From: Nocardioides sp. Arc9.136
GTDB taxonomy: Bacteria > Actinomycetota > Actinomycetes > Propionibacteriales > Nocardioidaceae
DNA length: 64,000 bases
NCBI RefSeq assembly: GCF_030506255.1
Contig: NZ_CP113431.1
Location: 806,001-870,000, forward strand
Direction of reading: 5' to 3'
A program made the translations under genes and the position numbers. Below the pieces are notes generated by a model. That model did no database searches. It had not been told where the DNA came from and saw nothing but the letters and a program-made list of their open reading frames with translations. This document shows, in pieces, positions 1 to 64,000 of this stretch. Position 1 is the first letter of the stretch, and each line of letters opens with the position of its first letter.

Positions 1-1398
1 CTCCTGGACCTCCCGGGTGGCCTCGGAGATGTTGGCGACCAGGTTCTCCACCAGGTCGTCGCGCTCCCAGTCCTCCATCAGGCGGAACCGCTCACCGGCC
101 TGCGCGTAGTCGTTCGTGCGGGGCAGCCGGGCCCGGGTGAGCCGGCCGCTGAGCTCCGGCCCGACCTCCGCGGACCCGCCACCCTCGGCCTCCTCGAGGC
201 CGCCCATCGTCGACGGCTCGTAGTTCACGTGCGGGTTCTGGTCCTCGGCCAGGTCCACGCCGTACGACATCTGGCCGCCGCGCTGGTTGGTGTGGACGTC
301 GACCTTGGCGGCGTTGACCGGCAGCTGCAGGTAGTTCGGCCCCACTCGGTAGCGCTGGGTGTCGCTGTAGGAGAACGTGCGGCCGACGAGCATCTTGTCG
401 TCGGAGAACTCCAGGCCGTCGACCAGCACGCCGGTGCCGAAGGCGATCTGCTCGTTCTCGTCGTGGTGGTCGGCCACGTTGCGGTTGAGCGTCATGGTCG
501 CGACGAGCTTGGGCTCGAAGAGCTCCTCGGGCCAGACCTTGGTGTCGTCGAGCGGGTCGAAGTCGAGCTCGGGGTGGTCGTGGTCCTCCATGATCTGCAC
601 CTTGAGGTCCCACTTCGGGAAGCTGCCCGCCTCGATCGCCTCGTAGAGGTCCTTCGAGGCGTGCCCGAGGTCGCCGGCCTGGATGTTCGCGGCGTCCTCC
701 TCGGTCAGCGACTTCACGCCCTCGTGCGGGTAGAAGTGGTACTTGACCAGGTGCGAGACGCCCTCGGCGTTGACCCACCGGTAGGTGTTGACCCCGAAGC
801 CCTGCTGGGTGCGGTAGCTGGCCGGGATGCCGCGCGGGCTGAACAGGTTGACCAGCATGTGCATCGACTCCGGCGTCTGCGACATGAAGTCGAAGATCCG
901 CGCCGGCTCCTGGCGGAAGGTGACCGGGTCGGGCTTGAGGGAGTGGATGACGTCGGGGAACTTGATGGCGTCGCGGATGAAGAAGACACCCAGGTTGTTG
1001 CCGACGAGGTCCCAGTTGCCGTCCTCGGTGTAGAACTTCACCGCGAAGCCGCGCGGGTCGCGGGCGGCCTCGGAGGAGTCCCGGCCGCCGATGACGGTCG
1101 AGAACCGGATCGCCAGCGGGGTCTTCTTGCCGGCCTCGGAGAACAGCTTGGCGCGGGTGTAGCGGGCGATCGGCTCGTCGCCCCACTGGCCGGTGGCCTC
1201 GAGCTCGCCGTAGCAGACGAAGCCGCGCGCGTGCACCACGCGCTCGGGGATCCGCTCGCGGTCGAAGTGGCTGATCTTCTCGAGGAACTGGTAGTTCTCC
1301 AGCGTCGCGGGACCGCGGGCGCCGACGGTGCGGGTGTTCTGGTTGTCGGAGACAGGGTGGCCCTGCCGCGTGGTGAGCGAGCGGGTGGCGTCAGCCAT
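1..1398 (-). CDS. katA: Monofunctional haem catalase (3' end outside window)
   Basis: Cytoplasmic haem catalase that dismutates hydrogen peroxide to water and oxygen. 466 codons are visible and there is no stop inside the window, so the C-terminus is missing. Visible landmarks are the distal histidine in [13 protein letters not shown], the distal asparagine in [10 protein letters not shown], and the proximal haem-ligand region [17 protein letters not shown]. About 480-500 residues is usual for small-subunit catalases, so most of the protein is present. The ATG at 1398 has GGAGGAA about 6 nt upstream. No oxidative-stress regulator gene is adjacent in this window, so its control cannot be seen. 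Family assignment is secure; the clade and exact symbol are inferred. Confidence 0.95.
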
Positions 1399-1467
1399 GG
1401 CTCGGTTCCTCCAATGGAGTGGGGTGCGGGGGGACCTGGGGCCGGTACCCGGGGCCGAGGCGCGGAT

Positions 1468-2094
1468 TCAGCGGCCGACCGTCCGTGGGGGTCGGTGCCA
1501 GGCGGTCAGGTCGAGGACCCGGTCGGCCCGCTCGGCGGCCGCCTCCACGAGGCGGGCGTTCGGCTCGTCGACGCGGTCCACCCACGCCCGCGCCTGGTCG
1601 GGGGACTTCCCGTGCCGCACGTGGCGCGCCACCAGCCGCTCCCGCCGCAGGTCGGCGTCGACGTGCAGGTGCCAGACCTCCTCGACCTCCGCGCGCACGC
1701 CGCGCCAGCGCGGCTGGTCCAGCAGCAGGTAGTTGCCCTCGGTCACCACCGTGCCGGTCGGCGGCACCGCGATCGCCCCGGCAAGGGGCTGCTCGAGGTC
1801 GCGGTCGAACGCCGGGGCGACCACCGCCGGCTCGCACCCGCGCACGCGCCGCAGCAGCGCGGCGTACCCCTCGGCGTCGAAGGTGTCGGGGGCTCCCTTG
1901 ACCTCGAGCAGGCCGCGGCGGGCCAGCTCGACGTCGGCGTAGTGGAAGCCGTCCATCGGCACCACTGCCGCACCGTGCTCGGCGGCCAGCGCCGCGGCGG
2001 CCGTGCTCTTGCCGACGCCGGGCGCCCCGGTGAGCCCGAGCAGGCGGATGCCGACGGGCGGGGTGGGGAAATGGATGTCCACGTGCCCAGTCAA
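1468..2094 (-). CDS. P-loop nucleoside/nucleotide kinase-family protein
   Basis: 208 residues. A Walker A motif GAPGVGKST lies near residue 25, followed by the phosphate-acceptor-binding motif VPMDGFHYAD, and a VVTEGNYLLLDQPRW strand in the middle. This pattern matches the uridine-kinase/pantothenate-kinase-like family (often named fructokinase-like FrcK or 'nucleoside/nucleotide kinase family protein'), which phosphorylates small hydroxylated metabolites with ATP. The true substrate cannot be read from the sequence. It lies alone between katA, transcribed the same way about 70 bp downstream, and hflX, which is divergent about 30 bp away. The two could share a transcript, but nothing links their functions. 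Confidence 0.8.
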   Translation of the reverse strand: MTGHVDIHFPTPPVGIRLLGLTGAPGVGKSTAAAALAAEHGAAVVPMDGFHYADVELARRGLLEVKGAPDTFDAEGYAALLRRVRGCEPAVVAPAFDRDLEQPLAGAIAVPPTGTVVTEGNYLLLDQPRWRGVRAEVEEVWHLHVDADLRRERLVARHVRHGKSPDQARAWVDRVDEPNARLVEAAAERADRVLDLTAWHRPPRTVGR

Positions 2095-2123
2095 GCGGGC
2101 ATAGTGGAGGGCCCGGAGGCGTT

Positions 2124-3716
2124 GTGCTCTCCGAGATGGCAGTCACGACACGGAGGCACATGACCAACGCGAACGCACGCGACTTCTCCCTCGACACCGA
2201 GCTGGAGGAGACCGTCGGCTGGGACGAGGACGAGGTCCTCGCCGTCGACGAGCGCGACCGGTCCGACGACGACCACGACGACCACGACGACCACGACGAG
2301 GTGGAGGACTTCACCTCCGGGTACGCCGACGAGCCGGATCCCGAGGAGCTCACCACCGGTGAGCTCGACCTGGCCGAGCGGCACGAGCTGCGCCGCGTCG
2401 CCGGCCTGCGCACCGACCTCGAGGACATCACCGAGGTCGAGTACCGCCAGCTGCGCCTCGAGCGCGTCGTCCTCGTCGGCGTCTGGACCGAGGGCAGCGT
2501 CGAGGACGCGGAGAACTCGATGGCCGAGCTGGCCCTGCTCGCCGAGACGGCCGGCTCCGAGGTGCTCGACGCGATCTACCAGCGCCGGCAGAAGCCCGAC
2601 CCCGCGACGTACATCGGCCGCGGCAAGGTCGAGGGGCTCAAGGAGATCGTCGCCGCCACCGGCGCGGACACCGTGATCTGCGACGGCGAGCTCGCGCCCA
2701 GCCAGCTGAGGAACCTCGAGGACCGGCTCAAGGTCAAGGTCGTCGACCGGACCGCGCTGATCCTCGACATCTTCGCCCAGCACGCGAAGTCCAAGGAGGG
2801 CCAGGCGCAGGTCGAGCTGGCGCAGCTGACCTACCTCAAGCAGCGCCTGCGTGGTTGGGGTGGCAACCTGTCGCGCCAGGTCGGCGGTCGCGCCGCCGGC
2901 GGTGTCGGCATCGGTGGCCGTGGTCCCGGTGAGACGAAGATCGAGACCGACCGGCGCCGGATCAACACCCGGATCGCCAAGCTCCGCCGCGAGCTGCGCG
3001 AGATGAAGGGCACCCGCGACACCAAGCGCCAGGAGCGCCGTCGTCACCAGGTGCCGGCCGTGGCGATCGCCGGCTACACCAACGCCGGCAAGTCCTCGCT
3101 GCTCAACCGGCTCACCGGGGCGGGGGTGCTGGTCGAGGACGCGCTGTTCGCGACCCTGGACCCCACCACGCGACGCACGACGACCGCGGACGGCCGCGTC
3201 TACACGATGAGCGACACCGTCGGGTTCGTGCGGCACCTGCCCCACCAGCTCGTCGAGGCGTTCCGGTCCACGCTGGAGGAGGTGGCCGATGCCGACCTGG
3301 TCCTCCACGTCGTCGACGGCTCCCACCCCGACCCCGAGGGCCAGATCGCCGCGGTGCGCGAGGTCTTCGCCGAGATCGGCGCGGACCAGGTGCCCGAGCT
3401 CGTGGTCATCAACAAGGCCGACGCCGCGGACCCGATGGTCCTGGCCCGGCTCCAGCAGCGCGAGCCGCACTGCGTCGTGGTCAGCGCCAAGACCGGCGAG
3501 GGCATCGCCGAGGCGCTCGGCGTCGTCGAGGGCGAGCTGCCCCGCCCGGGCGTGGAGTTCTCCGCGCTGCTGCCCTACGAGCGGGGCGACCTGATCAACC
3601 GGCTCCACCAGCAGGGCGAGATCGACTCCCTCGAGCACACCGGCGACGGCACCATCGTCCGCGGGCGCGCCAACGAGGACCTCGCCGGCGAGCTGGCGGC
3701 GTACGCGTTGGTCTGA
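2124..3716 (+). CDS. hflX: Ribosome-associated GTPase HflX
   Basis: HflX binds the 50S subunit and rescues stalled or stressed ribosomes. The N-terminal nucleotide-binding region contains DPATYIGRGKVEGL, then the glycine-rich linker GGRAAGGVGIGGRGPGETKIE, then a G domain with G1 GYTNAGKSS, switch I LDPTTRR, G3 DTVGF and G4 NKAD. An unusually acidic stretch (runs of Asp and His, about residues 45-60) precedes the conserved core; low-complexity N-termini are common in actinobacterial homologues. The start is uncertain: GTG at 2124 follows GGAGG by 4 nt and ATG at 2160 follows another GGAGG by 3 nt. Starting at 2160 gives the N-terminus MTNANARDFSL. A strong terminator follows the stop. Confidence 0.93.
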   Translation: MLSEMAVTTRRHMTNANARDFSLDTELEETVGWDEDEVLAVDERDRSDDDHDDHDDHDEVEDFTSGYADEPDPEELTTGELDLAERHELRRVAGLRTDLEDITEVEYRQLRLERVVLVGVWTEGSVEDAENSMAELALLAETAGSEVLDAIYQRRQKPDPATYIGRGKVEGLKEIVAATGADTVICDGELAPSQLRNLEDRLKVKVVDRTALILDIFAQHAKSKEGQAQVELAQLTYLKQRLRGWGGNLSRQVGGRAAGGVGIGGRGPGETKIETDRRRINTRIAKLRRELREMKGTRDTKRQERRRHQVPAVAIAGYTNAGKSSLLNRLTGAGVLVEDALFATLDPTTRRTTTADGRVYTMSDTVGFVRHLPHQLVEAFRSTLEEVADADLVLHVVDGSHPDPEGQIAAVREVFAEIGADQVPELVVINKADAADPMVLARLQQREPHCVVVSAKTGEGIAEALGVVEGELPRPGVEFSALLPYERGDLINRLHQQGEIDSLEHTGDGTIVRGRANEDLAGELAAYALV

Positions 3717-3744
3717 GTGGTCACTGCCCGGTGCGGGCAGGTGC

Positions 3745-3772
3745 GAGGGTCCCCGGTCAACCGGGGACCCTC
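3745..3772 (+). terminator. Intrinsic terminator of hflX
   Basis: A perfect 12-bp stem (GAGGGTCCCCGG pairing with CCGGGGACCCTC) closes a TCAA tetraloop and is followed by a short T-containing tract (GTGCTTTC). It starts 28 nt after the hflX stop codon. Confidence 0.85.
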
Positions 3773-3779
3773 GTGCTTT

Positions 3780-3834
3780 CCGGGGTAGGTCTACCCCGGT
3801 AAGCGAGGGAGTCCCCGGTGAACCGGGGACTCCT
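3780..3834. repeat. Two further tandem hairpins in the hflX downstream region
   Basis: CCGGGGTAG/CTACCCCGG forms a 9-bp stem at 3780-3799. GGAGTCCCCGG/CCGGGGACTCC, with a TGAA loop, forms an 11-bp stem at 3808-3833. With the terminator before and the dispersed repeat after, five hairpins occupy about 190 bp. No gene is visible between 3717 and 4013. Confidence 0.75.
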
Positions 3835-3851
3835 GCAGCGGCGTGGGGTCC

Positions 3852-3930
3852 CGCCGGAATCCCCGGGGCCCCGGGGATTCCGGCACTTCTCGGGCGATGC
3901 ATCCCCTGAGAAGTGCCGGTTTCCCCTGAG
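3852..3930 (+). repeat. Dispersed two-hairpin repeat, copy 1
   Basis: A 79-bp element made of two palindromes: GGAATCCCCGG facing CCGGGGATTCC, and GGCACTTCTC facing GAGAAGTGCC. By my hand alignment it matches the reverse complement of 51460-51538 at 73 of 79 positions with no gaps. It is intergenic, like copy 2. Confidence 0.85.
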
Positions 3931-4013
3931 GAGTCGGGCGGGATTTCCGGCGGATCCGCAACGGTCCTGCAACAACTCCGGCAGATCGGCGCAGAAGGGC
4001 GCACCATCGATGG

Positions 4014-4709
4014 GTGCTCCTCGCCCGTCGCTCCTCGGCACGATCGATCGCCCTGGCCGCCTGCCTGCTGCTCGTCATCGGCGTGCTCGTGCTGCAGCTG
4101 GCCGAGCGGGCGCGCGGTTCGGACGCGAGCCGGTGCGAGCGGTTCGCGGCGGGCTCCGCGGAGCGGGCCGCAGTCGTCACCGGCGAGGGGCGCGACGTGC
4201 TCGTGATCGGCGACTCCTGGTCGGCCGGGCTCGGCCTGGACGAGGTCGGTACGTCGTGGCCGTCGCGGCTGGAGGGCCGGGTGCGGGTCGCCGGGTTCTC
4301 CGGGTCCGGGTTCAGCTCGGGCGCCAGCGCGTGCGGCCCGCAGGTGTCGTTCGCGGCCCGGGCGAGCGCGGCCCTCGGTGCCGGCGCCGACCTGGTGGTC
4401 GTCGAGGGCGGGCTCAACGACGTCGACCAGACCGACGCGGCCATCCGGTCGGGGTTCGAGCGGTTGATGCGCCGGCTCGAGGGCCAGCGGGTGGTGGTCG
4501 TGGGCCCCGCGACCGCTCCCTCGCGGGCCGGTCGGGTGCCGCGCGTCGACCGGCTGCTCGCCGACCTCGCCGAGCAGCACGCGGCGGCGTACGTCCCCAC
4601 GAGCGGGCTCGCGCTGGACTACCTCGAGGACCGGCTGCACCTGACCCCCGAGGGCCACCGGGCCTTCGGTGACGCCGTCGCTGCCGCGATCGCTGCCGCC
4701 GGGGTCTGA
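4014..4709 (+). CDS. Membrane-anchored or secreted SGNH/GDSL hydrolase
   Basis: 231 residues with an N-terminal hydrophobic segment (about residues 11-30) that acts as a signal anchor or signal peptide. The SGNH hydrolase fold then shows block I with the nucleophile serine in VIGDSWSAG, block III GGLND (oxyanion Asn), and block V DRLHLTPEGH (catalytic Asp and His). Such enzymes hydrolyse ester bonds, including acetyl groups on polysaccharides and lipids, and this one should act outside the membrane. The start is the GTG at 4014, with only a weak ribosome-binding site (GAAGGG). It stands alone between the hflX hairpins and the end of the sugar operon. The substrate is unknown. Confidence 0.8.
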   Translation: MLLARRSSARSIALAACLLLVIGVLVLQLAERARGSDASRCERFAAGSAERAAVVTGEGRDVLVIGDSWSAGLGLDEVGTSWPSRLEGRVRVAGFSGSGFSSGASACGPQVSFAARASAALGAGADLVVVEGGLNDVDQTDAAIRSGFERLMRRLEGQRVVVVGPATAPSRAGRVPRVDRLLADLAEQHAAAYVPTSGLALDYLEDRLHLTPEGHRAFGDAVAAAIAAAGV

Positions 4710-4758
4710 GCGGGCGCGCAGCTCCACCCGGCGCGCCGCAGCCGTCCGGAGCCCGGCG

Positions 4759-5757
4759 CTAGGAGCTGAACGCGGCGTCGAAGGCGGCGGCGGGCGGGTC
4801 GTAGTCGAACCGCTTGAGGAACGCCAGCGCCTCGGGGGCGCCGTGGAGGCGATCCATGCCGGCGTCCTCCCACTCCACCGAGACGGGTCCGTCGTAGCCG
4901 ATGGCGGCCAGCGCCCGGAAGGAGTCCTCCCAGGGCACCTGCCCGCGCCCGGTGGAGACGAAGTCCCAGCCGCGGCGGGGGTCGCCCCACGGCAGGTGCG
5001 AGGAGAGCCGGCCGTTGCGGCCCCCGCCCACGCGCAGCCGGGTGTCCTTGCAGTCGACGTGGTAGATCCGGTCGGCGAAGTCGGAGATGAACGCGACCGG
5101 GTCGAGGTCCTGCCACAGCATGTGGCTGGGGTCCCAGTTGAGACCGAACGCCTCGCGGTGGCCGATCGCCTCGAGCGTGCGGACGGTCGACCAGTAGTCG
5201 TAGGCGATCTCCGAGGGGTGGACCTCGTGGGCGAACCGGACGCCGCACTCGTCGAAGACGTCGAGGATCGGGTTCCACCGGTCGGCGAAGTCCTGGTAGC
5301 CCGCCTCGATCCGGGCGGCCGGGACCGGCGGGAACATCGCGACGTAGGGCCAGATCGAGGAGCCGGTGAAGCCGACGACGGTGGACACGCCCATCCGCTG
5401 CGCGAGCCGCGCGGTCAGCCGCATCTCCTCCGCGGCCCGGGTGCGCACCCCCTCGGCGTCGCCGTCGCCCCACACCCGCTCGCGCACGATCGCGCGGTGG
5501 CGGTCGTCGATGGGGTCGTCGCAGACCGCCTGGCCGGTGAGGTGGTTGGAGATGGCCCACACGCCGAGCCCGTGCCGCTCGAGGATCTCCAGCCGGCCCT
5601 CGACGTACCCCGGCTCGTCCCACCGCCACGCGTCGAGGTGCTCGCCGGAGACCGCGATCTCGAGGCCGTCGTAGCCCCAGCCGGCGGCGAGCCGCGCGAC
5701 CTCCTCGAGCGGCAGGTCGGCCCACTGGCCGGTGAAGAGGGTGAAGCGCTTGCCCAT
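4759..5757 (-). CDS. Sugar phosphate isomerase/epimerase (TIM barrel), last gene of sugar operon
   Basis: 332 residues, AP-endonuclease-2-like xylose-isomerase TIM barrel. Metal-ligand-type motifs appear in order: GYDGLEIAVSGEH near the N-terminus, AHEVHPSEIAYD, LNWDPSHMLWQ, IYHVDCKDT and VSVEWEDAGMDR. Members of this family isomerise or epimerise keto-sugars, inososes or related cyclitols. It begins 1 nt after the stop of the Gfo/Idh/MocA gene, so the two are almost certainly cotranslated. It is the most distal gene of the operon that begins with the ABC ATPase. The substrate is unknown; the pairing with a dehydrogenase suggests an oxidised sugar or cyclitol intermediate. Confidence 0.85.
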   Translation of the reverse strand: MGKRFTLFTGQWADLPLEEVARLAAGWGYDGLEIAVSGEHLDAWRWDEPGYVEGRLEILERHGLGVWAISNHLTGQAVCDDPIDDRHRAIVRERVWGDGDAEGVRTRAAEEMRLTARLAQRMGVSTVVGFTGSSIWPYVAMFPPVPAARIEAGYQDFADRWNPILDVFDECGVRFAHEVHPSEIAYDYWSTVRTLEAIGHREAFGLNWDPSHMLWQDLDPVAFISDFADRIYHVDCKDTRLRVGGGRNGRLSSHLPWGDPRRGWDFVSTGRGQVPWEDSFRALAAIGYDGPVSVEWEDAGMDRLHGAPEALAFLKRFDYDPPAAAFDAAFSS

Positions 5758-5758
5758 C

Positions 5759-6943
5759 TCAGTCCTCCTGCTGGTGCGCGGCGGGGTGCGGTGCGGGTAC
5801 GTCGACGCGGGCGCCCGAGCGTCCCGCACTCTCCTCGATCGCCGCCAGCACCCGCTGCACGGCGAGGCCGTCGGCGAACGACGGCGACGGCTGGTTGCCG
5901 CTCGCGACCGCGGCGAGGAAGTCGGCCGCCTGCGAGGTGAACGTGCTGTCCCAGCCGAGGGTGTGGCCCGGCGGCCACCAGGCGTCGAGGTAGGGGTGGG
6001 TGGCCTCGGTGACCAGCACGCGACGTACGCCGCCGTCCGGGTCCAGCCCGCGGTCGTCGACGCCGAGCTCGTTGAGCCGCTCGAGGTCGAAGGAGAGCGA
6101 GCCGGTGGTGCCGTACACCTCGATCTGCAGGGCGTTCTTGCGGCTGGTCGCCATCCGGCTGACCTCGAGGCTGGCGACCACGCCCGAGGCGGTCTCGAGG
6201 GTGGCCCAGGCGGCGTCGTCGACGGTGACCGGCTCGGTCCCGTGGTCGCCGGTGCGCTCGGGCACGAACGTCCGCAGGTGGCCGCTGGCCGAGACCACCG
6301 GCTCGTCGAGCAGGTGGTGGAGCTGGTCGACGAGGTGCGAGCCGAGGTCGCCGAGCACGCCGGAGCCGGCCGACTCGCGGCGCAGCCGCCAGGTCATCGG
6401 TGCGGCCTCGTCGACGAGCCAGTCCTGCAGGTAGCTGGCCCGGACCTGGCGCACGGTGCCGATCCGCCCCTCTGTGATCATCCGGCGCGCGAGCGCCAGC
6501 GCGGGCACCCGGCGGTAGTTGAAGCCGGTCATCGACACCACGCCCCGCTCCGCCGCGGCCCTCGCCGCGGCGACGAGGGCCTCGGACTCCGCGACGGTGT
6601 TGGCCAGCGGCTTCTCGAGCAGCACGTGCTTGCCGGCGTCCAGCGCGGCCAGGGCGATCTCGGCGTGCAGGTGGCCCGGGGTGCAGATGTCGACGACGTC
6701 GACGTCGGCGCGGGTGACGACGTCGCGCCAGTCGGTGGCGGTGTCGGCCCAGCCGTAGCGGTCCGCGGCGGTCTTCAGCGCCGCCGGGTCGCGCCCGACG
6801 AGCACCTGCTGCCGCACGCCCGGGGCGTCGGGGAAGAAGGCGGCGACGTTGCGCCAGGCGTTGGAGTGGGCCTTGCCCATGAAGGAGTAGCCGACGACGG
6901 CCACCCCCAGGGCGGGCGCGCCGCCCGCGGTCCGGTCAGTCAT
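5759..6943 (-). CDS. Gfo/Idh/MocA-family NAD(P)-dependent dehydrogenase
   Basis: 394 residues. The N-terminal Rossmann fold begins VAVVGYSFMGKAHSNAW; the family hallmark EKPLANT (catalytic-region Lys) lies near residue 103; the C-terminal alpha/beta domain carries GDLGSHLVDQ, the His region of the active site. These enzymes oxidise or reduce a hydroxyl or keto group on sugars and cyclitols. The ATG at 6943 overlaps the stop of the preceding isomerase by 8 nt. Its position between two TIM-barrel isomerases is the common gene order of inositol-like or 3-keto-sugar catabolic clusters. The specific substrate is inferred only at the level of 'sugar or cyclitol'. Confidence 0.9.
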   Translation of the reverse strand: MTDRTAGGAPALGVAVVGYSFMGKAHSNAWRNVAAFFPDAPGVRQQVLVGRDPAALKTAADRYGWADTATDWRDVVTRADVDVVDICTPGHLHAEIALAALDAGKHVLLEKPLANTVAESEALVAAARAAAERGVVSMTGFNYRRVPALALARRMITEGRIGTVRQVRASYLQDWLVDEAAPMTWRLRRESAGSGVLGDLGSHLVDQLHHLLDEPVVSASGHLRTFVPERTGDHGTEPVTVDDAAWATLETASGVVASLEVSRMATSRKNALQIEVYGTTGSLSFDLERLNELGVDDRGLDPDGGVRRVLVTEATHPYLDAWWPPGHTLGWDSTFTSQAADFLAAVASGNQPSPSFADGLAVQRVLAAIEESAGRSGARVDVPAPHPAAHQQED

Positions 6944-7835
6944 GGGTGGTGCCTCCTGCGGCGTGGGCGTCGGTCGCGGTGAGCGACCGGAGGAAGGTGA
7001 GGCCGTCCCGGGCGAGGTCGTCGGGCGAGGCGGCGAGCGGTCGCCAGATCGAGGCGGCCACGGCGATGGCGGCGTTGTCGGGGGTGAAGCTCTCGATGTT
7101 CAGCGCGCCGGCGTACCCCACCTCGTCGAGCGCGGCGAGCAGTGCGGGCCAGTCGGTCTGGTCGTGGCCGGGGGCGCCGCGGTCGTTGCCGCAGACCTGG
7201 AGGTGCACCAGGTGCCGGCCGGCGCGGCGTACGGCGTCGGCGCTGGAGCGCTCCTCGATCCCGAGGTGGTAGGTGTCGAGCGCGAGCCCGAGGGACGGTC
7301 CCAGCAGCGGGCCGAGGGCGGCGAGCGCCTGGTCGACGGTGTTGACCAGCGAGGTCTCGTAGCGGTTCAAGGGCTCGATGCCGACGGTGACGCCCGCGTC
7401 GCGGGCGTGCTCGACGACCGGCGCGAGGTTGCGGCGCCACTCGTCGTACGTCGCGTGCCGCTCGTTCGGCGTCATCCGCCACACCCGCCCGGTCGCGGCG
7501 TAGAAGGGCCCGCAGACGCTGGGCGCGCCGACGGCGGCGGCGAGGTCGATGCAGCTGCGCAGGTAGTCCTGGGTGCGGGCCACGGTCGCGGGGTCGGTGC
7601 CGACGAGGTCGCGCCCGGGGGCCATCGCGCCGACGACGTACGGCGCCAGGCCGGCGTCGCGGACGGCGGCGGCGGTCCGCGCCGGGTCCAGGTGGCCCGG
7701 CGCCTCCAGCGGCAGCTCGACGGCGTCGAAGCCGAGGCCGGCGACGAGGTCGAGCATCCGGGGCAGGTCGGCGTCGGTCAGGGGCGAGGTCCAGACCCAG
7801 GTGTTGACGCCGAGGGGGCGGTCGAGCGCGCGCAC
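6936..7835 (-). CDS. Sugar phosphate isomerase/epimerase (TIM barrel)
   Basis: About 299 residues. This is the second xylose-isomerase-like TIM barrel of the operon, with motifs GFDAVELPLE, GIEPLNRYE, ALDTYHLGIEE and GALNIESFTPDN placed as metal and substrate ligands. It resembles tagatose/psicose-3-epimerase and inosose-isomerase-type enzymes. The start chosen is the GTG at 7835, 7 nt after GGAAGG; a GTG at 7841 is too close to that site, and a reading frame opening further upstream at 7910 lacks support. It is separated from the binding-protein gene by about 90 nt containing a strong hairpin, and overlaps the dehydrogenase gene by 8 nt. Confidence 0.85.
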   Translation of the reverse strand: MRALDRPLGVNTWVWTSPLTDADLPRMLDLVAGLGFDAVELPLEAPGHLDPARTAAAVRDAGLAPYVVGAMAPGRDLVGTDPATVARTQDYLRSCIDLAAAVGAPSVCGPFYAATGRVWRMTPNERHATYDEWRRNLAPVVEHARDAGVTVGIEPLNRYETSLVNTVDQALAALGPLLGPSLGLALDTYHLGIEERSSADAVRRAGRHLVHLQVCGNDRGAPGHDQTDWPALLAALDEVGYAGALNIESFTPDNAAIAVAASIWRPLAASPDDLARDGLTFLRSLTATDAHAAGGTTHD

Positions 7836-7886
7836 GGGCACACCTTCCGGTCGGAGGGAGGGGGAGGAGGAGCGGGAGCAGGAGCA

Positions 7887-7920
7887 CCGGCCGGGGGTGG
7901 GTCCGTCCACCCCCGGCCGG
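7887..7920 (-). terminator. Intra-operon hairpin after the binding-protein gene
   Basis: A perfect 14-bp stem (CCGGCCGGGGGTGG / CCACCCCCGGCCGG) with a 6-nt loop begins 6 nt beyond the binding-protein stop codon on the minus strand. The likely role is partial termination or mRNA stabilisation, giving more binding protein than catabolic enzymes. There is no T-run, so full termination is unlikely. Confidence 0.7.
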
Positions 7921-7926
7921 TCGGGC

Positions 7927-9159
7927 TCACGGGATCTGGCGGTCCTGCCAGACCTTCGGGTAGCCCGGCAGGTCCTCGCCGCCGAACTTGGCGTAGTGGC
8001 CGTCGGGCATGCCCTCGTTGGCCGCGAGGAAGTCGCCGCGCTCCTCCTCGGTGATGGGCGTCTGCGGGAGCACCCACTCCTTGGGGATCTCCTCGCCGGC
8101 GACGATCTTCTGGATCGCCAGCAGCGGGGTACGCCACTGGAAGTTGGAGTAGACCGGGGCCAGGCCGGTCAGTCCGGTCTCCTCCCACTTGCGCAGGAAG
8201 CTCATCTCGTCCTCGCCGGTCATCACCGGGTAGTCGACGCCTTGGTCCTCGAAGGCCTCGATCGCGGCGACGGCGCCGTCACCGGCGTCCATCCACACCC
8301 CGGCGACGTCGCCCTTGGTGAGCTCGTCGGTGATGATCCCCTTGATCTTGGTGGGGTCGGCGCCGGTGAAGTAGTCGACGGCCTCGATCCCGTTCTCCTC
8401 GAAGATCTTCTCCGCGGCGGCCCAGCGGGTCTCCAGCACGTCGACGCCGGGCAGGATCCGCAGGGCGACGACCTTGTCGCCCTCCTCGAGGTTCTCGGAG
8501 AGGAACGTGGCGGTGTCGATGCCCCAGGCGTAGCCGCCGATCGGGTGGATGAACGTCGTGTAGCAGTCGGTCTCCACGCCCCGGTCGAAGACGATGACCG
8601 GCTTGCCGGTCTCGCAGGCGCGCTCGACGGCCGGCGTCATCGCGGCGGTGGAGTTGGGGGAGATGACGAAGACGTCGCAGTTCCCCTCGCTGATGAAGTA
8701 GTCGATGTCGGCGATCTGGGTGTTGTCGTCGTCCTGGGCGTCGCGGGTCTCCATCTCGGAGATGACGCCCTCGTCCTGGAGCGCCTTGAGCTGCTGGTTC
8801 ATCGTGATCCAGCCGGTCTGGCGCCAGGGGTTGGAGATCGAGGCGTTGGCGAAGCAGACCTTCTGCGGCTCCTTCGAGGCGTAGTCGGAGGTGTCGGTCA
8901 TCTCGCCGTCGATGTACTGCAGGTAGGGCTGCTCGGGGTCGCCCTCGAAGGTCGCCGAGCGCTGCTCGTCCTGCTCGTCGAAGTCGGCCTGGACGAACCA
9001 CTCCTCACCCGACCCCTCGGTCTCGGAGGCCGACTCCTCGCCCGCCTGCGGGGCGGGGTCGTCGATGGACTCGTCGGTGCTGCACGCGGCCAGGGCGGCC
9101 AGGGCAGCGACGGACGCCACGGCGCCCCTGAGCGACCTGCGTCGCAACGGTGTGCGCAT
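7927..9159 (-). CDS. CUT2-type sugar ABC transporter substrate-binding lipoprotein
   Basis: 410 residues. A lipoprotein signal peptide ends in the lipobox LAAC with Cys at residue 26, so the mature protein should be tethered outside the membrane. A Ser/Glu-rich linker follows, then a periplasmic-binding-protein type I fold typical of ribose/galactofuranose binders (VCFANASISNPWRQ, CDVFVISPNSTAAMTPAVE, PVIVFDRGVE, VAGVWMDAGDGAVAAIE). It captures the operon's sugar or cyclitol for the two permeases. The ATG overlaps the upstream permease stop as TGATG. The ligand cannot be deduced by eye. Confidence 0.92.
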   Translation of the reverse strand: MRTPLRRRSLRGAVASVAALAALAACSTDESIDDPAPQAGEESASETEGSGEEWFVQADFDEQDEQRSATFEGDPEQPYLQYIDGEMTDTSDYASKEPQKVCFANASISNPWRQTGWITMNQQLKALQDEGVISEMETRDAQDDDNTQIADIDYFISEGNCDVFVISPNSTAAMTPAVERACETGKPVIVFDRGVETDCYTTFIHPIGGYAWGIDTATFLSENLEEGDKVVALRILPGVDVLETRWAAAEKIFEENGIEAVDYFTGADPTKIKGIITDELTKGDVAGVWMDAGDGAVAAIEAFEDQGVDYPVMTGEDEMSFLRKWEETGLTGLAPVYSNFQWRTPLLAIQKIVAGEEIPKEWVLPQTPITEEERGDFLAANEGMPDGHYAKFGGEDLPGYPKVWQDRQIP

Positions 9160-10274
9160 CAGTTGTCTCCTGTGGTTGTGCCCGGGGAGGGCGGTTGGGT
9201 GGGGTGCCGAGACGGGGTTGCGGGAGAGGCGGTACGGCGCGTGGGCCGGCGGCCGCGCTGCCAGGCGCGGCCGGCCACGGCGACGGCGGCGATGATGATC
9301 AGGCCCTGGACGGTGGCGCGCCACGTGGACTCCACGCCGAGCGCGGTCAGCAGGACGAAGAGCAGCTCGAGCGCGACCGCACCGGCGGCGGCGGAGAGGA
9401 CCCAGCCGCGGCCGCCGCCGAGGACGACCCCGCCGAGGACCACCGCGGTGATGGCGGTGAACTCGTAGCCCTGGCCGACCGAGGGGTGCACGCCGGCGTA
9501 CCCGACCAGGATGATCCCGGCGACGGTGGCCGAGAGCGAGGAGATCACGAACGCGCGGGTCTTGAGCCACCACAGCGAGCTGCCCGAGACGCGGGCGGCG
9601 TCGGCGTTGTCGCCGGCGGCCACGAGGCTGCGGCCGAAGGGACGGCGCATCGACCACGAGGCGAGCGCGCCGAGCACCACCAGGATGACCAGCGGGTAGG
9701 GGATGACGTCGACGACCGGTACGTCCTGGATGCCGCCGCGGCCGATCTCGCGGAAGGAGTCGGCCGGGTTGCCGGTCGCGGCGCCACCGGTGAGGTGGTC
9801 GACCAGGCCGCCGAGCGCGAGCATCATCCCCAGCGTCACGATGAAGCTCGGGACGCCGAGCAGCGTCGTGCCGAGGCCGTTGAGCACCCCGATCAGGACG
9901 CCGACGGCCAGCATCAGCAGCGTGACCGGGAGGATCCGGCTCTCGTCCTCGCCGATCAGGTTGCCGGCCATGACGACCTGGGCGGCGACGACCGCGCCCA
10001 TGGAGAGGTCGAACTCGCCGGAGACGATCACGTAGTACTGGCCGATGGCGGCGATCGCGATCGGCGCCGTGCGGCCCAGGAAGCGGATCACCACGCCGGG
10101 GTCGCCGAAGTTCGGGTTGGCCAGGACCGTCGCGACGAGCAGCGCGACGACGAGGACGTACACCGCGCCGCCCGGGGTGGCGAGCGCCGCTGCGGCCCGC
10201 CCGCCCCAGCTGCGGTGGTGGTCGGGGAGCGGAGGTCGCTCGGCGCGCTCGAGGAGCGGGGTCGAGGTGGTCAC
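9159..10274 (-). CDS. Sugar ABC transporter permease (RbsC/XylH family), subunit 2
   Basis: 371 residues. A hydrophobic protein of about 8-10 transmembrane segments with the family signature block IAAIGQYYVIVSGEFDLSMGAVVA and the late glycine-rich segment ITAVVLGGVVLGGGRGW, characteristic of CUT2 permeases. A basic, Pro/Thr-rich cytoplasmic tail ends the protein. The GTG start at 10274 overlaps the stop of the first permease by 4 nt (GTGA), so the genes are translationally coupled. It should form a heterodimeric channel with the product of the preceding gene. Confidence 0.92.
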   Translation of the reverse strand: MTTSTPLLERAERPPLPDHHRSWGGRAAAALATPGGAVYVLVVALLVATVLANPNFGDPGVVIRFLGRTAPIAIAAIGQYYVIVSGEFDLSMGAVVAAQVVMAGNLIGEDESRILPVTLLMLAVGVLIGVLNGLGTTLLGVPSFIVTLGMMLALGGLVDHLTGGAATGNPADSFREIGRGGIQDVPVVDVIPYPLVILVVLGALASWSMRRPFGRSLVAAGDNADAARVSGSSLWWLKTRAFVISSLSATVAGIILVGYAGVHPSVGQGYEFTAITAVVLGGVVLGGGRGWVLSAAAGAVALELLFVLLTALGVESTWRATVQGLIIIAAVAVAGRAWQRGRRPTRRTASPATPSRHPTQPPSPGTTTGDN

Positions 10275-11293
10275 TTCGCCTCCTGCAGTGCGGCGTCGAG
10301 GCCGGTCGGTCGTTCGAACCTGGCGGGCCGGCGGTCGATCTCGCGGCGGGCGTAGACCGCGACCGCGATGACGATCACCAGGCCGCGGACGACGTCCTGG
10401 AGGAAGGCGCTGACGCCCATGACGCCCATGACGTTGTCGAGGACGGAGAAGATCGCGACGCCCGCGAGGGTCCCCACGACGTTGCCCTTGCCGCCGGCGA
10501 GCAGCGTGCCGCCGAGGACGACCGCGGCGATGGACATCAGGTCGTAGTCGCCCTGGCTGCCGATGGTGGGGCTGCCGACGCTGAGCCGGGCCACCAGCAG
10601 CAGCCCGGCGAGGGCGGCCAGCACCGAGGAGAGGGTGTGGGCGACGAGCACCGGCACCGACGTGCGGATGCCGGAGAGCCGGGCCACCTCGCGGTTGCCG
10701 CCCACGGCGTAGAGGTGGTGGCCGACGCGGGTGCGCCGCAGCATCAGCACGACCAGCACCGCGCAGCCGAGCAGGATCAGCGTCGAGAGCGGCACCGGGC
10801 CGACCTGGGTGGCGCCGACAAGCCGGAACGAGCGCGGGGCCGAGCCGTGGCTGCCCTGGTAGTTGGTGGCGAGGTAGCCGCTGATCACCAGGCCCGTGCC
10901 GAGGGTCGCGATGAAGCCGTGGACGCCGAGGTACGCCACGATCGCGCCGTTGACCAGGCCGACCGCCGCGGCCACCAGCAGGGCGAGCAGCACCGCCGGG
11001 ACCACCTTGCCGTCCTGGCCGGCCATCGTGCCGGCCGCGAGCACGCTGACCAGGCTGACGACGTACGGCACCGAGAGGTCGAGGCTGCCGACGAGGATGA
11101 CCAGCGTCTGGCCGATGGCGATGAACCCCAGGATGCTGATGCCGGTCAGCAGGGCGGAGATGTTGCCGGGGCTGAGGAAGTTGCGGCCCTCGACGGCGGT
11201 CAGCACGAAGCCGACGACCAGGCTCAGCGCGAGCAGCACCAGGACGATGCCGGTGGAGGTCAGCGGGGCCCGGCGCCGGGCGAGCGTGCTCAT
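10271..11293 (-). CDS. Sugar ABC transporter permease (RbsC/XylH family), subunit 1
   Basis: 340 residues. Multi-spanning membrane protein carrying the CUT2 permease signatures LGFIAIGQTLVILVGSLDLS and IAAVVLGGTLLAGGKGN. The ATG at 11293 overlaps the ATPase stop as ATGA and its own stop overlaps the next permease, so it sits between coupled genes. It forms half of the transmembrane channel of the importer. The two permeases are clearly paralogous but have diverged, as expected for heterodimeric CUT2 systems. Confidence 0.93.
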   Translation of the reverse strand: MSTLARRRAPLTSTGIVLVLLALSLVVGFVLTAVEGRNFLSPGNISALLTGISILGFIAIGQTLVILVGSLDLSVPYVVSLVSVLAAGTMAGQDGKVVPAVLLALLVAAAVGLVNGAIVAYLGVHGFIATLGTGLVISGYLATNYQGSHGSAPRSFRLVGATQVGPVPLSTLILLGCAVLVVLMLRRTRVGHHLYAVGGNREVARLSGIRTSVPVLVAHTLSSVLAALAGLLLVARLSVGSPTIGSQGDYDLMSIAAVVLGGTLLAGGKGNVVGTLAGVAIFSVLDNVMGVMGVSAFLQDVVRGLVIVIAVAVYARREIDRRPARFERPTGLDAALQEAK

Positions 11294-12846
11294 CCGCCCA
11301 CCCCCGTCGCGACCTGCAGCACCTGCTCCTCGGTGGCGCCCGCGGGCAGCTCGCCGGCCAGCCGGCCGTCGCGCATCACGAGGATCCGGTCGGACATGCC
11401 GATCACCTCCGGCAGCTCGCTGGAGACCATCAGGACGGCCACGCCCCGGGCCGCCAGGGCGCGCATCAGCTCGTAGATGGAGTGCTTCGCGCCGACGTCG
11501 ATGCCGCGGGTGGGCTCGTCCATCAGCACGACGCGGGGGTCGGTGGTCAGCCAGCGGGCCAGCACGACCTTCTGCTGGTTGCCGCCGGAGAGGAACTGGA
11601 CCTCCTGGTCCATCGCGCGGGCGGAGACCTCCAGCGAGGACAGCAGCCCGGGCAGCTCGCGACGGGCGGGACCGGTGCGGCGCGGGAAGACCGCCCGCAC
11701 GACGCCGAGCGCGTTGTCGAGGATCGTCTGGTTCAGCGCCAGCCCGGTGGCCTTGCGGTCCTCGGTGACCATCGCGAGGCCGGCGCGGATGGCCGCACGC
11801 GGCGAGCCGGGGCGTACGTCGCGCCCGCAGACGCGCATCGTGCCCCGGGTCAGCGGACGCACGCCGAAGACCGCCTCGAGCAGCTCGGTGCGTCCGGAGC
11901 CCTGGAGGCCGGCGATGCCCACGACCTCGCCGGCGCGGAGGGTCAGGTCGACGCCGTCGACGTACCCGTTGCCGGCGTCGAGCAGCTCCAGCGCCGGCTC
12001 GCCCACCTCGGTGCCGGGCAGCGGGTCGGGGAAGAAGGAGGAGATCGAGCGGCCGACCATGAGCCGGACCAGCTCGGCGTCGTCGAGCTCGCCGGCCGGT
12101 CGCGTGGTGACCTGGCGGCCGTCCTTGAGGACGGTGATGGTGTCGCAGAGGTCGAAGATCTCCTTGAGCCGGTGGGAGACGTAGACGATCGCGACCCCGC
12201 GGGCGGTGAGCCGGGCGATGACGGAGTAGAGCAGCTCGACCTCGTGCTCGGCGAGGGCGGCGGTCGGCTCGTCCATCTGGATCACCCGGGCGTCGTAGCT
12301 GACGGCCTTGGCGATCTCGACCAGCTGCTGCTCGGCGACCGACAGCGTGCGCACCCGCTGGCCGGCCCGGAGGCCGGTGACGCCGAGCCCCTCGAGCAGC
12401 TCCTCGGTGTCGCGGTGCATCCGGTCGACGTCGACCAGGCCGCGGCGGCGGGGCTCGCGGCCGAGGTAGACGTTCTCGGCGACCGAGCGCTCGGGCAGGA
12501 GGTTGAACTCCTGGAAGACCGTGGACAGGCCGGCCTGCTGGGCCTGGACGGGGTGGGTGAACGACACGTGCTCGCCGCCCACCTCGACGGTCCCGGCGTC
12601 GGGGGAGTGCACGCCGGCGAGGATCTTCATCAAGGTCGACTTGCCCGCGCCGTTCTCGCCCACGAGGCCGAGCACCTGGCCGGCGCGGAGCTCGAGGTCG
12701 ACGTCCTCGAGCACGGTGTGCCCGGCGAAGGCCTTGGCCAGCCCGCTGGCCCGCAGCACGACGGCGCCCGCGTGGGCGGCGCCTCCGGAGGGCGTGCCGG
12801 GGCTGCCGGGGGTGCCCGGGCTCTCGGTCGGCGACGTGGTGGTCAC
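11290..12846 (-). CDS. Sugar ABC transporter ATPase with two ABC domains (MglA/RbsA type)
   Basis: 518 residues. ABC domain 1 has Walker A GENGAGKST, signature LSVAEQQLVEIAKA and Walker B VIQMDEPTAAL. Domain 2 has the degenerate Walker A GLQGSGRTE, signature LSGGNQQKVVLARW and Walker B VVLMDEPTRGID. The duplicated layout with a degenerate second nucleotide site defines CUT2 sugar importers. It is the first gene of the seven-gene operon, starting at the GTG at 12846, and is divergent from the ROK regulator across about 95 bp. A Thr/Ser/Pro/Gly-rich extension of about 30 residues precedes domain 1. Confidence 0.95.
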   Translation of the reverse strand: MTTTSPTESPGTPGSPGTPSGGAAHAGAVVLRASGLAKAFAGHTVLEDVDLELRAGQVLGLVGENGAGKSTLMKILAGVHSPDAGTVEVGGEHVSFTHPVQAQQAGLSTVFQEFNLLPERSVAENVYLGREPRRRGLVDVDRMHRDTEELLEGLGVTGLRAGQRVRTLSVAEQQLVEIAKAVSYDARVIQMDEPTAALAEHEVELLYSVIARLTARGVAIVYVSHRLKEIFDLCDTITVLKDGRQVTTRPAGELDDAELVRLMVGRSISSFFPDPLPGTEVGEPALELLDAGNGYVDGVDLTLRAGEVVGIAGLQGSGRTELLEAVFGVRPLTRGTMRVCGRDVRPGSPRAAIRAGLAMVTEDRKATGLALNQTILDNALGVVRAVFPRRTGPARRELPGLLSSLEVSARAMDQEVQFLSGGNQQKVVLARWLTTDPRVVLMDEPTRGIDVGAKHSIYELMRALAARGVAVLMVSSELPEVIGMSDRILVMRDGRLAGELPAGATEEQVLQVATGVGG

Positions 12847-12940
12847 GAGCGCACTGTGGCACGCGTCACTCACTTCTGTCGAGGTCTCGTCAAAAGTTGC
12901 TTGCTGGACGTTCAGAAGTCCGCGTGGAACACTTCCGGCC
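12847..12940. promoter_or_regulatory. Divergent control region of the sugar operon and ROK regulator
   Basis: The 94-bp spacer between the two start codons is less GC-rich than its flanks. It contains an inverted pair ACTTCTG (12872-12878) and CAGAAGT (12913-12919) flanking CGTCAAAAGTTGC, a reasonable place for overlapping divergent promoters and a ROK-protein operator. The assignment is inference from position and symmetry. Confidence 0.45.
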
Positions 12941-14146
12941 GTGCGGACCAGCGACGTCTTCGAGCTCCTTCGGGACGGGCAGCCCCGCACCCGTGCGCAG
13001 CTCGCCGATCTCTCCGGGCTGGCCCGCTCCACGATCGCGTCGCGGATCGACGTCCTGCTGCGGCTGGGCCTGGTGGCGCCGTACGGCGGCGGGGTCTCGA
13101 CCGGGGGGCGCCCGCCCTCGCTGCTGGCGCTCAACCCGGGGGCGTGGGTCGTCGCCGGCGTGGACATCGGCGCCAGCCACGCGACCGCCGCCCTCTCCGA
13201 CCTCAGCGGCACCATCCTCGCCGAGCGCCGCGCCGACCTCGACGTGGCGCTCGGGCCCGACCACGTGCTCGGCTGGGTCGAGCGGGTGGTCGCCGACCTC
13301 CTCGCCGACCAGGGGCGCGAGGTCGGCGAGCTGGCCGCGATCGGCATGGGGCTCCCGGGACCGGTCGAGCACTCGAGCGGCCGGGCGATCAACCCGCCGA
13401 TCATGCCGGGCTGGGACGAGTACGACGTGCCGGGCCACGTGCAGCGGGCCTTCGACGTGCCCGTGCTCGTCGACAACGACGTCAACATCATGGCGCTGGG
13501 CGAGCAGCACGCCCACCTGCCCGACACCGCCGACCTGGTCTTCATCAAGGTCAGCACGGGCATCGGCGCCGGTCTCATCTCCGGCGGCCAGCTCCAGCGC
13601 GGCGCCCAGGGGACCGCGGGCGACCTCGGCCACGTGGCCGTCGCCCGCGCCGCCGAGGTGCTGTGCCGGTGCGGCAATCAGGGGTGCCTGGAGGCCGTGG
13701 CGGCCGGGCCGGCGGTCGCCCGCGCCCTCCGCGAGTCCGGCGTGGACGCCGCCGGCTCCGCGGACGTCGTGGCGCTGGTGCGCAGCGGCGACCCCCGGGC
13801 CGTCCAGGCCGTGCGCCAGGCCGGCCGCGACCTCGGCGAGGTGCTGGCCACGCTCGTGAACATGATCAACCCCTCGGCGATCGTCATCGGCGGCTCGCTG
13901 GCCGACGCCGGCGAGAGCCTCCTGGCGGGCATCCGCGAGGTCGTCTACCAGCGCTCCCTCCCGCTCGCGACCCAGCACCTCGCGGTCACCACGTCGCGGG
14001 CCGGCGAGCGGGCCGGCGTCATCGGCGCCGCCGCGCTCGCCATCGGCCACGTGCTCTCGCCCGAGCACATCGACCGGGCCGGCGCGCGCGTCGCCGACGC
14101 GGGCGCGGCCGGGGTCGTCGCGGCGGGGGTGGCGGCCGGGCTGTGA
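12941..14146 (+). CDS. ROK-family transcriptional regulator of the adjacent sugar operon
   Basis: 401 residues. An N-terminal winged helix-turn-helix (RAQLADLSGLARSTIASRID, about residues 18-37) precedes a ROK sugar-binding/kinase-like domain with VAGVDIGASHATAAL, LVDNDVNIMALGE, and the zinc motif HVAVARAAEVLCRCGNQGCLE (Cys-x-Cys-x4-Cys). ROK repressors such as XylR and NagC release DNA when they bind their sugar. Its divergent orientation to the ABC operon implies local control. The start is the GTG at 12941 with little Shine-Dalgarno sequence. A 24-bp perfect palindrome follows the stop. Confidence 0.93.
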   Translation: MRTSDVFELLRDGQPRTRAQLADLSGLARSTIASRIDVLLRLGLVAPYGGGVSTGGRPPSLLALNPGAWVVAGVDIGASHATAALSDLSGTILAERRADLDVALGPDHVLGWVERVVADLLADQGREVGELAAIGMGLPGPVEHSSGRAINPPIMPGWDEYDVPGHVQRAFDVPVLVDNDVNIMALGEQHAHLPDTADLVFIKVSTGIGAGLISGGQLQRGAQGTAGDLGHVAVARAAEVLCRCGNQGCLEAVAAGPAVARALRESGVDAAGSADVVALVRSGDPRAVQAVRQAGRDLGEVLATLVNMINPSAIVIGGSLADAGESLLAGIREVVYQRSLPLATQHLAVTTSRAGERAGVIGAAALAIGHVLSPEHIDRAGARVADAGAAGVVAAGVAAGL

Positions 14147-14164
14147 CGACAGGTTCGCCGCTGC

Positions 14165-14188
14165 GTCGGCACGCTGCAGCGTGCCGAC
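14165..14188. terminator. Perfect 24-bp palindrome after the ROK gene
   Basis: GTCGGCACGCTG is followed directly by its reverse complement CAGCGTGCCGAC, 19 nt after the ROK stop. It could be a terminator without a T-run or a protein-binding site. A CCCGG-type simple repeat follows at about 14232-14270; nothing else is seen before 14332. Confidence 0.55.
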
Positions 14189-14344
14189 AGTGGTGGGAAC
14201 GTGTCGACGGTGCAGCGGACGTCGCGTGACAACCGGCCCGGCCCGGCCCGGCCCGGCCTGGCCCGGCGCGGCGCACGTCACCTGTCCACAGGCGCAGCCG
14301 TCGAGCCCCGCACCGGTGTCGGCGGGCGCCGTTAGGGTTCTCGG

Positions 14345-16363
14345 GTGCCCGGGACCCCCTCCACCGCCACCTCGTCGACCACCCGCGTCAGCGAGGTGCT
14401 CGCCGGCGCGGTGCAGGCGCTCGGCGGCGCCGAGCGGACCGGGCAGGTGCGGATGGCCGAGGCGGTCGGCCGGGCGCTCGCCGACGAGGAGCACCTGCTC
14501 GTCCAGGCCGGCACCGGCACCGGCAAGTCGCTGGCCTACCTCGTGCCCGCGTTGCTCCACCCCGACCGGGTCGTGGTCGCCACGGCCACGCTGGCGCTCC
14601 AGCACCAGCTGGTCGAGCGGGACCTCCCGCGCCTGGTGCAGGCGGTCGCGAAGGACGAGGCGGCGCGCGACGTCGACACCTCCTACGCCGTGCTCAAGGG
14701 CCGGTCCAACTACGCGTGCCTGCACCGCGTCCGCGAGGGCGTCCCGGACGACCAGGGCACCCTGGTGCAGATGCCCGAGGGGTCGATGGGCCAGAAGGTC
14801 CTCGAGCTGCGCTCCTGGGCCGAGGAGCAGGCCGAGGAGGGCGGCAGCGGGGAGCGGGACAACGCCCCGCGGCACACCGACCGCGAGTGGCGGCAGGTCA
14901 GCGTGAGCCACCGCGAGTGCCTGGGCGCCGCCAAGTGCCCCTTCGGCCAGGAGTGCTTCGCCGAGCTGGCCAAGGAGAAGGCGCAGCGCTCGCACCTGAT
15001 CATCACCAACCACAGCCTGCTCGCGATCGACGCGATCGAGGGCGTCCCAATGATCCCGGAGTACGACGCGGTCGTCATCGACGAGGCGCACGAGCTCACC
15101 GCGCGGGTGACCCAGGCCGCCACCGACGAGCTGTGGGCCGCCGAGGTCGAGCGGGCCGCGCGGCGCAGCCAGCGGCACGTCGACTCCGAGGCCGACGACC
15201 TCTCCGACGCGGCCGAGGCGCTGCGGGCGGCGATCACCGACGCCCGGCCGGGCCGGTTCGAGCGGATGCCGCAGGAGCTCGGTGACGCGCTCGTGCTGGT
15301 CCGCGACGCCGCGCGCGCCTGCCTCTCGGCGTACCCCAAGGGCGACGACAAGGGCGACAAGGGCGCCGACCCCGGCCTGACCCAGGCCAAGGGCTCGGTC
15401 CAGGAGGTCTTCGCGACCGCCGAGCGGATGGCCGCCGACCTCGACTCCGACGTCCTGTGGCTGACCGAGGGCAGCGAGCGGATGCCGCCGCGGCTGTGCG
15501 TCGCGCCGCTGCAGGTGTGGGGGCCGATGCGCGACAAGCTGCTGCGCGAGAAGAGCGTGGTCTTCACCAGCGCCACGCTGATGCTCGGCGGCGACTTCGG
15601 GTCCGTCGCGACCGGCGTCGGGCTCAAGCCCTCCGAGCGGGTCGTGGACGAGGCATCCGACGCCCAGCGGACCGACACCGTGCTGCCCTGGCGCGGCATC
15701 GACGTCGGCTCGCCGTTCGACTACGGCCAGCAGGGGATCCTGTACGTCGCGCGGCACCTGCCCGCCCCGGGTCGCGACGGCCTCGTCGGCGCACAGCTCG
15801 ACGAGATCGTCGAGCTGATCGACGCCGCCGACGGGCGGGCGCTCGGCCTGTTCTCCTCGCGTCGCGCGGCCGAGACCGCGGCCGAGGCGGTCCGCGAGCG
15901 GTTGCCGCACCTGACCACGCTCGCCCAGGGCGACGCCCAGCTGCCCGAGCTGGCCAAGCAGTTCGTCGAGGACCCGCACACGGTGCTGTTCGGGACGCTG
16001 TCGCTGTGGCAGGGCCTCGACGTCCCCGGTGACACCTGCCAGCTGGTGCTCATCGACCGGATCCCGTTCCCGCGGCCCGACGACCCGCTGATGTCGGCGC
16101 GGCAGAAGGCCGCCGACCAGGCCGGCGGCAACGGCTTCATGCAGATCGCCGCGACCCACGCCGCGCTGCTGATGGCGCAGGGGGCCGGCCGGCTGATCCG
16201 GACGACCACCGACCGCGGCGTGGTCGCGGTGCTCGACCCGCGGCTGGCGACCGCTCGGTACGGCGGGTTCCTCAAGGCCAGCCTCCCGCCGATGTGGACC
16301 ACCACCGACCCCGCCGTCGTCCGCAAGGCCCTCGCCCGGCTCTCGGCCACGGCCGGCTCCTGA
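14345..16363 (+). CDS. dinG: DinG/XPD-type iron-sulfur ATP-dependent DNA helicase
   Basis: 672 residues. Superfamily 2 helicase with Walker A AGTGTGKS, DEAH box (VVIDEAHEL), an iron-sulfur domain with cysteines in NYACLHR and HRECLGAAKCPFGQECF (four Cys in total), and late motifs SATLML and GAGRLIRTTTDRG. DinG-like enzymes unwind 5'-tailed duplexes, R-loops and G-quadruplexes during repair. TAGGGT lies 6 nt before the GTG start, consistent with a leaderless transcript. I see no LexA box upstream, so membership in the local SOS regulon is not supported. It is convergent with the phosphatase-like gene downstream. Confidence 0.92.
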   Translation: MPGTPSTATSSTTRVSEVLAGAVQALGGAERTGQVRMAEAVGRALADEEHLLVQAGTGTGKSLAYLVPALLHPDRVVVATATLALQHQLVERDLPRLVQAVAKDEAARDVDTSYAVLKGRSNYACLHRVREGVPDDQGTLVQMPEGSMGQKVLELRSWAEEQAEEGGSGERDNAPRHTDREWRQVSVSHRECLGAAKCPFGQECFAELAKEKAQRSHLIITNHSLLAIDAIEGVPMIPEYDAVVIDEAHELTARVTQAATDELWAAEVERAARRSQRHVDSEADDLSDAAEALRAAITDARPGRFERMPQELGDALVLVRDAARACLSAYPKGDDKGDKGADPGLTQAKGSVQEVFATAERMAADLDSDVLWLTEGSERMPPRLCVAPLQVWGPMRDKLLREKSVVFTSATLMLGGDFGSVATGVGLKPSERVVDEASDAQRTDTVLPWRGIDVGSPFDYGQQGILYVARHLPAPGRDGLVGAQLDEIVELIDAADGRALGLFSSRRAAETAAEAVRERLPHLTTLAQGDAQLPELAKQFVEDPHTVLFGTLSLWQGLDVPGDTCQLVLIDRIPFPRPDDPLMSARQKAADQAGGNGFMQIAATHAALLMAQGAGRLIRTTTDRGVVAVLDPRLATARYGGFLKASLPPMWTTTDPAVVRKALARLSATAGS

Positions 16364-16368
16364 CCCCG

Positions 16369-16487
16369 GCTGGTCGAGCAGGCGAGCGCCGGCGAGCCGT
16401 CGTCGAGACCCGGTGACCGGGGTCGCAGCGCCGAGCCCACACCGGGTCCGACGCTCAGGCGCAGGACGCCTTCGCCGCTCGACCAGC
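16369..16487. repeat. Long imperfect inverted repeat between convergent genes (REP-like)
   Basis: GCTGGTCGAGC (16369-16379) pairs with GCTCGACCAGC (16477-16487). A second stem, GACCCGGT/ACCGGGGTC, lies inside. The outer arms belong to the 'TGGTCGAGCAGGCGAGC...GTCGAGACC' palindrome that I recall as a frequent intergenic repeat in Nocardioides. Between two converging stop codons it probably acts as a bidirectional terminator. Confidence 0.65.
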
Positions 16488-16498
16488 GGCAGCGGGCC

Positions 16499-17782
16499 TC
16501 AGATCCGCGAGCGACCGTCCCAGCCGCCCCGCGGCGTGCCCCGGATCCCGAAGAACTCCGCGATCGTCGGCGCGACGTCGACGGTGGCCGCCAGCGTGGA
16601 GGAGACCGCCCGCGCGGCGGCCGGGTGACCGCCGCCGATGAAGAACGGGATCGCGCGGGTCGCCGGGTGGCCGTGGTTGCCGGGGATCGGGTTGGAGACG
16701 ACGTCGGGGTCGCTGAACCGCCAGCCCGCGCGGCAGTAGGCGACGACGTCGCCGGCGTTCGGGCCGAGCCGCAGCCAGGAGGTGCGGGCCCGGTCGTGCG
16801 CCGAGAGCACGCCCTCGGTGGCCCGGGCGATCCTCAGCATCCGCTCGACGGCGCGAGCCCGTTGCCTGTCCGGGCCGGTCCAGTAGAGGAGGTCGGCGCC
16901 GCCGTTCTGGGCGACCGCGACCTTGCCGGCCAGCAGCCGGTCCTCGCCCAGCGGGCCGGTGAGCGAGACCACCCGGTCGGGCCGCGACCAGTCCATCGAG
17001 TGGTCGGCGAGCACGACGACGATGGACCGCTCCCAGCGGCCGGTGGACCGCAGCAGGTCGAGGAACCGGCCGACCTGGAGGTCGGTCGAGACCAGCGCGG
17101 CCCGCCGGAGGGCCTGCAGCGTGCCGCCGGTGAGGTCGCTGTGGCCGACCCGGTCGACGTCGCCGAGGTTGACGAACACCAGGTGCGGGTCGAGCTCCTC
17201 GACCATGGTGAGTGCGGCCTCCATCGTGAAGACGTCGGGGGCGTGGTCGGTCACCGGGAGCAGCGGGAACGGCTCCCACCGGTGCGTGGCGCGCTCGCCG
17301 AACACGCCGTACAGGTAGTCCTTGCTCAGCACCGTGCCGGTCCGGAAGCCCTGCCTGCCCAGCCGCTCGATCACGGTGGTGGTGCGGATGTCGGTGGGCC
17401 GGTCCATCGTGCGGGTCGCGCCCAGCGCCCGGTCGTAGATCTCGTTCGCGGGCACGCCGCTCCGGTCGGGCCGGACGCCGGTCATCATCATCACGTGGTT
17501 CGGCACCGTCTCCATGACGGGCATCGAGTGCGCCCGGGGGAAGTGCCGCCCGTCCGCGCGCAGGGCGGCGAGGTTCGGCATCAGGCCGCTGTCGATCTCG
17601 TCGGGCCGGCAGCCGTCGACGACGAGGACGTAGGCACGGCGGCGGTCCCGGCTCGGGGCGGCGTACGCCGGCTGGCCGGTGGCGGTGGAGAAGGTGAGCG
17701 CGAGGCCCCCGGCGCCCGCGACCTTGAGCAGGGTGCGCCGGTCGGTCGGGTGGCCGGGGACCGGCGGGGTCGGCGTGCTCAT
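16499..17782 (-). CDS. Tat-exported alkaline-phosphatase-superfamily (nucleotide pyrophosphatase-like) enzyme
   Basis: 427 residues. The twin-arginine signal (DRRTLLKVAGAGGLALTF) suggests folded export. The catalytic domain reads like type I phosphodiesterase/nucleotide pyrophosphatase: AYVLVVDGCRPDEI (metal Asp), METVPNHVMMMTGV with the nucleophile Thr, LGDVDRVGHS, LADHSMDW and a C-terminal NHGH. It should hydrolyse phosphodiester or phosphomonoester bonds outside the cell. Its start overlaps the PhoD stop by 1 nt (TGATG), so the two extracellular phosphoesterases form an operon, plausibly for phosphate scavenging. The precise substrate is unknown. Confidence 0.85.
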   Translation of the reverse strand: MSTPTPPVPGHPTDRRTLLKVAGAGGLALTFSTATGQPAYAAPSRDRRRAYVLVVDGCRPDEIDSGLMPNLAALRADGRHFPRAHSMPVMETVPNHVMMMTGVRPDRSGVPANEIYDRALGATRTMDRPTDIRTTTVIERLGRQGFRTGTVLSKDYLYGVFGERATHRWEPFPLLPVTDHAPDVFTMEAALTMVEELDPHLVFVNLGDVDRVGHSDLTGGTLQALRRAALVSTDLQVGRFLDLLRSTGRWERSIVVVLADHSMDWSRPDRVVSLTGPLGEDRLLAGKVAVAQNGGADLLYWTGPDRQRARAVERMLRIARATEGVLSAHDRARTSWLRLGPNAGDVVAYCRAGWRFSDPDVVSNPIPGNHGHPATRAIPFFIGGGHPAAARAVSSTLAATVDVAPTIAEFFGIRGTPRGGWDGRSRI

Positions 17783-19497
17783 CAGCGCACCGGCCCGTCG
17801 ACGGCGACCAGCTTGTTCGTGCCCGCGCGGGTGGCGAAGGACTGCGACCAGGTGGCCGGCGTGCGGCGGTCGGTGCGCGACCCGATGACGTACCAGTCCA
17901 TCTGCACCCGGGCCGGGGTCACGTCGAGCACGGAGTAGCCGTGGGAGTCGAAGTCGAGGTACTTGACGTGCGGGTTGGCGGCGCGGATGAGCTGCTCGAC
18001 GCCGACGCTCGCGGTGCGTGGTGGCACGCCGAGGATGTCCTTGAGGTTGTCGGAGGTGACCGAGGAGCAGACCAGCTCCACCCCGGCCGTCTCCGAGGCG
18101 ATCGGGTAGAGCCCGCGGTCGAAGGGGAGGTCGGCGGCCCAGCCGGAGTGGATGTCGCCGGTGAGGAAGACGGTGTCCTTGATGCCGCGGTCGCGGATGT
18201 GGGCGAACAGCTCGCGGCGGTCGTCGGTGTAGCCGTCCCACTGGTCGACGTTGTAGGGCAGGCCGTCCTGCGGGAGGAGCCCGGTGACGTCGTTGACCGG
18301 TGTGACCAGGTCGGCGGGGAGCGCGGCGAAGGTGACCGGCGCGATCATCACCGGGTTGCCCACCAGCTTCCACTGGGCGGTGTCGCGGGCGAGCGAGTCC
18401 TTGAGCCAGGCCAGCTGGGCGGTGCCGGTGATCGTGCGGTCGGGCCGGCTCACCGCGGGGTCGAGCACGGGCGCGGAGACCTGCTGGCTGCGGTAGGTGC
18501 GCAGGTCGAGCATGCTCAGCTCGGCGAGCCGGCCGAAGCGCAGGCGGCGGTAGAGGCGGGTGCCGTCACCGAGTCGGGCGGTCCCGTCCAGCCGGACGGG
18601 CATCCACTCGTCGTACGCCCGGTGCGCGCGGGCGCGGCGCCGCTGCCAGCTGCCCTCCCCGCCCTCGCCCGTGCCCGCGGTGTGGTTCTCCGCGCCGTCG
18701 CGCCACGCGTCGTTGGCCGTCTCGTGGTCGTCCCAGACGGTGACGAACGGCGCGGTGGCGTGCAGGTCCTGCAGGTCGGGGTCGGTCTTGTACTGCGCGT
18801 GCCGCCGGCGGTAGTCGGCGAGCTGCACGATCTCCCCGGCCGGCTCGTGGCGCCGGACGATGACGTCGCCGGCGCCGTACTCCCCGGCGGGGTACTCGTA
18901 GAGGTAGTCGCCCAGGTGCAGCACCGCGTGCAGGTCGTCGCGGGCGGCGAGGTGGCGGTAGGCGCTGAACCAGCCGGCCTGCCAGTTGGCGCAGGACACC
19001 ACGCCGAAGCGGAGGTTCGAGGGCGTCGCGTCGTGCGCGGGGGCGGTGCGGGTGCGGCCCACGCGGCTGCGCTGGCCGGCCGCGGTGAAGCGGTAGAAGT
19101 ACCACCGCGCCGGGCGCAGCCCGGTCACGTCGAGCTTCACGGTGTGGTCGCGGCTGGCGCTGGTGACGAAGCTGCCGCGGCGCACGACGTCGCGGAACGC
19201 CCGGTCCGTCGCCACCTCCCACCGCACGTCGGTCCGGGGCCCGCGCCCCGAGCCCGGGGTCGCGCCGCGGGTGGGGGTCACCCGGGTCCACAGCACGACC
19301 GACTCCGGCAGGGGGTCGCCCGAGGCGACACCGTGCTGGAAGACGCGGTGCCGGGCCGCGGCACCCGTCGGTACGGCGGCGTGGCCGGTGCTGGTCGGGA
19401 CGGCCGCCACCCCGAGGCCGGCGGCCCCGGTGGCGACGACGGTGCGGCGGCCGAGGGTGCTGACGGGGGTCGGCCGGCCGGGCTGGGTCGTGGTCAC
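17782..19497 (-). CDS. phoD: Secreted alkaline phosphatase/phosphodiesterase D
   Basis: 571 residues. Twin-arginine signal [17 protein letters not shown]; then the PhoD N-terminal Fn3-like domain ([19 protein letters not shown]) and the calcineurin-like metal centre with [42 protein letters not shown] and [10 protein letters not shown]. PhoD enzymes use iron and calcium to cleave phosphomono- and diesters, including teichoic acids, and belong to phosphate-starvation regulons in many actinobacteria. The start is the GTG at 19497. It is first in a two-gene operon with the nucleotide-pyrophosphatase-like gene. I cannot identify a clear Pho box upstream. Confidence 0.93.
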
Positions 19498-19599
19498 GCC
19501 TCATCCAACGACGATCGGCGCCCGGCGTGATGGGTGTGCGCGGGTGTGCACCACCTGTTCAGGCGGCGTACGCCGCGGCGTCGCCGGGCGGCCGGCGGC

Positions 19600-21099
19600 T
19601 CAGCTGGCCGAGACGCGCACCGCCGTGGCCTGCCCGTCGCCGAGCGGGGTGCCCTGGCAGGCGTAGTCGGTGCGCTTCCAGCACTCGTAGCGGATGTCGG
19701 CGTTCGCGACGGTCACCTCGACCGAGGCGACGGTCCCGGCGCGGAACGAGGCGGTGACCGCGCCGTTCCCCGAGGCGTCGAGCTCGACCAGGCGGCTCTC
19801 CGCGGCACCGTCGGTGCCCACGAGCGTCGCCACCGCGCGGGTGGCGCCGCCCGCGGGCAGGTCGACCTCCACGCGCACACCGGTCGCGGACGGCTGGGTC
19901 CGCACCTCGAGGGTCGCGCTGCTCAGGTGCGCCAGCTCGGTCCTCCAGGAGACGGCCGCGCCACCGGTGGCCGCCGTCGCCGACCTCGCGAGCGGTGCCG
20001 GCCGGTACTCCGCGGCGCTGCCCTCGTCGTAGGCCTGGGCCGGGCGGCGGTTGCCGGTCGCGAACTGGGCGAAGGCGACGGGGAGCCGGGGGCCGCGGTC
20101 CTCGAGGACCGCGGCGACGGCGTCGACCGAGCTGAGGTCGGGTGCGCCGGCGCGGGCGTCGGCCTGGCGCCAGATGTCGCGGACGACCGTCGGCAGGGTG
20201 CCCGCGCGCTGGTCGAGCCGCTCGCTGAGGTGGCGGAAGAACAGCCAGGTGCCGTAGTGGAAGCCGTCGTCGCCGCCACGGTCCATGGGGCGGGCGGGGT
20301 CGGACAGCGGGCTGGCGGCGAGGTACTGCCGGTTGTCGTCGACGTCGTCGAACAGCTCGTCCTCCACCCAGGCCGCGGTGCCCTCGAGGAGCCACTGGTC
20401 CTCGTAGGAGTCGTAGCCGAACTGGACGGCGTGGAAGTACTCGTGCCCGACGGTCACCTGGAGGTTCTGCAGCGGGGTGCCGGTGGGGAAGCCGCGGTAG
20501 TCGTTGTCGACGACGCAGAAGGCCCACACGTCCTCCGCCCGCGTGCGCTGGTCGCTGGTGCAGTAGCCGTAGAGACCACCGGCGAGGTCCTGGACGTACA
20601 TGTCGGTCTTGGCGTTGCCACCGGCCCTGCCGTCGCGCTTCGGCGCCCGGTAGCCGGCGCCGACGAAGGTGCGGTGCACGCTGCCGGCCGTGGCGAGGAC
20701 CTTCCTGGCCCACGACGCGCTCGCCCGGTGCCTGCCGCTCGTGCGCCAGTGGACGCACACCACCGTGCACTTCTTCCTGTCCTGCGCCGGGCGGGCCAGC
20801 AGGCGGCCGGCCGCGGCCCGGTCGGCGGGCGCCAGCGCCGGCCGCGCCATGCGCAGCTGCCGCAGGGCCTCGGTGGCGTCCCGGCCGTCCCCGGCCAGGG
20901 CGGACCGCGCGGCGGCGAGGCTGCGCGCGGCGGTGACGGTGCCCGGGGCGAGGAGGGCGGAGGAGTCCTGCGCCCCCGCGCGCTCGGCGTCCGGGCGCCC
21001 GTCCGGGGCCTCAGCGGTGGCGGTGGTGACCCCCGTGAGCGTGGACAGCCCGGTCGCGAGGACGAGGGCGAGGGCGGCCAGGGGACGTGCGCGACGCAT
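19600..21099 (-). CDS. Secreted gluzincin-type zinc metallopeptidase-like protein
   Basis: 499 residues. Sec signal peptide (residues 1 to about 29, ending TATAEA). A helical region precedes a central domain with VGHEYFHAVQFGYDS followed by WLLEGTAAWVEDELFDD: an HExxH motif with a downstream glutamate, the gluzincin arrangement. The C-terminal third is beta-rich with a Cys pair in RYECWKRTDYACQG. It resembles uncharacterised extracellular peptidases of actinobacteria and myxobacteria. ATG at 21099 has GGAGAA upstream. The substrate is unknown and activity is inferred from motifs. Confidence 0.7.
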   Translation of the reverse strand: MRRARPLAALALVLATGLSTLTGVTTATAEAPDGRPDAERAGAQDSSALLAPGTVTAARSLAAARSALAGDGRDATEALRQLRMARPALAPADRAAAGRLLARPAQDRKKCTVVCVHWRTSGRHRASASWARKVLATAGSVHRTFVGAGYRAPKRDGRAGGNAKTDMYVQDLAGGLYGYCTSDQRTRAEDVWAFCVVDNDYRGFPTGTPLQNLQVTVGHEYFHAVQFGYDSYEDQWLLEGTAAWVEDELFDDVDDNRQYLAASPLSDPARPMDRGGDDGFHYGTWLFFRHLSERLDQRAGTLPTVVRDIWRQADARAGAPDLSSVDAVAAVLEDRGPRLPVAFAQFATGNRRPAQAYDEGSAAEYRPAPLARSATAATGGAAVSWRTELAHLSSATLEVRTQPSATGVRVEVDLPAGGATRAVATLVGTDGAAESRLVELDASGNGAVTASFRAGTVASVEVTVANADIRYECWKRTDYACQGTPLGDGQATAVRVSAS

Positions 21100-21174
21100 G
21101 AGTTCTCCGGGGATGCTCGGCGGTGCCCGGGGGTCACCGACCGGGGCGCTCCCCGGAGGTCCCGAGGTCAGCGC

Positions 21175-21999
21175 TCAGCCAACCGCAGGTTCGTGCTGCT
21201 CCGCATGGCCCGTCGGGACCATCTTCTCCGGGGCGGCCGGCGCGGGGTCCGGTCGCTCACGCCGGCGCTCCACGAGCCGGCCCAGCCGTGCCGAGACCAG
21301 GAACCCCAGGCCGATCACCAGCCACCCGGCGAGGGCGTCGAGGACCCAGTGGTTGCCGGTGCCGACGATGACGACCGCGGTGATGAGGGCGTGGGCCCAG
21401 CCCAGGCCGCGGACCCAGTGGCGGCGGGCGTGCTGCTGGACGACCACCGCCACCCACAGCGCCCAGCCGGCGTGCAGGGAGGGGAAGGCCGCGAGCTGGT
21501 TCGTCAGCCCGCCCAGGCCCTTGGGCGCCGATGCCTCGGACCCCCACCAGCCGTCGGCCGCGTGCAGGGACAGGACGTCGACGTACCCGTCGACGAAGCG
21601 TGGGGGAGCGGTCGGCAGCAGGAGGTAGAGCGCCAGGCCGATCAGGGTGGCCGCCACCAGTGCGCGCCGGGCCGGCACGTAGCGCCGCTCGCCGAGGCGG
21701 TAGAGCCACACCAGCGCGATCGCGGTGACCACGTAGTGGGCGGTGGCGTACCAGTAGCTGGAGAGCAGGCCGAGGACCCGCGTGTCGACGAAGAACTGGT
21801 TGAGGGAGGCCTCCCAGTGCAGGCCGATGAGCCGCTCCACGTCGAGCAGCTCGCGTGCCCGGGTGAGCGCGGGGCCCAGGGCGTCGTCGGCGAACAGCCG
21901 GGACCCGCTGTAGACGACGTAGAGGGTCAGGATGAGCGCCAGCTCGGCCACGCCACGCCGCAGGCGCGGGTGCCTCGTGGTGCTGCTGGGGAGACTCAC
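21175..21999 (-). CDS. PAP2-superfamily integral membrane phosphatase
   Basis: About 274 residues with 5-6 transmembrane helices. The PAP2 (type 2 phosphatidic acid phosphatase/AUR1-like) signatures are AAFPSLHAGWALW (catalytic His) and VGTGNHWVLDALAGW (second His and Asp). Such enzymes dephosphorylate or transfer lipid-phosphate head groups at the membrane. Two starts are possible: GTG at 21999 (after GGAG) giving MSLPSSTTRHP, or GTG at 22023, eight residues earlier. I prefer the shorter. It is preceded, on its own strand, by a spacer of about 150 bp to the lexA stop with no recognisable gene. Confidence 0.85.
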   Translation of the reverse strand: MSLPSSTTRHPRLRRGVAELALILTLYVVYSGSRLFADDALGPALTRARELLDVERLIGLHWEASLNQFFVDTRVLGLLSSYWYATAHYVVTAIALVWLYRLGERRYVPARRALVAATLIGLALYLLLPTAPPRFVDGYVDVLSLHAADGWWGSEASAPKGLGGLTNQLAAFPSLHAGWALWVAVVVQQHARRHWVRGLGWAHALITAVVIVGTGNHWVLDALAGWLVIGLGFLVSARLGRLVERRRERPDPAPAAPEKMVPTGHAEQHEPAVG

Positions 22000-22158
22000 G
22001 GCTCCAACATTGCCGTATCCCACCCCCGAGAAGCATCCGGCTTACCCCCGAGTCGCCCCCCGTTTGCCCATTCTTGGGGGTGAGGCGCCACCCGACCGGG
22101 CCCTTTCTCCCCGATCAGCCGCGCCGCGGTCCGGTAGGGCCCGGGACCGGCGGTGCGC

Positions 22159-22881
22159 TCAGACGCGCCGCAGGACCGCGGTGACCTTGCCCAGGATGGT
22201 CGCGTGCGTGCCGTCGATGGGGTCGTACGCCGCGTTGTGCGGCAGCAGCCACACCTGGCCGTCCTTGCGCTGGAAGGTCTTCACCGTCGCCTCGCCGTCG
22301 ATCATCGCGGCCACGATCTCGCCGTTGTTCGCCGTCGGCTGCTGCCGGATGACGACGTAGTCGCCGTTGCAGATCGCGGCGTCGACCATCGAGTCGCCGG
22401 CGACCTCGAGCAGGAACAGCTGGCCGTCGCCGACCAGCTGCTTGGGCAGCGGGAAGACGTCCTCGACGCGCTCCTCGGCGAGGATCGGGCCGCCGGCCGC
22501 GATCCGGCCGACCATCGGGACGTACTGCGCCTCGGGCAGCACGTCGCCCACGCCCGTCTCGTCGACCGAGGCCTCCTCACCGCTGGACATCGCGCGCCGT
22601 GCCGCCATCACCTCGGGCAGGAACACCTCGAGCGCCCGCGGGCGGTGCGGGTCGCGCTTGAGGAAGCCCTTCTCCTCGAGGACCTTGAGCTGGTGGGCCA
22701 CGCTCGAGGAGCTGGTCAGGCCCACCGCGTCGCCGATCTCGCGCATGCTCGGCGGGTAGCCGCGGCCCTCGATGCTGTCGCGGATGTGGGCGAGGATCCG
22801 GGTCTGACGAGGGGTCAGGCCGGTCACGTCGGGTGCGCCGTCGGGCAGCTCGGAGACCTTGGGACCGGGGTTCTTCGCCAT
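22159..22881 (-). CDS. lexA: LexA, SOS response repressor and self-cleaving protease
   Basis: 240 residues. The N-terminal winged helix-turn-helix has [20 protein letters not shown]. The S24 peptidase domain has the scissile Ala129-Gly130 ([13 protein letters not shown]), nucleophile Ser164 in AGDSM and the general-base Lys201 in EATVKTF. RecA filaments stimulate self-cleavage and de-repress the regulon. A LexA box lies upstream (22957-22972), giving autoregulation. The neighbours, an SDR gene and then a LysM protein with four LexA boxes, match the lexA/division-inhibitor pairing of mycobacteria and corynebacteria, with the SDR inserted between them. Confidence 0.97.
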
Positions 22882-22956
22882 GGGTGGAGTGCCTTCCGGG
22901 ATGCGCGAGGACGAGGGGTGCTGCTGGCAGCACGGTAGAGCCTCCGCGGGCCGTGT

Positions 22957-22972
22957 TCAAACACCTGTTCGA
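22957..22972 (-). promoter_or_regulatory. LexA (SOS) box upstream of lexA
   Basis: Read on the minus strand it is TCGAACAGGTGTTTGA, one mismatch from the actinobacterial consensus TCGAAC-N4-GTTCGA. It lies about 75 bp before the lexA start and about 50 bp before the divergent SDR start, so it could control both. Confidence 0.85.
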
Positions 22973-23023
22973 AGGTGTGTCGCGCGGTGGGCGCCCGGCC
23001 CGGGCCGCTGCTTGGATGCGTGC

Positions 23024-23803
23024 ATGGAACCCACCAGCTGTGTCGTCACCGGAGCGGCCCGCGGCATCGGCCGCGGTATCGCCGAGCTCATGGTCGCGCG
23101 CGGGCACCGCGTCGTGGTCACCGACATCGACGCCGAGGGCGCGGCGCGCACCGCGGCCGAGATCGGCGCCGCCGAGGGCCTCGGCCAGGACGTCCGCGAC
23201 GCCGCCTCGCACACCGCCGCTGCCGAGGCGGCCGCGCGGCACGGCGCGCTCGTGGCGTGGTTCGCCAACGCCGGCGTGGGTGACGACGGGAAGCTCGCGG
23301 ACCTGACCGACGAGCAGGTCCGCCGCCTCGTCGAGGTCAACCTGCTCGGCGCCGTCTGGAGCACCCGCGCGGCGCTCGCCGCGTTCGGCCCGCGCGGCGG
23401 CGACCTGGTCCTCACCGCGTCCCTCTCGGGCCTGGGTCCCGTCCCCGGCCTCTCCCTGTACGCCGCGACCAAGGCCGCGGTCGTCTCGCTCGCCTCCTCG
23501 GTCGCCCTCGAGGCGCCGCGGGGTGTGCGGGTGCACGCCCTGTGCCCCGACGGCGTGGCCACCGACATGGTCGCCGCGATGCGCGAGGACGGGATGGGCA
23601 AGCAGCTCGTCGCCTCGGGAGGCCGGATGCTGGGCGTGGCGGAGACCGCGCAGGCGGCCGTCGACCTGGTCGGGTCCCGCCGGGTCCTGCGGACCCTCCC
23701 CGGGTGGCGTGGTGCCGCGATGCGCGTCGGCCAGCTCGCCCCCTCGGTGTCCGGGCCGGCGCTCGCGGTCTTCGCGGCCCAGGGCAGGCGCCGGCTGCGG
23801 TAG
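23024..23803 (+). CDS. Short-chain dehydrogenase/reductase inside the SOS locus
   Basis: 259 residues. Classical SDR: NAD(P)-binding TGAARGIGRG, the FANAGVG motif (a variant of NNAG) and active-site YAATK with the preceding Ser (SLSGLG). Oxidoreductase on an unknown alcohol or ketone. The ATG at 23024 lies in the region divergent from lexA, and the stop is only about 25 bp before the first LexA box of the LysM gene. It may respond to DNA damage through the shared box at 22957-22972, but a metabolic role unrelated to SOS is equally possible. Confidence 0.88.
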   Translation: MEPTSCVVTGAARGIGRGIAELMVARGHRVVVTDIDAEGAARTAAEIGAAEGLGQDVRDAASHTAAAEAAARHGALVAWFANAGVGDDGKLADLTDEQVRRLVEVNLLGAVWSTRAALAAFGPRGGDLVLTASLSGLGPVPGLSLYAATKAAVVSLASSVALEAPRGVRVHALCPDGVATDMVAAMREDGMGKQLVASGGRMLGVAETAQAAVDLVGSRRVLRTLPGWRGAAMRVGQLAPSVSGPALAVFAAQGRRRLR

Positions 23804-23828
23804 TCGCCGGGGAGGCGGGTCGGTTCCT

Positions 23829-23844
23829 TCGAACATTTGTTCGC
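23829..23844 (+). promoter_or_regulatory. LexA box 1 of the LysM gene
   Basis: TCGAACATTTGTTCGC differs from TCGAAC-N4-GTTCGA only at the last base. It is the most upstream of four boxes. Confidence 0.85.
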
Positions 23845-23861
23845 CCAGGTCCTTGAACTGT

Positions 23862-23877
23862 TCGAACACGTGCTCTA
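23862..23877 (+). promoter_or_regulatory. LexA box 2 (weak) of the LysM gene
   Basis: TCGAACACGTGCTCTA keeps a perfect left half-site with a degraded right half. It overlaps a second half-site cluster TTGAACTGTTCGA, spaced by one base. Confidence 0.55.
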
Positions 23878-23880
23878 CGG

Positions 23881-23896
23881 TCGTACACATGTTCGA
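23881..23896 (+). promoter_or_regulatory. LexA box 3 of the LysM gene
   Basis: TCGTACACATGTTCGA has one mismatch (T for A in the left half-site). It abuts box 4 directly. Confidence 0.8.
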
Positions 23897-23912
23897 TCGA
23901 ACGTCTGCTCGA
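23897..23912 (+). promoter_or_regulatory. LexA box 4 of the LysM gene
   Basis: TCGAACGTCTGCTCGA has one mismatch, in the right half-site. It begins at the base after box 3 ends. Confidence 0.8.
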
Positions 23913-24014
23913 TCGTCAACCGGGCCAGCCACTGTCGGTGGCCGCGGTTAGACATCTGCTCAGACCGAGATCGACACGACCCGAGGCTGACCGCCACTTC
24001 CCCAGGAGGTCCCC

Positions 24015-24371
24015 ATGAGCACCATCACCGCCACCCCCACCGCCCTGCCGCGCACGACCGGCAGCACCCGCCGCTCCGGCCAGGTGCGGCTCACCCGCCG
24101 GGGCCGGCTCGTGGTGTTCCTCCTGGCGCTCGCGATCGTGCTCGGCCTCGGCCTGGCCATCGCGGCAGGCTCGGTGGCCACCGACGAGGCCGGCACCCCC
24201 GAGCCGACCCGCGTGGTGATGGTCGGCACCGGCCAGACCCTGTGGGGGATCGCCGCCGACCTCGCCGAGGACGGCGAGGTGCGCGAGATGATGACCCACA
24301 TCGAGCGGCTGAACGCCCTCGACTCCGCGGTGCTCGCCGCGGGCCAGCGCCTCATCGTCCCGGTGCAGTAA
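24015..24371 (+). CDS. SOS-induced LysM membrane protein, cell-division-inhibitor type
   Basis: 118 residues. A basic N-terminus, one transmembrane helix (about residues 34-54) and an extracellular LysM domain (about residues 68-118, beginning VGTGQTLWGIAADLAE and ending LIVPVQ). This architecture next to lexA matches YneA of Bacillus, ChiZ (Rv2719c) of Mycobacterium and DivS of Corynebacterium, which halt septation after DNA damage. Four upstream LexA boxes support that role strongly. The ATG at 24015 follows CAGGAGG. A strong terminator lies about 70 bp downstream. Confidence 0.88.
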   Translation: MSTITATPTALPRTTGSTRRSGQVRLTRRGRLVVFLLALAIVLGLGLAIAAGSVATDEAGTPEPTRVVMVGTGQTLWGIAADLAEDGEVREMMTHIERLNALDSAVLAAGQRLIVPVQ

Positions 24372-24437
24372 GGCACTCGCCAGCACCGACACAGACGTCG
24401 CCAGCCGCTTCGACCCCGGCTGGCGATCCGGGGAAGA

Positions 24438-24469
24438 CAGGGGCGGGGCCGTTCGCGGCCCCGCCCCTG
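24438..24469 (+). terminator. Terminator after the LysM gene
   Basis: A perfect 13-bp stem (CAGGGGCGGGGCC / GGCCCCGCCCCTG) with a 6-nt loop GTTCGC. There is no T-run, as is usual in GC-rich actinobacteria. Confidence 0.75.
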
Positions 24470-24504
24470 CGGCGTCTCCGGACGCGCTCGCCGGCGCGGC
24501 CGCG

Positions 24505-24592
24505 GAAGTTTCAGCGGCCAGCCGATGAAGCTCCCGGATGGCCGCTGAAACTTCATCGGCCAACCGACAGGTTCAGCGGCCGGCCGATGAAA
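24505..24592. repeat. Palindromic repeat cluster with mutually exclusive hairpins
   Basis: GAAGTTTCAGCGGCCA (24505-24520) is a perfect 16-bp inverted match to 24539-24554. The overlapping segment TTCATCGGCC (24552-24561) pairs instead with GGCCGATGAA (24582-24591). Three permuted copies of TTCAGCGGCC and GGCCGATGAA half-units are present. This is intergenic between convergent genes; no gene is seen from 24372 to 24677. Confidence 0.75.
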
Positions 24593-24677
24593 TGTCGCCC
24601 GCCGGGACCGCTCGACGACGCCCACTCAACAAGATCGAGCAGGCTCGACCCGTCCCGGGAGCGGCTCGGCGAGCGGG

Positions 24678-25034
24678 TCAGCGAGCGGCGCGCCGCCCGC
24701 CGGGAGCGGCGGGCTGCTGCTGCTCCGACCGCGGCTCGCGGGAGGCCGGGGGAGAGGTGATGCCGAGCTCGCGGAGCAGTCGGGCGACGAGCATCAGTCC
24801 GACGAACAGGCAGGCGACGGCACCGACCGAGGCCAGGGCGAGGAAGGCCCACGCGCCGGACTCGCCGCCACGCGCGGTCGCGCCGAAGTCGATCGCGGCG
24901 TAGACCAGGTAGCCCCAGGCGACCACCAGGAGGGTGATGCCGAGGGCGAGGAGGGCCAGGCGCGGGGAGAAACCGGCACGGCGCTTGTCGCCCCGCCGTG
25001 CGCCCGCCCGCTTGCCCGTCGCCACGTGGCACAT
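24678..25034 (-). CDS. Small two-helix membrane protein, function unknown
   Basis: About 118 residues: a basic N-terminus, two transmembrane helices (LALLALGITLLVVAWGYLVY and WAFLALASVGAVACLFVGLMLV) and a charged Gln/Pro/Arg-rich cytoplasmic tail. I do not recognise a family. The start is ambiguous between ATG at 25034 (MCHVATG) and GTG at 25025; neither has a clear ribosome-binding site. It is convergent with the LysM gene and divergent from the GAF/ATPase gene. Confidence 0.6.
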   Translation of the reverse strand: MCHVATGKRAGARRGDKRRAGFSPRLALLALGITLLVVAWGYLVYAAIDFGATARGGESGAWAFLALASVGAVACLFVGLMLVARLLRELGITSPPASREPRSEQQQPAAPGGRRAAR

Positions 25035-25147
25035 CATCGCTGATCGGTGGCGGCCGGGTGCAGTCGACCCGCAGGTCGTCGGCCCCCGGTTCCGGCCCGT
25101 CGGGCGCGACGCGGTGATCGTGCCGAGCCGGATCGGCTCGGAGGCTT

Positions 25148-25163
25148 TACGCTGTGCCTCGTG
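25148..25163 (+). promoter_or_regulatory. Probable leaderless promoter of the GAF/ATPase gene
   Basis: The -10-like hexamer TACGCT ends 7 nt before a GTG start, placing the predicted transcription start at the first base of the start codon. No Shine-Dalgarno sequence precedes it. Confidence 0.5.
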
Positions 25164-26186
25164 CAGGGCGAAGTGGGGACGTCGTCGGCGCCGGGTGGAG
25201 CTCCCGGTGCGTCGACTCCGCAGTCGTACCACCCGGACGGAGCGCTCCCGCAGGCCCACGACGTCGACGACGTCGCCCGGTCGGTCCTGGCCCGGGTCGG
25301 GGCCCACGACGGGGTGCAGCGCGCCGCCCTGGCGCTGAGCGAGGGCGGTGGTCGCCGGCTGCGCTTCGTCGACAGCGCGGCGGCAGCCGACCCCGCGGAC
25401 CTGCGCTGGTGCCACATCGACGCCTACGACGACGTACCGCTGACCACCGTCGTGCGGACCGGTGAGGCGGTGCACGGGCGGCTCGAGGACTTCACCGGTC
25501 GGTACGTCGCACTGCTGGAGGCCCAGCGCGAGCGCGAGGTGCGGGCGCTGGCGGCCGTGCCGCTGCCGGGGACCGGCTCGCCGATCGGTGGCCTGCTGGT
25601 CTGGTTCTCCGACGCCGAGGCGCTCGACGCCGCGCGGGTCGCCGCGCTCACCGAGCTGGCCCGCCGCGCCTCGGACGCCGTACGCCGGGTCCGGCTGGTC
25701 TCCGGGCGCCAGGGCTCCGACGCGGTGCCCGAGGAGCCGGCGATCCCGGAGGGCGCGCTGACCACCAGCGTGCTGCTCGAGGGCGACCCGCGGGCGACGG
25801 GCGCCGCGCGGCGGTTCCTCCGCGAGCACCTACGCGCCTGGGGCGTCGACGACGAGCCGGTCGACGACGCGCAGCTGTGCCTCTCGGAGCTGGTGACCAA
25901 CGCGGTCGTCCACGCGGGCACGGCATCGGAGCTGCGGGTCGTGCTGGACGACGGCGTGCTGACGGTGACCGTCCGCGACCTCGGCGGCCTCGGCAAGCCC
26001 GCCGTCGGCGGCGAGCCGCACCCCTCCGAGGACCTCGACCCGCTGCGCGTCTACGGCCGCGGCCTGCAGCTGGTCGACGCCCTCTCCCAGCGGTGGGGAT
26101 CCGAGCGCGACGTCACCGGCACCACCGTCTGGTTCACCCTCGAGCTCGGCACCTACGCCCGCACCGACGCGGTCGCCGCCGGCTGA
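25161..26186 (+). CDS. GAF-domain/HATPase regulator (anti-sigma-factor kinase-like)
   Basis: 341 residues. A GAF-like sensory domain (about residues 25-185, with LAAVPLPGTGSPIGGLLVWF) is followed by an HATPase_c domain of the RsbW/SpoIIAB type with N-box LCLSELVTNAVVHAG and G-box region YGRGLQLVDALSQRWG. No phosphatase or receiver domain is visible. Streptomyces and relatives carry many such proteins that phosphorylate anti-sigma antagonists or bind sigma factors in response to small ligands or redox state. No partner sigma factor or STAS gene lies nearby. The start is chosen at GTG 25161 because of the leaderless promoter geometry. Confidence 0.8.
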   Translation: MQGEVGTSSAPGGAPGASTPQSYHPDGALPQAHDVDDVARSVLARVGAHDGVQRAALALSEGGGRRLRFVDSAAAADPADLRWCHIDAYDDVPLTTVVRTGEAVHGRLEDFTGRYVALLEAQREREVRALAAVPLPGTGSPIGGLLVWFSDAEALDAARVAALTELARRASDAVRRVRLVSGRQGSDAVPEEPAIPEGALTTSVLLEGDPRATGAARRFLREHLRAWGVDDEPVDDAQLCLSELVTNAVVHAGTASELRVVLDDGVLTVTVRDLGGLGKPAVGGEPHPSEDLDPLRVYGRGLQLVDALSQRWGSERDVTGTTVWFTLELGTYARTDAVAAG

Positions 26187-26210
26187 GGCCGTTCGCGCCG
26201 CGTCGGGCCG

Positions 26211-27488
26211 CTAGGTCCCGATGCCGATGACCACGCCCGCGATGGCGGCGTTGGACAGGTTGGCGAGGCTGCCGGCCAGGAGTGCCCGCAGGCCCAGCTC
26301 CGCGACGGCCGAGCGGCGCTCGGGCGCGAGCGAGCCGATGGTGCCGATCTGGATGGCGATCGAGGAGATGTTGGCGAAGCCGGCCAGCGCGAAGGTCACC
26401 ACCGCGACGGTCACCGGCGAGAGCGAGTCGACCTGCGGGCCGAAGTCGGCGTACGCCACGAACTCGTTGAGCACGGTCTTCTGACCGATCCACGAGCCCG
26501 CGTCGACCGCCTCCGACCACGGCACGCCCAGCAGCCAGGCCAGCGGCGCGAGCGCCCAGCCGAGGATCTTCTCGAAGGTCAGCCCTTCGGCGCCGAACCA
26601 ACCGCCGACCGCGCCCAGGATGCCGTTGGCCAGCGCGATCAGGGCGATGAAGGCGATCAGCAGCGCGCCCACCGTCACCGCGATCCGGCCGCCGGCGATC
26701 GCGCCGCGGCCGAGGGCGTCGATGGCGTTGCGGGACTCGGTGTCGCGCACGCTGCGCACGTCGAGCTCGTCGAGGTCGGGAACCTCCCGGTCGTCCCCCG
26801 CGCGGGCGGCCTCGAACGGCTCGTCCGGCGTGCTGTCGGGCCACATGATCTTGGCCATCAGCAGGGCGGCGGGAGCGTTCATCACGGTCGCGGCCAGGAG
26901 GTACTCCAGCGGCGCGCCGAGCAGGGAGTAGCCCACGAGCGTCGAGCCGGCCGCCGCGGCGAACCCGGCGGCCATCACGGTGAAGAGCTGGCCCTTGCGC
27001 AGCGAGCGGAGGTACGGCGCGATCATCAGCGGCGCCTCGCTCTGGCCGAGGAAGACCACCGTGCCGGCGTACAGCGACTCCACCTTGCTCACCCGCAGCA
27101 GCCAGGACAGCGCGCCGCCGACGACGTACGTCGCCCACTGCACGACCCGCAGGTAGTACAGCAACCCGACCAGCGCGCCGAGGAACACGATCACCGGCAG
27201 CACCGACAGCGCGAAGACCGTCTCGCCCTCCTCGCCGACCTCGGTCAGCGGGCCGAAGACGAAGGCCGTGCCCTCCTCGGCGTACCCGATGAGCGCGGCC
27301 ACCCGGTCCGAGAGCCAGTCCAGCGCCCGCTCGCCGGGCCCCCACCGCAGCACCAGTGCTGCGAAGGCGACCTGGAGGGCCAGGGCGACCCCGACCGTGC
27401 GCCAGGAGATCCCGCGCCGGTGCTTGGAGAAGGCCACGGCCACCAGCACCAGCACGACCAGGCCGAGCAGCCCGCGCAGAGCGTCCAT
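26211..27488 (-). CDS. nupC: NupC-family concentrative nucleoside transporter
   Basis: 425 residues, predominantly hydrophobic. CNT family motifs include VFLGQSEAPLMIAPYL, YSLLGAPLEYLLAATVMNAPAA, QKTVLNEFVAYADF and the late FALAGFANISSIAIQIGTIG, which matches the conserved G-F-A-N-x-S-S-I block. It couples nucleoside uptake to a sodium or proton gradient. A cytoplasmic charged loop (about residues 225-260) interrupts the core. ATG at 27488 is divergent from the mismatch glycosylase gene. No nucleoside catabolic gene is linked in the window. Confidence 0.93.
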   Translation of the reverse strand: MDALRGLLGLVVLVLVAVAFSKHRRGISWRTVGVALALQVAFAALVLRWGPGERALDWLSDRVAALIGYAEEGTAFVFGPLTEVGEEGETVFALSVLPVIVFLGALVGLLYYLRVVQWATYVVGGALSWLLRVSKVESLYAGTVVFLGQSEAPLMIAPYLRSLRKGQLFTVMAAGFAAAAGSTLVGYSLLGAPLEYLLAATVMNAPAALLMAKIMWPDSTPDEPFEAARAGDDREVPDLDELDVRSVRDTESRNAIDALGRGAIAGGRIAVTVGALLIAFIALIALANGILGAVGGWFGAEGLTFEKILGWALAPLAWLLGVPWSEAVDAGSWIGQKTVLNEFVAYADFGPQVDSLSPVTVAVVTFALAGFANISSIAIQIGTIGSLAPERRSAVAELGLRALLAGSLANLSNAAIAGVVIGIGT

Positions 27489-27565
27489 GTCGACGCCGGT
27501 GCCCGCGGGGGACCTGCTCGGAACGTGTGCCCGGTCGACGGCCTGGTCACCGGCCGCGCGTGGTG

Positions 27566-28108
27566 ATGGTCCTCCCGCCGATCGTGGCGCCCGAGCCGGT
27601 CGCGGTCTTCTGCGGCCTGGCCGGTGCGGCCAGCACCAAGCACCGCGACCACTACTACGAGGGCCCGGGCAACAGCTTCTGGCAGTCGCTCCACCTGGCC
27701 GGCTTCACCCCGCGCGAGCTCGCCCCGCACGAGGACCGCCTCCTCGCCGAGCCGGTCGCCGGCACCGCGCTCGGCCTCACCGACCTCGTCGGGCACTGGG
27801 ACCCGCGCTGGGTGGAGATCGACCGGCTCGTCGAGCAGGTGGAGCAGTGGGAGCCGGAGTGGCTGGCAATCACCGGCAAGGGCGCCGCCCACGAGGCCTC
27901 GAAGGCGCTGGGCCGTCGCGGTCGCCCGCACCTCGGCGTCCAGGACTGGTACGTCGGTCCGGCCCAGGTGTTCGTGCTCCCGGGGCCGTCGGGCGCCAAC
28001 CAGCGCCGCGACTACGACGGCCGCCCCAACCGGCTCTCGTGGTGGCGCGACCTGGCGATGATCTGCGGCGTCCCGGGTGGCTCGTCGGACGGCTCGTCGC
28101 CGGGCTGA
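27566..28108 (+). CDS. mug: Mug-type mismatch-specific uracil/thymine DNA glycosylase
   Basis: 180 residues. The UDG-superfamily family 2 fold: N-terminal VAVFCGLAG replaces the usual GINPG-type motif, GPGNSFWQSLHLAGFTPREL follows, GKGAAHEASK in the middle, and VLPGPSGAN is the C-terminal equivalent of the HPSP loop. It should excise uracil, ethenocytosine or thymine mispaired with guanine, which is important in GC-rich DNA. Starts at 27560 (GTG), 27563 (GTG) and 27566 (ATG) are all possible. It sits about 20 bp before a secreted-protein gene with no obvious functional link. Confidence 0.82.
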   Translation: MVLPPIVAPEPVAVFCGLAGAASTKHRDHYYEGPGNSFWQSLHLAGFTPRELAPHEDRLLAEPVAGTALGLTDLVGHWDPRWVEIDRLVEQVEQWEPEWLAITGKGAAHEASKALGRRGRPHLGVQDWYVGPAQVFVLPGPSGANQRRDYDGRPNRLSWWRDLAMICGVPGGSSDGSSPG

Positions 28109-28128
28109 GCGGGGCGCAGGATGGACCT

Positions 28129-28914
28129 ATGAGCCGCTCCGCCCGCCTCGCCGCCCTCGCCCTCCTGCTCGCCGGCACCACCGCCACCGCCGCCCCCGCG
28201 GCGACCGCCGCGCCCGGTGACCCGACGTCCCCCGCCGCCACCGAGCGCACCGCCACCGAGCGCACCGTGACTGAGCGCACCGTCACCGTCCGCGGCGACT
28301 GCGTCCGGCACGGTCGGGTCGTCCTGCGCCAGGACGTCGGGCCGGAGACCACCACGGTGACGGTCCGGGCGCGCGGGATCGCGAACGGGCGCTGGCGCGG
28401 TGAGCACCTGCTCGAGGTGGGCGTCGACGACACGAACGACACGCGCGTGTCGGTGCGGGCCCGCCGGCACGGGTTCGAGACGACCTTCGAGGTGGACGGC
28501 TCCGGCATCGGTGGCGTGCTCGACCTCGGGGCGCCGAGCGGCGGCGCCTGCTCGGTGGCGTACTCCGAGGCCGACGACCTCGTCGTGGTCGGCGACCGCC
28601 GCACCGGCGTCGTCGTCGCCACGCCGGGGCCGCGGAGGCGGCTCACGCGGGCGCACGTCCACTGCCGCCCCGGGACCAGGTGGAGCCTGGCGGTGGAGGC
28701 GAGCGACGAGGACGGCGGCTACGGCTTCGGGGGGAGCGCCGTGCCGTGTCGCCGGGGGAGCGTCGTGGCCCGCGACCTGACCACGGGCAAGCGGGCCTCC
28801 CTGCCAAACACCCTCGAGGTGGTGGCCGAGCGCACCGGCGGGCGCACCCTCCGGCTCCGGTACGACGCCACCGAGCACGCCGCCGCGGAAGCGACCGCGC
28901 CTGTCGCCGGGTGA
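28129..28914 (+). CDS. Secreted protein of unknown function
   Basis: 261 residues. A clear Sec signal peptide (LAALALLLAGTTATAAPAA) is followed by a short Thr/Glu/Arg tandem repeat (ATERTATERTVTERTVTVR) and a beta-rich domain with four cysteines (GDC, GAC, VHC, VPC) that could form two disulfides. No catalytic motif is visible. Its ATG is 20 bp after the glycosylase stop. I do not recognise the family. Confidence 0.6.
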   Translation: MSRSARLAALALLLAGTTATAAPAATAAPGDPTSPAATERTATERTVTERTVTVRGDCVRHGRVVLRQDVGPETTTVTVRARGIANGRWRGEHLLEVGVDDTNDTRVSVRARRHGFETTFEVDGSGIGGVLDLGAPSGGACSVAYSEADDLVVVGDRRTGVVVATPGPRRRLTRAHVHCRPGTRWSLAVEASDEDGGYGFGGSAVPCRRGSVVARDLTTGKRASLPNTLEVVAERTGGRTLRLRYDATEHAAAEATAPVAG

Positions 28915-29029
28915 CCGTGCAGCCGTCTGACCTGCGGGTACGCGGAGTGGTCCGGACCGGTCCCCACGGACTTCCGGCGAGACACGCCGATCAGGTTGCG
29001 CCCCGCTCCACCCCGGCGTACGGTTCCAC

Positions 29030-29076
29030 CACATCTAGTACTTACACGGATGTAGTTATCCACATCTAGTGCACAG
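29030..29076 (+). promoter_or_regulatory. Paired NrdR-like boxes overlapping a DnaA box, upstream of nrdR-nrdJ
   Basis: CCACATCTAGTACTTA (29030-29045) and CCACATCTAGTGCACA (29061-29076) share the first 11 bases and start exactly 31 bp apart, the three-helical-turn spacing known for tandem NrdR boxes. Between them, overlapping the second, TTATCCACA (29057-29065) is a perfect canonical DnaA box. The region is AT-rich relative to its surroundings. Confidence 0.75.
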
Positions 29077-29203
29077 CACCAGGGTGGAAGCCCCACAGAA
29101 GGCCCGTTGTTCTACACAGGGACGGGCCGGATATCCCCAGACGATCCACAGGCCGGCACACCCCTCGCAGGGTGTCCGAGGCGCGCCCGGAAGGAGGACC
29201 CGC

Positions 29204-29683
29204 ATGCACTGCCCGTACTGCCGTGGCACCGACACCCGGGTCCTCGACTCCCGGGTCGCCGACGACGGCGGCTCGATCCGCCGGCGCCGTACCTGCTCGT
29301 CGTGCTCGAAGCGGTTCACCACCGTCGAGCAGATGCAGCTGACCGTGCTCAAGCGCAGCGGCGCCACCGAGCCGTTCACCCGCGAGAAGGCCGTCGCCGG
29401 CGTCCGGAAGGCCTGCAAGGGCCGCCCGGTCACCGAGGACCAGCTCGCCTGCCTCGGCCAGGCGGTCGAGGACGCCCTCCGGCTCGCCGGGGCCGCGGAG
29501 ATCCCGGCGCACGAGGTCGGCCTGGCCATCCTCGGCCCGCTCCGCGAGCTCGACGAGGTCGCCTACCTGCGGTTCGCGAGCGTCTACCGCGCCTTCGAGA
29601 GCGCCGACGACTTCGAGGACGAGATCGCCAAGCTCCGCGCCGACCGCCCCGCGGTCGACCACGAGCCCCAGCCCACGGGCTGA
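29204..29683 (+). CDS. nrdR: Transcriptional repressor NrdR
   Basis: 159 residues. A zinc ribbon with Cys3, Cys6, Cys31 and Cys34 (MHCPYC... TCSSC) followed by an ATP-cone domain ([23 protein letters not shown]). NrdR senses ATP/dATP and represses ribonucleotide reductase genes by binding tandem NrdR boxes. The ATG at 29204 follows AAGGAGGA. It lies directly upstream of nrdJ, an arrangement I recall from Streptomyces, so it probably represses its own operon through the boxes at 29030-29076. Confidence 0.97.
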
Positions 29684-29691
29684 CCACAGAC

Positions 29692-29727
29692 CGCCCGGCA
29701 CGTAGTGGGGAAGCTGCGTGCCGGGCG
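29692..29727 (+). terminator. Hairpin between nrdR and nrdJ
   Basis: An 11-bp perfect stem CGCCCGGCACG/CGTGCCGGGCG with a 14-nt loop begins 8 nt after the nrdR stop. It may attenuate or separate expression of the two genes. Confidence 0.65.
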
Positions 29728-29751
29728 CACCAATCCTTCCCCCGCAGGACT

Positions 29752-29790
29752 GTCGGTGGCGCCCGCCACCATGGACGTGGAGCCACCGAC
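29752..29790 (+). other. Second hairpin in the nrdJ leader with an alternative pairing
   Basis: GTCGGTGGC (29752-29760) can pair with GCCACCGAC (29782-29790). The inner GGTGGC (29755-29760) can instead pair with GCCACC (29765-29770). The two folds are mutually exclusive. I see no cobalamin-riboswitch B12 box here. Confidence 0.5.
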
Positions 29791-29863
29791 GGACCGCTGA
29801 GCCCGACTCAGCACCTACTCAGCACACAGCCGACACGAAGCAGCACGGGACAAGGGAGACGGC

Positions 29864-32773
29864 ATGACGGAGACGGTGAGCGGCGCAGCCACCAGCGGCG
29901 CAGCGGCAGGCAAGCGCCTCACGATCGAGCGGGTGTTCAGCACCGCCGGCGTGCACCCCTACGACGAGATCACCTGGGAGCGTCGCGACGTCGTCCAGAC
30001 GAACTGGAAGACCGGCGCGGCCGTCTTCGAGCAGCGCGGCGTGGAGTTCCCGGACTTCTGGTCGGTCAACGCCTCGACCATCGTCACCACCAAGTACTTC
30101 CGCGGCGCCGTCGGCACCGACGCCCGCGAGACGAGCCTCAAGCAGCTCGTCGACCGGGTCGTCAAGACCTACACCAAGGCCGGCCGCGAGCACGGCTACT
30201 TCGCCACCGAGGGCGACGCCGAGGTCTTCGAGCACGAGCTCACCTGGCTCCTGGTCCACCAGTACTTCTCGTTCAACAGCCCCGTCTGGTTCAACGTCGG
30301 CACCCCGTCGCCGCAGCAGGTCTCCGCCTGCTTCATCCTCTCCGTCGACGACTCGATGGACTCGATCCTGAACTGGTACAAGGAGGAGGGCTTCATCTTC
30401 AAGGGCGGCTCCGGCGCCGGCCTGAACCTCTCCCGCATCCGCTCCTCCAAGGAGCTGCTCTCCTCCGGCGGCACCGCCTCGGGCCCCGTCTCCTTCATGC
30501 GCGGTGCCGACGCCTCCGCGGGCACCATCAAGTCCGGTGGCGCCACCCGCCGCGCGGCGAAGATGGTCGTCCTCGACGTCGACCACCCCGACATCGAGGA
30601 GTTCGTGCAGACCAAGGCGCGCGAGGAGGACAAGATCCGCGCCCTGCGCGACGCCGGGTTCGACATGGACCTCGGCGGCGCCGACATCACCTCGGTGCAG
30701 TACCAGAACGCCAACAACTCCGTCCGCGTCTCCGACGAGTTCATGCGTGCGGTCGAGGACGGCACCGAGTTCGGCCTGCGTGCCCGGATGACCGGCGAGG
30801 TCATCGAGAAGGTCGACGCCCGCGACCTGTTCCGCAAGATCGCCACCGCCGCCTGGGAGTGCGCCGACCCGGGCCTGCAGTACGACGACACGATCAACGA
30901 CTGGCACACCAACCCCGAGACCGGCCGGATCACCGCGTCCAACCCGTGCTCGGAGTACATGTCGCTCGACAACTCCTCGTGCAACCTGGCGTCGCTGAAC
31001 CTGCTGAAGTTCCTCAAGGACGACGACACCTTCGACGGCGAGCTCTTCGCGAAGGCCGTGGAGTTCATCATCACCGCGATGGACATCTCCATCTGCTTCG
31101 CCGACTTCCCGACCGAGGCGATCGGCCAGACCACCGTCGACTACCGCCAGCTCGGCATCGGCTACGCCAACCTCGGCGCGCTGCTGATGGCGATGGGCCT
31201 CGGCTACGACTCCGAGGGTGGCCGCTCGATGGCCGCGACCATCACCTCGCTGATGACCGGCACCTCCTACAAGCGCTCCGCCGAGCTCGCCGCGATCGTC
31301 GGCCCCTACAACGGCTACGCCCGCAACGCCGACGCCCACAAGCGCGTCATGCGCAAGCACCAGGCGGCCAACGACGCGGTCCGCACCGTCCACATCGCCG
31401 ACGCCCAGGTCCACAAGCTCGCCACCAAGGCGTGGGCCGACGTCATCGCGCTGGGGGAGACCAACGGCTTCCGCAACGCTCAGGCCTCGGTGCTCGCGCC
31501 CACCGGCACCATCGGCTTCATGATGGACTGCGACACCACCGGCATCGAGCCCGACTTCTCCCTGGTGAAGTTCAAGAAGCTCGTCGGCGGCGGCTCGATG
31601 CAGATCGTCAACCAGACGATCCCGCGGGCGCTGAAGAAGCTCGGCTACCAGCCCGAGCAGGTCGAGGCGATCGTCGCCTACATCGGCGAGCACGGCCACG
31701 TCATCGACGCGCCGGGCCTCAAGACCGAGCACTACGAGGTCTTCGACACCGCGATGGGCGCCCGCTCCCTCAAGCCGATGGGCCACGTGCGGATGATGGC
31801 CGCCGCCCAGCCGTTCCTTTCGGGTGCCATCTCCAAGACCGTCAACCTGCCGGAGACGGCCACGGTCGAGGAGATCGAGGAGGTCTACCTCCAGTCGTGG
31901 AAGCTCGGCCTGAAGGCGACCGCCATCTACCGGGACAACTGCAAGGTCGGCCAGCCGCTGGCCGACGGCGGCGGCAAGGCCAAGAAGGACGCCGCCGACG
32001 CGGCGGCCGCCACCGAGGCCGCGGCGACCAAGGTCGTGGAGAAGGTCGTCTACGCCCCGACCCGCAAGCGCCTGCCGAAGTCCCGCGTCTCGCGGACCAC
32101 CTCGTTCACCGTGGGTGGCGCCGAGGGCTACATGACCTCGGGTGCGCACGACGACGGCGAGCTCGGCGAGATCTTCCTCAAGCTCGGCAAGCAGGGCTCG
32201 ACCCTGGCCGGCGTGATGGACGCCTTCTCGATCGCCGTCTCGATCGGCCTGCAGTACGGCGTGCCGCTGGAGACCTACGTCTCGAAGTTCACCAACCTGC
32301 GCTTCGAGCCGGCCGGCCTCACCGACGACGCGGACGTCCGGATGGCGCAGTCGATCATGGACTACATCTTCCGCCGCCTTGCTCTGGACTACCTGTCCTT
32401 CGACCAGCGCTCCGCCCTCGGCATCTACTCCGCCGAGGAGCGCCAGCGCCACCTCGAGACCGGCTCGTACGAGCCGGTGGAGGAGACCGGCGGCGCCGCC
32501 GAGCTCATCGACGCCGGCCCGACGTCCCAGGCCGTCGTCGACGCCGAGGTGGCCGACGACGTCGAGGTCGAGACCAAGGACACCCGCGGCGCCGAGGCCC
32601 GCGAGGTCCCGGCCAAGCCCGCCAGCGAGGCCCACACCACGGCCGAGCTCCTGGAGAAGATCAGCGGCACCGCGATCGACTCGCCGCTCTGCTTCACCTG
32701 CGGCACCAAGATGCGCCCCGCCGGCTCCTGCTACGTCTGCGAGGGCTGCGGCAGCACCTCCGGTTGCAGCTGA
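29864..32773 (+). CDS. nrdJ: Adenosylcobalamin-dependent ribonucleotide reductase (class II)
   Basis: 969 residues. Class II RNR that makes dNTPs aerobically or anaerobically using a cobalamin-generated thiyl radical. Visible are FNSPVWFNVG, the FKGGSGAGLNLSRIRSS block, NPCSEYMSLDNSSCNLASLN in the active-site barrel, and PTGTIGFMMDCDTTGIEP. An Ala/Lys-rich linker (KAKKDAADAAAATEAAATK) precedes a C-terminal module ending in CGTKMRPAGSCYVCEGCG, a Cys-rich tail that doubles as zinc ribbon and reductant region in actinobacterial NrdJ. ATG at 29864 has AAGGGAG upstream. A strong terminator follows. Confidence 0.97.
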   Translation: MTETVSGAATSGAAAGKRLTIERVFSTAGVHPYDEITWERRDVVQTNWKTGAAVFEQRGVEFPDFWSVNASTIVTTKYFRGAVGTDARETSLKQLVDRVVKTYTKAGREHGYFATEGDAEVFEHELTWLLVHQYFSFNSPVWFNVGTPSPQQVSACFILSVDDSMDSILNWYKEEGFIFKGGSGAGLNLSRIRSSKELLSSGGTASGPVSFMRGADASAGTIKSGGATRRAAKMVVLDVDHPDIEEFVQTKAREEDKIRALRDAGFDMDLGGADITSVQYQNANNSVRVSDEFMRAVEDGTEFGLRARMTGEVIEKVDARDLFRKIATAAWECADPGLQYDDTINDWHTNPETGRITASNPCSEYMSLDNSSCNLASLNLLKFLKDDDTFDGELFAKAVEFIITAMDISICFADFPTEAIGQTTVDYRQLGIGYANLGALLMAMGLGYDSEGGRSMAATITSLMTGTSYKRSAELAAIVGPYNGYARNADAHKRVMRKHQAANDAVRTVHIADAQVHKLATKAWADVIALGETNGFRNAQASVLAPTGTIGFMMDCDTTGIEPDFSLVKFKKLVGGGSMQIVNQTIPRALKKLGYQPEQVEAIVAYIGEHGHVIDAPGLKTEHYEVFDTAMGARSLKPMGHVRMMAAAQPFLSGAISKTVNLPETATVEEIEEVYLQSWKLGLKATAIYRDNCKVGQPLADGGGKAKKDAADAAAATEAAATKVVEKVVYAPTRKRLPKSRVSRTTSFTVGGAEGYMTSGAHDDGELGEIFLKLGKQGSTLAGVMDAFSIAVSIGLQYGVPLETYVSKFTNLRFEPAGLTDDADVRMAQSIMDYIFRRLALDYLSFDQRSALGIYSAEERQRHLETGSYEPVEETGGAAELIDAGPTSQAVVDAEVADDVEVETKDTRGAEAREVPAKPASEAHTTAELLEKISGTAIDSPLCFTCGTKMRPAGSCYVCEGCGSTSGCS

Positions 32774-32793
32774 CCGCTAGCCGCTCGTACGAC

Positions 32794-32821
32794 GGCCCCG
32801 ACACCGCGAGGTGTCGGGGCC
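32794..32821 (+). terminator. Terminator of nrdJ
   Basis: A perfect 12-bp stem GGCCCCGACACC/GGTGTCGGGGCC with a GCGA tetraloop, 20 nt after the stop, followed by GTTCGTCGTTCG. Confidence 0.85.
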
Positions 32822-32897
32822 GTTCGTCGTTCGCACTCAAACCGATCGGTCCGCGACCGACTAGCTTCCCGAGGATGCGGCTGCCAAGCTGCGCCGC

Positions 32898-33431
32898 GTG
32901 GACGGGTACGTACGGCATGTCAAGGCGACCGTTCCGCCGAGTCGTACGGCGGAGTTGGCTGCGGTCGACCAATTGGCTGGTCAGTTGTTCAGACACATCG
33001 AGGGGACTCGGGACGAGCTGGCCCGCATCCACGTCCACGGGGCCAAGAGCAAGTCGATCCAAGATCACTTCGAGCAACTGCTGTGCCGAGATCTCGGGTT
33101 CAGAGAAGAGGTCGTGCTGACGCCTCAGACGGGTTTGGTGACCCAAGCGCGCCCAGACTTCTTCTACCGAATCGAGGAGAGCCGGGGGATCGTTGCCGAG
33201 GTCGAGCGGGGCGGCACCATCACCAACAACCACGACCTGAAGGACCTCTGGAAGGCGCACGTGGCTCCTGACGCCCATCACCTGTTCCTCGTCGTCCCGT
33301 GGAACAACTGGCGCGAGGACGGCACGCCGAGAGAGCGTCCTTTTCAGACGGTCGCGCGCCGATTGGGGGCTTTCTTCGGAGACCCTCGTCGGGAGATCGA
33401 CGTGTTGAGCGCCCACGTCTTCGCGTACTGA
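32898..33431 (+). CDS. Orphan protein with possible PD-(D/E)XK-nuclease-like core, atypical composition
   Basis: 177 residues starting at a GTG. The central stretch ARPDFFYRIEESRGIVAEVERGGTITNNHD has an Asp followed, after a hairpin-like spacing, by E-V-E, compatible with a PD-(D/E)XK nuclease core (the Lys is replaced by Glu, so activity is uncertain). The N-terminus is helical. Codon use is visibly less GC-biased than its neighbours, with many A/T third positions, suggesting recent transfer. No methyltransferase or other defence gene is adjacent. An alternative reading frame opening at ATG 32875 looks less protein-like. The function is unknown. Confidence 0.55.
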   Translation: MDGYVRHVKATVPPSRTAELAAVDQLAGQLFRHIEGTRDELARIHVHGAKSKSIQDHFEQLLCRDLGFREEVVLTPQTGLVTQARPDFFYRIEESRGIVAEVERGGTITNNHDLKDLWKAHVAPDAHHLFLVVPWNNWREDGTPRERPFQTVARRLGAFFGDPRREIDVLSAHVFAY

Positions 33432-33565
33432 CCCGTCCTGGTCTGAGCGAACGCGGGTCATCCGCGCGCCGGGCGGCTGCTGACGAGCCCCGTCCCTCTG
33501 TCCGATCGTGGGTGACCGTCCGAGGGGTGAAGGCTGGCTCTGCAGTGCCGGGGCAAGATGTCGCC

Positions 33566-35017
33566 ATGGTCGACGAGCAGCACGGACTGGTCTTCCCCAG
33601 CGACGACGAAGGTCGGCGCAGCACGACCGCGGTGGGTCGGGCGGTGGTGGCCGATGCGCTGGGCGCCGCCGACCCGGTGGGTGCCCGGGCGGCCGAGCGG
33701 GAGACGGCGTGGCGCGGGGAGTACCTGCAGTACTTCCGGCGGCTCGTCGAGGCCGGGCTCGGGGCACCCGAGGACGCGCTCGGCATCGCGCGGGCGGGGC
33801 TCGACTCGCTGCACGACCGGATGCGGGTGCTCGGCGAGGACGGCGAGGTCCCGCTGGCCGAGTGGCCGCGCGGGGCCCAGCGCTTCGAGCGCATCGAGGT
33901 GCCTGGAGCCGGAGAGCCGGTCGAGGAGCTCGTGCTCCCCTACCGCGGCGACCGGCTGCGTGGCGACGAGATCAGGCGCCAGGTCGACCGCTGGGTGGAG
34001 GCCGGCGTGGTCGAGCCGTCGGTGGTCGACGCGGTCGGCGCGGTGCTCGACAACCCCGACTGGCTCCGGCTCGAGGGGCACACCGTCGCGGTGGTCGGCG
34101 CCGCCTCGGAGATGGGTCCGCTGCAGGCGCTGACCCGGTGGGGCGCGCGGGTGGCGGCGGTCGACCTGCCCAAGGCCGGGCTCTGGGACCGCGTCGCGGA
34201 CACCGCGAGCGCCGGCGCCGGCACGGTGGTGGCGCCGCGGGCAGCCGGCGGCGAGGACGGTACGCCCGGGGCGGACCTGCTCGCCGACGTACCGGCTCTG
34301 GCCGAGTGGCTGGCCGAGCAGCCGGGGACCCTGGTGGTCGGCAACTACGTGTACGCCGACGGCGCCACCAACGTCCGCGTCAGCACCGCCGTCGACGAGC
34401 TGAGCCGCCGCCTGCTGGGCAGCAGGGACGACGTCGCGCTGGCGTTCCTCGCCACGCCGACGGACGTGTTCGCGGTGCCGCGGGACGCGGTGGAGCAGGC
34501 GACCGAGCGGTACGAGACCCGGTCCCGGGCCGCCAAGACGCTCGGCCGACCCCTGCGCGCCGCATCGGGCGGACGGCTGCTGCGCCGCCCGTACGCGCCG
34601 GACTCCGACCCCGGCGTCAACGACTCGCTGGTGCCGCAGCAGGGCCCCAACTACGCGCTCGCCAAGCGGCTTCAGCGCTGGCGCGCGACGGTGGCCCGCC
34701 ACGAGGGCGCGACCGTGTCGATGAACGTCGCGCCGCCGACCCGCACCCGCTCGGTGGTCAAGAACCGCGCCCTCGCCGCGGCGTACGCCGGCGCCCACCG
34801 CTTCGGCGTCGAGGTATTCGACCCTTCGACGTCGAACGTGCTGATGGCCGCGCTGCTGGTCCACGACCTGCACACCGGGGGAGGCCCGCGCCACGAGCAC
34901 CCCTGGCAGGACGAGGCGTACGCCGCGGCGCACGGCGGCCTGTGGCGCACGGCCTACGCGCCGCGCAGCGCACTGGGGCTCGCGGCCGTGCTCGGGATGG
35001 GAGCGGCGCGCGGGTGA
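33566..35017 (+). CDS. Uncharacterised protein with Rossmann-like nucleotide-binding domain
   Basis: 483 residues, no signal peptide or membrane segment. An N-terminal helical region (about 1-165) precedes a Rossmann-like glycine motif HTVAVVGAASEMGPLQ followed by ARVAAVDLPKAGLWD, where the acidic residue after the second strand suggests NAD-type binding. VGNYVYADGATNVRVSTAVDEL and a C-terminal block rich in conserved-looking Asn/Pro (SMNVAPPTRTRSVVKNRALA) follow. I do not recognise the family and cannot name a reaction. The stop overlaps the downstream AraC-type regulator by 4 nt, so they are cotranscribed. An AAGAT element 6 nt before the ATG hints at a leaderless transcript. Confidence 0.7.
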   Translation: MVDEQHGLVFPSDDEGRRSTTAVGRAVVADALGAADPVGARAAERETAWRGEYLQYFRRLVEAGLGAPEDALGIARAGLDSLHDRMRVLGEDGEVPLAEWPRGAQRFERIEVPGAGEPVEELVLPYRGDRLRGDEIRRQVDRWVEAGVVEPSVVDAVGAVLDNPDWLRLEGHTVAVVGAASEMGPLQALTRWGARVAAVDLPKAGLWDRVADTASAGAGTVVAPRAAGGEDGTPGADLLADVPALAEWLAEQPGTLVVGNYVYADGATNVRVSTAVDELSRRLLGSRDDVALAFLATPTDVFAVPRDAVEQATERYETRSRAAKTLGRPLRAASGGRLLRRPYAPDSDPGVNDSLVPQQGPNYALAKRLQRWRATVARHEGATVSMNVAPPTRTRSVVKNRALAAAYAGAHRFGVEVFDPSTSNVLMAALLVHDLHTGGGPRHEHPWQDEAYAAAHGGLWRTAYAPRSALGLAAVLGMGAARG

Positions 35018-35406
35018 GCCGCGCCGCCGAGGAGACCAACCGGCGGCTGCTCCGGGCGCGGGACCTCATGGACCGCAGCTACGCCGAGCCGCTCGACGTG
35101 CCCACGCTGGCGCGGGTCGCGCACGTGTCGGAGTCCCACTTCATCCGCACTTTCCGCGCCGCCTTCGGGGAGACGCCGCACCGCTACCTCCAGCGCCGCC
35201 GGGTCGAGCGGGCGGCCTGGCTGCTGCGGACCACCGACCGGAGCGTGACCGAGATCTGCCTCGACGTCGGGTTCACGAGCCTCGGGACGTTCAGCCGGGT
35301 CTTCCGCGACATCATGGGCGAGACCCCGACCCAGCACCGCCGGCGCGGGCCGCTGGGGCCGGTGCCGAGCTGCTTCGCGAGGGCGTGGATGCGCCCGATC
35401 GGCTGA
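35014..35406 (+). CDS. AraC-family regulator consisting of the DNA-binding domain
   Basis: 130 residues, essentially only the two helix-turn-helix motifs of AraC: LDVPTLARVAHVSESHFIRTF and VTEICLDVGFTSLGTFSRVF, followed by GETPTQHRR. There is no ligand-binding domain, so its activity may be set by its level or by a partner. GTGA overlap with the upstream Rossmann-fold gene implies translational coupling. AraC-only regulators next to VOC proteins, as here, commonly control the VOC gene. Confidence 0.9.
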   Translation: MSRAAEETNRRLLRARDLMDRSYAEPLDVPTLARVAHVSESHFIRTFRAAFGETPHRYLQRRRVERAAWLLRTTDRSVTEICLDVGFTSLGTFSRVFRDIMGETPTQHRRRGPLGPVPSCFARAWMRPIG

Positions 35407-35466
35407 GCCGGCCAGCGCCCGACCAGGAGGGCGATTTCGGAGAAGCGCGCGGTCGGCGGCGGGCCC

Positions 35467-35482
35467 TAGGTTCGGCCGCATG
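35467..35482 (+). promoter_or_regulatory. Leaderless promoter of the VOC gene
   Basis: TAGGTT ends 7 nt before the ATG at 35480. The same TAGGTTCGG sequence, at the same distance, precedes selD. Confidence 0.55.
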
Positions 35483-35893
35483 ATGAAACGACTGAACATC
35501 TCCGGCATCTACGTCCTCGACCAGGACCAGGCGCTCGACTTCTACGTCGGCAAGCTCGGCCTCGAGGTCGACAGCGACGTCGACCTCGGCTTCATGCGCT
35601 GGCTGACGATCCGCGTGCCCGGCGACCCGGACCGCAAGATCCTCCTCGAGCGGCCCGGCCCGCCGTCGATGGGCGAGGAGACCGCCGAGCAGGTGCGCGA
35701 GATGGTGAGCAAGGGCGCGGCCGGCGGCCACCTGTTCTTCGCCGTCGACGACGCGCACGCGACGTACGCCGAGCTGCAGGCGCGCGGCGTGGACCTCACC
35801 GAGGAGCCGACCGAGCAGGCGTACGGCATCGACTTCGGGCTGCGCGACCCCTTCGGCAACCACGTCCGGATCGCCCAGCTCAAGGAGGGCTGA
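35480..35893 (+). CDS. VOC (glyoxalase/bleomycin resistance)-fold protein
   Basis: 137 residues, two beta-alpha-beta-beta-beta modules. The first begins MKRLNISGIYVLDQDQALDFYVGKLG, the second GGHLFFAVDDAHATYAELQARGVD, and it ends FGLRDPFGNHVRIAQL. Metal-ligand-like His and Glu residues are present but do not identify the substrate. VOC proteins include glyoxalases, dioxygenases and antibiotic-binding proteins. It lies about 75 bp after the AraC-type gene, its probable regulator. Confidence 0.88.
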   Translation: MMKRLNISGIYVLDQDQALDFYVGKLGLEVDSDVDLGFMRWLTIRVPGDPDRKILLERPGPPSMGEETAEQVREMVSKGAAGGHLFFAVDDAHATYAELQARGVDLTEEPTEQAYGIDFGLRDPFGNHVRIAQLKEG

Positions 35894-35918
35894 GCCGAGG
35901 GCGTGGCGGCGGGCGACC

Positions 35919-36605
35919 TCACCCGCCGAGCAGGAAGCCGGTGAGGAACCCGGCGGCGCTGCCGAGGGCGACGAGCGGGCCGCCCTTGCCGAACGCCTCG
36001 GGCGCGAGCGTCGCGACGACCGAGGCCAGGACGGCGCCTGCGGCGAACGCGAGCGGGTAGGCGAGCGCCTCCGGCGAGGCACCGGCGAACACGAGCCGGC
36101 CCAGCACCACCGCGGCGGCGAGCAGGACGGTGGCGCCGGCCCACAGCGCCACGACCGAACGCGCGCTGCGGCCGCGGTCCTGCATCGTCCGGGCACCGGC
36201 CAGCGCCTCGGGGAAGTTGCTGACGAAGACGGCGACGAGCAGGGCGACGCTGCCGGAGCCGCTGAGCGAGACACCGAGCGCGGCGTTCTCCGGGATGCCG
36301 TCGAGGGTGACCCCGGCGAGCAGCGCCCAGCCGGCGACGGTGCCGCTGACGTACCGGTCGAGGAAGTAGTCGGCCGTGGTGAAGACCAGCGCCCCCGCCG
36401 CGAAGAGCAGCCCCGCACGCACCGGTCCGCCGTCGCGGTAGCTGGGCTCGAAGAGCTCGAAGGCCACGGACGCGATCAGCGCGCCCGCGGCGAAGGCGAG
36501 CGCAGCGGCGAGCAGGGGCTGGGGGACCCGCCAGCGGACGCCCACCAGGGCGCCGGCGGTGAGCGGCAGGGAGGCGCCGACGGCGTAGACGAGGAGGAGC
36601 AGCAC
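35919..36605 (-). CDS. ZIP-family metal transporter-like membrane protein
   Basis: 228 residues with about 7-8 transmembrane segments. The metal-path motifs of ZIP transporters are seen as LDGIPENAALGVSL and VSNFPEALAGA; the usual His of the first motif is Asp here. Such proteins import divalent metals such as zinc, iron or manganese, but the substitutions leave specificity open. The start is the GTG at 36605, immediately upstream in the minus direction of the first hydrophobic helix. It follows the HhH-GPD gene by about 40 bp. Confidence 0.78.
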   Translation of the reverse strand: MLLLLVYAVGASLPLTAGALVGVRWRVPQPLLAAALAFAAGALIASVAFELFEPSYRDGGPVRAGLLFAAGALVFTTADYFLDRYVSGTVAGWALLAGVTLDGIPENAALGVSLSGSGSVALLVAVFVSNFPEALAGARTMQDRGRSARSVVALWAGATVLLAAAVVLGRLVFAGASPEALAYPLAFAAGAVLASVVATLAPEAFGKGGPLVALGSAAGFLTGFLLGG

Positions 36606-36648
36606 GAGCGGTCGGTACCCGGGGCCGGTGCGCCTGCCCGGTCGACCG

Positions 36649-37308
36649 TCAGGCGTCCCGCACGTCCTCGGCCACGTCCTTGTCCCGGGCCGCACGGACG
36701 CAGGCGGCGACCAGGCGGGGGAGGTCCTGGGCGGGAACCAGGTCGGCGAGCCCGTCGGGCGAGGTGGGGAGCCCCAGGCGGTCGGCGCCCCGGGCGGCCA
36801 GGTCGTCGACGTACGGCGCGACATCGGGCCACACGCCCTGCACCTCGCGCAGGAAGATCGCCGCGCCGGCGGGGCCGATGCCCTTGAACTCCTGCAGCGC
36901 CTGCTCGATCGCAGCCGCGTCGTCGCACTTCTCGTGGAGCTTGCGCAGGTCCCCGGACCAGTCGTCGAGGACCTTGTCGGCGAGCTCGCCGAGCTGGGTG
37001 GAGGTCCGCTCGTCGTAGCGCCGGTAGCCGCTGCGGCCGAAGGCGGCGATGAGGGTACGACGCGGGGTGTCCCGGGTGCGGTCGGGTGTGGTGCAGCCGG
37101 CGTCGAGCAGCTCGCGGGCGGCGGCCACCGCGATGTCGGAGCTGATCCGCGCCGACAGCAGCAGGCTCAGCACCAGCAGCTGCCACAACGCCGCCGGCTT
37201 GTCGTCGAGGCTGATGCCGGCGTCCTCGGCGTACGTCGTGCCGTGCCGCTCGAGGAGAGCGGCGACGGTGTCGTGGTCGCGGTCGTGTCCGCGGTGGGAG
37301 CCGGCCAT
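36649..37308 (-). CDS. HhH-GPD endonuclease III-like DNA repair protein
   Basis: 219 residues. Helix-hairpin-helix region LQEFKGIGPAGAAIFLREVQGVWPDVAPYVDD with the GPD-type aspartate in the correct position, preceded by the helical LLVLSLLLSARISSDIAVAAARELL block of the endonuclease III fold. The C-terminal four-cysteine iron-sulfur cluster of Nth is absent, and no catalytic Lys equivalent (KTA) is obvious. It may be a base-excision glycosylase of altered specificity or a non-catalytic relative. ATG at 37308. Confidence 0.75.
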   Translation of the reverse strand: MAGSHRGHDRDHDTVAALLERHGTTYAEDAGISLDDKPAALWQLLVLSLLLSARISSDIAVAAARELLDAGCTTPDRTRDTPRRTLIAAFGRSGYRRYDERTSTQLGELADKVLDDWSGDLRKLHEKCDDAAAIEQALQEFKGIGPAGAAIFLREVQGVWPDVAPYVDDLAARGADRLGLPTSPDGLADLVPAQDLPRLVAACVRAARDKDVAEDVRDA

Positions 37309-37354
37309 GCAGCGGCGGTACCCCGTCGCGGCCCGGACGCTCAGCCCGTCGCGA

Positions 37355-38167
37355 TCACTCGACGGGGGCGGTCGGCGCGGGCGCCGACGGCACGGTCGAC
37401 GGCGTGGGCGCCGGCGCCAGCGGGGTGGGCTCGACCGACGGCTCCTCGCTCGGCTCCTCGGTGGGCGCCTCCTCCGACGGCTCGCCGGTGGGCGCGGTGC
37501 CGTCGTCCGGCTCCGCCCCGTCGGAGGGGTTGCCCTGCTGGGGCGACTGGCCGGGATCCCGGTCGCCGTCGCGGTCGCCGCCGTCCTGCTCGGAGGACGA
37601 CCCGCCACCGGTGATCCGGGTGATGGAGGTGCCGCCGTCCTTGTCGGACCCGCCGGTGTAGGAGGACACGGTGCGGCCGGTGAGCGCCTCGAAGGCGCTG
37701 ATGACCACGACGACCACGAGGAAGAGCCCGGCGGCGGCGATGGCGATCCGCTTCCACGGCAGCCCCGCCAGCCGCTCGCGCCACCGGACGGGCTCGGCCG
37801 CGTCGGGCACCTCGCCCTGGTCGAGCATGTCGGCGGCCTCGGCCAGCTGCTGCTCGGCGCGCGACAGCCGGGAGGCGTCGTCGCGGCGGCTCGCGCGGCG
37901 TACCTCCGACTGCGCGGCGCCGACCTTGCTCAGGGCCTGCTCCTGGACCGCGGCGAGCTTCGCGCGGGAGCGGGCCAGCCCCTGGCTGTAGATCGCCGTG
38001 CCGACGGTCGCCGCGACGCTGCCCAGCGCGGCGCCGAGCAGCGTGCCGGCCGCGCCGAGGGTCGAGAGCAGCACCGCCGTCGTGATCGCAGCGAGCGCTC
38101 CGGCGATGGTCTTGAGCCAGTCGATGTCGAGCGCGGGTTCGGACCGGGTGGTGTCGTCGTCAGCCAT
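37355..38167 (-). CDS. Membrane protein with glycine-zipper-like helices and Pro/Glu/Thr-rich extracellular tail
   Basis: 270 residues. An N-terminal hydrophobic hairpin (IAGALAAITTAVLLSTLGAAG and LLGAALGSVAATVGTAIYSQ) is followed by a charged helical cytoplasmic segment (about 65-130), one transmembrane helix (IAIAAAGLFLVVVVVISAF) and a disordered Gly/Asp/Ser then Pro/Glu/Thr-rich tail to the C-terminus. The layout resembles small cell-envelope proteins of unknown role. It is divergent from the c-di-AMP riboswitch-controlled hydrolase about 350 bp away. Family not recognised. Confidence 0.65.
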   Translation of the reverse strand: MADDDTTRSEPALDIDWLKTIAGALAAITTAVLLSTLGAAGTLLGAALGSVAATVGTAIYSQGLARSRAKLAAVQEQALSKVGAAQSEVRRASRRDDASRLSRAEQQLAEAADMLDQGEVPDAAEPVRWRERLAGLPWKRIAIAAAGLFLVVVVVISAFEALTGRTVSSYTGGSDKDGGTSITRITGGGSSSEQDGGDRDGDRDPGQSPQQGNPSDGAEPDDGTAPTGEPSEEAPTEEPSEEPSVEPTPLAPAPTPSTVPSAPAPTAPVE

Positions 38168-38344
38168 CTCCTTCGACGGTACCGAGGACTCCGCGCCTCT
38201 CCGAACCGGCGACGGGTGAGGGACGTCACGGGCGCGGCGACTAGGTGAGAGCGGTCTTGGGTGTGACCGTGGACGGCGCTGCCGCCGGTCCAGACCGGGG
38301 CGGCGACCCATGCACCGACCTGGACCGCGCCGAGGCCCGTCACG

Positions 38345-38510
38345 TCGCCAGGTCTCACCGACACAGGAAGCAGAGACGGGCGCGGGAGACCCGAGCAGGA
38401 CGCCCACCCCCTGGTGCACCACGCAGGGGAGCGGGCTTGGGGTGAAGCCGAGCAGCGCTCGGCCGGGCACGGCGCCCGAATCCGACAGGACCACTTCCGC
38501 AGGCGATCGC
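38345..38510 (+). ncRNA. c-di-AMP riboswitch (ydaO/yuaA class)
   Basis: The diagnostic conserved segments are present in order: GACGGGCGCGGGAGACCC, CTTGGGGTGAAGCC (38436-38449) and CCCGAATCCGACAG (38475-38488), just upstream of an NlpC/P60 hydrolase, the typical actinobacterial target. High c-di-AMP normally turns such genes off. The 5' limit is approximate because the outer P1 strand was placed by eye. The rest of the 38168-38522 spacer holds no gene. Confidence 0.85.
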
Positions 38511-38522
38511 CGAGGAACGACC

Positions 38523-39083
38523 GTGAACCACGCCTTCACCGGCGCGCTGCTGCGCGCCCGTCTGCTGTTCGTCGCCCTGACCGCCGCGCTCACCCTGAGC
38601 CTCGCCGTCGGCGTCAGCCCCCTCTCACCCACCGCCAGCGCCGCCCCCGCCTCCAGCACGAGCGCGAGCACCGGCGACAAGGTCGACCAGCAGCCGACCG
38701 CACGGAAGAAGACCCGCAAGCACCGCCTCACCCGCGGCCAGAAGGTCCTGCGCGCCGTCCGCCGCCAGAACGGCGACGCCTACGCGTACGGCGCCGCCGG
38801 GCCGAACCGCTTCGACTGCTCGGGCCTGACCCAGTTCGTCTACCGCGTCGCCGCTGGCGAGCGGCTCCCGCACAACTCCGGCGCCCAGGTCGGCCGCACC
38901 CGCCGGATCAGCCGCGCCGCCGCCCGCCCCGGCGACCTGGTGTTCTTCCACGACGGCGGCGGCGTCTACCACGTCGCGGTGTACGCCGGCGGCAACCGCA
39001 TCTGGCACGCCCCCGGCTCGGGCAAGCACGTCACCCGCGCGCAGATCTGGACCCGCAGCCACTTCTTCGGCCGGGTCCGCTGA
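38523..39083 (+). CDS. Secreted NlpC/P60 peptidoglycan endopeptidase
   Basis: 186 residues. A Sec signal peptide (LLFVALTAALTLSLAVGVSPL... ASAAPA), a basic linker, then an NlpC/P60 domain with catalytic Cys in RFDCSGLTQFVY, catalytic His in VYHVAVYAGG and a third polar residue in IWHAPGSG. It cleaves peptide stems of peptidoglycan. The GTG start at 38523 directly follows the c-di-AMP riboswitch, tying cell-wall hydrolysis to osmotic and wall-stress signalling. Confidence 0.93.
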   Translation: MNHAFTGALLRARLLFVALTAALTLSLAVGVSPLSPTASAAPASSTSASTGDKVDQQPTARKKTRKHRLTRGQKVLRAVRRQNGDAYAYGAAGPNRFDCSGLTQFVYRVAAGERLPHNSGAQVGRTRRISRAAARPGDLVFFHDGGGVYHVAVYAGGNRIWHAPGSGKHVTRAQIWTRSHFFGRVR

Positions 39084-39207
39084 CCCCCGGCTGACCTCCG
39101 GCTGACCCCCGGGCCGGCGTACCGGTCACCGGGACGCCGCGGCGTACCCCTCCCCTCGGGCCTCGGATGATCCGAGGCCCGAGGTGCGTCGTACGGCAGG
39201 AGGACAC

Positions 39208-39981
39208 ATGGGTGCGGATCGACCGCTGCAGGGCAGGGTGGCGCTGGTGACCGGCGCCGGCCAGGGGGTCGGGCAGGGCATCGCGCTCGCGCTGGCGTCC
39301 GAGGGCGTCTCGGTCGCGGTCCTCGGCCGGACCCCCGAGAAGCTCGAGGAGACCTGCCGGCTCGTGCGCGACCGTGGCGTCGAGGCCGAGCCGTTCGCCT
39401 GCGACGTGGGGGACCACGAGCGGCTGCCGGAGGTCGTCGACGCCGTCGCCGCCCGGTTCGGGCGGCTCGACGTGCTGGTCAACAACGCCTACGCCGGCGC
39501 GCAGGGCAGGACGCTGCTGGAGCTGAGCGACCGCGCCTTCCGCAAGGGGTTCGAGACCGGCCCGTTCGCGGCGTTCGCGCTGATGCGGGCCGCCCACCCG
39601 CACCTGAAGGCGACCGGCGACGGCTCGATCGTCAACCTGGTCACCTCCGCGATGGTGCGCTGGGACCCCACGACGTACGGCGCGTACGCCGCGGCGAAGC
39701 AGGCCCTGCGGTCGCTGACCCGCACCGCCGCCGTCGAGTGGGCGCCCGACGGGATCCGGGTGAACTCCATCGCCCCGCACGCCCTCTCGCCCGGCCTGCA
39801 ATGGTGGACCGAGAACAACCCGGAGGAGGCCCAGGAGTTCATCGCCACGATCCCGATGCGCCGCATCGGCGACCCCGAGCAGGACATCGGTCGCGCGGTC
39901 GTCGCCCTCGTCGGGCCCGACCTGCGCTACCTCACCGGCGCCACCGTGCCGCTCGACGGCGGGCAGGCGTTCTTCGGATGA
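39208..39981 (+). CDS. SDR-family oxidoreductase
   Basis: 257 residues. Classical SDR with TGAGQGVGQG, NNAYAG (variant NNAG), active-site YGAYAAAK and C-terminal YLTGATVPLDGGQAF. NAD(P)-dependent oxidation or reduction of an alcohol or ketone. ATG at 39208 follows GGAGGA by 5 nt. The stop overlaps the next gene by ATGA, linking it to a SnoaL/NTF2-like protein; such pairs occur in steroid and polyketide-like metabolism. Confidence 0.88.
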   Translation: MGADRPLQGRVALVTGAGQGVGQGIALALASEGVSVAVLGRTPEKLEETCRLVRDRGVEAEPFACDVGDHERLPEVVDAVAARFGRLDVLVNNAYAGAQGRTLLELSDRAFRKGFETGPFAAFALMRAAHPHLKATGDGSIVNLVTSAMVRWDPTTYGAYAAAKQALRSLTRTAAVEWAPDGIRVNSIAPHALSPGLQWWTENNPEEAQEFIATIPMRRIGDPEQDIGRAVVALVGPDLRYLTGATVPLDGGQAFFG

Positions 39982-40481
39982 CCACCAGGACGGACCGGAT
40001 GCAGCAGATGGACATGAGCACGCTGACCGACATCGCAGCGATCGAGCGGCTGAAGTACCGCTACCTGCGGTGCTTGGACACCAAGAGCTGGGACGGGTTC
40101 GCCGCCTGCTTCGCCGACGACGCGACCGCCGACTACAACGGGCTGGTCTTCGACGACCCCGACTCGGTCGTGGACTACATGCGCACCAACATGGGCGAGG
40201 GCGTGCTGACCCTGCACCAGGCCCACCACCCCGAGATCGACCTCGACCCCGAGGACCGCGACCGGGCCACCGGCACCTGGTACCTCCAGGACAGGGTCAT
40301 CGTCGACGCCTACCGCTTCGCCCTCGAGGGTGGCGCGTTCTACACCGACACCTACGTGCGGACCGCCGACGGCTGGCGGATCCGGCACACCGGCTACCGC
40401 CGTACTTTCGAGCTCAAGCAGAACCTCGACGACCCCGCCGGCATCCGGGTCTACGGGCCCGGCAGGCCTCCCGGGCGCTGA
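39978..40481 (+). CDS. SnoaL/NTF2-like fold protein
   Basis: 167 residues. The N-terminus has IAAIERLKYRYLRCLDTKSWDGF followed by CFADDATADYNG and ends in GWRIRHTGYRRTFE, a pattern of the scytalone-dehydratase/SnoaL-like_4 group. Members are isomerases, dehydratases or cyclases acting on small hydrophobic ligands. Overlapping ATGA with the upstream SDR implies joint action on one substrate. A perfect hairpin 51 bp after its stop probably terminates the operon. Confidence 0.82.
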   Translation: MTTRTDRMQQMDMSTLTDIAAIERLKYRYLRCLDTKSWDGFAACFADDATADYNGLVFDDPDSVVDYMRTNMGEGVLTLHQAHHPEIDLDPEDRDRATGTWYLQDRVIVDAYRFALEGGAFYTDTYVRTADGWRIRHTGYRRTFELKQNLDDPAGIRVYGPGRPPGR

Positions 40482-40531
40482 CCGGTCGGCGGGATGGTCC
40501 GGCACGGGCGGCGAGGCGGCGAGGGCGGCGA

Positions 40532-40563
40532 GGTAGTCACGGACTTTCCTGACCGTGACTACC
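40532..40563 (+). terminator. Terminator-like hairpin after the SDR/SnoaL operon
   Basis: An 11-bp perfect stem GGTAGTCACGG/CCGTGACTACC with a 10-nt loop. A degenerate direct copy of its right side (CGTGACCACCTCCGC) follows at about 40592. Confidence 0.7.
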
Positions 40564-40701
40564 CCGCCGGAGGTCGTTCTCGTCCGTGACCACCTCCGCG
40601 GGCGGCGACAGCACGCTGGTCCAGACCGGCGCGAACCCGCTGTAACACCTCGGACGCCAGGCGACAGGTGGAGGGTGAACAACCTTCCGGAACGTCGCCC
40701 G

Positions 40702-40830
40702 GCCCCGGTCCCCTGCGGGGGCTGGTCGACGGACCACCACGGAGGTCTGCCCGTCCTCGGTCCCCTGGGAGGACGTGCCGGTCCCCGACACGGAACGACG
40801 TCGGCCCGCCCTCGGTCCCCCCGGAGGGCG
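40702..40830. repeat. Three tandem stem-loops with a conserved GGTCCCC loop
   Basis: Stem-loops at 40702-40721, 40752-40775 and 40807-40830 each present GGTCCCC at the start of the loop. The last two have 7-bp stems CGTCCTC/GAGGACG and CGCCCTC/GAGGGCG, a compensatory T-A to C-G change. The period is 52-55 bp and a degenerate fourth copy lies near 40840-40858. The 40482-40989 spacer holds no gene. Confidence 0.7.
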
Positions 40831-40989
40831 GGTCGACGTGTGTCCGGCCCCGGTGCCTTCTCCACAGGTCCCTGCGCCCGGTCGCCCGGTTGTCGGCGAC
40901 GCCCGGCATGATCGACGCCTACAAAGCGTTGAGCAACGGTGATGCACACCGACGCCGACCGAGCGACCACCACCAGGCAGGAGGGCCCC

Positions 40990-43900
40990 GTGACGAGCTC
41001 ACCCCTGCCCGACCTGGACGAGGAGATGGTCGGCCGGTCCTTCGACGCGGCGACCCTGGCGCGGGCGCAGTCCTACGTCGCGCAGGGCCGCGTCGAGGAC
41101 GTCGTGGTGCGCTCCGACGACAGCGACGAGGTCGTGCTCTCGGCGGTCGTGCAGGGCACGGAGCCGCAGCCCTACGAGGTGGAGCTGTGCGCCGTCCGCG
41201 GAGCCGACCGGTGGGAGCTCTACAGCGACTGCACCTGCCCGGTGGGGGTCCGCTGCAAGCACGGGGCCGCGCTGGCGCTCGTCGTGAGCCGCCAGCGCGA
41301 CGGCGGTGCGGCCGGGCCCGACGACGGGCCGGCGTGGAGCGAGCGGCTCGAGCGCGTGCTCAGCGAGCTCGACGGCGGCACGACCGGTGGCACGACCCAG
41401 CCCCTCGGCCTCGAGGTCTCCCTCGAGCGGCCGGGGGAGGGCGGTTCGGCCCACCGCAGGGCGCCGTCGTGGCAGGTGCAGGCGCGCCGGCCCTCGCTGC
41501 GGCTGCGGCCGCTGGGCAAGGGGGCCCGGGGGACGTGGGTCCGCCGCGGCGTCGGCTGGGACGACCTGACCAAGGTCTCCTACACGCGCACCTACGACCC
41601 CGACCAGCTCGCCCCGCTGCTCGAGCTCGCGGCCGCCCGCCGCTCGCCGCACTTCTACGGCTCGGGCGAGTCCCCGCTCGACGACTTCGGGCCGGGGCTC
41701 TGGGCGATGCTCGAGCGCGCCGTCGCCACCGGCGTCCAGCTGGTCGGCGGGGACGAGATCGGCTCGGTGGCCCTGCTCGGGCGGCCGCTGTCGCTCACGG
41801 CGGAGCTGCGTTCCGAGGGCGTCGCGGGTGACGACTCCTCGCCGGCCGAGCTGACCGTCGGCGTCTGGCACGCCGACCGCTGGTGGAGCAAGGACGAGCT
41901 CCTCGTCGTCGGGCGCCGCGGGCACGGCATCGGGCTGCTCGACGAGAAGACCGGCGACCTCGTGCTCGCCCCGCTCGACCGGTTGGTCCCCGAGGCCGTC
42001 CGGCGACTGCTGGAGACGCCTGACCCGCTGCGGATCCCCGCGACCCAGGGCTCGGTCTTCGTCGAGACCCACCTCCCGCGGCTGCGCCGGCACCTGCCGG
42101 TCGCCTCGACCGACGGCTCGGTGCCGCTGCCCCAGGAGGAGCCGCCCGCGCTGGTGCTCACCATCGCCTGGAAGGGGCCCGGCACCGCGGAGGTCTCCTG
42201 GGACTGGCGCTACCGCACCGGCGAGGAGGAACGGCGGGTCGCGCTGGACCCGTCCGCGTCCGCGTCCGCCGCCGTCCGCCGTCCCGAGCTGGAGCGTGCC
42301 CACCTGGCCCGCCTGGAGCTCGGCGGGACCGCCGACGAGCTGCTGCGGGCCGAGGACGGCACGCTGCTCGGCCGTCACGAGGTGCGCGGCAGCCGGCTGC
42401 TCACCCTCGTCGGCGAGGTGCTTCCCCGCCTGCGGGAGGACCCGCTCGTCGAGGTGGAGGACGTCGGCGTCCAGCCCGTCCACCGCGCCGCCGAGGCGGA
42501 GCCGGAGATCCGCTTCGAGCTCGACGAGGAAGGCGCCGGCGAGGGACGGGTCGACTGGCTCAGCCTGCGGGTCGTCATCGACGTCGACGGCGAGGAGGTC
42601 CCGCTCTCCTACCTGATCGAGGCGCTCACCGACACCCTGCGCCACGACGAGGACCTGGTGTTCCTCCCCAGCGGCCGGCACCTGCCCGCCGCGCACCCCG
42701 CGCTCACCCGGCTCGCGGAGGCCGTCCGCGCCGCCGAGGAGTTGGCCGAGCGCCAGGACCGCGACCGGATCGAGGTCGGCGCCGGCGACCTCGGCCTGTG
42801 GGGCGAGCTCGCGGAGATCGGCGTCGTCGACCGGCAGGCGGCCCAGTGGGTGGAGGCCGCCCAGGCGCTGCGCGGCCTGACCACGCTGCCCCAGGTGGAC
42901 CCGCCGGGGATGGCGACCACGCTGCGGGAGTACCAGCTCGAGGGGTTCCGCTGGCTGGCCTTCCTCCACGACGCCGGCCTCGGCGGGATCCTCGCCGACG
43001 ACATGGGCCTGGGCAAGACGCTGCAGACCCTCGCCCTGATCAGCCACGCCCGGTCCCGCGGGGCTGGCCCCTTCCTCGTCGTCGCCCCCACCAGCGTCGT
43101 CCCCGGCTGGGTGCGCGAGGCGGCCACGCACACGCCCGGGCTCGACGTCCGGGCGGTCACCTCGGGGCGGCGGCGGCGCGGGACGAGCCTCGCCGAGACG
43201 GTCGCCGGCGCGGACGTCGTCGTCACGACGTACACGCTGCTGCGCCTGGAGTCGGCCGAGTACGCCGCGCTCCCGTGGGGCGGCACGGTCCTCGACGAGG
43301 CGCAGCAGGTCAAGAACCACCAGGGCAAGACCTACCAGGCGGTCCGGCTCGTCGACGCGCCGTTCCGGCTGGCCCTGACCGGCACCCCGTTCGAGAACCG
43401 GCTGATGGAGCTGTGGTCCCTGCTCTCCATCGTCGCGCCCGGCCTCTACCCGTGGCCGCGCAAGTTCGCCGAGCTGGTCGCGAACCCGGTGGAGAAGCAG
43501 GGCGACGAGGGCGCGCTGCGCCGCTTCCGCACCCGCATCCGCCCCTTCCTGCTGCGCCGCACCAAGGAGCTGGTGGCGGCCGACCTGCCGCCCAAGCAGG
43601 AGCAGGTGCTCGACGTCGCCCTGGGCGCCAAGCACCGCAAGGTGTACGACGCGCACCTGCAGCGCGAGCGGCAGCACATCCTGGGCCTGATCGCCGAGGA
43701 CTTCGCGGCCAACCGGGTGGCGATCTTCAGCTCGCTCACCAAGCTGCGCCAGCTGAGCCTCGACCCGGCGCTGGTCGACCCCGAGCTGGACGCGGTCGGC
43801 TCGGCCAAGATCGACCTGCTCGTCGACCACCTGCGCGAGCTCGCCGACGAGGGCCACCGGGCGCTGGTCTTCAGCCAGTTCACGAGCTTCCTGGCCCGGG

Positions 43901-44307
43901 TGCGCAGCCGCCTGGACGCGGAGGGCCTCGGCCACGTCTACCTCGACGGCCGGACCCGCGACCGCGACGCGGTCATCGAGGAGTTCCGGCAGGGCGACGC
44001 GCCGGCGTTCCTCATCAGCCTCAAGGCCGGCGGTGTCGGGCTCACCCTGACCGAGGCGACGTACGTCTTCGTCCTCGACCCGTGGTGGAACCCCGCCACC
44101 GAGGCGCAGGCCGTCGACCGGGCCCACCGGATCGGCCAGCACCAGCCGGTGACGGTCTACCGGCTGGTCGCCAGCGACACCATCGAGGAGAAGGTGATGG
44201 AGCTGAAGTCGCGCAAGGCCGCGCTGTTCGCGCAGGTCGTGGACGGCGACGGCGCCATGTCCGGGGCGGTCACCGCCGAGGACGTCCGGGCCCTGCTCGG
44301 CGACTGA
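40990..44307 (+). CDS. SNF2-family DNA translocase with N-terminal SWIM zinc finger
   Basis: 1105 residues. SWIM domain (CTCPVGVRCKHGAAL, CxCx5CxH, about residue 80), a long middle region, then the SNF2 ATPase: Walker A DDMGLGKT, DEAQQVKNH box, LTGTPFENRL, and the C-terminal helicase half with LVFSQFTSFL, SLKAGGVGLTLT and DPWWNPATEAQAVDRAHRIGQ. Such bacterial SWI2/SNF2 proteins (HepA/RapA relatives) remodel protein-DNA or transcription complexes. The GTG at 40990 is preferred because GGAGGG lies 5 nt upstream; an in-frame ATG at 40939 lacks a ribosome-binding site. Confidence 0.92.
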   Translation: MTSSPLPDLDEEMVGRSFDAATLARAQSYVAQGRVEDVVVRSDDSDEVVLSAVVQGTEPQPYEVELCAVRGADRWELYSDCTCPVGVRCKHGAALALVVSRQRDGGAAGPDDGPAWSERLERVLSELDGGTTGGTTQPLGLEVSLERPGEGGSAHRRAPSWQVQARRPSLRLRPLGKGARGTWVRRGVGWDDLTKVSYTRTYDPDQLAPLLELAAARRSPHFYGSGESPLDDFGPGLWAMLERAVATGVQLVGGDEIGSVALLGRPLSLTAELRSEGVAGDDSSPAELTVGVWHADRWWSKDELLVVGRRGHGIGLLDEKTGDLVLAPLDRLVPEAVRRLLETPDPLRIPATQGSVFVETHLPRLRRHLPVASTDGSVPLPQEEPPALVLTIAWKGPGTAEVSWDWRYRTGEEERRVALDPSASASAAVRRPELERAHLARLELGGTADELLRAEDGTLLGRHEVRGSRLLTLVGEVLPRLREDPLVEVEDVGVQPVHRAAEAEPEIRFELDEEGAGEGRVDWLSLRVVIDVDGEEVPLSYLIEALTDTLRHDEDLVFLPSGRHLPAAHPALTRLAEAVRAAEELAERQDRDRIEVGAGDLGLWGELAEIGVVDRQAAQWVEAAQALRGLTTLPQVDPPGMATTLREYQLEGFRWLAFLHDAGLGGILADDMGLGKTLQTLALISHARSRGAGPFLVVAPTSVVPGWVREAATHTPGLDVRAVTSGRRRRGTSLAETVAGADVVVTTYTLLRLESAEYAALPWGGTVLDEAQQVKNHQGKTYQAVRLVDAPFRLALTGTPFENRLMELWSLLSIVAPGLYPWPRKFAELVANPVEKQGDEGALRRFRTRIRPFLLRRTKELVAADLPPKQEQVLDVALGAKHRKVYDAHLQRERQHILGLIAEDFAANRVAIFSSLTKLRQLSLDPALVDPELDAVGSAKIDLLVDHLRELADEGHRALVFSQFTSFLARVRSRLDAEGLGHVYLDGRTRDRDAVIEEFRQGDAPAFLISLKAGGVGLTLTEATYVFVLDPWWNPATEAQAVDRAHRIGQHQPVTVYRLVASDTIEEKVMELKSRKAALFAQVVDGDGAMSGAVTAEDVRALLGD

Positions 44308-44337
44308 GCCCCGGACCGGCGGGCCGGCGGTCGCGGG

Positions 44338-46101
44338 TCAGCGGTCGACGACCTCGCGCCGGTCGTCGGGCAGCCGGCGGGTGCGGCCGGTGCGGTCCAG
44401 GTGCTCGAGCAGGGGCAGCACCACCCGGCGCGACGTGCCCAGCCGCTGCCGTGCCTCGCTGGTGGTGAACGGCTGGGGCAGCTCGCGCAGCCGCTCGACG
44501 GCGGCGGCGTCGGCGCCGGGGAGCAGCACGACGTTCGGGGCGAGCCGGAGCAGGCGGCCGGCCTTCGCCGCGGCGGCGGTACGCCGCGCGTCGAGGCCGA
44601 GCGCGGCCAGCCGGTCGGCGGGCGGTGCGGCGAAGGGGTCCTCGGCGAGGTCGGCGGCGAGATCGGCGAGCGCCCGCTCCAGCTCGGCCGGCAGGCCGGG
44701 AGCGGCGGCACCGGTGACCACGCGCCCGCCGGCCACCAGCGGCGCGACCGCCGCGACCACGGCGGCGGGCACGCCGAGCCGCTCGGCGACGGCGGGCACC
44801 GGGACGCCCCGGTCGAGCGGGTGGGCGGTGTCATGGCGACCCACCAGCTCGACCACCTCGCGGGCGAGCGCGGCCGCGCGCGCCGCCGAGACCAGGGTGC
44901 CGTCTGCCTCGACCGCGCCGGCGGGCAGGGGAGCGGTGGGGACGCCCAGGCGGTCCAGCAGCCCGACCGCCACGAGTCCGCGCCGCTCCAGCTCGCCGGT
45001 CAGGTCGGGTGCGGGGGAGACCTCGCCCAGCACGCGGGCCCGAGCGGCCGCGGCGCCGCGGCGGTCCAGCGGCGGCGGCTCGGGATCGAGCACCCGCACG
45101 CCCCAGACCCGGCGCGAGCCCGGGTCGCGGAGCAGCGCCCGGTCACCGACCCGGAAGGGCACCGCGCGCGGCAGCGAGAGCCGCACGAGCGCGCCGTCGT
45201 CCCCGGCCAGGGGGCGGGACCGCACCGCGAACGACGCGGCGCCCACGTGCAGCACCGGCCGCTCCGGCATCCGGCCCTCGCCCGCGACCCGCACGTCGAC
45301 GACCGTCGAGGGGTGGAAGGCGCCGGGGGTCACCAGCACGCTGTCGCGGTCGATGCGGTCCAGGCCGTCCCCGCTGAGGTTGAGCGCCACGCGGGCCACG
45401 CCCGCGGCCGCGTCGACCCCGGCGCCGAGGGACTGGACGCCTCGCACGCGGACCGGCCCGCTCGGCCCGTCGGGCCACAGCTCGAGCACGTCGCCGCGAC
45501 GCACCGTCCCCGCCGGCAGGGTGCCGGTCACCACCGTCCCGGCACCGGTGATGGTGAAGCGCCGGTCGACCCACAGCCGCACGTCGGCGGCCGGGTCGGG
45601 AGCCGGAAGCGCCCGCACCAGCGTGGCGAGGTGCCCCCGCAGCTCGTCGAGCCCGGAGCCGGTGCGCGCGCTGACCGGCACCACGGGTGCGCCGGCGAGC
45701 GTCGTGCGGTCGACCTCCGCGCGGGCGCGCTCGACCATCGGTGCGGGGTCGGCCAGGTCGGCGCGCGTCACGGCGACGACGCCGTGCGCGACGCCCAGGG
45801 CGTCGAGGGCGGCGAGGTGCTCGGCGGCCTGCGGCATCCACGGGTCGTCGGCCGCGACGACCAGGAGCGCTGCGGGGACCGGGCCGATGCCGGCCAGCAT
45901 GGTGGTGACGAACCGTTCGTGGCCCGGGACGTCGACGAACGCGACGTCCTCCCCGCCGAGGTCGGTCCAGGCGTAACCGAGCTGGATGGACAGCCCGCGC
46001 GAGCGCTCCTCGGCGAGCCGGTCGGGCTCCATCCCGGTGAGGGCGTGGACGAGGGTGGACTTGCCGTGGTCGACGTGACCGGCCGTGGCGACGACGTGCA
46101 C
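44338..46101 (-). CDS. selB: Selenocysteine-specific elongation factor SelB
   Basis: 587 residues. An EF-Tu-like G domain starts almost at the N-terminus: G1 AGHVDHGKST, G3 DVPGHERF, and VTRADL (G4 variant of NKxD). Beta-barrel domains II and III follow, and the C-terminal third is a string of winged helices that bind the SECIS mRNA hairpin. SelB delivers Sec-tRNA to UGA codons on the ribosome. The GTG at 46101 starts 4 nt after the selA stop, so selA-selB is one operon. Its substrate tRNA and a SECIS-bearing fdhA are in the same window. Confidence 0.96.
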   Translation of the reverse strand: MHVVATAGHVDHGKSTLVHALTGMEPDRLAEERSRGLSIQLGYAWTDLGGEDVAFVDVPGHERFVTTMLAGIGPVPAALLVVAADDPWMPQAAEHLAALDALGVAHGVVAVTRADLADPAPMVERARAEVDRTTLAGAPVVPVSARTGSGLDELRGHLATLVRALPAPDPAADVRLWVDRRFTITGAGTVVTGTLPAGTVRRGDVLELWPDGPSGPVRVRGVQSLGAGVDAAAGVARVALNLSGDGLDRIDRDSVLVTPGAFHPSTVVDVRVAGEGRMPERPVLHVGAASFAVRSRPLAGDDGALVRLSLPRAVPFRVGDRALLRDPGSRRVWGVRVLDPEPPPLDRRGAAAARARVLGEVSPAPDLTGELERRGLVAVGLLDRLGVPTAPLPAGAVEADGTLVSAARAAALAREVVELVGRHDTAHPLDRGVPVPAVAERLGVPAAVVAAVAPLVAGGRVVTGAAAPGLPAELERALADLAADLAEDPFAAPPADRLAALGLDARRTAAAAKAGRLLRLAPNVVLLPGADAAAVERLRELPQPFTTSEARQRLGTSRRVVLPLLEHLDRTGRTRRLPDDRREVVDR

Positions 46102-46105
46102 GCCG

Positions 46106-47410
46106 TCAGCCCGCCACGCGGCGTACGGCGGCGGCGAGCTGCTCGTCGTCGGCCGGGTCGACCGCGACGAGGTCGAGCAGGAGCCGGCCGCGCTCGACGC
46201 GCCCCACGACCGGCAGGGTGGCGTCGCGCCGCAGCGGCTCGGCCAGCGCGGCGGGCAGCGCGACGGCGGCCGAGGGCAGCTCGACCCCGGGCGCTCCGCC
46301 GCCGCCGACGGCGGCCGTCGAGTCCACCGCCTCCGCGCGGCCGCCAGGCACCTCGCCGATCGCGGCGGCCAGCGCCGCCGCACGCGCACGCAGGGCGGCC
46401 GGGTCGGAGGCCAGCGCGGCGGCGACCGGCGGGACCGGTCCCGTCAGCGTCGCCTCGAGCGCCGCCAGGGTCAGCTTGTCGACCCGCAGGGCCCGCGCGA
46501 ACGGGTGCCGCCGCAGCGACTCCACCAGGTCCGCCCGCCCCAGCAGCAGCCCGGCCTGCGGACCGCCGAGCAGCTTGTCGCCGGAGGCGGTGACCAGGTC
46601 CGCGCCCTCCCGCAGCGCGGCGGCCGCGCTGGGCTCGTCCGGCAGCCGCGGGTGCGGCGCGAGCAGCCCCGAGCCGATGTCCACGACCACCGGCACGGGC
46701 AGGGTCGCCAGCTCCCGGACGCCCACGGAGGAGGTGAAGCCGGTGACGAGGAAGTTCGACGGGTGCACCTTGAGCACGAAGGCCACGTCGTCGTCGACCG
46801 CCGCCTCGTAGTCGGCCAGCCGCACCCGGTTGGTCGTCCCGACCTCCCGCAGCCGGGCGCCGACCGACTCCAGCAGCTCGGGGATCCGGAACCCGTCGCC
46901 GATCTCGACCAGCTCGCCGCGGGCGATGACGACGTCGCGGTCCATCGCCAGCGCGCACGTCACCAGGGCCAGCGCGGCGGCGCCGTTGTTGACCACGTGC
47001 ACGCCGCCCGCGTCCGGCACCGCCGCGGCGAGCGCCGACGTCGCGGAGCGACCGCGCCGTCCACGCCGCCCCGTGGCGAGGTCCAGCTCGACGTCGGTGG
47101 CGCCCGCGGCGACGGCCAGCGCGGCCACGGCCGCGCCGGAGAGCGGCGCCCGGCCGAGGTTGGTGTGCACCACGACGCCGGTGGCGTTGAGGACGCGCCG
47201 CAGGGCGGTGGCGTGCGCCGGCAGCGCCGCGTGCGCGGCGGCCGGGACGTCCTCGGGCGCGACCTCGCCGGCGCGGCACCGCTCCAGGGCCCCCGCGACG
47301 ACCCGCTTGACGATCGTGTCGCCCAGCCGCTCCCGCGCCTCGGCGAGCAGCGGGTCGGCCAGGACGACGTCGGTGCGCGGCGTACGTCGTCGCGGGTCCT
47401 CGCTGTGCAC
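46106..47410 (-). CDS. selA: L-seryl-tRNA(Sec) selenium transferase SelA
   Basis: 434 residues. A PLP fold-type I enzyme: RRVLNATGVVVHTNLGRAPLS, GARLREVGTTNRVRLADYE, VDIGSGLLAP and the cofactor lysine in TASGDKLLGGPQAG. It converts Ser-tRNA(Sec) to Sec-tRNA(Sec) using selenophosphate. The GTG at 47410 is chosen to match the usual N-terminal length of the family; an upstream in-frame extension to 47611 looks non-coding. The gene is first in the selA-selB operon, divergent from a secreted propeller-like protein. Confidence 0.95.
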   Translation of the reverse strand: MHSEDPRRRTPRTDVVLADPLLAEARERLGDTIVKRVVAGALERCRAGEVAPEDVPAAAHAALPAHATALRRVLNATGVVVHTNLGRAPLSGAAVAALAVAAGATDVELDLATGRRGRRGRSATSALAAAVPDAGGVHVVNNGAAALALVTCALAMDRDVVIARGELVEIGDGFRIPELLESVGARLREVGTTNRVRLADYEAAVDDDVAFVLKVHPSNFLVTGFTSSVGVRELATLPVPVVVDIGSGLLAPHPRLPDEPSAAAALREGADLVTASGDKLLGGPQAGLLLGRADLVESLRRHPFARALRVDKLTLAALEATLTGPVPPVAAALASDPAALRARAAALAAAIGEVPGGRAEAVDSTAAVGGGGAPGVELPSAAVALPAALAEPLRRDATLPVVGRVERGRLLLDLVAVDPADDEQLAAAVRRVAG

Positions 47411-47577
47411 CTGCTCAGCATGCCCGAGAGGCCCGAACACCCGACCGGGTGAGGCCGTGCCCGGCCCCGGCCGTCGCCCGCCTCCCCAAGTCGGGGGAAC
47501 TTCTGGTGCCGACCGCCGGGACGACCGGTGCGGGAGGCGCACGCTGACGACCTCCCCTGAACCGAAGGCAGGTCCTC

Positions 47578-49536
47578 GTGAACAGACGACTCCTCGCCGT
47601 CGCAGCCGCACTCGCCCTGTCGTGCGGCCTCCTCGGCACCTCGAACCTCGCGACAGCAGACGTCCCCGGCGGCACGGTCGTGCGCACCACGCCCGCCGGC
47701 GCGACCCCCCACGTGCTCGACGGCAAGGTCCTCGCCGTCGTCCGCGTCGGCTCCCACATCGTCCTCGGCGGCAGCTTCACCCGCGTCCGCAACGAGGGCA
47801 CCAGCGTCGAGGTCGTCCGCAACGGCCTGGTCGCCCTCGACGCCTACACCGGCAAGGTCAGCACGACGTTCAACCCCAACCCGGGGACGAGCGTCACCTC
47901 GCTGCTGCCGGCCCCCGACGGCCAGAGCGTGTACGTCGGCGGCGGGTTCTCCACGATCGGCGGCGTCAGCCGCTCGCGGGTCGCCCAGGTCCGCGTGTCC
48001 GACGGGGCGGTCGTGTCGACCTTCAACGCGGGCACGATCAACGGCAACGTCCGCGACCTCGCGCTGCGCGGCGGGCGGCTCTGGGTCGCGGGTGCCTTCA
48101 CCCACGTGGCGGGCCGGTCCCAGCCGGCGCTGGCGACCCTCGACCCCACGACCGGCGCGTTCTCGCCGTACATGGGGCTGCGCATCGCCGGCACCCACCG
48201 CGGCACCGGCGTGACCCAGGTGCTGAAGATGGACACGACGCCCGACGGCTCGCGGCTCGTCGCGATCGGGAACTTCGACACCCTCCAGGGCGTCCAGAAC
48301 CACCAGCTGCTGGTGCTCGACACGTCGGGCACGAGCGCCCAGCCCGCTCCGTTCCGCACCGGGTTCTACCTGACGCCGTGCTCGTCGGCCTTCGACAGCT
48401 ACATGCGCGACGTCAGCATCTCCGACGACGGCTCCTTCTTCGTCGTCTCGACCACCGGGGCGTACGGCGGGTCGACCGCGGCGTGCGACACCACCGCCCG
48501 GTTCGAGACCTTCGCGGCGTCGACCGACGTGAAGCCGTCGTGGATCAACCACACCGGCGGCGACACGACGTACGGCGTCGAGGTCACCCCTGCCGCGGTG
48601 TACGTCGGCGGGCACCAGCGCTGGCAGAACAACCCGTTCGCCGCCGACCGTGCCGGCCCCGGGGCGGTCGCCCGGGAGGGCATCGCCGCGCTCGACCCGG
48701 TCAACGGCCTGCCCCTGAGCTGGAACCCGGGGCGGGACAAGGGCGTCGGCGTCTTCGACTTCACCTTCGACGACCGCGGGCTCTGGGTCGCCTCCGACAC
48801 CACCCGCCTCGCCGGCCAGCTCAAGAGCCGGATCGCCCTGCTGCTCAAGGACGGCGCCACGCGGCCCGACATCCGCACGCCGCTCCTGCCGAACGACGTC
48901 TACACCGGTGGGTCGCTCGCGGCGCCCCTCGGCCTCCTCAAGCACCGGTACGACGGCGCCACGGCCGGGGCCGTGCAGGACCCGCCCGACGGCGGCATCG
49001 ACTGGTCGGCGGTCCGCGGGGCCTTCATGGTCAACGGGGCGCTCTACCTCGGCCACGCCGACGGGTCCTTCACCCGCCGTGCGTTCACAGGCACGACGTA
49101 CGGCAGCGCCCAAGTGGTCGACACCTCCGACCGGATCGTCGCGCTGGCGGCCTGGCACGACGAGGTCCGGACGATGACCGGGATGTTCCTCGACGACAAC
49201 CGCGTCTACTTCACCCTCGCCGGCGACCCCCGCCTCCACTACCGCTACTTCACCCCGGAGAGCGGCGTCGTCGGGGCGCAGCGGTACGTCGCCAGCACCG
49301 GCGTGGCCGGCGCGGACCTGACCCAGGCGAGGGGCATGTTCCTCGCCGGCTCCCAGGTGTACGTCGCCACCGCGGCCGGCAACCTCGTGCGGGTCGGTTG
49401 GCAGCGCGGCGGTGCCTCGGGCCGGCTCGTCGCGGGGACCGCCCAGACGGTCTCGGGTCCGGCCCGCGGCGACGGCCAGGTGTGGGGCGGTCGGGCGATG
49501 TTCCTGTTCCAGAGCACCTCCGGCGGCGGCGCCTGA
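47578..49536 (+). CDS. Secreted beta-propeller-like protein
   Basis: 652 residues. A Sec signal peptide (LLAVAAALALSCGLLGTSNLATA) is followed by repeating blades of the type VYVGGGFSTIGGV, LWVAGAFTHVAGRSQ and LVAIGNFDTLQG, ending phrases such as ALDPTTGAFSPYM. This G-x-F-T-x-V-x-G pattern is typical of delta-60/PKD-associated propellers on actinobacterial surfaces. Function unknown, probably adhesion or polymer binding. GTG at 47578. A 16-bp perfect terminator hairpin follows. It interrupts the selenium genes without obvious relation to them. Confidence 0.75.
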   Translation: MNRRLLAVAAALALSCGLLGTSNLATADVPGGTVVRTTPAGATPHVLDGKVLAVVRVGSHIVLGGSFTRVRNEGTSVEVVRNGLVALDAYTGKVSTTFNPNPGTSVTSLLPAPDGQSVYVGGGFSTIGGVSRSRVAQVRVSDGAVVSTFNAGTINGNVRDLALRGGRLWVAGAFTHVAGRSQPALATLDPTTGAFSPYMGLRIAGTHRGTGVTQVLKMDTTPDGSRLVAIGNFDTLQGVQNHQLLVLDTSGTSAQPAPFRTGFYLTPCSSAFDSYMRDVSISDDGSFFVVSTTGAYGGSTAACDTTARFETFAASTDVKPSWINHTGGDTTYGVEVTPAAVYVGGHQRWQNNPFAADRAGPGAVAREGIAALDPVNGLPLSWNPGRDKGVGVFDFTFDDRGLWVASDTTRLAGQLKSRIALLLKDGATRPDIRTPLLPNDVYTGGSLAAPLGLLKHRYDGATAGAVQDPPDGGIDWSAVRGAFMVNGALYLGHADGSFTRRAFTGTTYGSAQVVDTSDRIVALAAWHDEVRTMTGMFLDDNRVYFTLAGDPRLHYRYFTPESGVVGAQRYVASTGVAGADLTQARGMFLAGSQVYVATAAGNLVRVGWQRGGASGRLVAGTAQTVSGPARGDGQVWGGRAMFLFQSTSGGGA

Positions 49537-49550
49537 GGCCTCCGGAAAGC

Positions 49551-49585
49551 CGAACGCCCGGCCGGGTGACCCGGCCGGGCGTTCG
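49551..49585. terminator. Bidirectional terminator between convergent secreted-protein genes
   Basis: A perfect 16-bp stem CGAACGCCCGGCCGGG/CCCGGCCGGGCGTTCG with a TGA loop, 15 nt after the propeller gene stop and facing the stop of the Ig-like gene. Confidence 0.85.
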
Positions 49586-49622
49586 TGCGTCGTGCTGGTG
49601 AGCGTGCCCCGGAGGGCGGGGG

Positions 49623-50477
49623 TCACTTCTTGACGGTGACGGTGACCTTGCCCTTGGCGGACTCGACGCTCGGGTTGCTGCCGTACTTGAGCGTGATCTT
49701 GTTCTTGCCGACCGGGAGCTTGGCGAGCTTCAGCGTGGCCTTGCCGTTCTTCACGGTGGCGGTGCCGACCTTCTTGCTGCCCTTGGTCGCGACGACCTTG
49801 CCGCCGGTGACCGCGCCGCCGGAGGCGTTGACGGTGACCTTGACGGTCGCCTTCTTGCCCTTCTTGACGGTCACGTTCTTGCCGACGACCTTGGTGTCGG
49901 TCTGCTTGAGGAAGGTGATCGAGTCGAGCGTCGCGGGCGTGGCGCCCGAGGCGATCGCGCAGTTCAGCGTGGCGGAGTCGGTCTCGCCCTGCTTCGTGGT
50001 CAGGTTGAACTTGGTCGGCAGCACGACGTTCGTGGCGCCCGGCTTCGGGGTGAGGAACGAGCCGTTCTTGCCCGAGCCGTTCCAGGTGGTCGTGCCACCG
50101 GTCGTCGTGAACTTGCCGTCCAGGGGGACCGGAGCGGTCGCGGAGCCGACCTTGAAGCCGAAGTCGCGCGACTCCGCGCCGTCGACGCCGGCGGCGGCGA
50201 GCAGGCCCGCGGCGTCGGCCGGGACGGTGGCGGTCGCGGTGACGTTGAGCAGGCCGGCCGGGACGGTCGCGCCGGCCCAGTACTGGTCGACCGGCAGGTC
50301 GCCGGTCACCGTCAGCGGGAACGTCCCGGTGTAGAGACCAGGGATGCTGCAGGTGTAGTCGCTGGTCACGGTCGCGGCGTTCGCCGAGGTGGCGGTGGCG
50401 CCCACGAGGGCGGTGCCGGCGACGGCGACGGAGGTGGCGGCGACGGCGAGGCGACGAGCGGTGCGGTTGAGCTGCAT
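49623..50477 (-). CDS. Secreted protein with Ig-like C-terminal domain
   Basis: 284 residues. Signal peptide (LAVAATSVAVAGTALVGATATSANA), an N-terminal domain starting YTCSIPGLYTGTFPLTVTG that resembles the DUF6801 group, a second Cys in ATLNCAIA, and a C-terminal lysine-rich Ig-like repeat (VTVKKGKKATVKVTV to GKVTVTVKK). The positively charged Ig domain may bind cell-wall polymers. ATG at 50477 has GGAGGG about 9 nt upstream. A 16-bp perfect palindrome lies 30 bp before the start. Confidence 0.75.
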   Translation of the reverse strand: MQLNRTARRLAVAATSVAVAGTALVGATATSANAATVTSDYTCSIPGLYTGTFPLTVTGDLPVDQYWAGATVPAGLLNVTATATVPADAAGLLAAAGVDGAESRDFGFKVGSATAPVPLDGKFTTTGGTTTWNGSGKNGSFLTPKPGATNVVLPTKFNLTTKQGETDSATLNCAIASGATPATLDSITFLKQTDTKVVGKNVTVKKGKKATVKVTVNASGGAVTGGKVVATKGSKKVGTATVKNGKATLKLAKLPVGKNKITLKYGSNPSVESAKGKVTVTVKK

Positions 50478-50506
50478 GAAGTGGATCCCTCCCAGGAACA
50501 TCAGGG

Positions 50507-50522
50507 GCTACTGCGCAGTAGC
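50507..50522. promoter_or_regulatory. Perfect 16-bp palindrome upstream of the Ig-like gene
   Basis: GCTACTGC followed by its reverse complement GCAGTAGC, 30 bp before the ATG at 50477. Position and symmetry suggest an operator for a dimeric regulator; no candidate regulator is adjacent. Confidence 0.5.
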
Positions 50523-50594
50523 GCGTCCTGATCGTAGACGGCCAGCGTGAAGCACGTCACTCGGACCGCCAAAATGCCTGGCGGGCCCACTCCC

Positions 50595-51224
50595 TCAGGC
50601 CTGGGCCAGCAGGGCGCGCGTCTCCTCGGCGCCCGCCTCGGCGCCGTACGCCGGTCGGTCGCGGTCGAAGCGGCGACCCTCGACCAGCGGACCGGCGTCC
50701 ACCACGTCGAACCCGAAGCTGTCCACGAGGTCGGCGACCACCTGCTTGGCCTCGGCGTCGTCGCCGGCGATCGGGATGGCGCGCCGGGCCGGGTCGCCGG
50801 CGGGACGTGCCGCGTCGACGATGTGCGCGGCCTGGATGGCGTTGAAGGCCTTGACCACCTTCGAGGTGGGCAGGTGCGCGGCGAGCCGCTCGCTCGGCGA
50901 GGTCTCCCCGGCATCGATCGCCTCGTCGTGCCCGTCGCGCTCGAAGTAGTAGTTGTTCGTGTCGATCACGACCTTGCCGGCGAGCGGCTCGACCGGGACC
51001 TCGCGGTAGGCCTTGAACGGGATCGTGACGACGACCAGGTCGCCCGCCTCCGCCGCCTCCTGCGCCGTCGCCGCCCGCGCCCGGGGTCCCAGCTCGGCGA
51101 CGAGGTCGCCGAGGGTCTCCGGTCCGCGGGAGTTGCTGAGGACGACGTCGTGCCCCTGCGCGACCGCCTGCCGTGCGATCGCCGAGCCGATGAGTCCGCT
51201 GCCGATGAGTCCGATGGTGGTCAT
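50595..51224 (-). CDS. NADPH/F420-dependent oxidoreductase-like protein
   Basis: 209 residues. An N-terminal Rossmann motif TTIGLIGSGLIGSAIARQAVAQGH, VVVTIPFKAYREVP, VVIDTNNYYFERDG and KAFNAIQAAHIVD match the F420H2:NADP oxidoreductase-like family, which includes enzymes unrelated to F420. The GSGLIG loop binds the dinucleotide. ATG at 51224; no ribosome-binding site is obvious. It lies downstream of the tRNA-Sec gene in the same orientation, about 80 bp away, so read-through from the tRNA promoter is possible. No selenium role is implied. Confidence 0.85.
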   Translation of the reverse strand: MTTIGLIGSGLIGSAIARQAVAQGHDVVLSNSRGPETLGDLVAELGPRARAATAQEAAEAGDLVVVTIPFKAYREVPVEPLAGKVVIDTNNYYFERDGHDEAIDAGETSPSERLAAHLPTSKVVKAFNAIQAAHIVDAARPAGDPARRAIPIAGDDAEAKQVVADLVDSFGFDVVDAGPLVEGRRFDRDRPAYGAEAGAEETRALLAQA

Positions 51225-51305
51225 GGGAGGGCCAGCGTCGGTGGCGGTGGATCTGTTCCCGGCCGGTGCTGCGTCGGCGGGGGAGGCCGTGCCGGGGAGG
51301 GTCGT

Positions 51306-51400
51306 TGGCGGAGGCGGACGGGAATCGAACCCGCCTGACCGAGATGCTCGGCCACTACGGTTTTGAGGACCGCGCCCGTCACCAGACGAGGAACGCCTCC
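51306..51400 (-). tRNA. selC: tRNA-Sec (anticodon UCA)
   Basis: 95 nt including an encoded CCA. Acceptor GGAGGCG pairs with CGCCTCC, discriminator G. The D arm has a 6-bp stem with a 4-nt TGGT loop (51375-51390), a hallmark of tRNA-Sec. The anticodon loop is CCTCAAA with anticodon TCA (51364-51366 on the complement). The long variable arm GGCCGAG-CAT-CTCGGTC spans 51337-51353, and the T arm contains TTCGATT. It decodes the UGA in fdhA. Confidence 0.97.
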
Positions 51401-51406
51401 GGGTCG

Positions 51407-51412
51407 ATCGTA
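51407..51412 (-). promoter_or_regulatory. -10-like element of the tRNA-Sec gene
   Basis: TACGAT on the minus strand ends 6 nt before the mature tRNA 5' end, implying a transcript that begins at or very near base 1 of the tRNA. No convincing -35 element is seen. Confidence 0.45.
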
Positions 51413-51459
51413 GGCGCAGGCCCCACCGGCCGTCGCGCTGGCGGTCCCGGGGCGGACCT

Positions 51460-51538
51460 CTCAGGGGAAACCGGCACTTCACAGGGGTTGCATCACCCGA
51501 GAAGCGCCGGAATCCCCGGGGGGCCGGGGATTCCGGCG
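51460..51538 (-). repeat. Dispersed two-hairpin repeat, copy 2
   Basis: Inverted copy of the 79-bp element at 3852-3930 (73 of 79 identical by hand). Both stems are conserved: GGAATCCCCGG/CCGGGGATTCC is intact, and the second is slightly degraded. It lies between the tRNA-Sec and selD promoters. Confidence 0.85.
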
Positions 51539-51561
51539 CCCCGCCACCCCCACCCGCGGAC

Positions 51562-51577
51562 TAGGTTCGGAGCCATG
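51562..51577 (+). promoter_or_regulatory. Leaderless promoter of selD
   Basis: TAGGTT ends 7 nt before the ATG at 51575 with no ribosome-binding site, so the transcript should start at the A of ATG. Confidence 0.55.
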
Positions 51578-52588
51578 ACGACGTCGGCGCCGACCGGTCT
51601 CCGCCTCACCCAGTTCGCGTCCGGCGGGGGGTGCGCGTGCAAGGTGCCGCCGGGGGAGCTGGAGCGGGTGCTGGGCGACCTGCCCGGGGGACGGCTGGCC
51701 CAGGACGCCTCCGGTGACCTGCTCGTCGGCCTCGACCACGGCGACGACGCCGCGGCGGTCCGCATCGACGCCGACCGGGCGGTCATCGCGACGACCGACT
51801 TCTTCACGCCGGTCGTCGACGACGCCTACGACTTCGGCCGGATCGCGGCGACCAACGCGCTCTCCGACGTCTACGCGATGGGCGGCGAGCCGCTGGTGGC
51901 GCTCAACCTGCTGGCCTGGCCGCGGGACCGGATCCCGTTCGAGGTGGCGGCCGAGGTGCTCCGCGGCGGCGCGGACGTCTGCCTGGTGGCCGGTGCCCAC
52001 CTCGCGGGCGGGCACAGCATCGACGACCCCGAGCCGAAGTACGGCCTCGCCGTCACCGGCCTGGCCCACCCCGACAAGCTGCTGCGCAACGACGCCGCGC
52101 GCGCCGGCGTGCCCCTCACGCTGACCAAGCCGATCGGCCTCGGGGTGCTCAACAACCGGCACAAGGCGACCGGGGAGGTCTTCGAGCAGGCGATCGCGGT
52201 GATGACCACGCTCAACCGCGACGCCTCCCGCGAGGCGGTCGCGGCCGGGCTGACCGCCGCCACCGACGTGACCGGGTTCGGCCTGCTCGGCCACCTGCAC
52301 AAGATGGCCCGGGCCAGCGGCGTCACGGCCGTGGTCGACGCGGCCGCGGTGCCGTACGTCGAGGGGGCCCGCGAGGCGCTGCGCGACGGGTTCGTCCCGG
52401 GCGGCAGCCGCCGCAACCTGGACTGGGTGCGCCCGTTCCTCGAGGCCGGGGTCGACGAGGACGAGCTGGTGCTCCTCGCCGACGCCCAGACCTCGGGCGG
52501 CCTGCTGGTCGCCGGCGAGCTGCCCGGTCACCCCGTGATCGGTGAGCTGGTCCCGGCGCGCGACGGCGTCACCGTGCAGGTCCGCTAG
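51575..52588 (+). CDS. selD: Selenide, water dikinase SelD (cysteine form)
   Basis: 337 residues. SelD makes selenophosphate from selenide and ATP. The N-terminal active site is SGGGCACKVPP with Cys20 and Lys23, the position that is selenocysteine in some other SelD proteins. HGDDAAAVRI, TTDFFTPVVDD, NALSDVYAMGG, AGGHSIDDPEPKYGLAVTG and DVTGFGLLGHL mark the PurM-like ATP-binding and catalytic core. Selenophosphate feeds SelA, encoded 4 kb away. ATG at 51575 with leaderless promoter geometry. The stop lies 6 bp from that of the convergent winged-helix gene. Confidence 0.96.
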   Translation: MTTSAPTGLRLTQFASGGGCACKVPPGELERVLGDLPGGRLAQDASGDLLVGLDHGDDAAAVRIDADRAVIATTDFFTPVVDDAYDFGRIAATNALSDVYAMGGEPLVALNLLAWPRDRIPFEVAAEVLRGGADVCLVAGAHLAGGHSIDDPEPKYGLAVTGLAHPDKLLRNDAARAGVPLTLTKPIGLGVLNNRHKATGEVFEQAIAVMTTLNRDASREAVAAGLTAATDVTGFGLLGHLHKMARASGVTAVVDAAAVPYVEGAREALRDGFVPGGSRRNLDWVRPFLEAGVDEDELVLLADAQTSGGLLVAGELPGHPVIGELVPARDGVTVQVR

Positions 52589-52594
52589 CCCGGT

Positions 52595-52888
52595 TCAGCC
52601 GCCGAGGATCGCGGTGAGCGCCTTGCGGTGCCGGGTGTACGCCGCGCGGCCGGCGCGGGTGATCCGGTACGACGTGGTGCCGCCGCGTCCGCGCCCCTCC
52701 TTGGTGACCGCCACGTAGCCGGCCTTCTCCAGCGCCGACATCTGCTTGGACAGGTCGGAGTCGCTGACCTGCAGGTGCTCGCGCAGGAACGGGAAGGTCA
52801 CCGTGCTGGCCGTCGAGAGGACCGCCATGGCGGCCAGCCGCTTCGGGGCGTGGATGACCGGGTCGAGCTCGTCGAGGCCGCTGGTCAC
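52595..52888 (-). CDS. Winged-helix transcriptional regulator
   Basis: 97 residues. A compact winged helix (HLQVSDSDLSKQMSALEKAGYVAV, then the wing KEGRGRGGTTSYRITRAGRAAY) of the MarR/ArsR-like 'winged helix DNA-binding' group. Its GTG start overlaps the upstream membrane-protein stop by GTGA. Two-gene operons of this kind, a small regulator with a membrane protein, are usually autoregulated; an inverted repeat at 53350-53372 just before the first gene is the obvious operator candidate. Confidence 0.88.
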   Translation of the reverse strand: MTSGLDELDPVIHAPKRLAAMAVLSTASTVTFPFLREHLQVSDSDLSKQMSALEKAGYVAVTKEGRGRGGTTSYRITRAGRAAYTRHRKALTAILGG

Positions 52889-53346
52889 GAGAGCCGTTCC
52901 CGCACACGCGCCGCGGCGGCGCCGTACGACTTCTCGTGCAGCCACAGCCCGGTCGTCGCCAGCACGAACGTGAGCGCCGAGGCCCAGCCCCAGCCGGCGG
53001 CGTGGCCGGTCGTCCACACGGCGCCGAAGATCAGCGCCGCGCCCACGAAGTACAGCGCGAACATCGGCCCCATCCCGCGCGGGGCGCGACGCAGCATCGA
53101 CGGCATCGCGCCGCGGTAGCCGGCATACCACGCGCAGAAGGCCCCGAGCGCCCCGATGAGCACCACGAGCAGCACGAGCGCGATCGGCAGGTGGTCCTCG
53201 GTCAGTCCCTGCATGCCGGTGATCCCGGCGAACCACGCACCGGCGGCCGGGAAGTACCACGCCGGCGTCGGCGGGTAGTCGACGTACGGCGCCGCCTCGG
53301 CCCGCTCGAGCTCGCGCAGCAGGTCCTGGTCCGGGTTTGTTTCCAT
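52885..53346 (-). CDS. Four-helix membrane protein paired with the winged-helix regulator
   Basis: 153 residues. An acidic N-terminal tail (METNPDQDLLRELERAEAAPYVDYP) is followed by about four transmembrane helices (WFAGITGMQG region, ALVLLVVLIGALGAFCAWYAGY, FALYFVGAALIFGAVW, WASALTFVLATTGLWL). I recognise it only as the usual partner of such small winged-helix regulators; its role is unknown. ATG at 53346. Confidence 0.72.
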   Translation of the reverse strand: METNPDQDLLRELERAEAAPYVDYPPTPAWYFPAAGAWFAGITGMQGLTEDHLPIALVLLVVLIGALGAFCAWYAGYRGAMPSMLRRAPRGMGPMFALYFVGAALIFGAVWTTGHAAGWGWASALTFVLATTGLWLHEKSYGAAAARVRERLS

Positions 53347-53349
53347 GGT

Positions 53350-53372
53350 GGAAAGTTATCCAATCACTTTCC
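53350..53372. promoter_or_regulatory. Candidate operator of the winged-helix/membrane operon
   Basis: GGAAAGT-N9-ACTTTCC, 7-bp perfect arms, ending 3 bp upstream of the ATG at 53346, in a locally AT-rich patch. Position and symmetry suggest autoregulation by the adjacent regulator. Confidence 0.55.
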
Positions 53373-53483
53373 GAGTTGGCAAGTGTCTGGTCCGCTCGGA
53401 CCGCCCGCGCGGGTGGTGCGTGAGTGTCGGGGGAGCGGGGTACTGTCGCGGCACCAGCGAGATCGGGACCAGGGAGGCGCGGC

Positions 53484-56400
53484 ATGGGCAGGACGCACCT
53501 GGGTTGGCCAGTGCTCCGCCAGCTGCTCGGCTCCGACCCGCTCGGCCGCGGCGTCGCCGCCCGCTCGCGGCAGACCGACGCCACCACCGCCCGCACCGAG
53601 ACCGCGGACCGGGTCGCGAAGAGCGTCTGCCCCTACTGCGCCGTCGGCTGCGCGCAGAAGATCTTCGTCAAGGACGAGCAGGTCGTCCAGATCGAGGGCG
53701 ACCCCGACAGCCCGGTCAACCGCGGCCGCCTGTGCCCCAAGGGCGCGGCCAGCAAGAACCTGGTCACCAGCGAGCTGCGCCAGACCAAGGTCCGATACCG
53801 CCGGCCGTACGGCACGGAGTGGGAGGACCTCGAGCTCGACGTCGCGATGGAGATGATCGCCGACCGGGTCGTCAAGGCGCGCAACGACACCTGGCAGGAC
53901 CTCGACGACCAGGACCGCAAGGTCCGGCGGACGATGGGCATCGCCAGCCTCGGAGGGGCGACCCTCGACAACGAGGAGAACTACCTCATCAAGAAGCTCT
54001 TCACCGCGATGGGCGCCATCCAGATCGAGAACCAGGCGCGGATATGACACTCCGCCACGGTCCCCGGTCTGGGGACCTCGTTCGGGCGCGGCGGCGCCAC
54101 AGGGTTCCTCCAGGACCTGTCCAACGCTGACTGCATCGTCATCCAGGGCTCCAACATGGCCGAGGCCCACCCCGTGGGCTTCCAGTGGGTCATGGAGGCG
54201 AAGGCCCGCGGGGCGAAGGTCATCCACGTCGACCCGCGGTTCACCCGCACGAGCGCGCTCGCGGACACCTTCGTGCCGCTGCGCGTGGGCACCGACATCG
54301 CGTTCCTCGGCGGGATCATCAACTACGTCCTGGCCAACGAGCTGGACTTCCGCGAGTACGTCGTGGCGTACACCAACGCCGCGACCATCGTCAGCGACGA
54401 GTTCGGCGACACCGACGACCTCGACGGGCTGTTCTCCGGCTTCGACCCCGAGACGCGCACCTACGACCCGGAGTCCTGGCAGTACGCCACGCAGGAGGAC
54501 GACGGCCAGGAGCGTCAGGACCACCGGATGCAGCGGGAGACCGCCGCGGGCATGCAGCACGAGACGCACGGGATGAGCGTCGACGGCGACGTGCAGCGCG
54601 ACGAGACCCTGCAGCACCCCAACTGCGTCTACCAGGTCCTCAAGCGGCACTTCTCGCGCTACACCCCCGAGGTCGTGGCGAGCACGTGCGGCGTGAGCGA
54701 GGAGCAGTTCCTCGAGGTCTGCAAGGCGTGGACCGAGAACTCCACCCGCGACCGCACCACCGCGCTGGTCTACAGCGTCGGCTGGACCCAGCACAGCGTC
54801 GGCGTGCAGTACATCCGCACCGGCGCGATCCTCCAGCTGCTGCTGGGCAACATGGGCCGCCCCGGCGGCGGGATCATGGCGCTGCGCGGCCACGCGAGCA
54901 TCCAGGGTTCTACCGACATCCCGACCCTGTTCAACCTGCTGCCCGGCTACCTGCCGATGCCGAACGCCGAGGAGCACCAGTCCCTCGACCAGTGGGTCGA
55001 CGCGGTGCGGCACCCCGGCGCGAAGGGCTTCTGGTCCAAGGCCGGCGCGTACGGCATCAGCATGCTCAAGGCCTGGTGGGGCGAGCACGCGACGGCCGAG
55101 AACGACTTCTGCTTCGACTACATGCCGCGGATCACCGGCGACCACGGCACCTACCGCACCGTGCTCGACATGATCGACGGCAAGGTCAAGGGGTACTTCC
55201 TGCTCGGGCAGAACCCCGCCGTCGGCTCCGCGCACGGCAAGGCCCAGCGCCTGGGCATGGCGAACCTCGACTGGCTGGTCGTGCGCGACCTGTTCGAGAT
55301 CGAGAGCGCGTCGTTCTGGAAGGACTCACCCGAGGTCGCGACCGGCGAGATCGTGCCCGAGGAGTGCCGCACCGAGGTCTTCCTCATGCCGGCCGCCTCC
55401 CACGTGGAGAAGGAAGGCACCTTCACCCAGACCCACCGGATGCTGCAGTGGCGGGAGAAGGCCGTCGAGCCGCCGGGCGACTGCCGCAGCGAGCTGTGGT
55501 TCTTCTTCCACCTCGGCCGGATGATCCGCGAGCGGCTGGCCGGCTCGACCGAGGAGCGGGACCGCCCGCTGCTGGACCTCACCTGGGACTACCCGCTGCT
55601 CGGGGAGACCCAGGACCCCGACGCCGAGGCGGTGCTCAAGGAGATCAACGGCTTCGAGGTCGCCACCGGCCGCCCGCTCTCGACCTTCACCGAGATGACC
55701 GACGACGGGTCGACCGCCGGCGGCTGCTGGATCTACACCGGCGTCATGAAGGACGGCGTCAACCAGGCCGCCCGCCGCAAGCCCGGCCGCGAGCAGGACT
55801 GGGTCGCGGCCGAGTGGGGCTGGACTTGGCCAGCGAACCGACGCACGCTCTACAACCGCGCCTCGGCCGACCCCGAGGGCCGCCCGTGGAGCGAGCGCAA
55901 GGCCTACGTGTGGTGGGACGAGGAGCAGCAGCGCTGGACCGGCCACGACGTGCCGGACTTCGAGGTGACCAAGCCGCCGACGTACCGCCCCGAGCAGGGA
56001 GCGGACGGCATCGAGGGCATCGCCGGCGACGACCCGTTCATCATGCAGGGCGACGGGAAGGGCAGCCTCTACGTCCCGCAGGGGCTCATCGACGGCCCGA
56101 TGCCGACGCACTACGAGCCGGTCGAGTCGCCGTTCCGCAACCCCATCTACGGACAGCAGGCGAACCCCACGCGCAAGGAGTACCCGCGCCAGGACAACCG
56201 CCTGAACCCCAGCCCGCCCGAGGACGGCAGCGAGGTCTTCCCCTACGTCTTCACCACCAGCCGGCTGACCGAGCACCACACGGCGGGCGGCATGAGCCGG
56301 TACGTCGCGCGGCTCGCCGAGCTGCAGCCCGAGATGTTCGTCGAGGTGAGCCCGGAGCTGGCCGCGGAGCGCGGGCTGGAGAACGGCGGCTGGTGCCACG

Positions 56401-56783
56401 TGGTGACCGCGCGCGCGGCGGTCGAGGCGCGGGTGCTGGTGACCGAGCGGCTGAGCCCGCTGCGGGTCGAGGGGCGCACCGTGCACCAGGTGTGGCTGCC
56501 CTACCACTGGGGCACGGGTGGCCTGGTGACCGGCGACTCGGCCAACGACCTGTTCGGCATCTCGCTGGACCCCAACGTCCTGATCCAGGAGAGCAAGGTG
56601 GGCACCTGTGACGTCCTCCCGGGCCGTCGCCCGACCGGCCGAGCGGTGGTGGACCTCGTGACGTCCTACCAGCGGCGCGCGGGCGTCCACGACGACCACA
56701 CCGTCCCGATCGTCACGACCGGACCGGGGGCGGCCGGCGACGACGAGGGCGACCCGACCGGCGGCGGGGGAGGCGCACAGTGA
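53484..56783 (+). CDS. fdhA: Selenocysteine-containing formate dehydrogenase, catalytic alpha subunit
   Basis: 1099 residues when the in-frame TGA at 54045-54047 (codon 188) is read as selenocysteine. The frame continues unchanged: ENQARI-U-HSATVPGLGTSFGRG, the exact context of Sec in FDH-N/O and FDH-H. The N-terminal iron-sulfur site has Cys49, Cys52, Cys56 and Cys84 (CPYCAVGC... RGRLCPKG). Molybdopterin-domain motifs such as YSVGWTQHSVG, LLGNMGRPGGGIMALRGH, GYFLLGQNPAVGS and TTSRLTEHH follow. It oxidises formate to CO2 on a Mo or W bis-MGD cofactor. No twin-arginine signal is visible, unlike E. coli FdnG. ATG at 53484 after AGGGAGG. Confidence 0.95.
54045..54082 (+). promoter_or_regulatory. 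UGA(Sec) codon and bacterial SECIS element
   Basis: TGA at 54045-54047 is followed by a hairpin with 7-bp stem GGTCCCC (54059-54065) and GGGGACC (54071-54077) enclosing the apical loop GGTCT (54066-54070). The loop starts 18 nt after the UGA, the same distance and sequence I recall for the E. coli fdhF SECIS. SelB should bind here. Confidence 0.92.
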
Positions 56784-57751
56784 GCTGGACGATCAGCGAG
56801 AACTCCTTCTGGGGGCCGCTCGACCCGGCGGCCGACGCGGGCTACCCCGAGGACCGGCCCAAGCGGAAGGGCTTCTTCACCGACACCAGCATCTGCATCG
56901 GGTGCAAGGCGTGCGAGGTGGCCTGCAAGGAGTGGAACGACGTCCCGTCGGACCACTTCGACATGACGGGCACGTCCTACGACAACAGCCACTCCCTCAA
57001 CGCCAACCAGTGGCGCCACGTCGCGTTCATCGAGCAGCCCAAGCGGCTGGTCACCGAGGGCGCCGGGCAGGACACCGGGCTGCGCGGGACCGTCGACCTG
57101 GGGATGCCCACGGTGCCGCCGACCGGCGCCCCCGAGCAGCTGGCCAACGGAGCCGACGACCGGCCCGACTTCCGCTGGCTGATGTCCTCCGACGTCTGCA
57201 AGCACTGCACGCACGCGGCGTGCCTGGACGTGTGCCCGACGGGGTCGCTGTTCCGCACGGAGTTCGGCACGGTCGTGGTGCAGGACGACATCTGCAACGG
57301 CTGCGGCTACTGCGTGCCCGCCTGCCCGTACGGCGTCATCGAGCGGCGCAAGGCCCCCGACGGGGCCAAGAACGTCGGCATCGCCCAGAAGTGCACGCTC
57401 TGCTACGACCGGCTCGACGCGGGCAAGACGCCGGCGTGCGCGCAGGCCTGCCCGACCCAGTCGATCCAGTACGGCGATGTCGAGGAGCTGCGCGAGCGGG
57501 CCAACAAGCGGGTGGAGCAGCTCCACGACGCCGGGATCATGGACGCCCGGCTCTACGGCAACGACCCCGAGGACGGCGTCGGCGGCACCGGTGCGTTCTT
57601 CCTGCTCCTCGACGAGCCGGAGGTCTACGGCTTCCCGCCGGACCCGGTGGTGACCACCAAGGACCTGCCGGACATGTACAAGCGCGCGATCGCGGCCGCG
57701 GGCACGCTGCTCGCGGGCGCTGCGCTCGCCTTCGTCGGGAGGCGCGGATGA
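56780..57751 (+). CDS. fdhB: Formate dehydrogenase iron-sulfur (beta) subunit
   Basis: 323 residues. Four ferredoxin-type cysteine clusters in order: CIGCKACEVACKEW, CKHCTHAACLDVCPTGSL, CNGCGYCVPACPYGVI and CTLCYDRLDAGKTPACAQACP, enough for four [4Fe-4S] clusters that carry electrons from FdhA. The C-terminus has one hydrophobic segment (about residues 300-318) that may dock to the membrane, as in E. coli FdnH. The GTG start overlaps the fdhA stop (GTGA) and its stop overlaps fdhC (ATGA). Confidence 0.95.
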   Translation: MSWTISENSFWGPLDPAADAGYPEDRPKRKGFFTDTSICIGCKACEVACKEWNDVPSDHFDMTGTSYDNSHSLNANQWRHVAFIEQPKRLVTEGAGQDTGLRGTVDLGMPTVPPTGAPEQLANGADDRPDFRWLMSSDVCKHCTHAACLDVCPTGSLFRTEFGTVVVQDDICNGCGYCVPACPYGVIERRKAPDGAKNVGIAQKCTLCYDRLDAGKTPACAQACPTQSIQYGDVEELRERANKRVEQLHDAGIMDARLYGNDPEDGVGGTGAFFLLLDEPEVYGFPPDPVVTTKDLPDMYKRAIAAAGTLLAGAALAFVGRRG

Positions 57752-58962
57752 CCACCGGTCGCCCGACCGGTCCCGAGGGCGACCCGACCGAGGACGCGCA
57801 CACCCACGACCAGGTCAACGCCGCGAGCGACCCGCTCGGCGCCGAGGGCGACAACGCCGTCGGCCGCGAGGGGCCGCAGGGGGTGCGGTCGCAGACGACC
57901 GCGACGGTCGGCACGCGCGGCGGTGCGCGCGGCAGCGGTGAGGGCGGCTCCGGTCGCCGACGGGGTGGTCGCCGCGGTGGTGGTCGCGGCGGCGACCGGT
58001 CGATGGTGCCGGAGGCTGAGTTCACCTCCTACTACGGCCGGCCGATCGTCAAGCCGTCGCCGTGGGAGGCCGACATCCCGGCGTACCTCTTCGCCGGCGG
58101 GCTCGCCGCCGGCTCCTCGCTCCTCGCCGCCGGGGCGGACCTGACGGGGCGGCCGGTCATGCGCCGCTCGGGGCGGCTGGTCTCGATCGGCGCCCTCGGG
58201 TTCTCCATGGTCGCGCTGGTGCACGACCTCGGCACGCCCAGCCGGTTCTACAACATGCTGCGCGTGGCCAAGCCGACCTCGCCGATGTCGATGGGCACGT
58301 GGATCCTGTCGGGCTACGGCGCGTTCGCCGGTGCTGCGACGGCGGCCGAGGTCGCCCGGATGCTGCCGCCGCGGTGGGGCTCAGCCGGGCCGCTGCGCCG
58401 GCCGCTGGCCCTGCTGCCGTACGTCGACCGGCCGGCCGGGGTGCTGGCGGCGGTCATCGCGCCCGCGGTCGCGTCGTACACCGCCGTGCTGCTCTCCGAC
58501 ACCGCCACCCCGTCCTGGCACTCCGCCTACCGCGAGCTGCCGTTCGTCTTCGTGGGTTCCGCTGCGGCCGCGTCCTCGGGGATGGCGATGGTCACCGCCC
58601 CGGTCGCCGAGGCCGGTCCGGCCCGCCGGCTCGCCGTCGCGGGCGCCGCGCTCGAGCTGGTCATGGAGCACCGCATGGAGCAGACGATGGGCGTCACCGC
58701 CGAGCCGCTGCACCACGGCACGGCCGGCCGGCTCATGCGGGCGGCCAAGGCGCTCACGGTGGCCGGGGCCGCCGGGTCGCTGCTGGCCGGGCGCAGCCGC
58801 GTCCTCTCGGTGCTCTCGGGTGCCGCGCTGCTGGCCGGGTCGGCCTGCACGCGCTTCGGCGTCTTCGAGGCCGGCCAGGCCTCGGCCAAGGACCCGAAGT
58901 ACACCGTCGTCCCGCAGCGCCAGCGGCTCGAGGAGCACGGGCCCACCCGGCACCCCGGCTGA
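57748..58962 (+). CDS. fdhC: NrfD-family membrane anchor subunit of the formate dehydrogenase
   Basis: 404 residues. An N-terminal cytoplasm-type disordered region ends in an Arg/Gly-rich run (about residues 56-85, GSGRRRGGRRGGGRGG), followed by MVPEAEFTSYYGRPIVKPSPW and about eight transmembrane segments with the NrfD features IPAYLFAGGLAAGSSLLA, LVHDLGTPSRFYNMLRV and MSMGTWIL. NrfD anchors pass electrons to quinone without haem, in contrast to the cytochrome b gamma subunit of FDH-N. ATGA overlap with fdhB. A later in-frame Met (residue 86) is an alternative start. Confidence 0.9.
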   Translation: MTTGRPTGPEGDPTEDAHTHDQVNAASDPLGAEGDNAVGREGPQGVRSQTTATVGTRGGARGSGEGGSGRRRGGRRGGGRGGDRSMVPEAEFTSYYGRPIVKPSPWEADIPAYLFAGGLAAGSSLLAAGADLTGRPVMRRSGRLVSIGALGFSMVALVHDLGTPSRFYNMLRVAKPTSPMSMGTWILSGYGAFAGAATAAEVARMLPPRWGSAGPLRRPLALLPYVDRPAGVLAAVIAPAVASYTAVLLSDTATPSWHSAYRELPFVFVGSAAAASSGMAMVTAPVAEAGPARRLAVAGAALELVMEHRMEQTMGVTAEPLHHGTAGRLMRAAKALTVAGAAGSLLAGRSRVLSVLSGAALLAGSACTRFGVFEAGQASAKDPKYTVVPQRQRLEEHGPTRHPG

Positions 58963-59024
58963 TCTGCACGGACCCGGTGCGCGCCGCCACTGTCAAGGGT
59001 CAAATGTCGACCCGGTGGCGCTGT

Positions 59025-59045
59025 GGTGCCCAGGGATCGGGCACC
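59025..59045 (+). promoter_or_regulatory. Hairpin immediately upstream of the desaturase gene
   Basis: GGTGCCC/GGGCACC, a 7-bp stem with a 7-nt loop ending 8 nt before the ATG at 59054. It could act in translational control or as the tail of the fdh transcript. Confidence 0.45.
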
Positions 59046-59053
59046 GTAGGACC

Positions 59054-60289
59054 ATGACGCTGACTCGGGACGACCTCACGACCGCCCCTCCGGCGACCAC
59101 CGATGGGCCGTCGACCGCGACGCCGCGCGCGGCCGTCGAGAAGACGTACCCCGGAGGGCTGACCGCAGCGCAGGTCGAGGAGATCGGCCGCGAGCTCGAC
59201 GCGATCCGCCAGGAGGTCCTCGACGACCGCGGCGAGGTCGACGCGGCGTACATCCGGCGGGTCATCCGCGCCCAGCGCGCGCTCGAGCTCGGCAGCCGCG
59301 TCGTGCTCCTCGCCGCCGGTCGCAACAAGCTCGCCTGGGTGGTCGGCACGGTCGGCCTGACCACCGCCAAGGCGCTGGACAACATGGAGATCGGCCACAA
59401 CGTCCTGCACGGCCAGTGGGACTGGATGCGCGACCCGAAGATCCACTCCTCGACCTGGGACTGGGACCACGCCTCCCCGCCGGCGCAGTGGAAGCGGGCG
59501 CACAACGAGGTCCACCACCGCTACACCAACATCCTCGGCCAGGACAACGACCTGGGCTACGGCATCCTCCGCGTCGACGAGTCGCAGCAGTGGCGCCCGC
59601 GCCACCTGGTGCAGCCGCTGTGGAACTTCGTGACCGCGTGCATCTTCGAGTACGGCATCGCGATGTACGACCTCGACTTCGGCGAGCACCTGCGCGCGAA
59701 GAAGAAGATGCCCCCCGAGAAGCGCGACGAGGTCGTCGCCGCGCTGCACAAGGTCCGCAAGCAGGTCACCAAGGACTTCGTGGTCCACCCGATCCTCAGC
59801 GGTCCCGGCTGGCGCGCGACGCTGGCGGCCAACGCCGTCGCCGTCCTCGGGCGCAACATCTGGAGCCACTCGGTCATCATGTGCGGCCACTTCCCCGAGG
59901 GCGTCGAGACCTTCGAGGAGCCCGAGCTCGACGAGTCCGAGACCCGCGCGCAGTGGTACCTGCGCCAGATGCTCGGCTCGGCGAACATCTCCGGCTCCAA
60001 GTTCATGCACCTGATGACCGGCAACCTCTCCCACCAGATCGAGCACCACTGCTTCCCCGACCTGCCCAGCCGCCGGTACGGCGAGATCGCGCCGCGGATG
60101 CGGGCGGTCTTCGACAGGTACGGCCTGACCTACAACGCCCGGCCGCTCCCGCAGCAGGTCGCCAGCGCCTGGCACAAGGTCGTCCGGCTCTCGCTGCCCA
60201 ACGGGTGGCTGGCCGAGACCAACCGGCGCAACCTCGGCCGGCAGCTGCGCAAGCTGGCCCGTCCCGAGCCGGCGGCGCTCACCGCCTGA
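59054..60289 (+). CDS. Membrane fatty acid desaturase
   Basis: 411 residues. The three histidine boxes of membrane di-iron desaturases are HNVLH (GHNVLHGQW), HNEVHH and HQIEHH. Two hydrophobic regions lie between boxes 1-2 and 2-3. It resembles the actinobacterial DesA3-type acyl-CoA/lipid desaturase that introduces a cis double bond using O2 and ferredoxin-type electrons. Its location behind a formate dehydrogenase may be chance; there is a hairpin between them. ATG at 59054, RBS only TAGGA. Confidence 0.93.
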   Translation: MTLTRDDLTTAPPATTDGPSTATPRAAVEKTYPGGLTAAQVEEIGRELDAIRQEVLDDRGEVDAAYIRRVIRAQRALELGSRVVLLAAGRNKLAWVVGTVGLTTAKALDNMEIGHNVLHGQWDWMRDPKIHSSTWDWDHASPPAQWKRAHNEVHHRYTNILGQDNDLGYGILRVDESQQWRPRHLVQPLWNFVTACIFEYGIAMYDLDFGEHLRAKKKMPPEKRDEVVAALHKVRKQVTKDFVVHPILSGPGWRATLAANAVAVLGRNIWSHSVIMCGHFPEGVETFEEPELDESETRAQWYLRQMLGSANISGSKFMHLMTGNLSHQIEHHCFPDLPSRRYGEIAPRMRAVFDRYGLTYNARPLPQQVASAWHKVVRLSLPNGWLAETNRRNLGRQLRKLARPEPAALTA

Positions 60290-60320
60290 CCCCGGGGCAG
60301 CACGGCCGGCACTTTCCGCT

Positions 60321-60406
60321 GCCGAAGTGCTGAACGAACCGGCCTCCGCGGGGTCGCGGCACGCTCAGCCACGGCCGTCGGAGGGCCGTTGGTTCAGTAC
60401 TTCGGC
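60321..60406. terminator. Long imperfect inverted repeat between convergent genes
   Basis: GCCGAAGTGCTGAACGAACC (60321-60340) faces GTTGGTTCAGTACTTCGGC (60388-60406) with a few mismatches; the loop is about 47 bp. It lies between the desaturase and MOSC stop codons and probably terminates both. It also has the form of a palindromic repeat relic. Confidence 0.65.
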
Positions 60407-60410
60407 GGCC

Positions 60411-61166
60411 TCACCGGTTCTCGTGGACGCCCTCGCGCGCGACCGTGCCGGGCACGACCACCTCGGCGTCGACGCCCAGGACGAGGTCGCCGGAGGCCGG
60501 GTCCCGCGGGCGGTACGCCGCGAGGGCGGCCAGCACGCGGCCGCCCCGCTCGCCGGTGACGGGGTCGGTGTCGACCACGGCGCACCGCGGCACGGTCGAG
60601 GTGACCCGCACGCGCGCCGGGCCCAGCTGCACCTCCGAGCCGACCCAGCCGTCCTCGGCGTGCGGCTCCTCGGACTCCACCACGAACGTCGGCCGGAACC
60701 GCGCGGCCAGCTCCTTGACCGGCAGGCCGACCCGCTCGGCGAGGGCCCACAGGGTGCCGGTCGAGACGATCGTGACGGCGCCGGCGTACACCACCCCGCC
60801 GCGCGGTGCGGCCGCCAGCCGCACCGGCTTCCCGAGGTGGGAGGAGAGCAGCTCGGCGTGCGGGCCGTCGAGCAGGTCGAGGGCCACCGAGCGGCCCCAG
60901 TAGTCACAGGTCACGGTGGCACCGGAGGCCGCGACGGGTCCCCCGGCGGTCTTCCCGGAGGGCAGGGCCAGGGACAGCCCGTCGGGGGAGGGGACGGCCG
61001 AGACGGCCACCAGCGACGGGTGCTGCACGGTGCGCAGCACCTGCTGCCGGTCGACGTCGACGACGCACCAGGAGCGGTCGCCGACGGGTCCGGCTCGGTC
61101 GAGCCGGACCGCGTCGTACGACTGGTGGCGGGTGCCCTTGACCGGTGCGAAGCCGGCCCGGACCAC
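60411..61166 (-). CDS. MOSC-domain protein
   Basis: 251 residues. The N-terminal MOSC beta-barrel segment (VVRAGFAPVKGTRHQSYDAVRLDRAGPVGDRSWCVVD) and C-terminal MOSC core with the conserved cysteine in PRCAVVDTDPVTGERGG. MOSC proteins bind molybdenum cofactor or carry a sulfur on that cysteine and act in N-hydroxylated compound reduction or Moco sulfuration. GTG at 61166 is chosen because it gives the family N-terminus and follows the acyl-CoA dehydrogenase stop by 17 bp. Proximity to a Mo/W formate dehydrogenase is suggestive but not proof of a link. Confidence 0.85.
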   Translation of the reverse strand: MVRAGFAPVKGTRHQSYDAVRLDRAGPVGDRSWCVVDVDRQQVLRTVQHPSLVAVSAVPSPDGLSLALPSGKTAGGPVAASGATVTCDYWGRSVALDLLDGPHAELLSSHLGKPVRLAAAPRGGVVYAGAVTIVSTGTLWALAERVGLPVKELAARFRPTFVVESEEPHAEDGWVGSEVQLGPARVRVTSTVPRCAVVDTDPVTGERGGRVLAALAAYRPRDPASGDLVLGVDAEVVVPGTVAREGVHENR

Positions 61167-61183
61167 CCGCGGCGCGGCGACCG

Positions 61184-62329
61184 TCAGGGCAGCGGGTCCA
61201 CTTCGGCGTGGTCCCCGACCGTCGCCGCGAGCGTGCGCAGGTGGAACGTCGCGTCGCCGAGGAGGTGGTCGAGGGCGGTGAGCCGGCTGGTGTAGGCGCC
61301 GATGGAGTACTCCGCGGTCATGCCGATGCCGCCGTGGAGCTGGATCGCCTCCTGGCCGATGTGCCGACCGGCCCGCGCCACCTGCAGCGACGCGCGCCCG
61401 GCCGCCTCGGCGACCTCCGCGGGCGAGCCCGCCGCCACGACCATCGTCGCCCAGACGGCCAGGGACTTGGCCAGCTCCAGCGAGATGTACATGTCGGCGG
61501 CCCGGAAGGTGAGCGCCTGGAAGGTGTTGAGGGTGACCCCGAACTGCTTGCGCGAGGTGAGGTACGCCGAGGTGGTCCGCAGCGCGGTCTCCATCGCGCC
61601 GACCGCCTCGTTGCACGCCATCACGCGGGCGATGTCGGTGACGGTGGCGATGGAGGCCGCCGCGTCCGAGCCGGGCTCTCCGAGCGGGGTGGCGGGCGTG
61701 CCCGTGAAGGTGACCTTGGCCGCCCGGCCGCCGTCGTGCGTGGCGTACCCCGTGCGGGTGAGCCCGTCGGCGTCCCCGGGCACCAGGAACAGCCCGGTCC
61801 CTCCGTTCGGCAGCAGCGCGCTGACGACCAGCACGTCGGCGCGGGCGCCCTGGGGGACCGGCTCCTTGGTGCCGGTCAGCGTCCAGGCGCCGCCGTCCTC
61901 GGCCGCGGTGACCGCGGTCGCGTCGTTGGTCCAGCGCCGGCCGGGCTCGGCGAGGGCCGGCGCCAGCAGGCTCTCGCCGGCGCTCAGCGCGCCGAGCACC
62001 TCGGCCCGCTGCTCCGCGGTCCCGACCGCGCTGACCAGCCCGCCGGCCCACACCACGGAGGTGAGGTAGGGCTCGGGCGCGACGACGCGGCCGAGCTCCT
62101 CGGCCACGATCGAGATCTCGACCGGGCCGGCGCCGACGCCGCCGTCGTCCTCGCTGAAGGGCAGGCCGAGCAGGCCCATCTCGGCCATCCGGCCCCACTG
62201 CGCCTCGTCGAAGCCGGGGTCCGCCGCGACCGTCTGCCGCCGCTGCTCGTAGTCGGAGTAGGCCTTGCCGACCAGGCCGCGGACGGCCTCGCGCAGCGCC
62301 TGCTGCTCCTCGTCGTAGGTGAAGTCCAT
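61184..62329 (-). CDS. Acyl-CoA dehydrogenase (small-subunit-like partner)
   Basis: 381 residues. An FAD-dependent acyl-CoA dehydrogenase fold: MDFTYDEEQQALREAVRGLV N-terminus, LAEPGRRWTNDATAV and TLTGTKEPVPQGARADVLVVSA in the middle domain, and FQALTFRAADMYISLELAKSLAVWATM and QLHGGIGMTAEYSIGAYTSRL in the C-terminal helical domain. An acidic residue at the catalytic-base position is not obvious. It is adjacent to and downstream of a second ACAD gene (23 bp gap), as in the heterotetrameric actinobacterial FadE pairs used for sterol side chains. Confidence 0.9.
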   Translation of the reverse strand: MDFTYDEEQQALREAVRGLVGKAYSDYEQRRQTVAADPGFDEAQWGRMAEMGLLGLPFSEDDGGVGAGPVEISIVAEELGRVVAPEPYLTSVVWAGGLVSAVGTAEQRAEVLGALSAGESLLAPALAEPGRRWTNDATAVTAAEDGGAWTLTGTKEPVPQGARADVLVVSALLPNGGTGLFLVPGDADGLTRTGYATHDGGRAAKVTFTGTPATPLGEPGSDAAASIATVTDIARVMACNEAVGAMETALRTTSAYLTSRKQFGVTLNTFQALTFRAADMYISLELAKSLAVWATMVVAAGSPAEVAEAAGRASLQVARAGRHIGQEAIQLHGGIGMTAEYSIGAYTSRLTALDHLLGDATFHLRTLAATVGDHAEVDPLP

Positions 62330-62351
62330 GAGAAGTCCCTTCCCGTCCCGC

Positions 62352-63509
62352 TCAGAGTCCGAGGATCGTCTTGGCGATGATCTGGCGCTGCACCTCGTTG
62401 GAGCCGCCGTAGATCGAGGCCTTGCGGAGGTTGAGGTACGCCGGGGTGGCGCGGCGCGACCACCACGGCAGGTCCGAGTCGTCCCCGGCGCCGGTGGCCA
62501 GCGAGGCCGGCCCGGCGAGGTCGACGACCAGCTCGGAGACCGCCTGCTGCAGCTCGGTGCCCTTGAGCTTGAGCACCGACGAGGCCGGGTGGGGCTTGCC
62601 GTCGGCGGAGTGGGCGACCACGCGGAGCGCGGTCAGCTCCAGGGCGAGCAGCTCGTTCTCGAGCTCGGCGATGCGGCTGCTGGTGAGCGGGTCGTCGAGC
62701 TGGCCGGTCTCGCGGGCCCAGTCCTTGGCCTGCGCCAGCACCCGCTTCGTGCCACCCACCGGGGCGACGCCGACGCGCTCGTTGCCGAGGAGGAACTTCG
62801 CCTGCGTCCAGCCGGAGTTCAGCTCGCCGACGAGGTTGCCGGCCGGGACGCGGACGTCCTCGAACCACACCTCGTTGACCTCGTGGCCGCCGTCGATCAG
62901 CTCGATCGGGCGGACGGTGAGACCGGGCGAGGTCATGTCGATGAGGAGCATCGAGATGCCCGCCTGCTTCTTCACGTCCGGGTCGGTGCGGACCAGGGTG
63001 AAGATCCAGTCGCCGTACTGGCCCAGCGTCGTCCACGTCTTCTGGCCGTTGACGACGAACTCGTCGCCGTCGCGGACCGCGGTCGTGCGCAGCGAGGCCA
63101 GGTCGGAGCCGGCGTCGGGCTCGGAGAAGCCCTGGGACCACCAGATGTCGAGGTTCGCCGTCGCCGGCAGGAACCGCTCCTTGATCTCCTGGGACCCGAA
63201 GTGGGCGATCACCGGCCCGATCATCGAGGCGTTGAAGGCCAGCGGAGCGGGCACGTCGGCGCGCTGCATCTCCTCGTGCCAGATGTGGCGGCGCAGCGGG
63301 GACCAGTCCTTGCCTCCCCACTCGACCGGCCAGTTCGGGACCGCGAGGCCGTGGGCGTTGAGCACCCGCTGGCTCTCGACGATCTGGTCCTTGGTCAGCT
63401 CGCGGCGGTTCGCGACGGCGTCGCGGATCTCCTGCGGGACCTCGGTGGTGAAGAACGTCCGCATCTCGTCGCGGAACGCGGCGTCCTCGGCGGACAGCTC
63501 CAGCTGCAT
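62352..63509 (-). CDS. Acyl-CoA dehydrogenase (large-subunit-like partner)
   Basis: 385 residues. FAD/acyl-CoA motifs: WWSQGFSEPDAGSDLASLRTTA, VNGQKTWTTLGQYGDWIFTLVRT, GGHEVNEVWFEDVRVPAGNLVGE and the C-terminal KASIYGGSNEVQRQIIAKTILGL. The N-terminus MQLELSAEDAAFRDEMRTF starts at ATG 63509 after GGGAGGG. With the next gene it forms a likely heteromeric acyl-CoA dehydrogenase. No CoA ligase or hydratase is in the window, so substrate class is not fixed. Confidence 0.93.
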   Translation of the reverse strand: MQLELSAEDAAFRDEMRTFFTTEVPQEIRDAVANRRELTKDQIVESQRVLNAHGLAVPNWPVEWGGKDWSPLRRHIWHEEMQRADVPAPLAFNASMIGPVIAHFGSQEIKERFLPATANLDIWWSQGFSEPDAGSDLASLRTTAVRDGDEFVVNGQKTWTTLGQYGDWIFTLVRTDPDVKKQAGISMLLIDMTSPGLTVRPIELIDGGHEVNEVWFEDVRVPAGNLVGELNSGWTQAKFLLGNERVGVAPVGGTKRVLAQAKDWARETGQLDDPLTSSRIAELENELLALELTALRVVAHSADGKPHPASSVLKLKGTELQQAVSELVVDLAGPASLATGAGDDSDLPWWSRRATPAYLNLRKASIYGGSNEVQRQIIAKTILGL

Positions 63510-63624
63510 CGGCAACCCTCCCGGCTCGGCGGCGCGGCCGTCTCGCCGCGCGGGTGCCACCGTAGTCCTGCGGCCAGAGCGGACGCTCGGGGCGGGCACC
63601 GGCAGGCCGCGGCGTGCCGCAGGG

Positions 63625-64000
63625 TCAGCCGACGTCGACCATCCACTGCACGCCGTACCGGTCCTTGAGCTGGCCGAACACGTCGCCCCACATCTGCTTC
63701 TCCAGCGGGACGTGCACCTCCCCGCCCTCCGCGAGTCCCTCGAACCAGCCGCGCAGGCGCGCCTCGTCGTCGCCGCTGAGGGTCAGCGACACGGTGGCGT
63801 CGCCGGGGGTGAGCGTGGTGCCGGGCGGGAGGTCGGAGGCCATGAACATCAGGCCCTCCTCGGTGCGCAGCATCGAGTGCATGACACCGTCGGCGGCCGA
63901 GCCCTCCATGCCGTACTCGCCGAAGGTGCTGATGGTCAGCTCCCCGCCGAGGACCGACCGGTAGAAGGTCATCGCCTCGCGGGTGGTGCCGTCGAAGTGC
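63625..64000 (-). CDS. PhnB/VOC-family protein (5' end outside window)
   Basis: At least 125 residues; the reading frame is open to the window end. REAMTFYRSVLGGELTISTFGEYG and DRYGVQWMVDVG match the PhnB subgroup of VOC proteins, whose N-terminus normally begins with a sequence like FNGTTREAMTFYR, so the missing part is short. An ATG at 63972 is internal and not the true start. Substrate unknown. It is upstream of, and in the same direction as, the acyl-CoA dehydrogenase pair, about 110 bp away. Confidence 0.8.
   Translation of the reverse strand, partial: HFDGTTREAMTFYRSVLGGELTISTFGEYGMEGSAADGVMHSMLRTEEGLMFMASDLPPGTTLTPGDATVSLTLSGDDEARLRGWFEGLAEGGEVHVPLEKQMWGDVFGQLKDRYGVQWMVDVG

Follow-up and report, generated by a model that had tools for sequence, protein, structure and literature searches.

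An 84-bp array of LexA boxes upstream of a LysM division-inhibitor-like gene in Nocardioides sp. Arc9.136 appears to be a composite promoter-operator, with a putative promoter P1 that would be controlled by LexA, a second putative promoter P2 that would be driven by PafBC, and a product that would slow septation. Based on the positions and conservation of the elements in the DNA, we give this reading a probability of about three in four. Mycobacterial damage genes are read by two sensors, LexA/RecA and PafBC, and the locus shows, at base-pair resolution, how both might be wired to a single checkpoint gene. Below, the window is the whole stretch of DNA that was analyzed (64 kb), which belongs to a genome of 4.41 Mb in a single contig. 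The features of the locus are collected in Table 1.

Table 1. Features of the window between lexA and the LysM gene
Feature	Position	Strand	Description
lexA	22159..22881	-	240 aa; divergent from the array; TIGR00498 234.9 bits (cut-off 110.95); Peptidase_S24 and LexA_DNA_bind
LexA box of lexA, TCAAACACCTGTTCGA	22957..22972		about 50 bp from the SDR start
Short-chain dehydrogenase (SDR) gene	23024..23803	+	adh_short 141 bits; between lexA and the array
LexA box 1, TCGAACATTTGTTCGC	23829..23844		1 mismatch; 52 bp 5' of box 3
Putative -35 of P1, TTGAAC	23853..23858	+	TTG at 17 or 18 bp in 51/58 genus loci
LexA box 2 (weak), TCGAACACGTGCTCTA	23862..23877		2 mismatches; occupies the -35/-10 spacer; ends in the TA of the -10
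Putative -10 of P1, TACGGT	23876..23881	+	shares its TA with the end of box 2 and its last T with the start of box 3
LexA box 3, TCGTACACATGTTCGA	23881..23896		1 mismatch
LexA box 4, TCGAACGTCTGCTCGA	23897..23912		1 mismatch; abuts box 3 in a 16-bp register
Putative PafBC-dependent promoter P2, TGTCGG-N10-TAGACA	23933..23954	+	between box 4 and the LysM gene
Ribosome-binding site AGGAGG	24004..24009	+	from sequence
LysM division-inhibitor-like gene	24015..24371	+	118 aa: RLTRRG motif, one hydrophobic stretch, LysM domain

The lexA-LysM locus

We compared the locus at three taxonomic depths. The genus comparison consists of 57 fetched orthologous loci and the window (n=58). The named set, which overlaps this 58-genome sample in part, comprises 80 loci, and the LysM gene is detectable in 69 of them and without a match in 11. 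The class sample was anchored on LexA and was not picked by the array; LexA was found in 141 of 148 genomes, and 110 loci were used (30 returned and 80 chosen, with over-sampled families thinned). The nearest lexA records in the named collection belong to Nocardioides deserti, Nocardioides sp. IC4_145, and N. oceani, with 95% LexA identity.

The LysM gene is present in 58 of 59 sampled Nocardioides genomes. It lies near lexA in 92 of the 110 class loci, and the remaining 18 have no LysM match, some of them since the fetched piece was short. A TCAAAC-type box (no more than one mismatch) is found near lexA in 99 loci of the same sample. In the window, this box is possibly common to lexA and the SDR gene that separates lexA from the array. 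The SDR gene is a variable cargo between these two: a homologue occurs within 2.4 kb 5' of the LysM gene in 16 of the 58 genus loci, the window counted, and 21 of the 69 named-set loci have one between the LysM gene and lexA. As a separate observation, the SDR gene may be an unrecognized SOS gene, since its start is so close to the LexA box of lexA (Table 1).

The LysM gene product

As the original prediction had it, the array fronts a division-inhibitor-like LysM gene. This gene is lexA-linked, and its membrane-anchored product resembles known SOS division inhibitors. The product is small and has the layout of the YneA/ChiZ type, in which a hydrophobic stretch is combined with a LysM domain and the gene lies near lexA; its RLTRRG segment, N-terminal to the hydrophobic stretch, is invariant. 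By profile, the LysM assignment is clear: the window protein scores 22.6 bits with the Pfam LysM model (cut-off 20.9), and the domain was matched by all 29 orthologues scanned (29 of the 58). The YneA model was likewise matched by 29 of 29 at E<=0.001. We call the protein 'YneA-like' and would not regard it as YneA proper, because its score with the NCBIfam YneA equivalog, 40.7 bits, falls below the cut-off of 60.

It is unlikely, but the best of the alternatives we considered, that the LysM protein is an SOS-induced cell-wall enzyme or adaptor and not a division inhibitor. In the published sections at hand, ChiZ (Rv2719c) is both a cell-wall hydrolase and a negative regulator of division, and its LysM domain is apparently unneeded for its function (PMC3989709), which would suit a cell-wall role. 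The YneA-like position beside lexA, the membrane-LysM layout, and the matches of all scanned orthologues to the YneA model argue for division inhibition instead, with the window's own score below the cut-off.

The LexA boxes and the downstream PafBC-type motif

The four predicted LexA boxes are all present at the positions listed in Table 1. Their mismatch counts (1, 2, 1, and 1) agree with the prediction of three boxes at one mismatch and one weak box, and boxes 3 and 4 indeed abut with zero spacer. Operators of the form TCGAAC-N4-GTTCGA, those of an actinobacterial SOS promoter, exceed chance at the promoter of the LysM gene. There are only four matches with no more than one mismatch in the 64-kb window, all of them in the lexA-LysM region (22957, 23829, 23881, and 23897). 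We simulated 400 sequences with a first-order Markov model, keeping the length and composition of the window; the maximum was two sites (<=2 mismatches) per 84 bp, reached in 4 of the 400 simulations, compared with four sites in the window, and this rules out a chance origin of the array.

Conservation is stronger evidence for the array than the chance test. Across the 58 genus loci, the core formed by boxes 2 and 3 has zero mismatches in 53 and no more than two in all 58, while box 3 by itself has one or two mismatches in every locus. Box 4 is found with no more than two mismatches in 54 loci, and the other four are without a good box 4 at +16. Box 1 stands 52-53 bp 5' of box 3 in 47 loci and is missing in six, where up to three mismatches were sought. 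In the named set the core is present in 68 of the 69 loci with a LysM gene and absent in one, and the three nearest named species keep all four boxes as well as the downstream PafBC-type motif.

The array also stands out within its own genome. A scan for comparable arrays, suggested along with the original prediction, gave one full-length profile match at 82.8 bits and no second one among the 150 of 900 first-look candidates that were scored, the next being a 17-bit partial match. Among the single-box matches listed, a part of the 185 forward places in the genome with <=1 mismatch, no other two boxes lie within 200 bp of each other. The boxes are nevertheless unequal. With a crude scoring matrix derived from lexA operators, boxes 1 and 3 score 20.8 and 22.2, while boxes 2 and 4 score 12.4 and 13.9; the boxes are in the array as predicted, but four full-strength sites should not be assumed.

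A further element stands between box 4 and the gene. The P2 sequence, CTGTCGGTGGCCGCGGTTAGACAT, stands 20 bases 3' of box 4 and reads in the direction of the gene. The PafBC motif of M. tuberculosis has the form TGTCGG-N10-TA-N3-T in the published excerpt (PMC8151990); TGTCGG-N10-TA is present in the window, and the final T of the published TAN3T is unmatched in the -10 TAGACA. TGTCRGTG (no more than one mismatch) followed by N8-TA is found in 44 of the 58 genus loci, and in none with a spacing of N7, N9, or N10. The remaining 14, including lineage L056-L059 and L062, lack the P2 motif at this threshold. In the named set, 60 of 68 loci carry the strict PafBC motif 3' of the boxes and eight lack it there, and in none of the 68 does it lie directly 5' of box 3.

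The genome encodes PafBC itself: a Pup ligase gene, a gene with WYL and WCX domains, a gene with HTH_PafC, WYL, and WCX domains, and tatC share one 6-kb stretch. Once activated by single-stranded DNA, PafBC adapts the housekeeping polymerase to the promoters that depend on it (PMC11804915). Judging by its position, the PafBC-type motif should permit expression that is independent of LexA.

These data bear on the regulatory reading first proposed, in which the four boxes are a dense repressor array and nothing else, giving extra-tight repression and a late, strongly damage-dependent induction through a single input. The array is real and dense, as this explanation demands. However, a conserved PafBC-type element lies 3' of the boxes in most loci of both the genus and the named set, and boxes 2 and 4 are weak relative to boxes 1 and 3, which makes the explanation improbable. 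Repression alone is an incomplete reading because the putative P2, which the original prediction omitted, stands past box 4, 3' of all four boxes.

Box 2 and the putative promoter P1

Box 2 had been described simply as weak. With two mismatches it is weak, but it is not simply degenerate: it closes with the TA of a promoter-like -10, and these two bases are invariant in all 58 genus loci. The box ends in TCTA rather than TCGA in the window, and it has two mismatches in 56 of the 58 loci. The putative -10 (TANNNT, with TACGGT in the window) takes its TA from box 2 and its final T from the start of box 3, with three free bases in between, and the letters T, A, and T never vary across the 58 loci. 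A TTG at a -35 position lies 17 bp from the -10 in 34 loci and 18 bp in 17, and TTG was not found at 17-18 bp in the other seven. Within the spacer, the TCGAAC half of box 2 is 100% conserved in the 58 loci. The possibility that box 2 is a decayed site was ruled out, as its deviant TA is invariant.

Outside the genus, an abutting pair of LexA boxes occurs in 66 of 85 LysM loci, representing 28 of 33 families, and 60 of the 66 pairs are at exactly 16 bp. A TA lies 4-7 bp 5' of box 3 in 56 of these pairs, compared with 1, 1, and 2 of 66 at control positions, and box 2 is in register in none of the 66. Because this TA persists in most of these pairs without a box 2 in register, it behaves like an element of the promoter and not like a part of a LexA site.

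The weakest alternative, that boxes 2 and 4 are by-products of a promoter, that LexA binds boxes 1 and 3 only, and that box 2 is conserved as a spacer, takes in the overlap of box 2 with the -10 and its lowest matrix score, but it is very improbable given that a spacer alone needs no TCGAAC, that other families keep the TA without box 2, and that boxes 3 and 4 hold their 16-bp register. The deviation of box 2 looks more like a compromise between operator and promoter. A seemingly poor operator can thus be an exact compromise of a repressor site and a promoter.

Proposed mechanism

We propose that the boxes hold a sigma-70-type promoter, P1 (TTGAAC-N17-TACGGT). Box 2 would fill the spacer of P1 and share the -10 with box 3, box 3 would overlie the start region, and boxes 4 and 1 would lie just 3' and upstream, respectively. 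P1 would in this way be covered from the -35 to past +1, and LexA would close it through several contacts. Upon damage, LexA cleavage would open P1. The transcription start of P2 is predicted to lie 3' of all four boxes, where LexA boxes should not block PafBC, and single-stranded DNA would activate PafBC and turn the gene on through P2 with LexA bound or not. Each of the two damage sensors is therefore probably able to switch the gene on by itself (OR logic), and the LysM product would slow septation during repair.

Promoter variation in other families

The 66 abutting pairs outside the genus differ in the placement of the PafBC element. The strict PafBC motif accompanies 38 pairs and is missing in 28. 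In 33 pairs from 19 families, its TGTC starts 20-24 bp 5' of box 3, and the -10 TA of these pairs stands 4-8 bp before box 3. TGTC alone was found 20-24 bp before box 3 in 39 of the 66 pairs; among control windows, 36 of 396 contain it. In 52 of the 66 pairs, the nearest strong box on the 5' side, which is usually that of lexA, is 50-56 bp away from box 3. Box 1 may have replaced lexA's own box after lexA and the LysM gene moved apart, because its distance to box 3 matches this spacing.

Some loci depart from the paired form altogether. The 19 LysM loci without a pair include four of the five from family f5, where the boxes are 20-23 bp apart. In the three genomes of family f20, no LysM match was found within about 3.2 kb of lexA.

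Within the window's own family, we added 20 further loci, four of which have no LysM match; box 2 has zero core mismatches in six of the remaining 16. Box 2 is present in the window's genus and in genera g3, g123, g125, and g130, the last without a downstream PafBC motif. Genera g2, g118, and g132 have loci with the PafBC motif directly 5' of box 3, and the g118 locus also fits the core of boxes 2 and 3 with two mismatches. In single loci of g117, g134, and g135, box 2 and the adjacent PafBC motif are both missing, and the downstream PafBC motif is present. Both the core and the pair are missing at the g124 and g131 loci.

As a tentative interpretation, which we consider somewhat short of an even chance, the promoter logic of this checkpoint was rewired within the window's family, from a single AND-like promoter to two separate OR-like promoters. 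The form seen in 19 families, with the PafBC element and the -10 running into the abutting LexA pair, implies AND-like logic, because the start driven by PafBC would be covered by LexA boxes and both conditions would be needed. In Nocardioides and some relatives, we infer that a new LexA box displaced the PafBC element. There, the putative PafBC-type promoter stands apart, 3' of the boxes, and this arrangement implies logic of the OR type. The single loci of g117, g134, and g135 look like intermediates. Altogether, the loci form a natural promoter series from both signals on one promoter, through possible intermediates, to two separate promoters.

Only the other families served to infer the ancestral state of the promoter. 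On a quick tree built from 46 short N-terminal pieces of LexA, the promoter states, three in number, required six changes, and 24 of 43 inner branches stayed open. The array profile matched 116 of 296 class genomes at E<=0.01, many of these being partial or reverse-strand palindrome matches, and it was used for finding examples and not for counts. Neither of the two genomes from other families of the same order was matched by this profile.

Comparison with known systems

A paper of 2002 reportedly dealt with multiple SOS boxes 5' of lexA in M. tuberculosis. The kind of locus analyzed here is already known from M. tuberculosis, because both the boxes and the PafBC motif of that species are in print. 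In the published text and legends at hand, the region between lexA and Rv2719c (ChiZ) has four SOS boxes, one of which serves lexA, while the other three together with a PafBC motif control the Rv2719c operon (PMC8151990; the text prints Rv2019c, whereas the legend of Figure S6 has rv2719c). Rv2719c is the closest precedent: in both species lexA is divergent, SOS boxes are clustered, and the LysM gene has a motif of PafBC type. In contrast to M. tuberculosis, as far as the published description goes, Nocardioides has four boxes at the LysM gene besides that of lexA, its box 2 is fused to the -10, its PafBC-type motif lies 3' of the whole array, and an SDR gene parts lexA from the array.

The yneA-lexA pair of Bacillus subtilis and the divS-lexA pair of Corynebacterium glutamicum are likewise lexA-linked SOS division inhibitors in the excerpt consulted (PMC13396833). 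DivS is described as without significant homology to YneA. Unlike the Nocardioides locus, the yneA and divS systems have no PafBC layer in the partial descriptions compared.

The recA gene of Mycobacterium smegmatis has one PafBC-dependent and one LexA-controlled promoter, according to the available part of the report (PMC11804915), and these tandem promoters correspond to what we propose for the LysM gene. Corresponding elements precede recA in the window's own genome, where TTGTCGGTGGCTCGCTCTAGCGT lies between a single LexA box (<=1 mismatch) and the likely start codon; the PafBC-type motif there reads TGTCGG-N10-TAGCGT. The two promoters of this genome differ in that a single LexA box lies 5' of the PafBC-type motif at recA, whereas the LysM gene has four boxes with a promoter embedded in them.

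Among the top-ranked matches in the open-licence literature, we found no paper on this promoter in Nocardioides, and no report of an operator-embedded -10, of a 16-bp pair across families, or of the displacement of a PafBC element by a LexA box.

Other observations in the window and the genome

Several perfect LexA boxes occur elsewhere in the genome. One lies 5' of a DUF6504 gene (L099:1243-1288, near 1.659 Mb), and a PafBC-type TGTCGG-N10-TACCTT ends 8 bp before it, making this gene a candidate for another combined PafBC/LexA promoter. Perfect boxes of the sequence TCGAACACGCGTTCGA were found just 5' of an open frame without a Pfam match (L105) and of a gene for an AlkB-like 2OG-Fe(II) oxygenase (L107); the latter box fits a DNA-repair regulon. 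A further perfect box lies 23 bp past the stop of a potassium-channel-like gene on the minus strand (L103:1331-2479, 2.58 Mb) and may serve the next gene.

In the window, a selenocysteine tRNA gene was identified on the minus strand at 51306-51400 by both Rfam (51310-51400) and ARAGORN, which suggests selenoprotein synthesis in this genome. It was the only structured RNA found by Rfam in the window at gathering scores. A repeat/palindrome unit, AGTTTCAGCGGCCAGCCGATGAA, and its inverted copies occupy 24498-24603, 3' of the LysM gene. The sequence GTTTCAGCGGCC occurs at eight places in the genome, four of which form two inverted pairs with 12-mer starts 32 bp apart.
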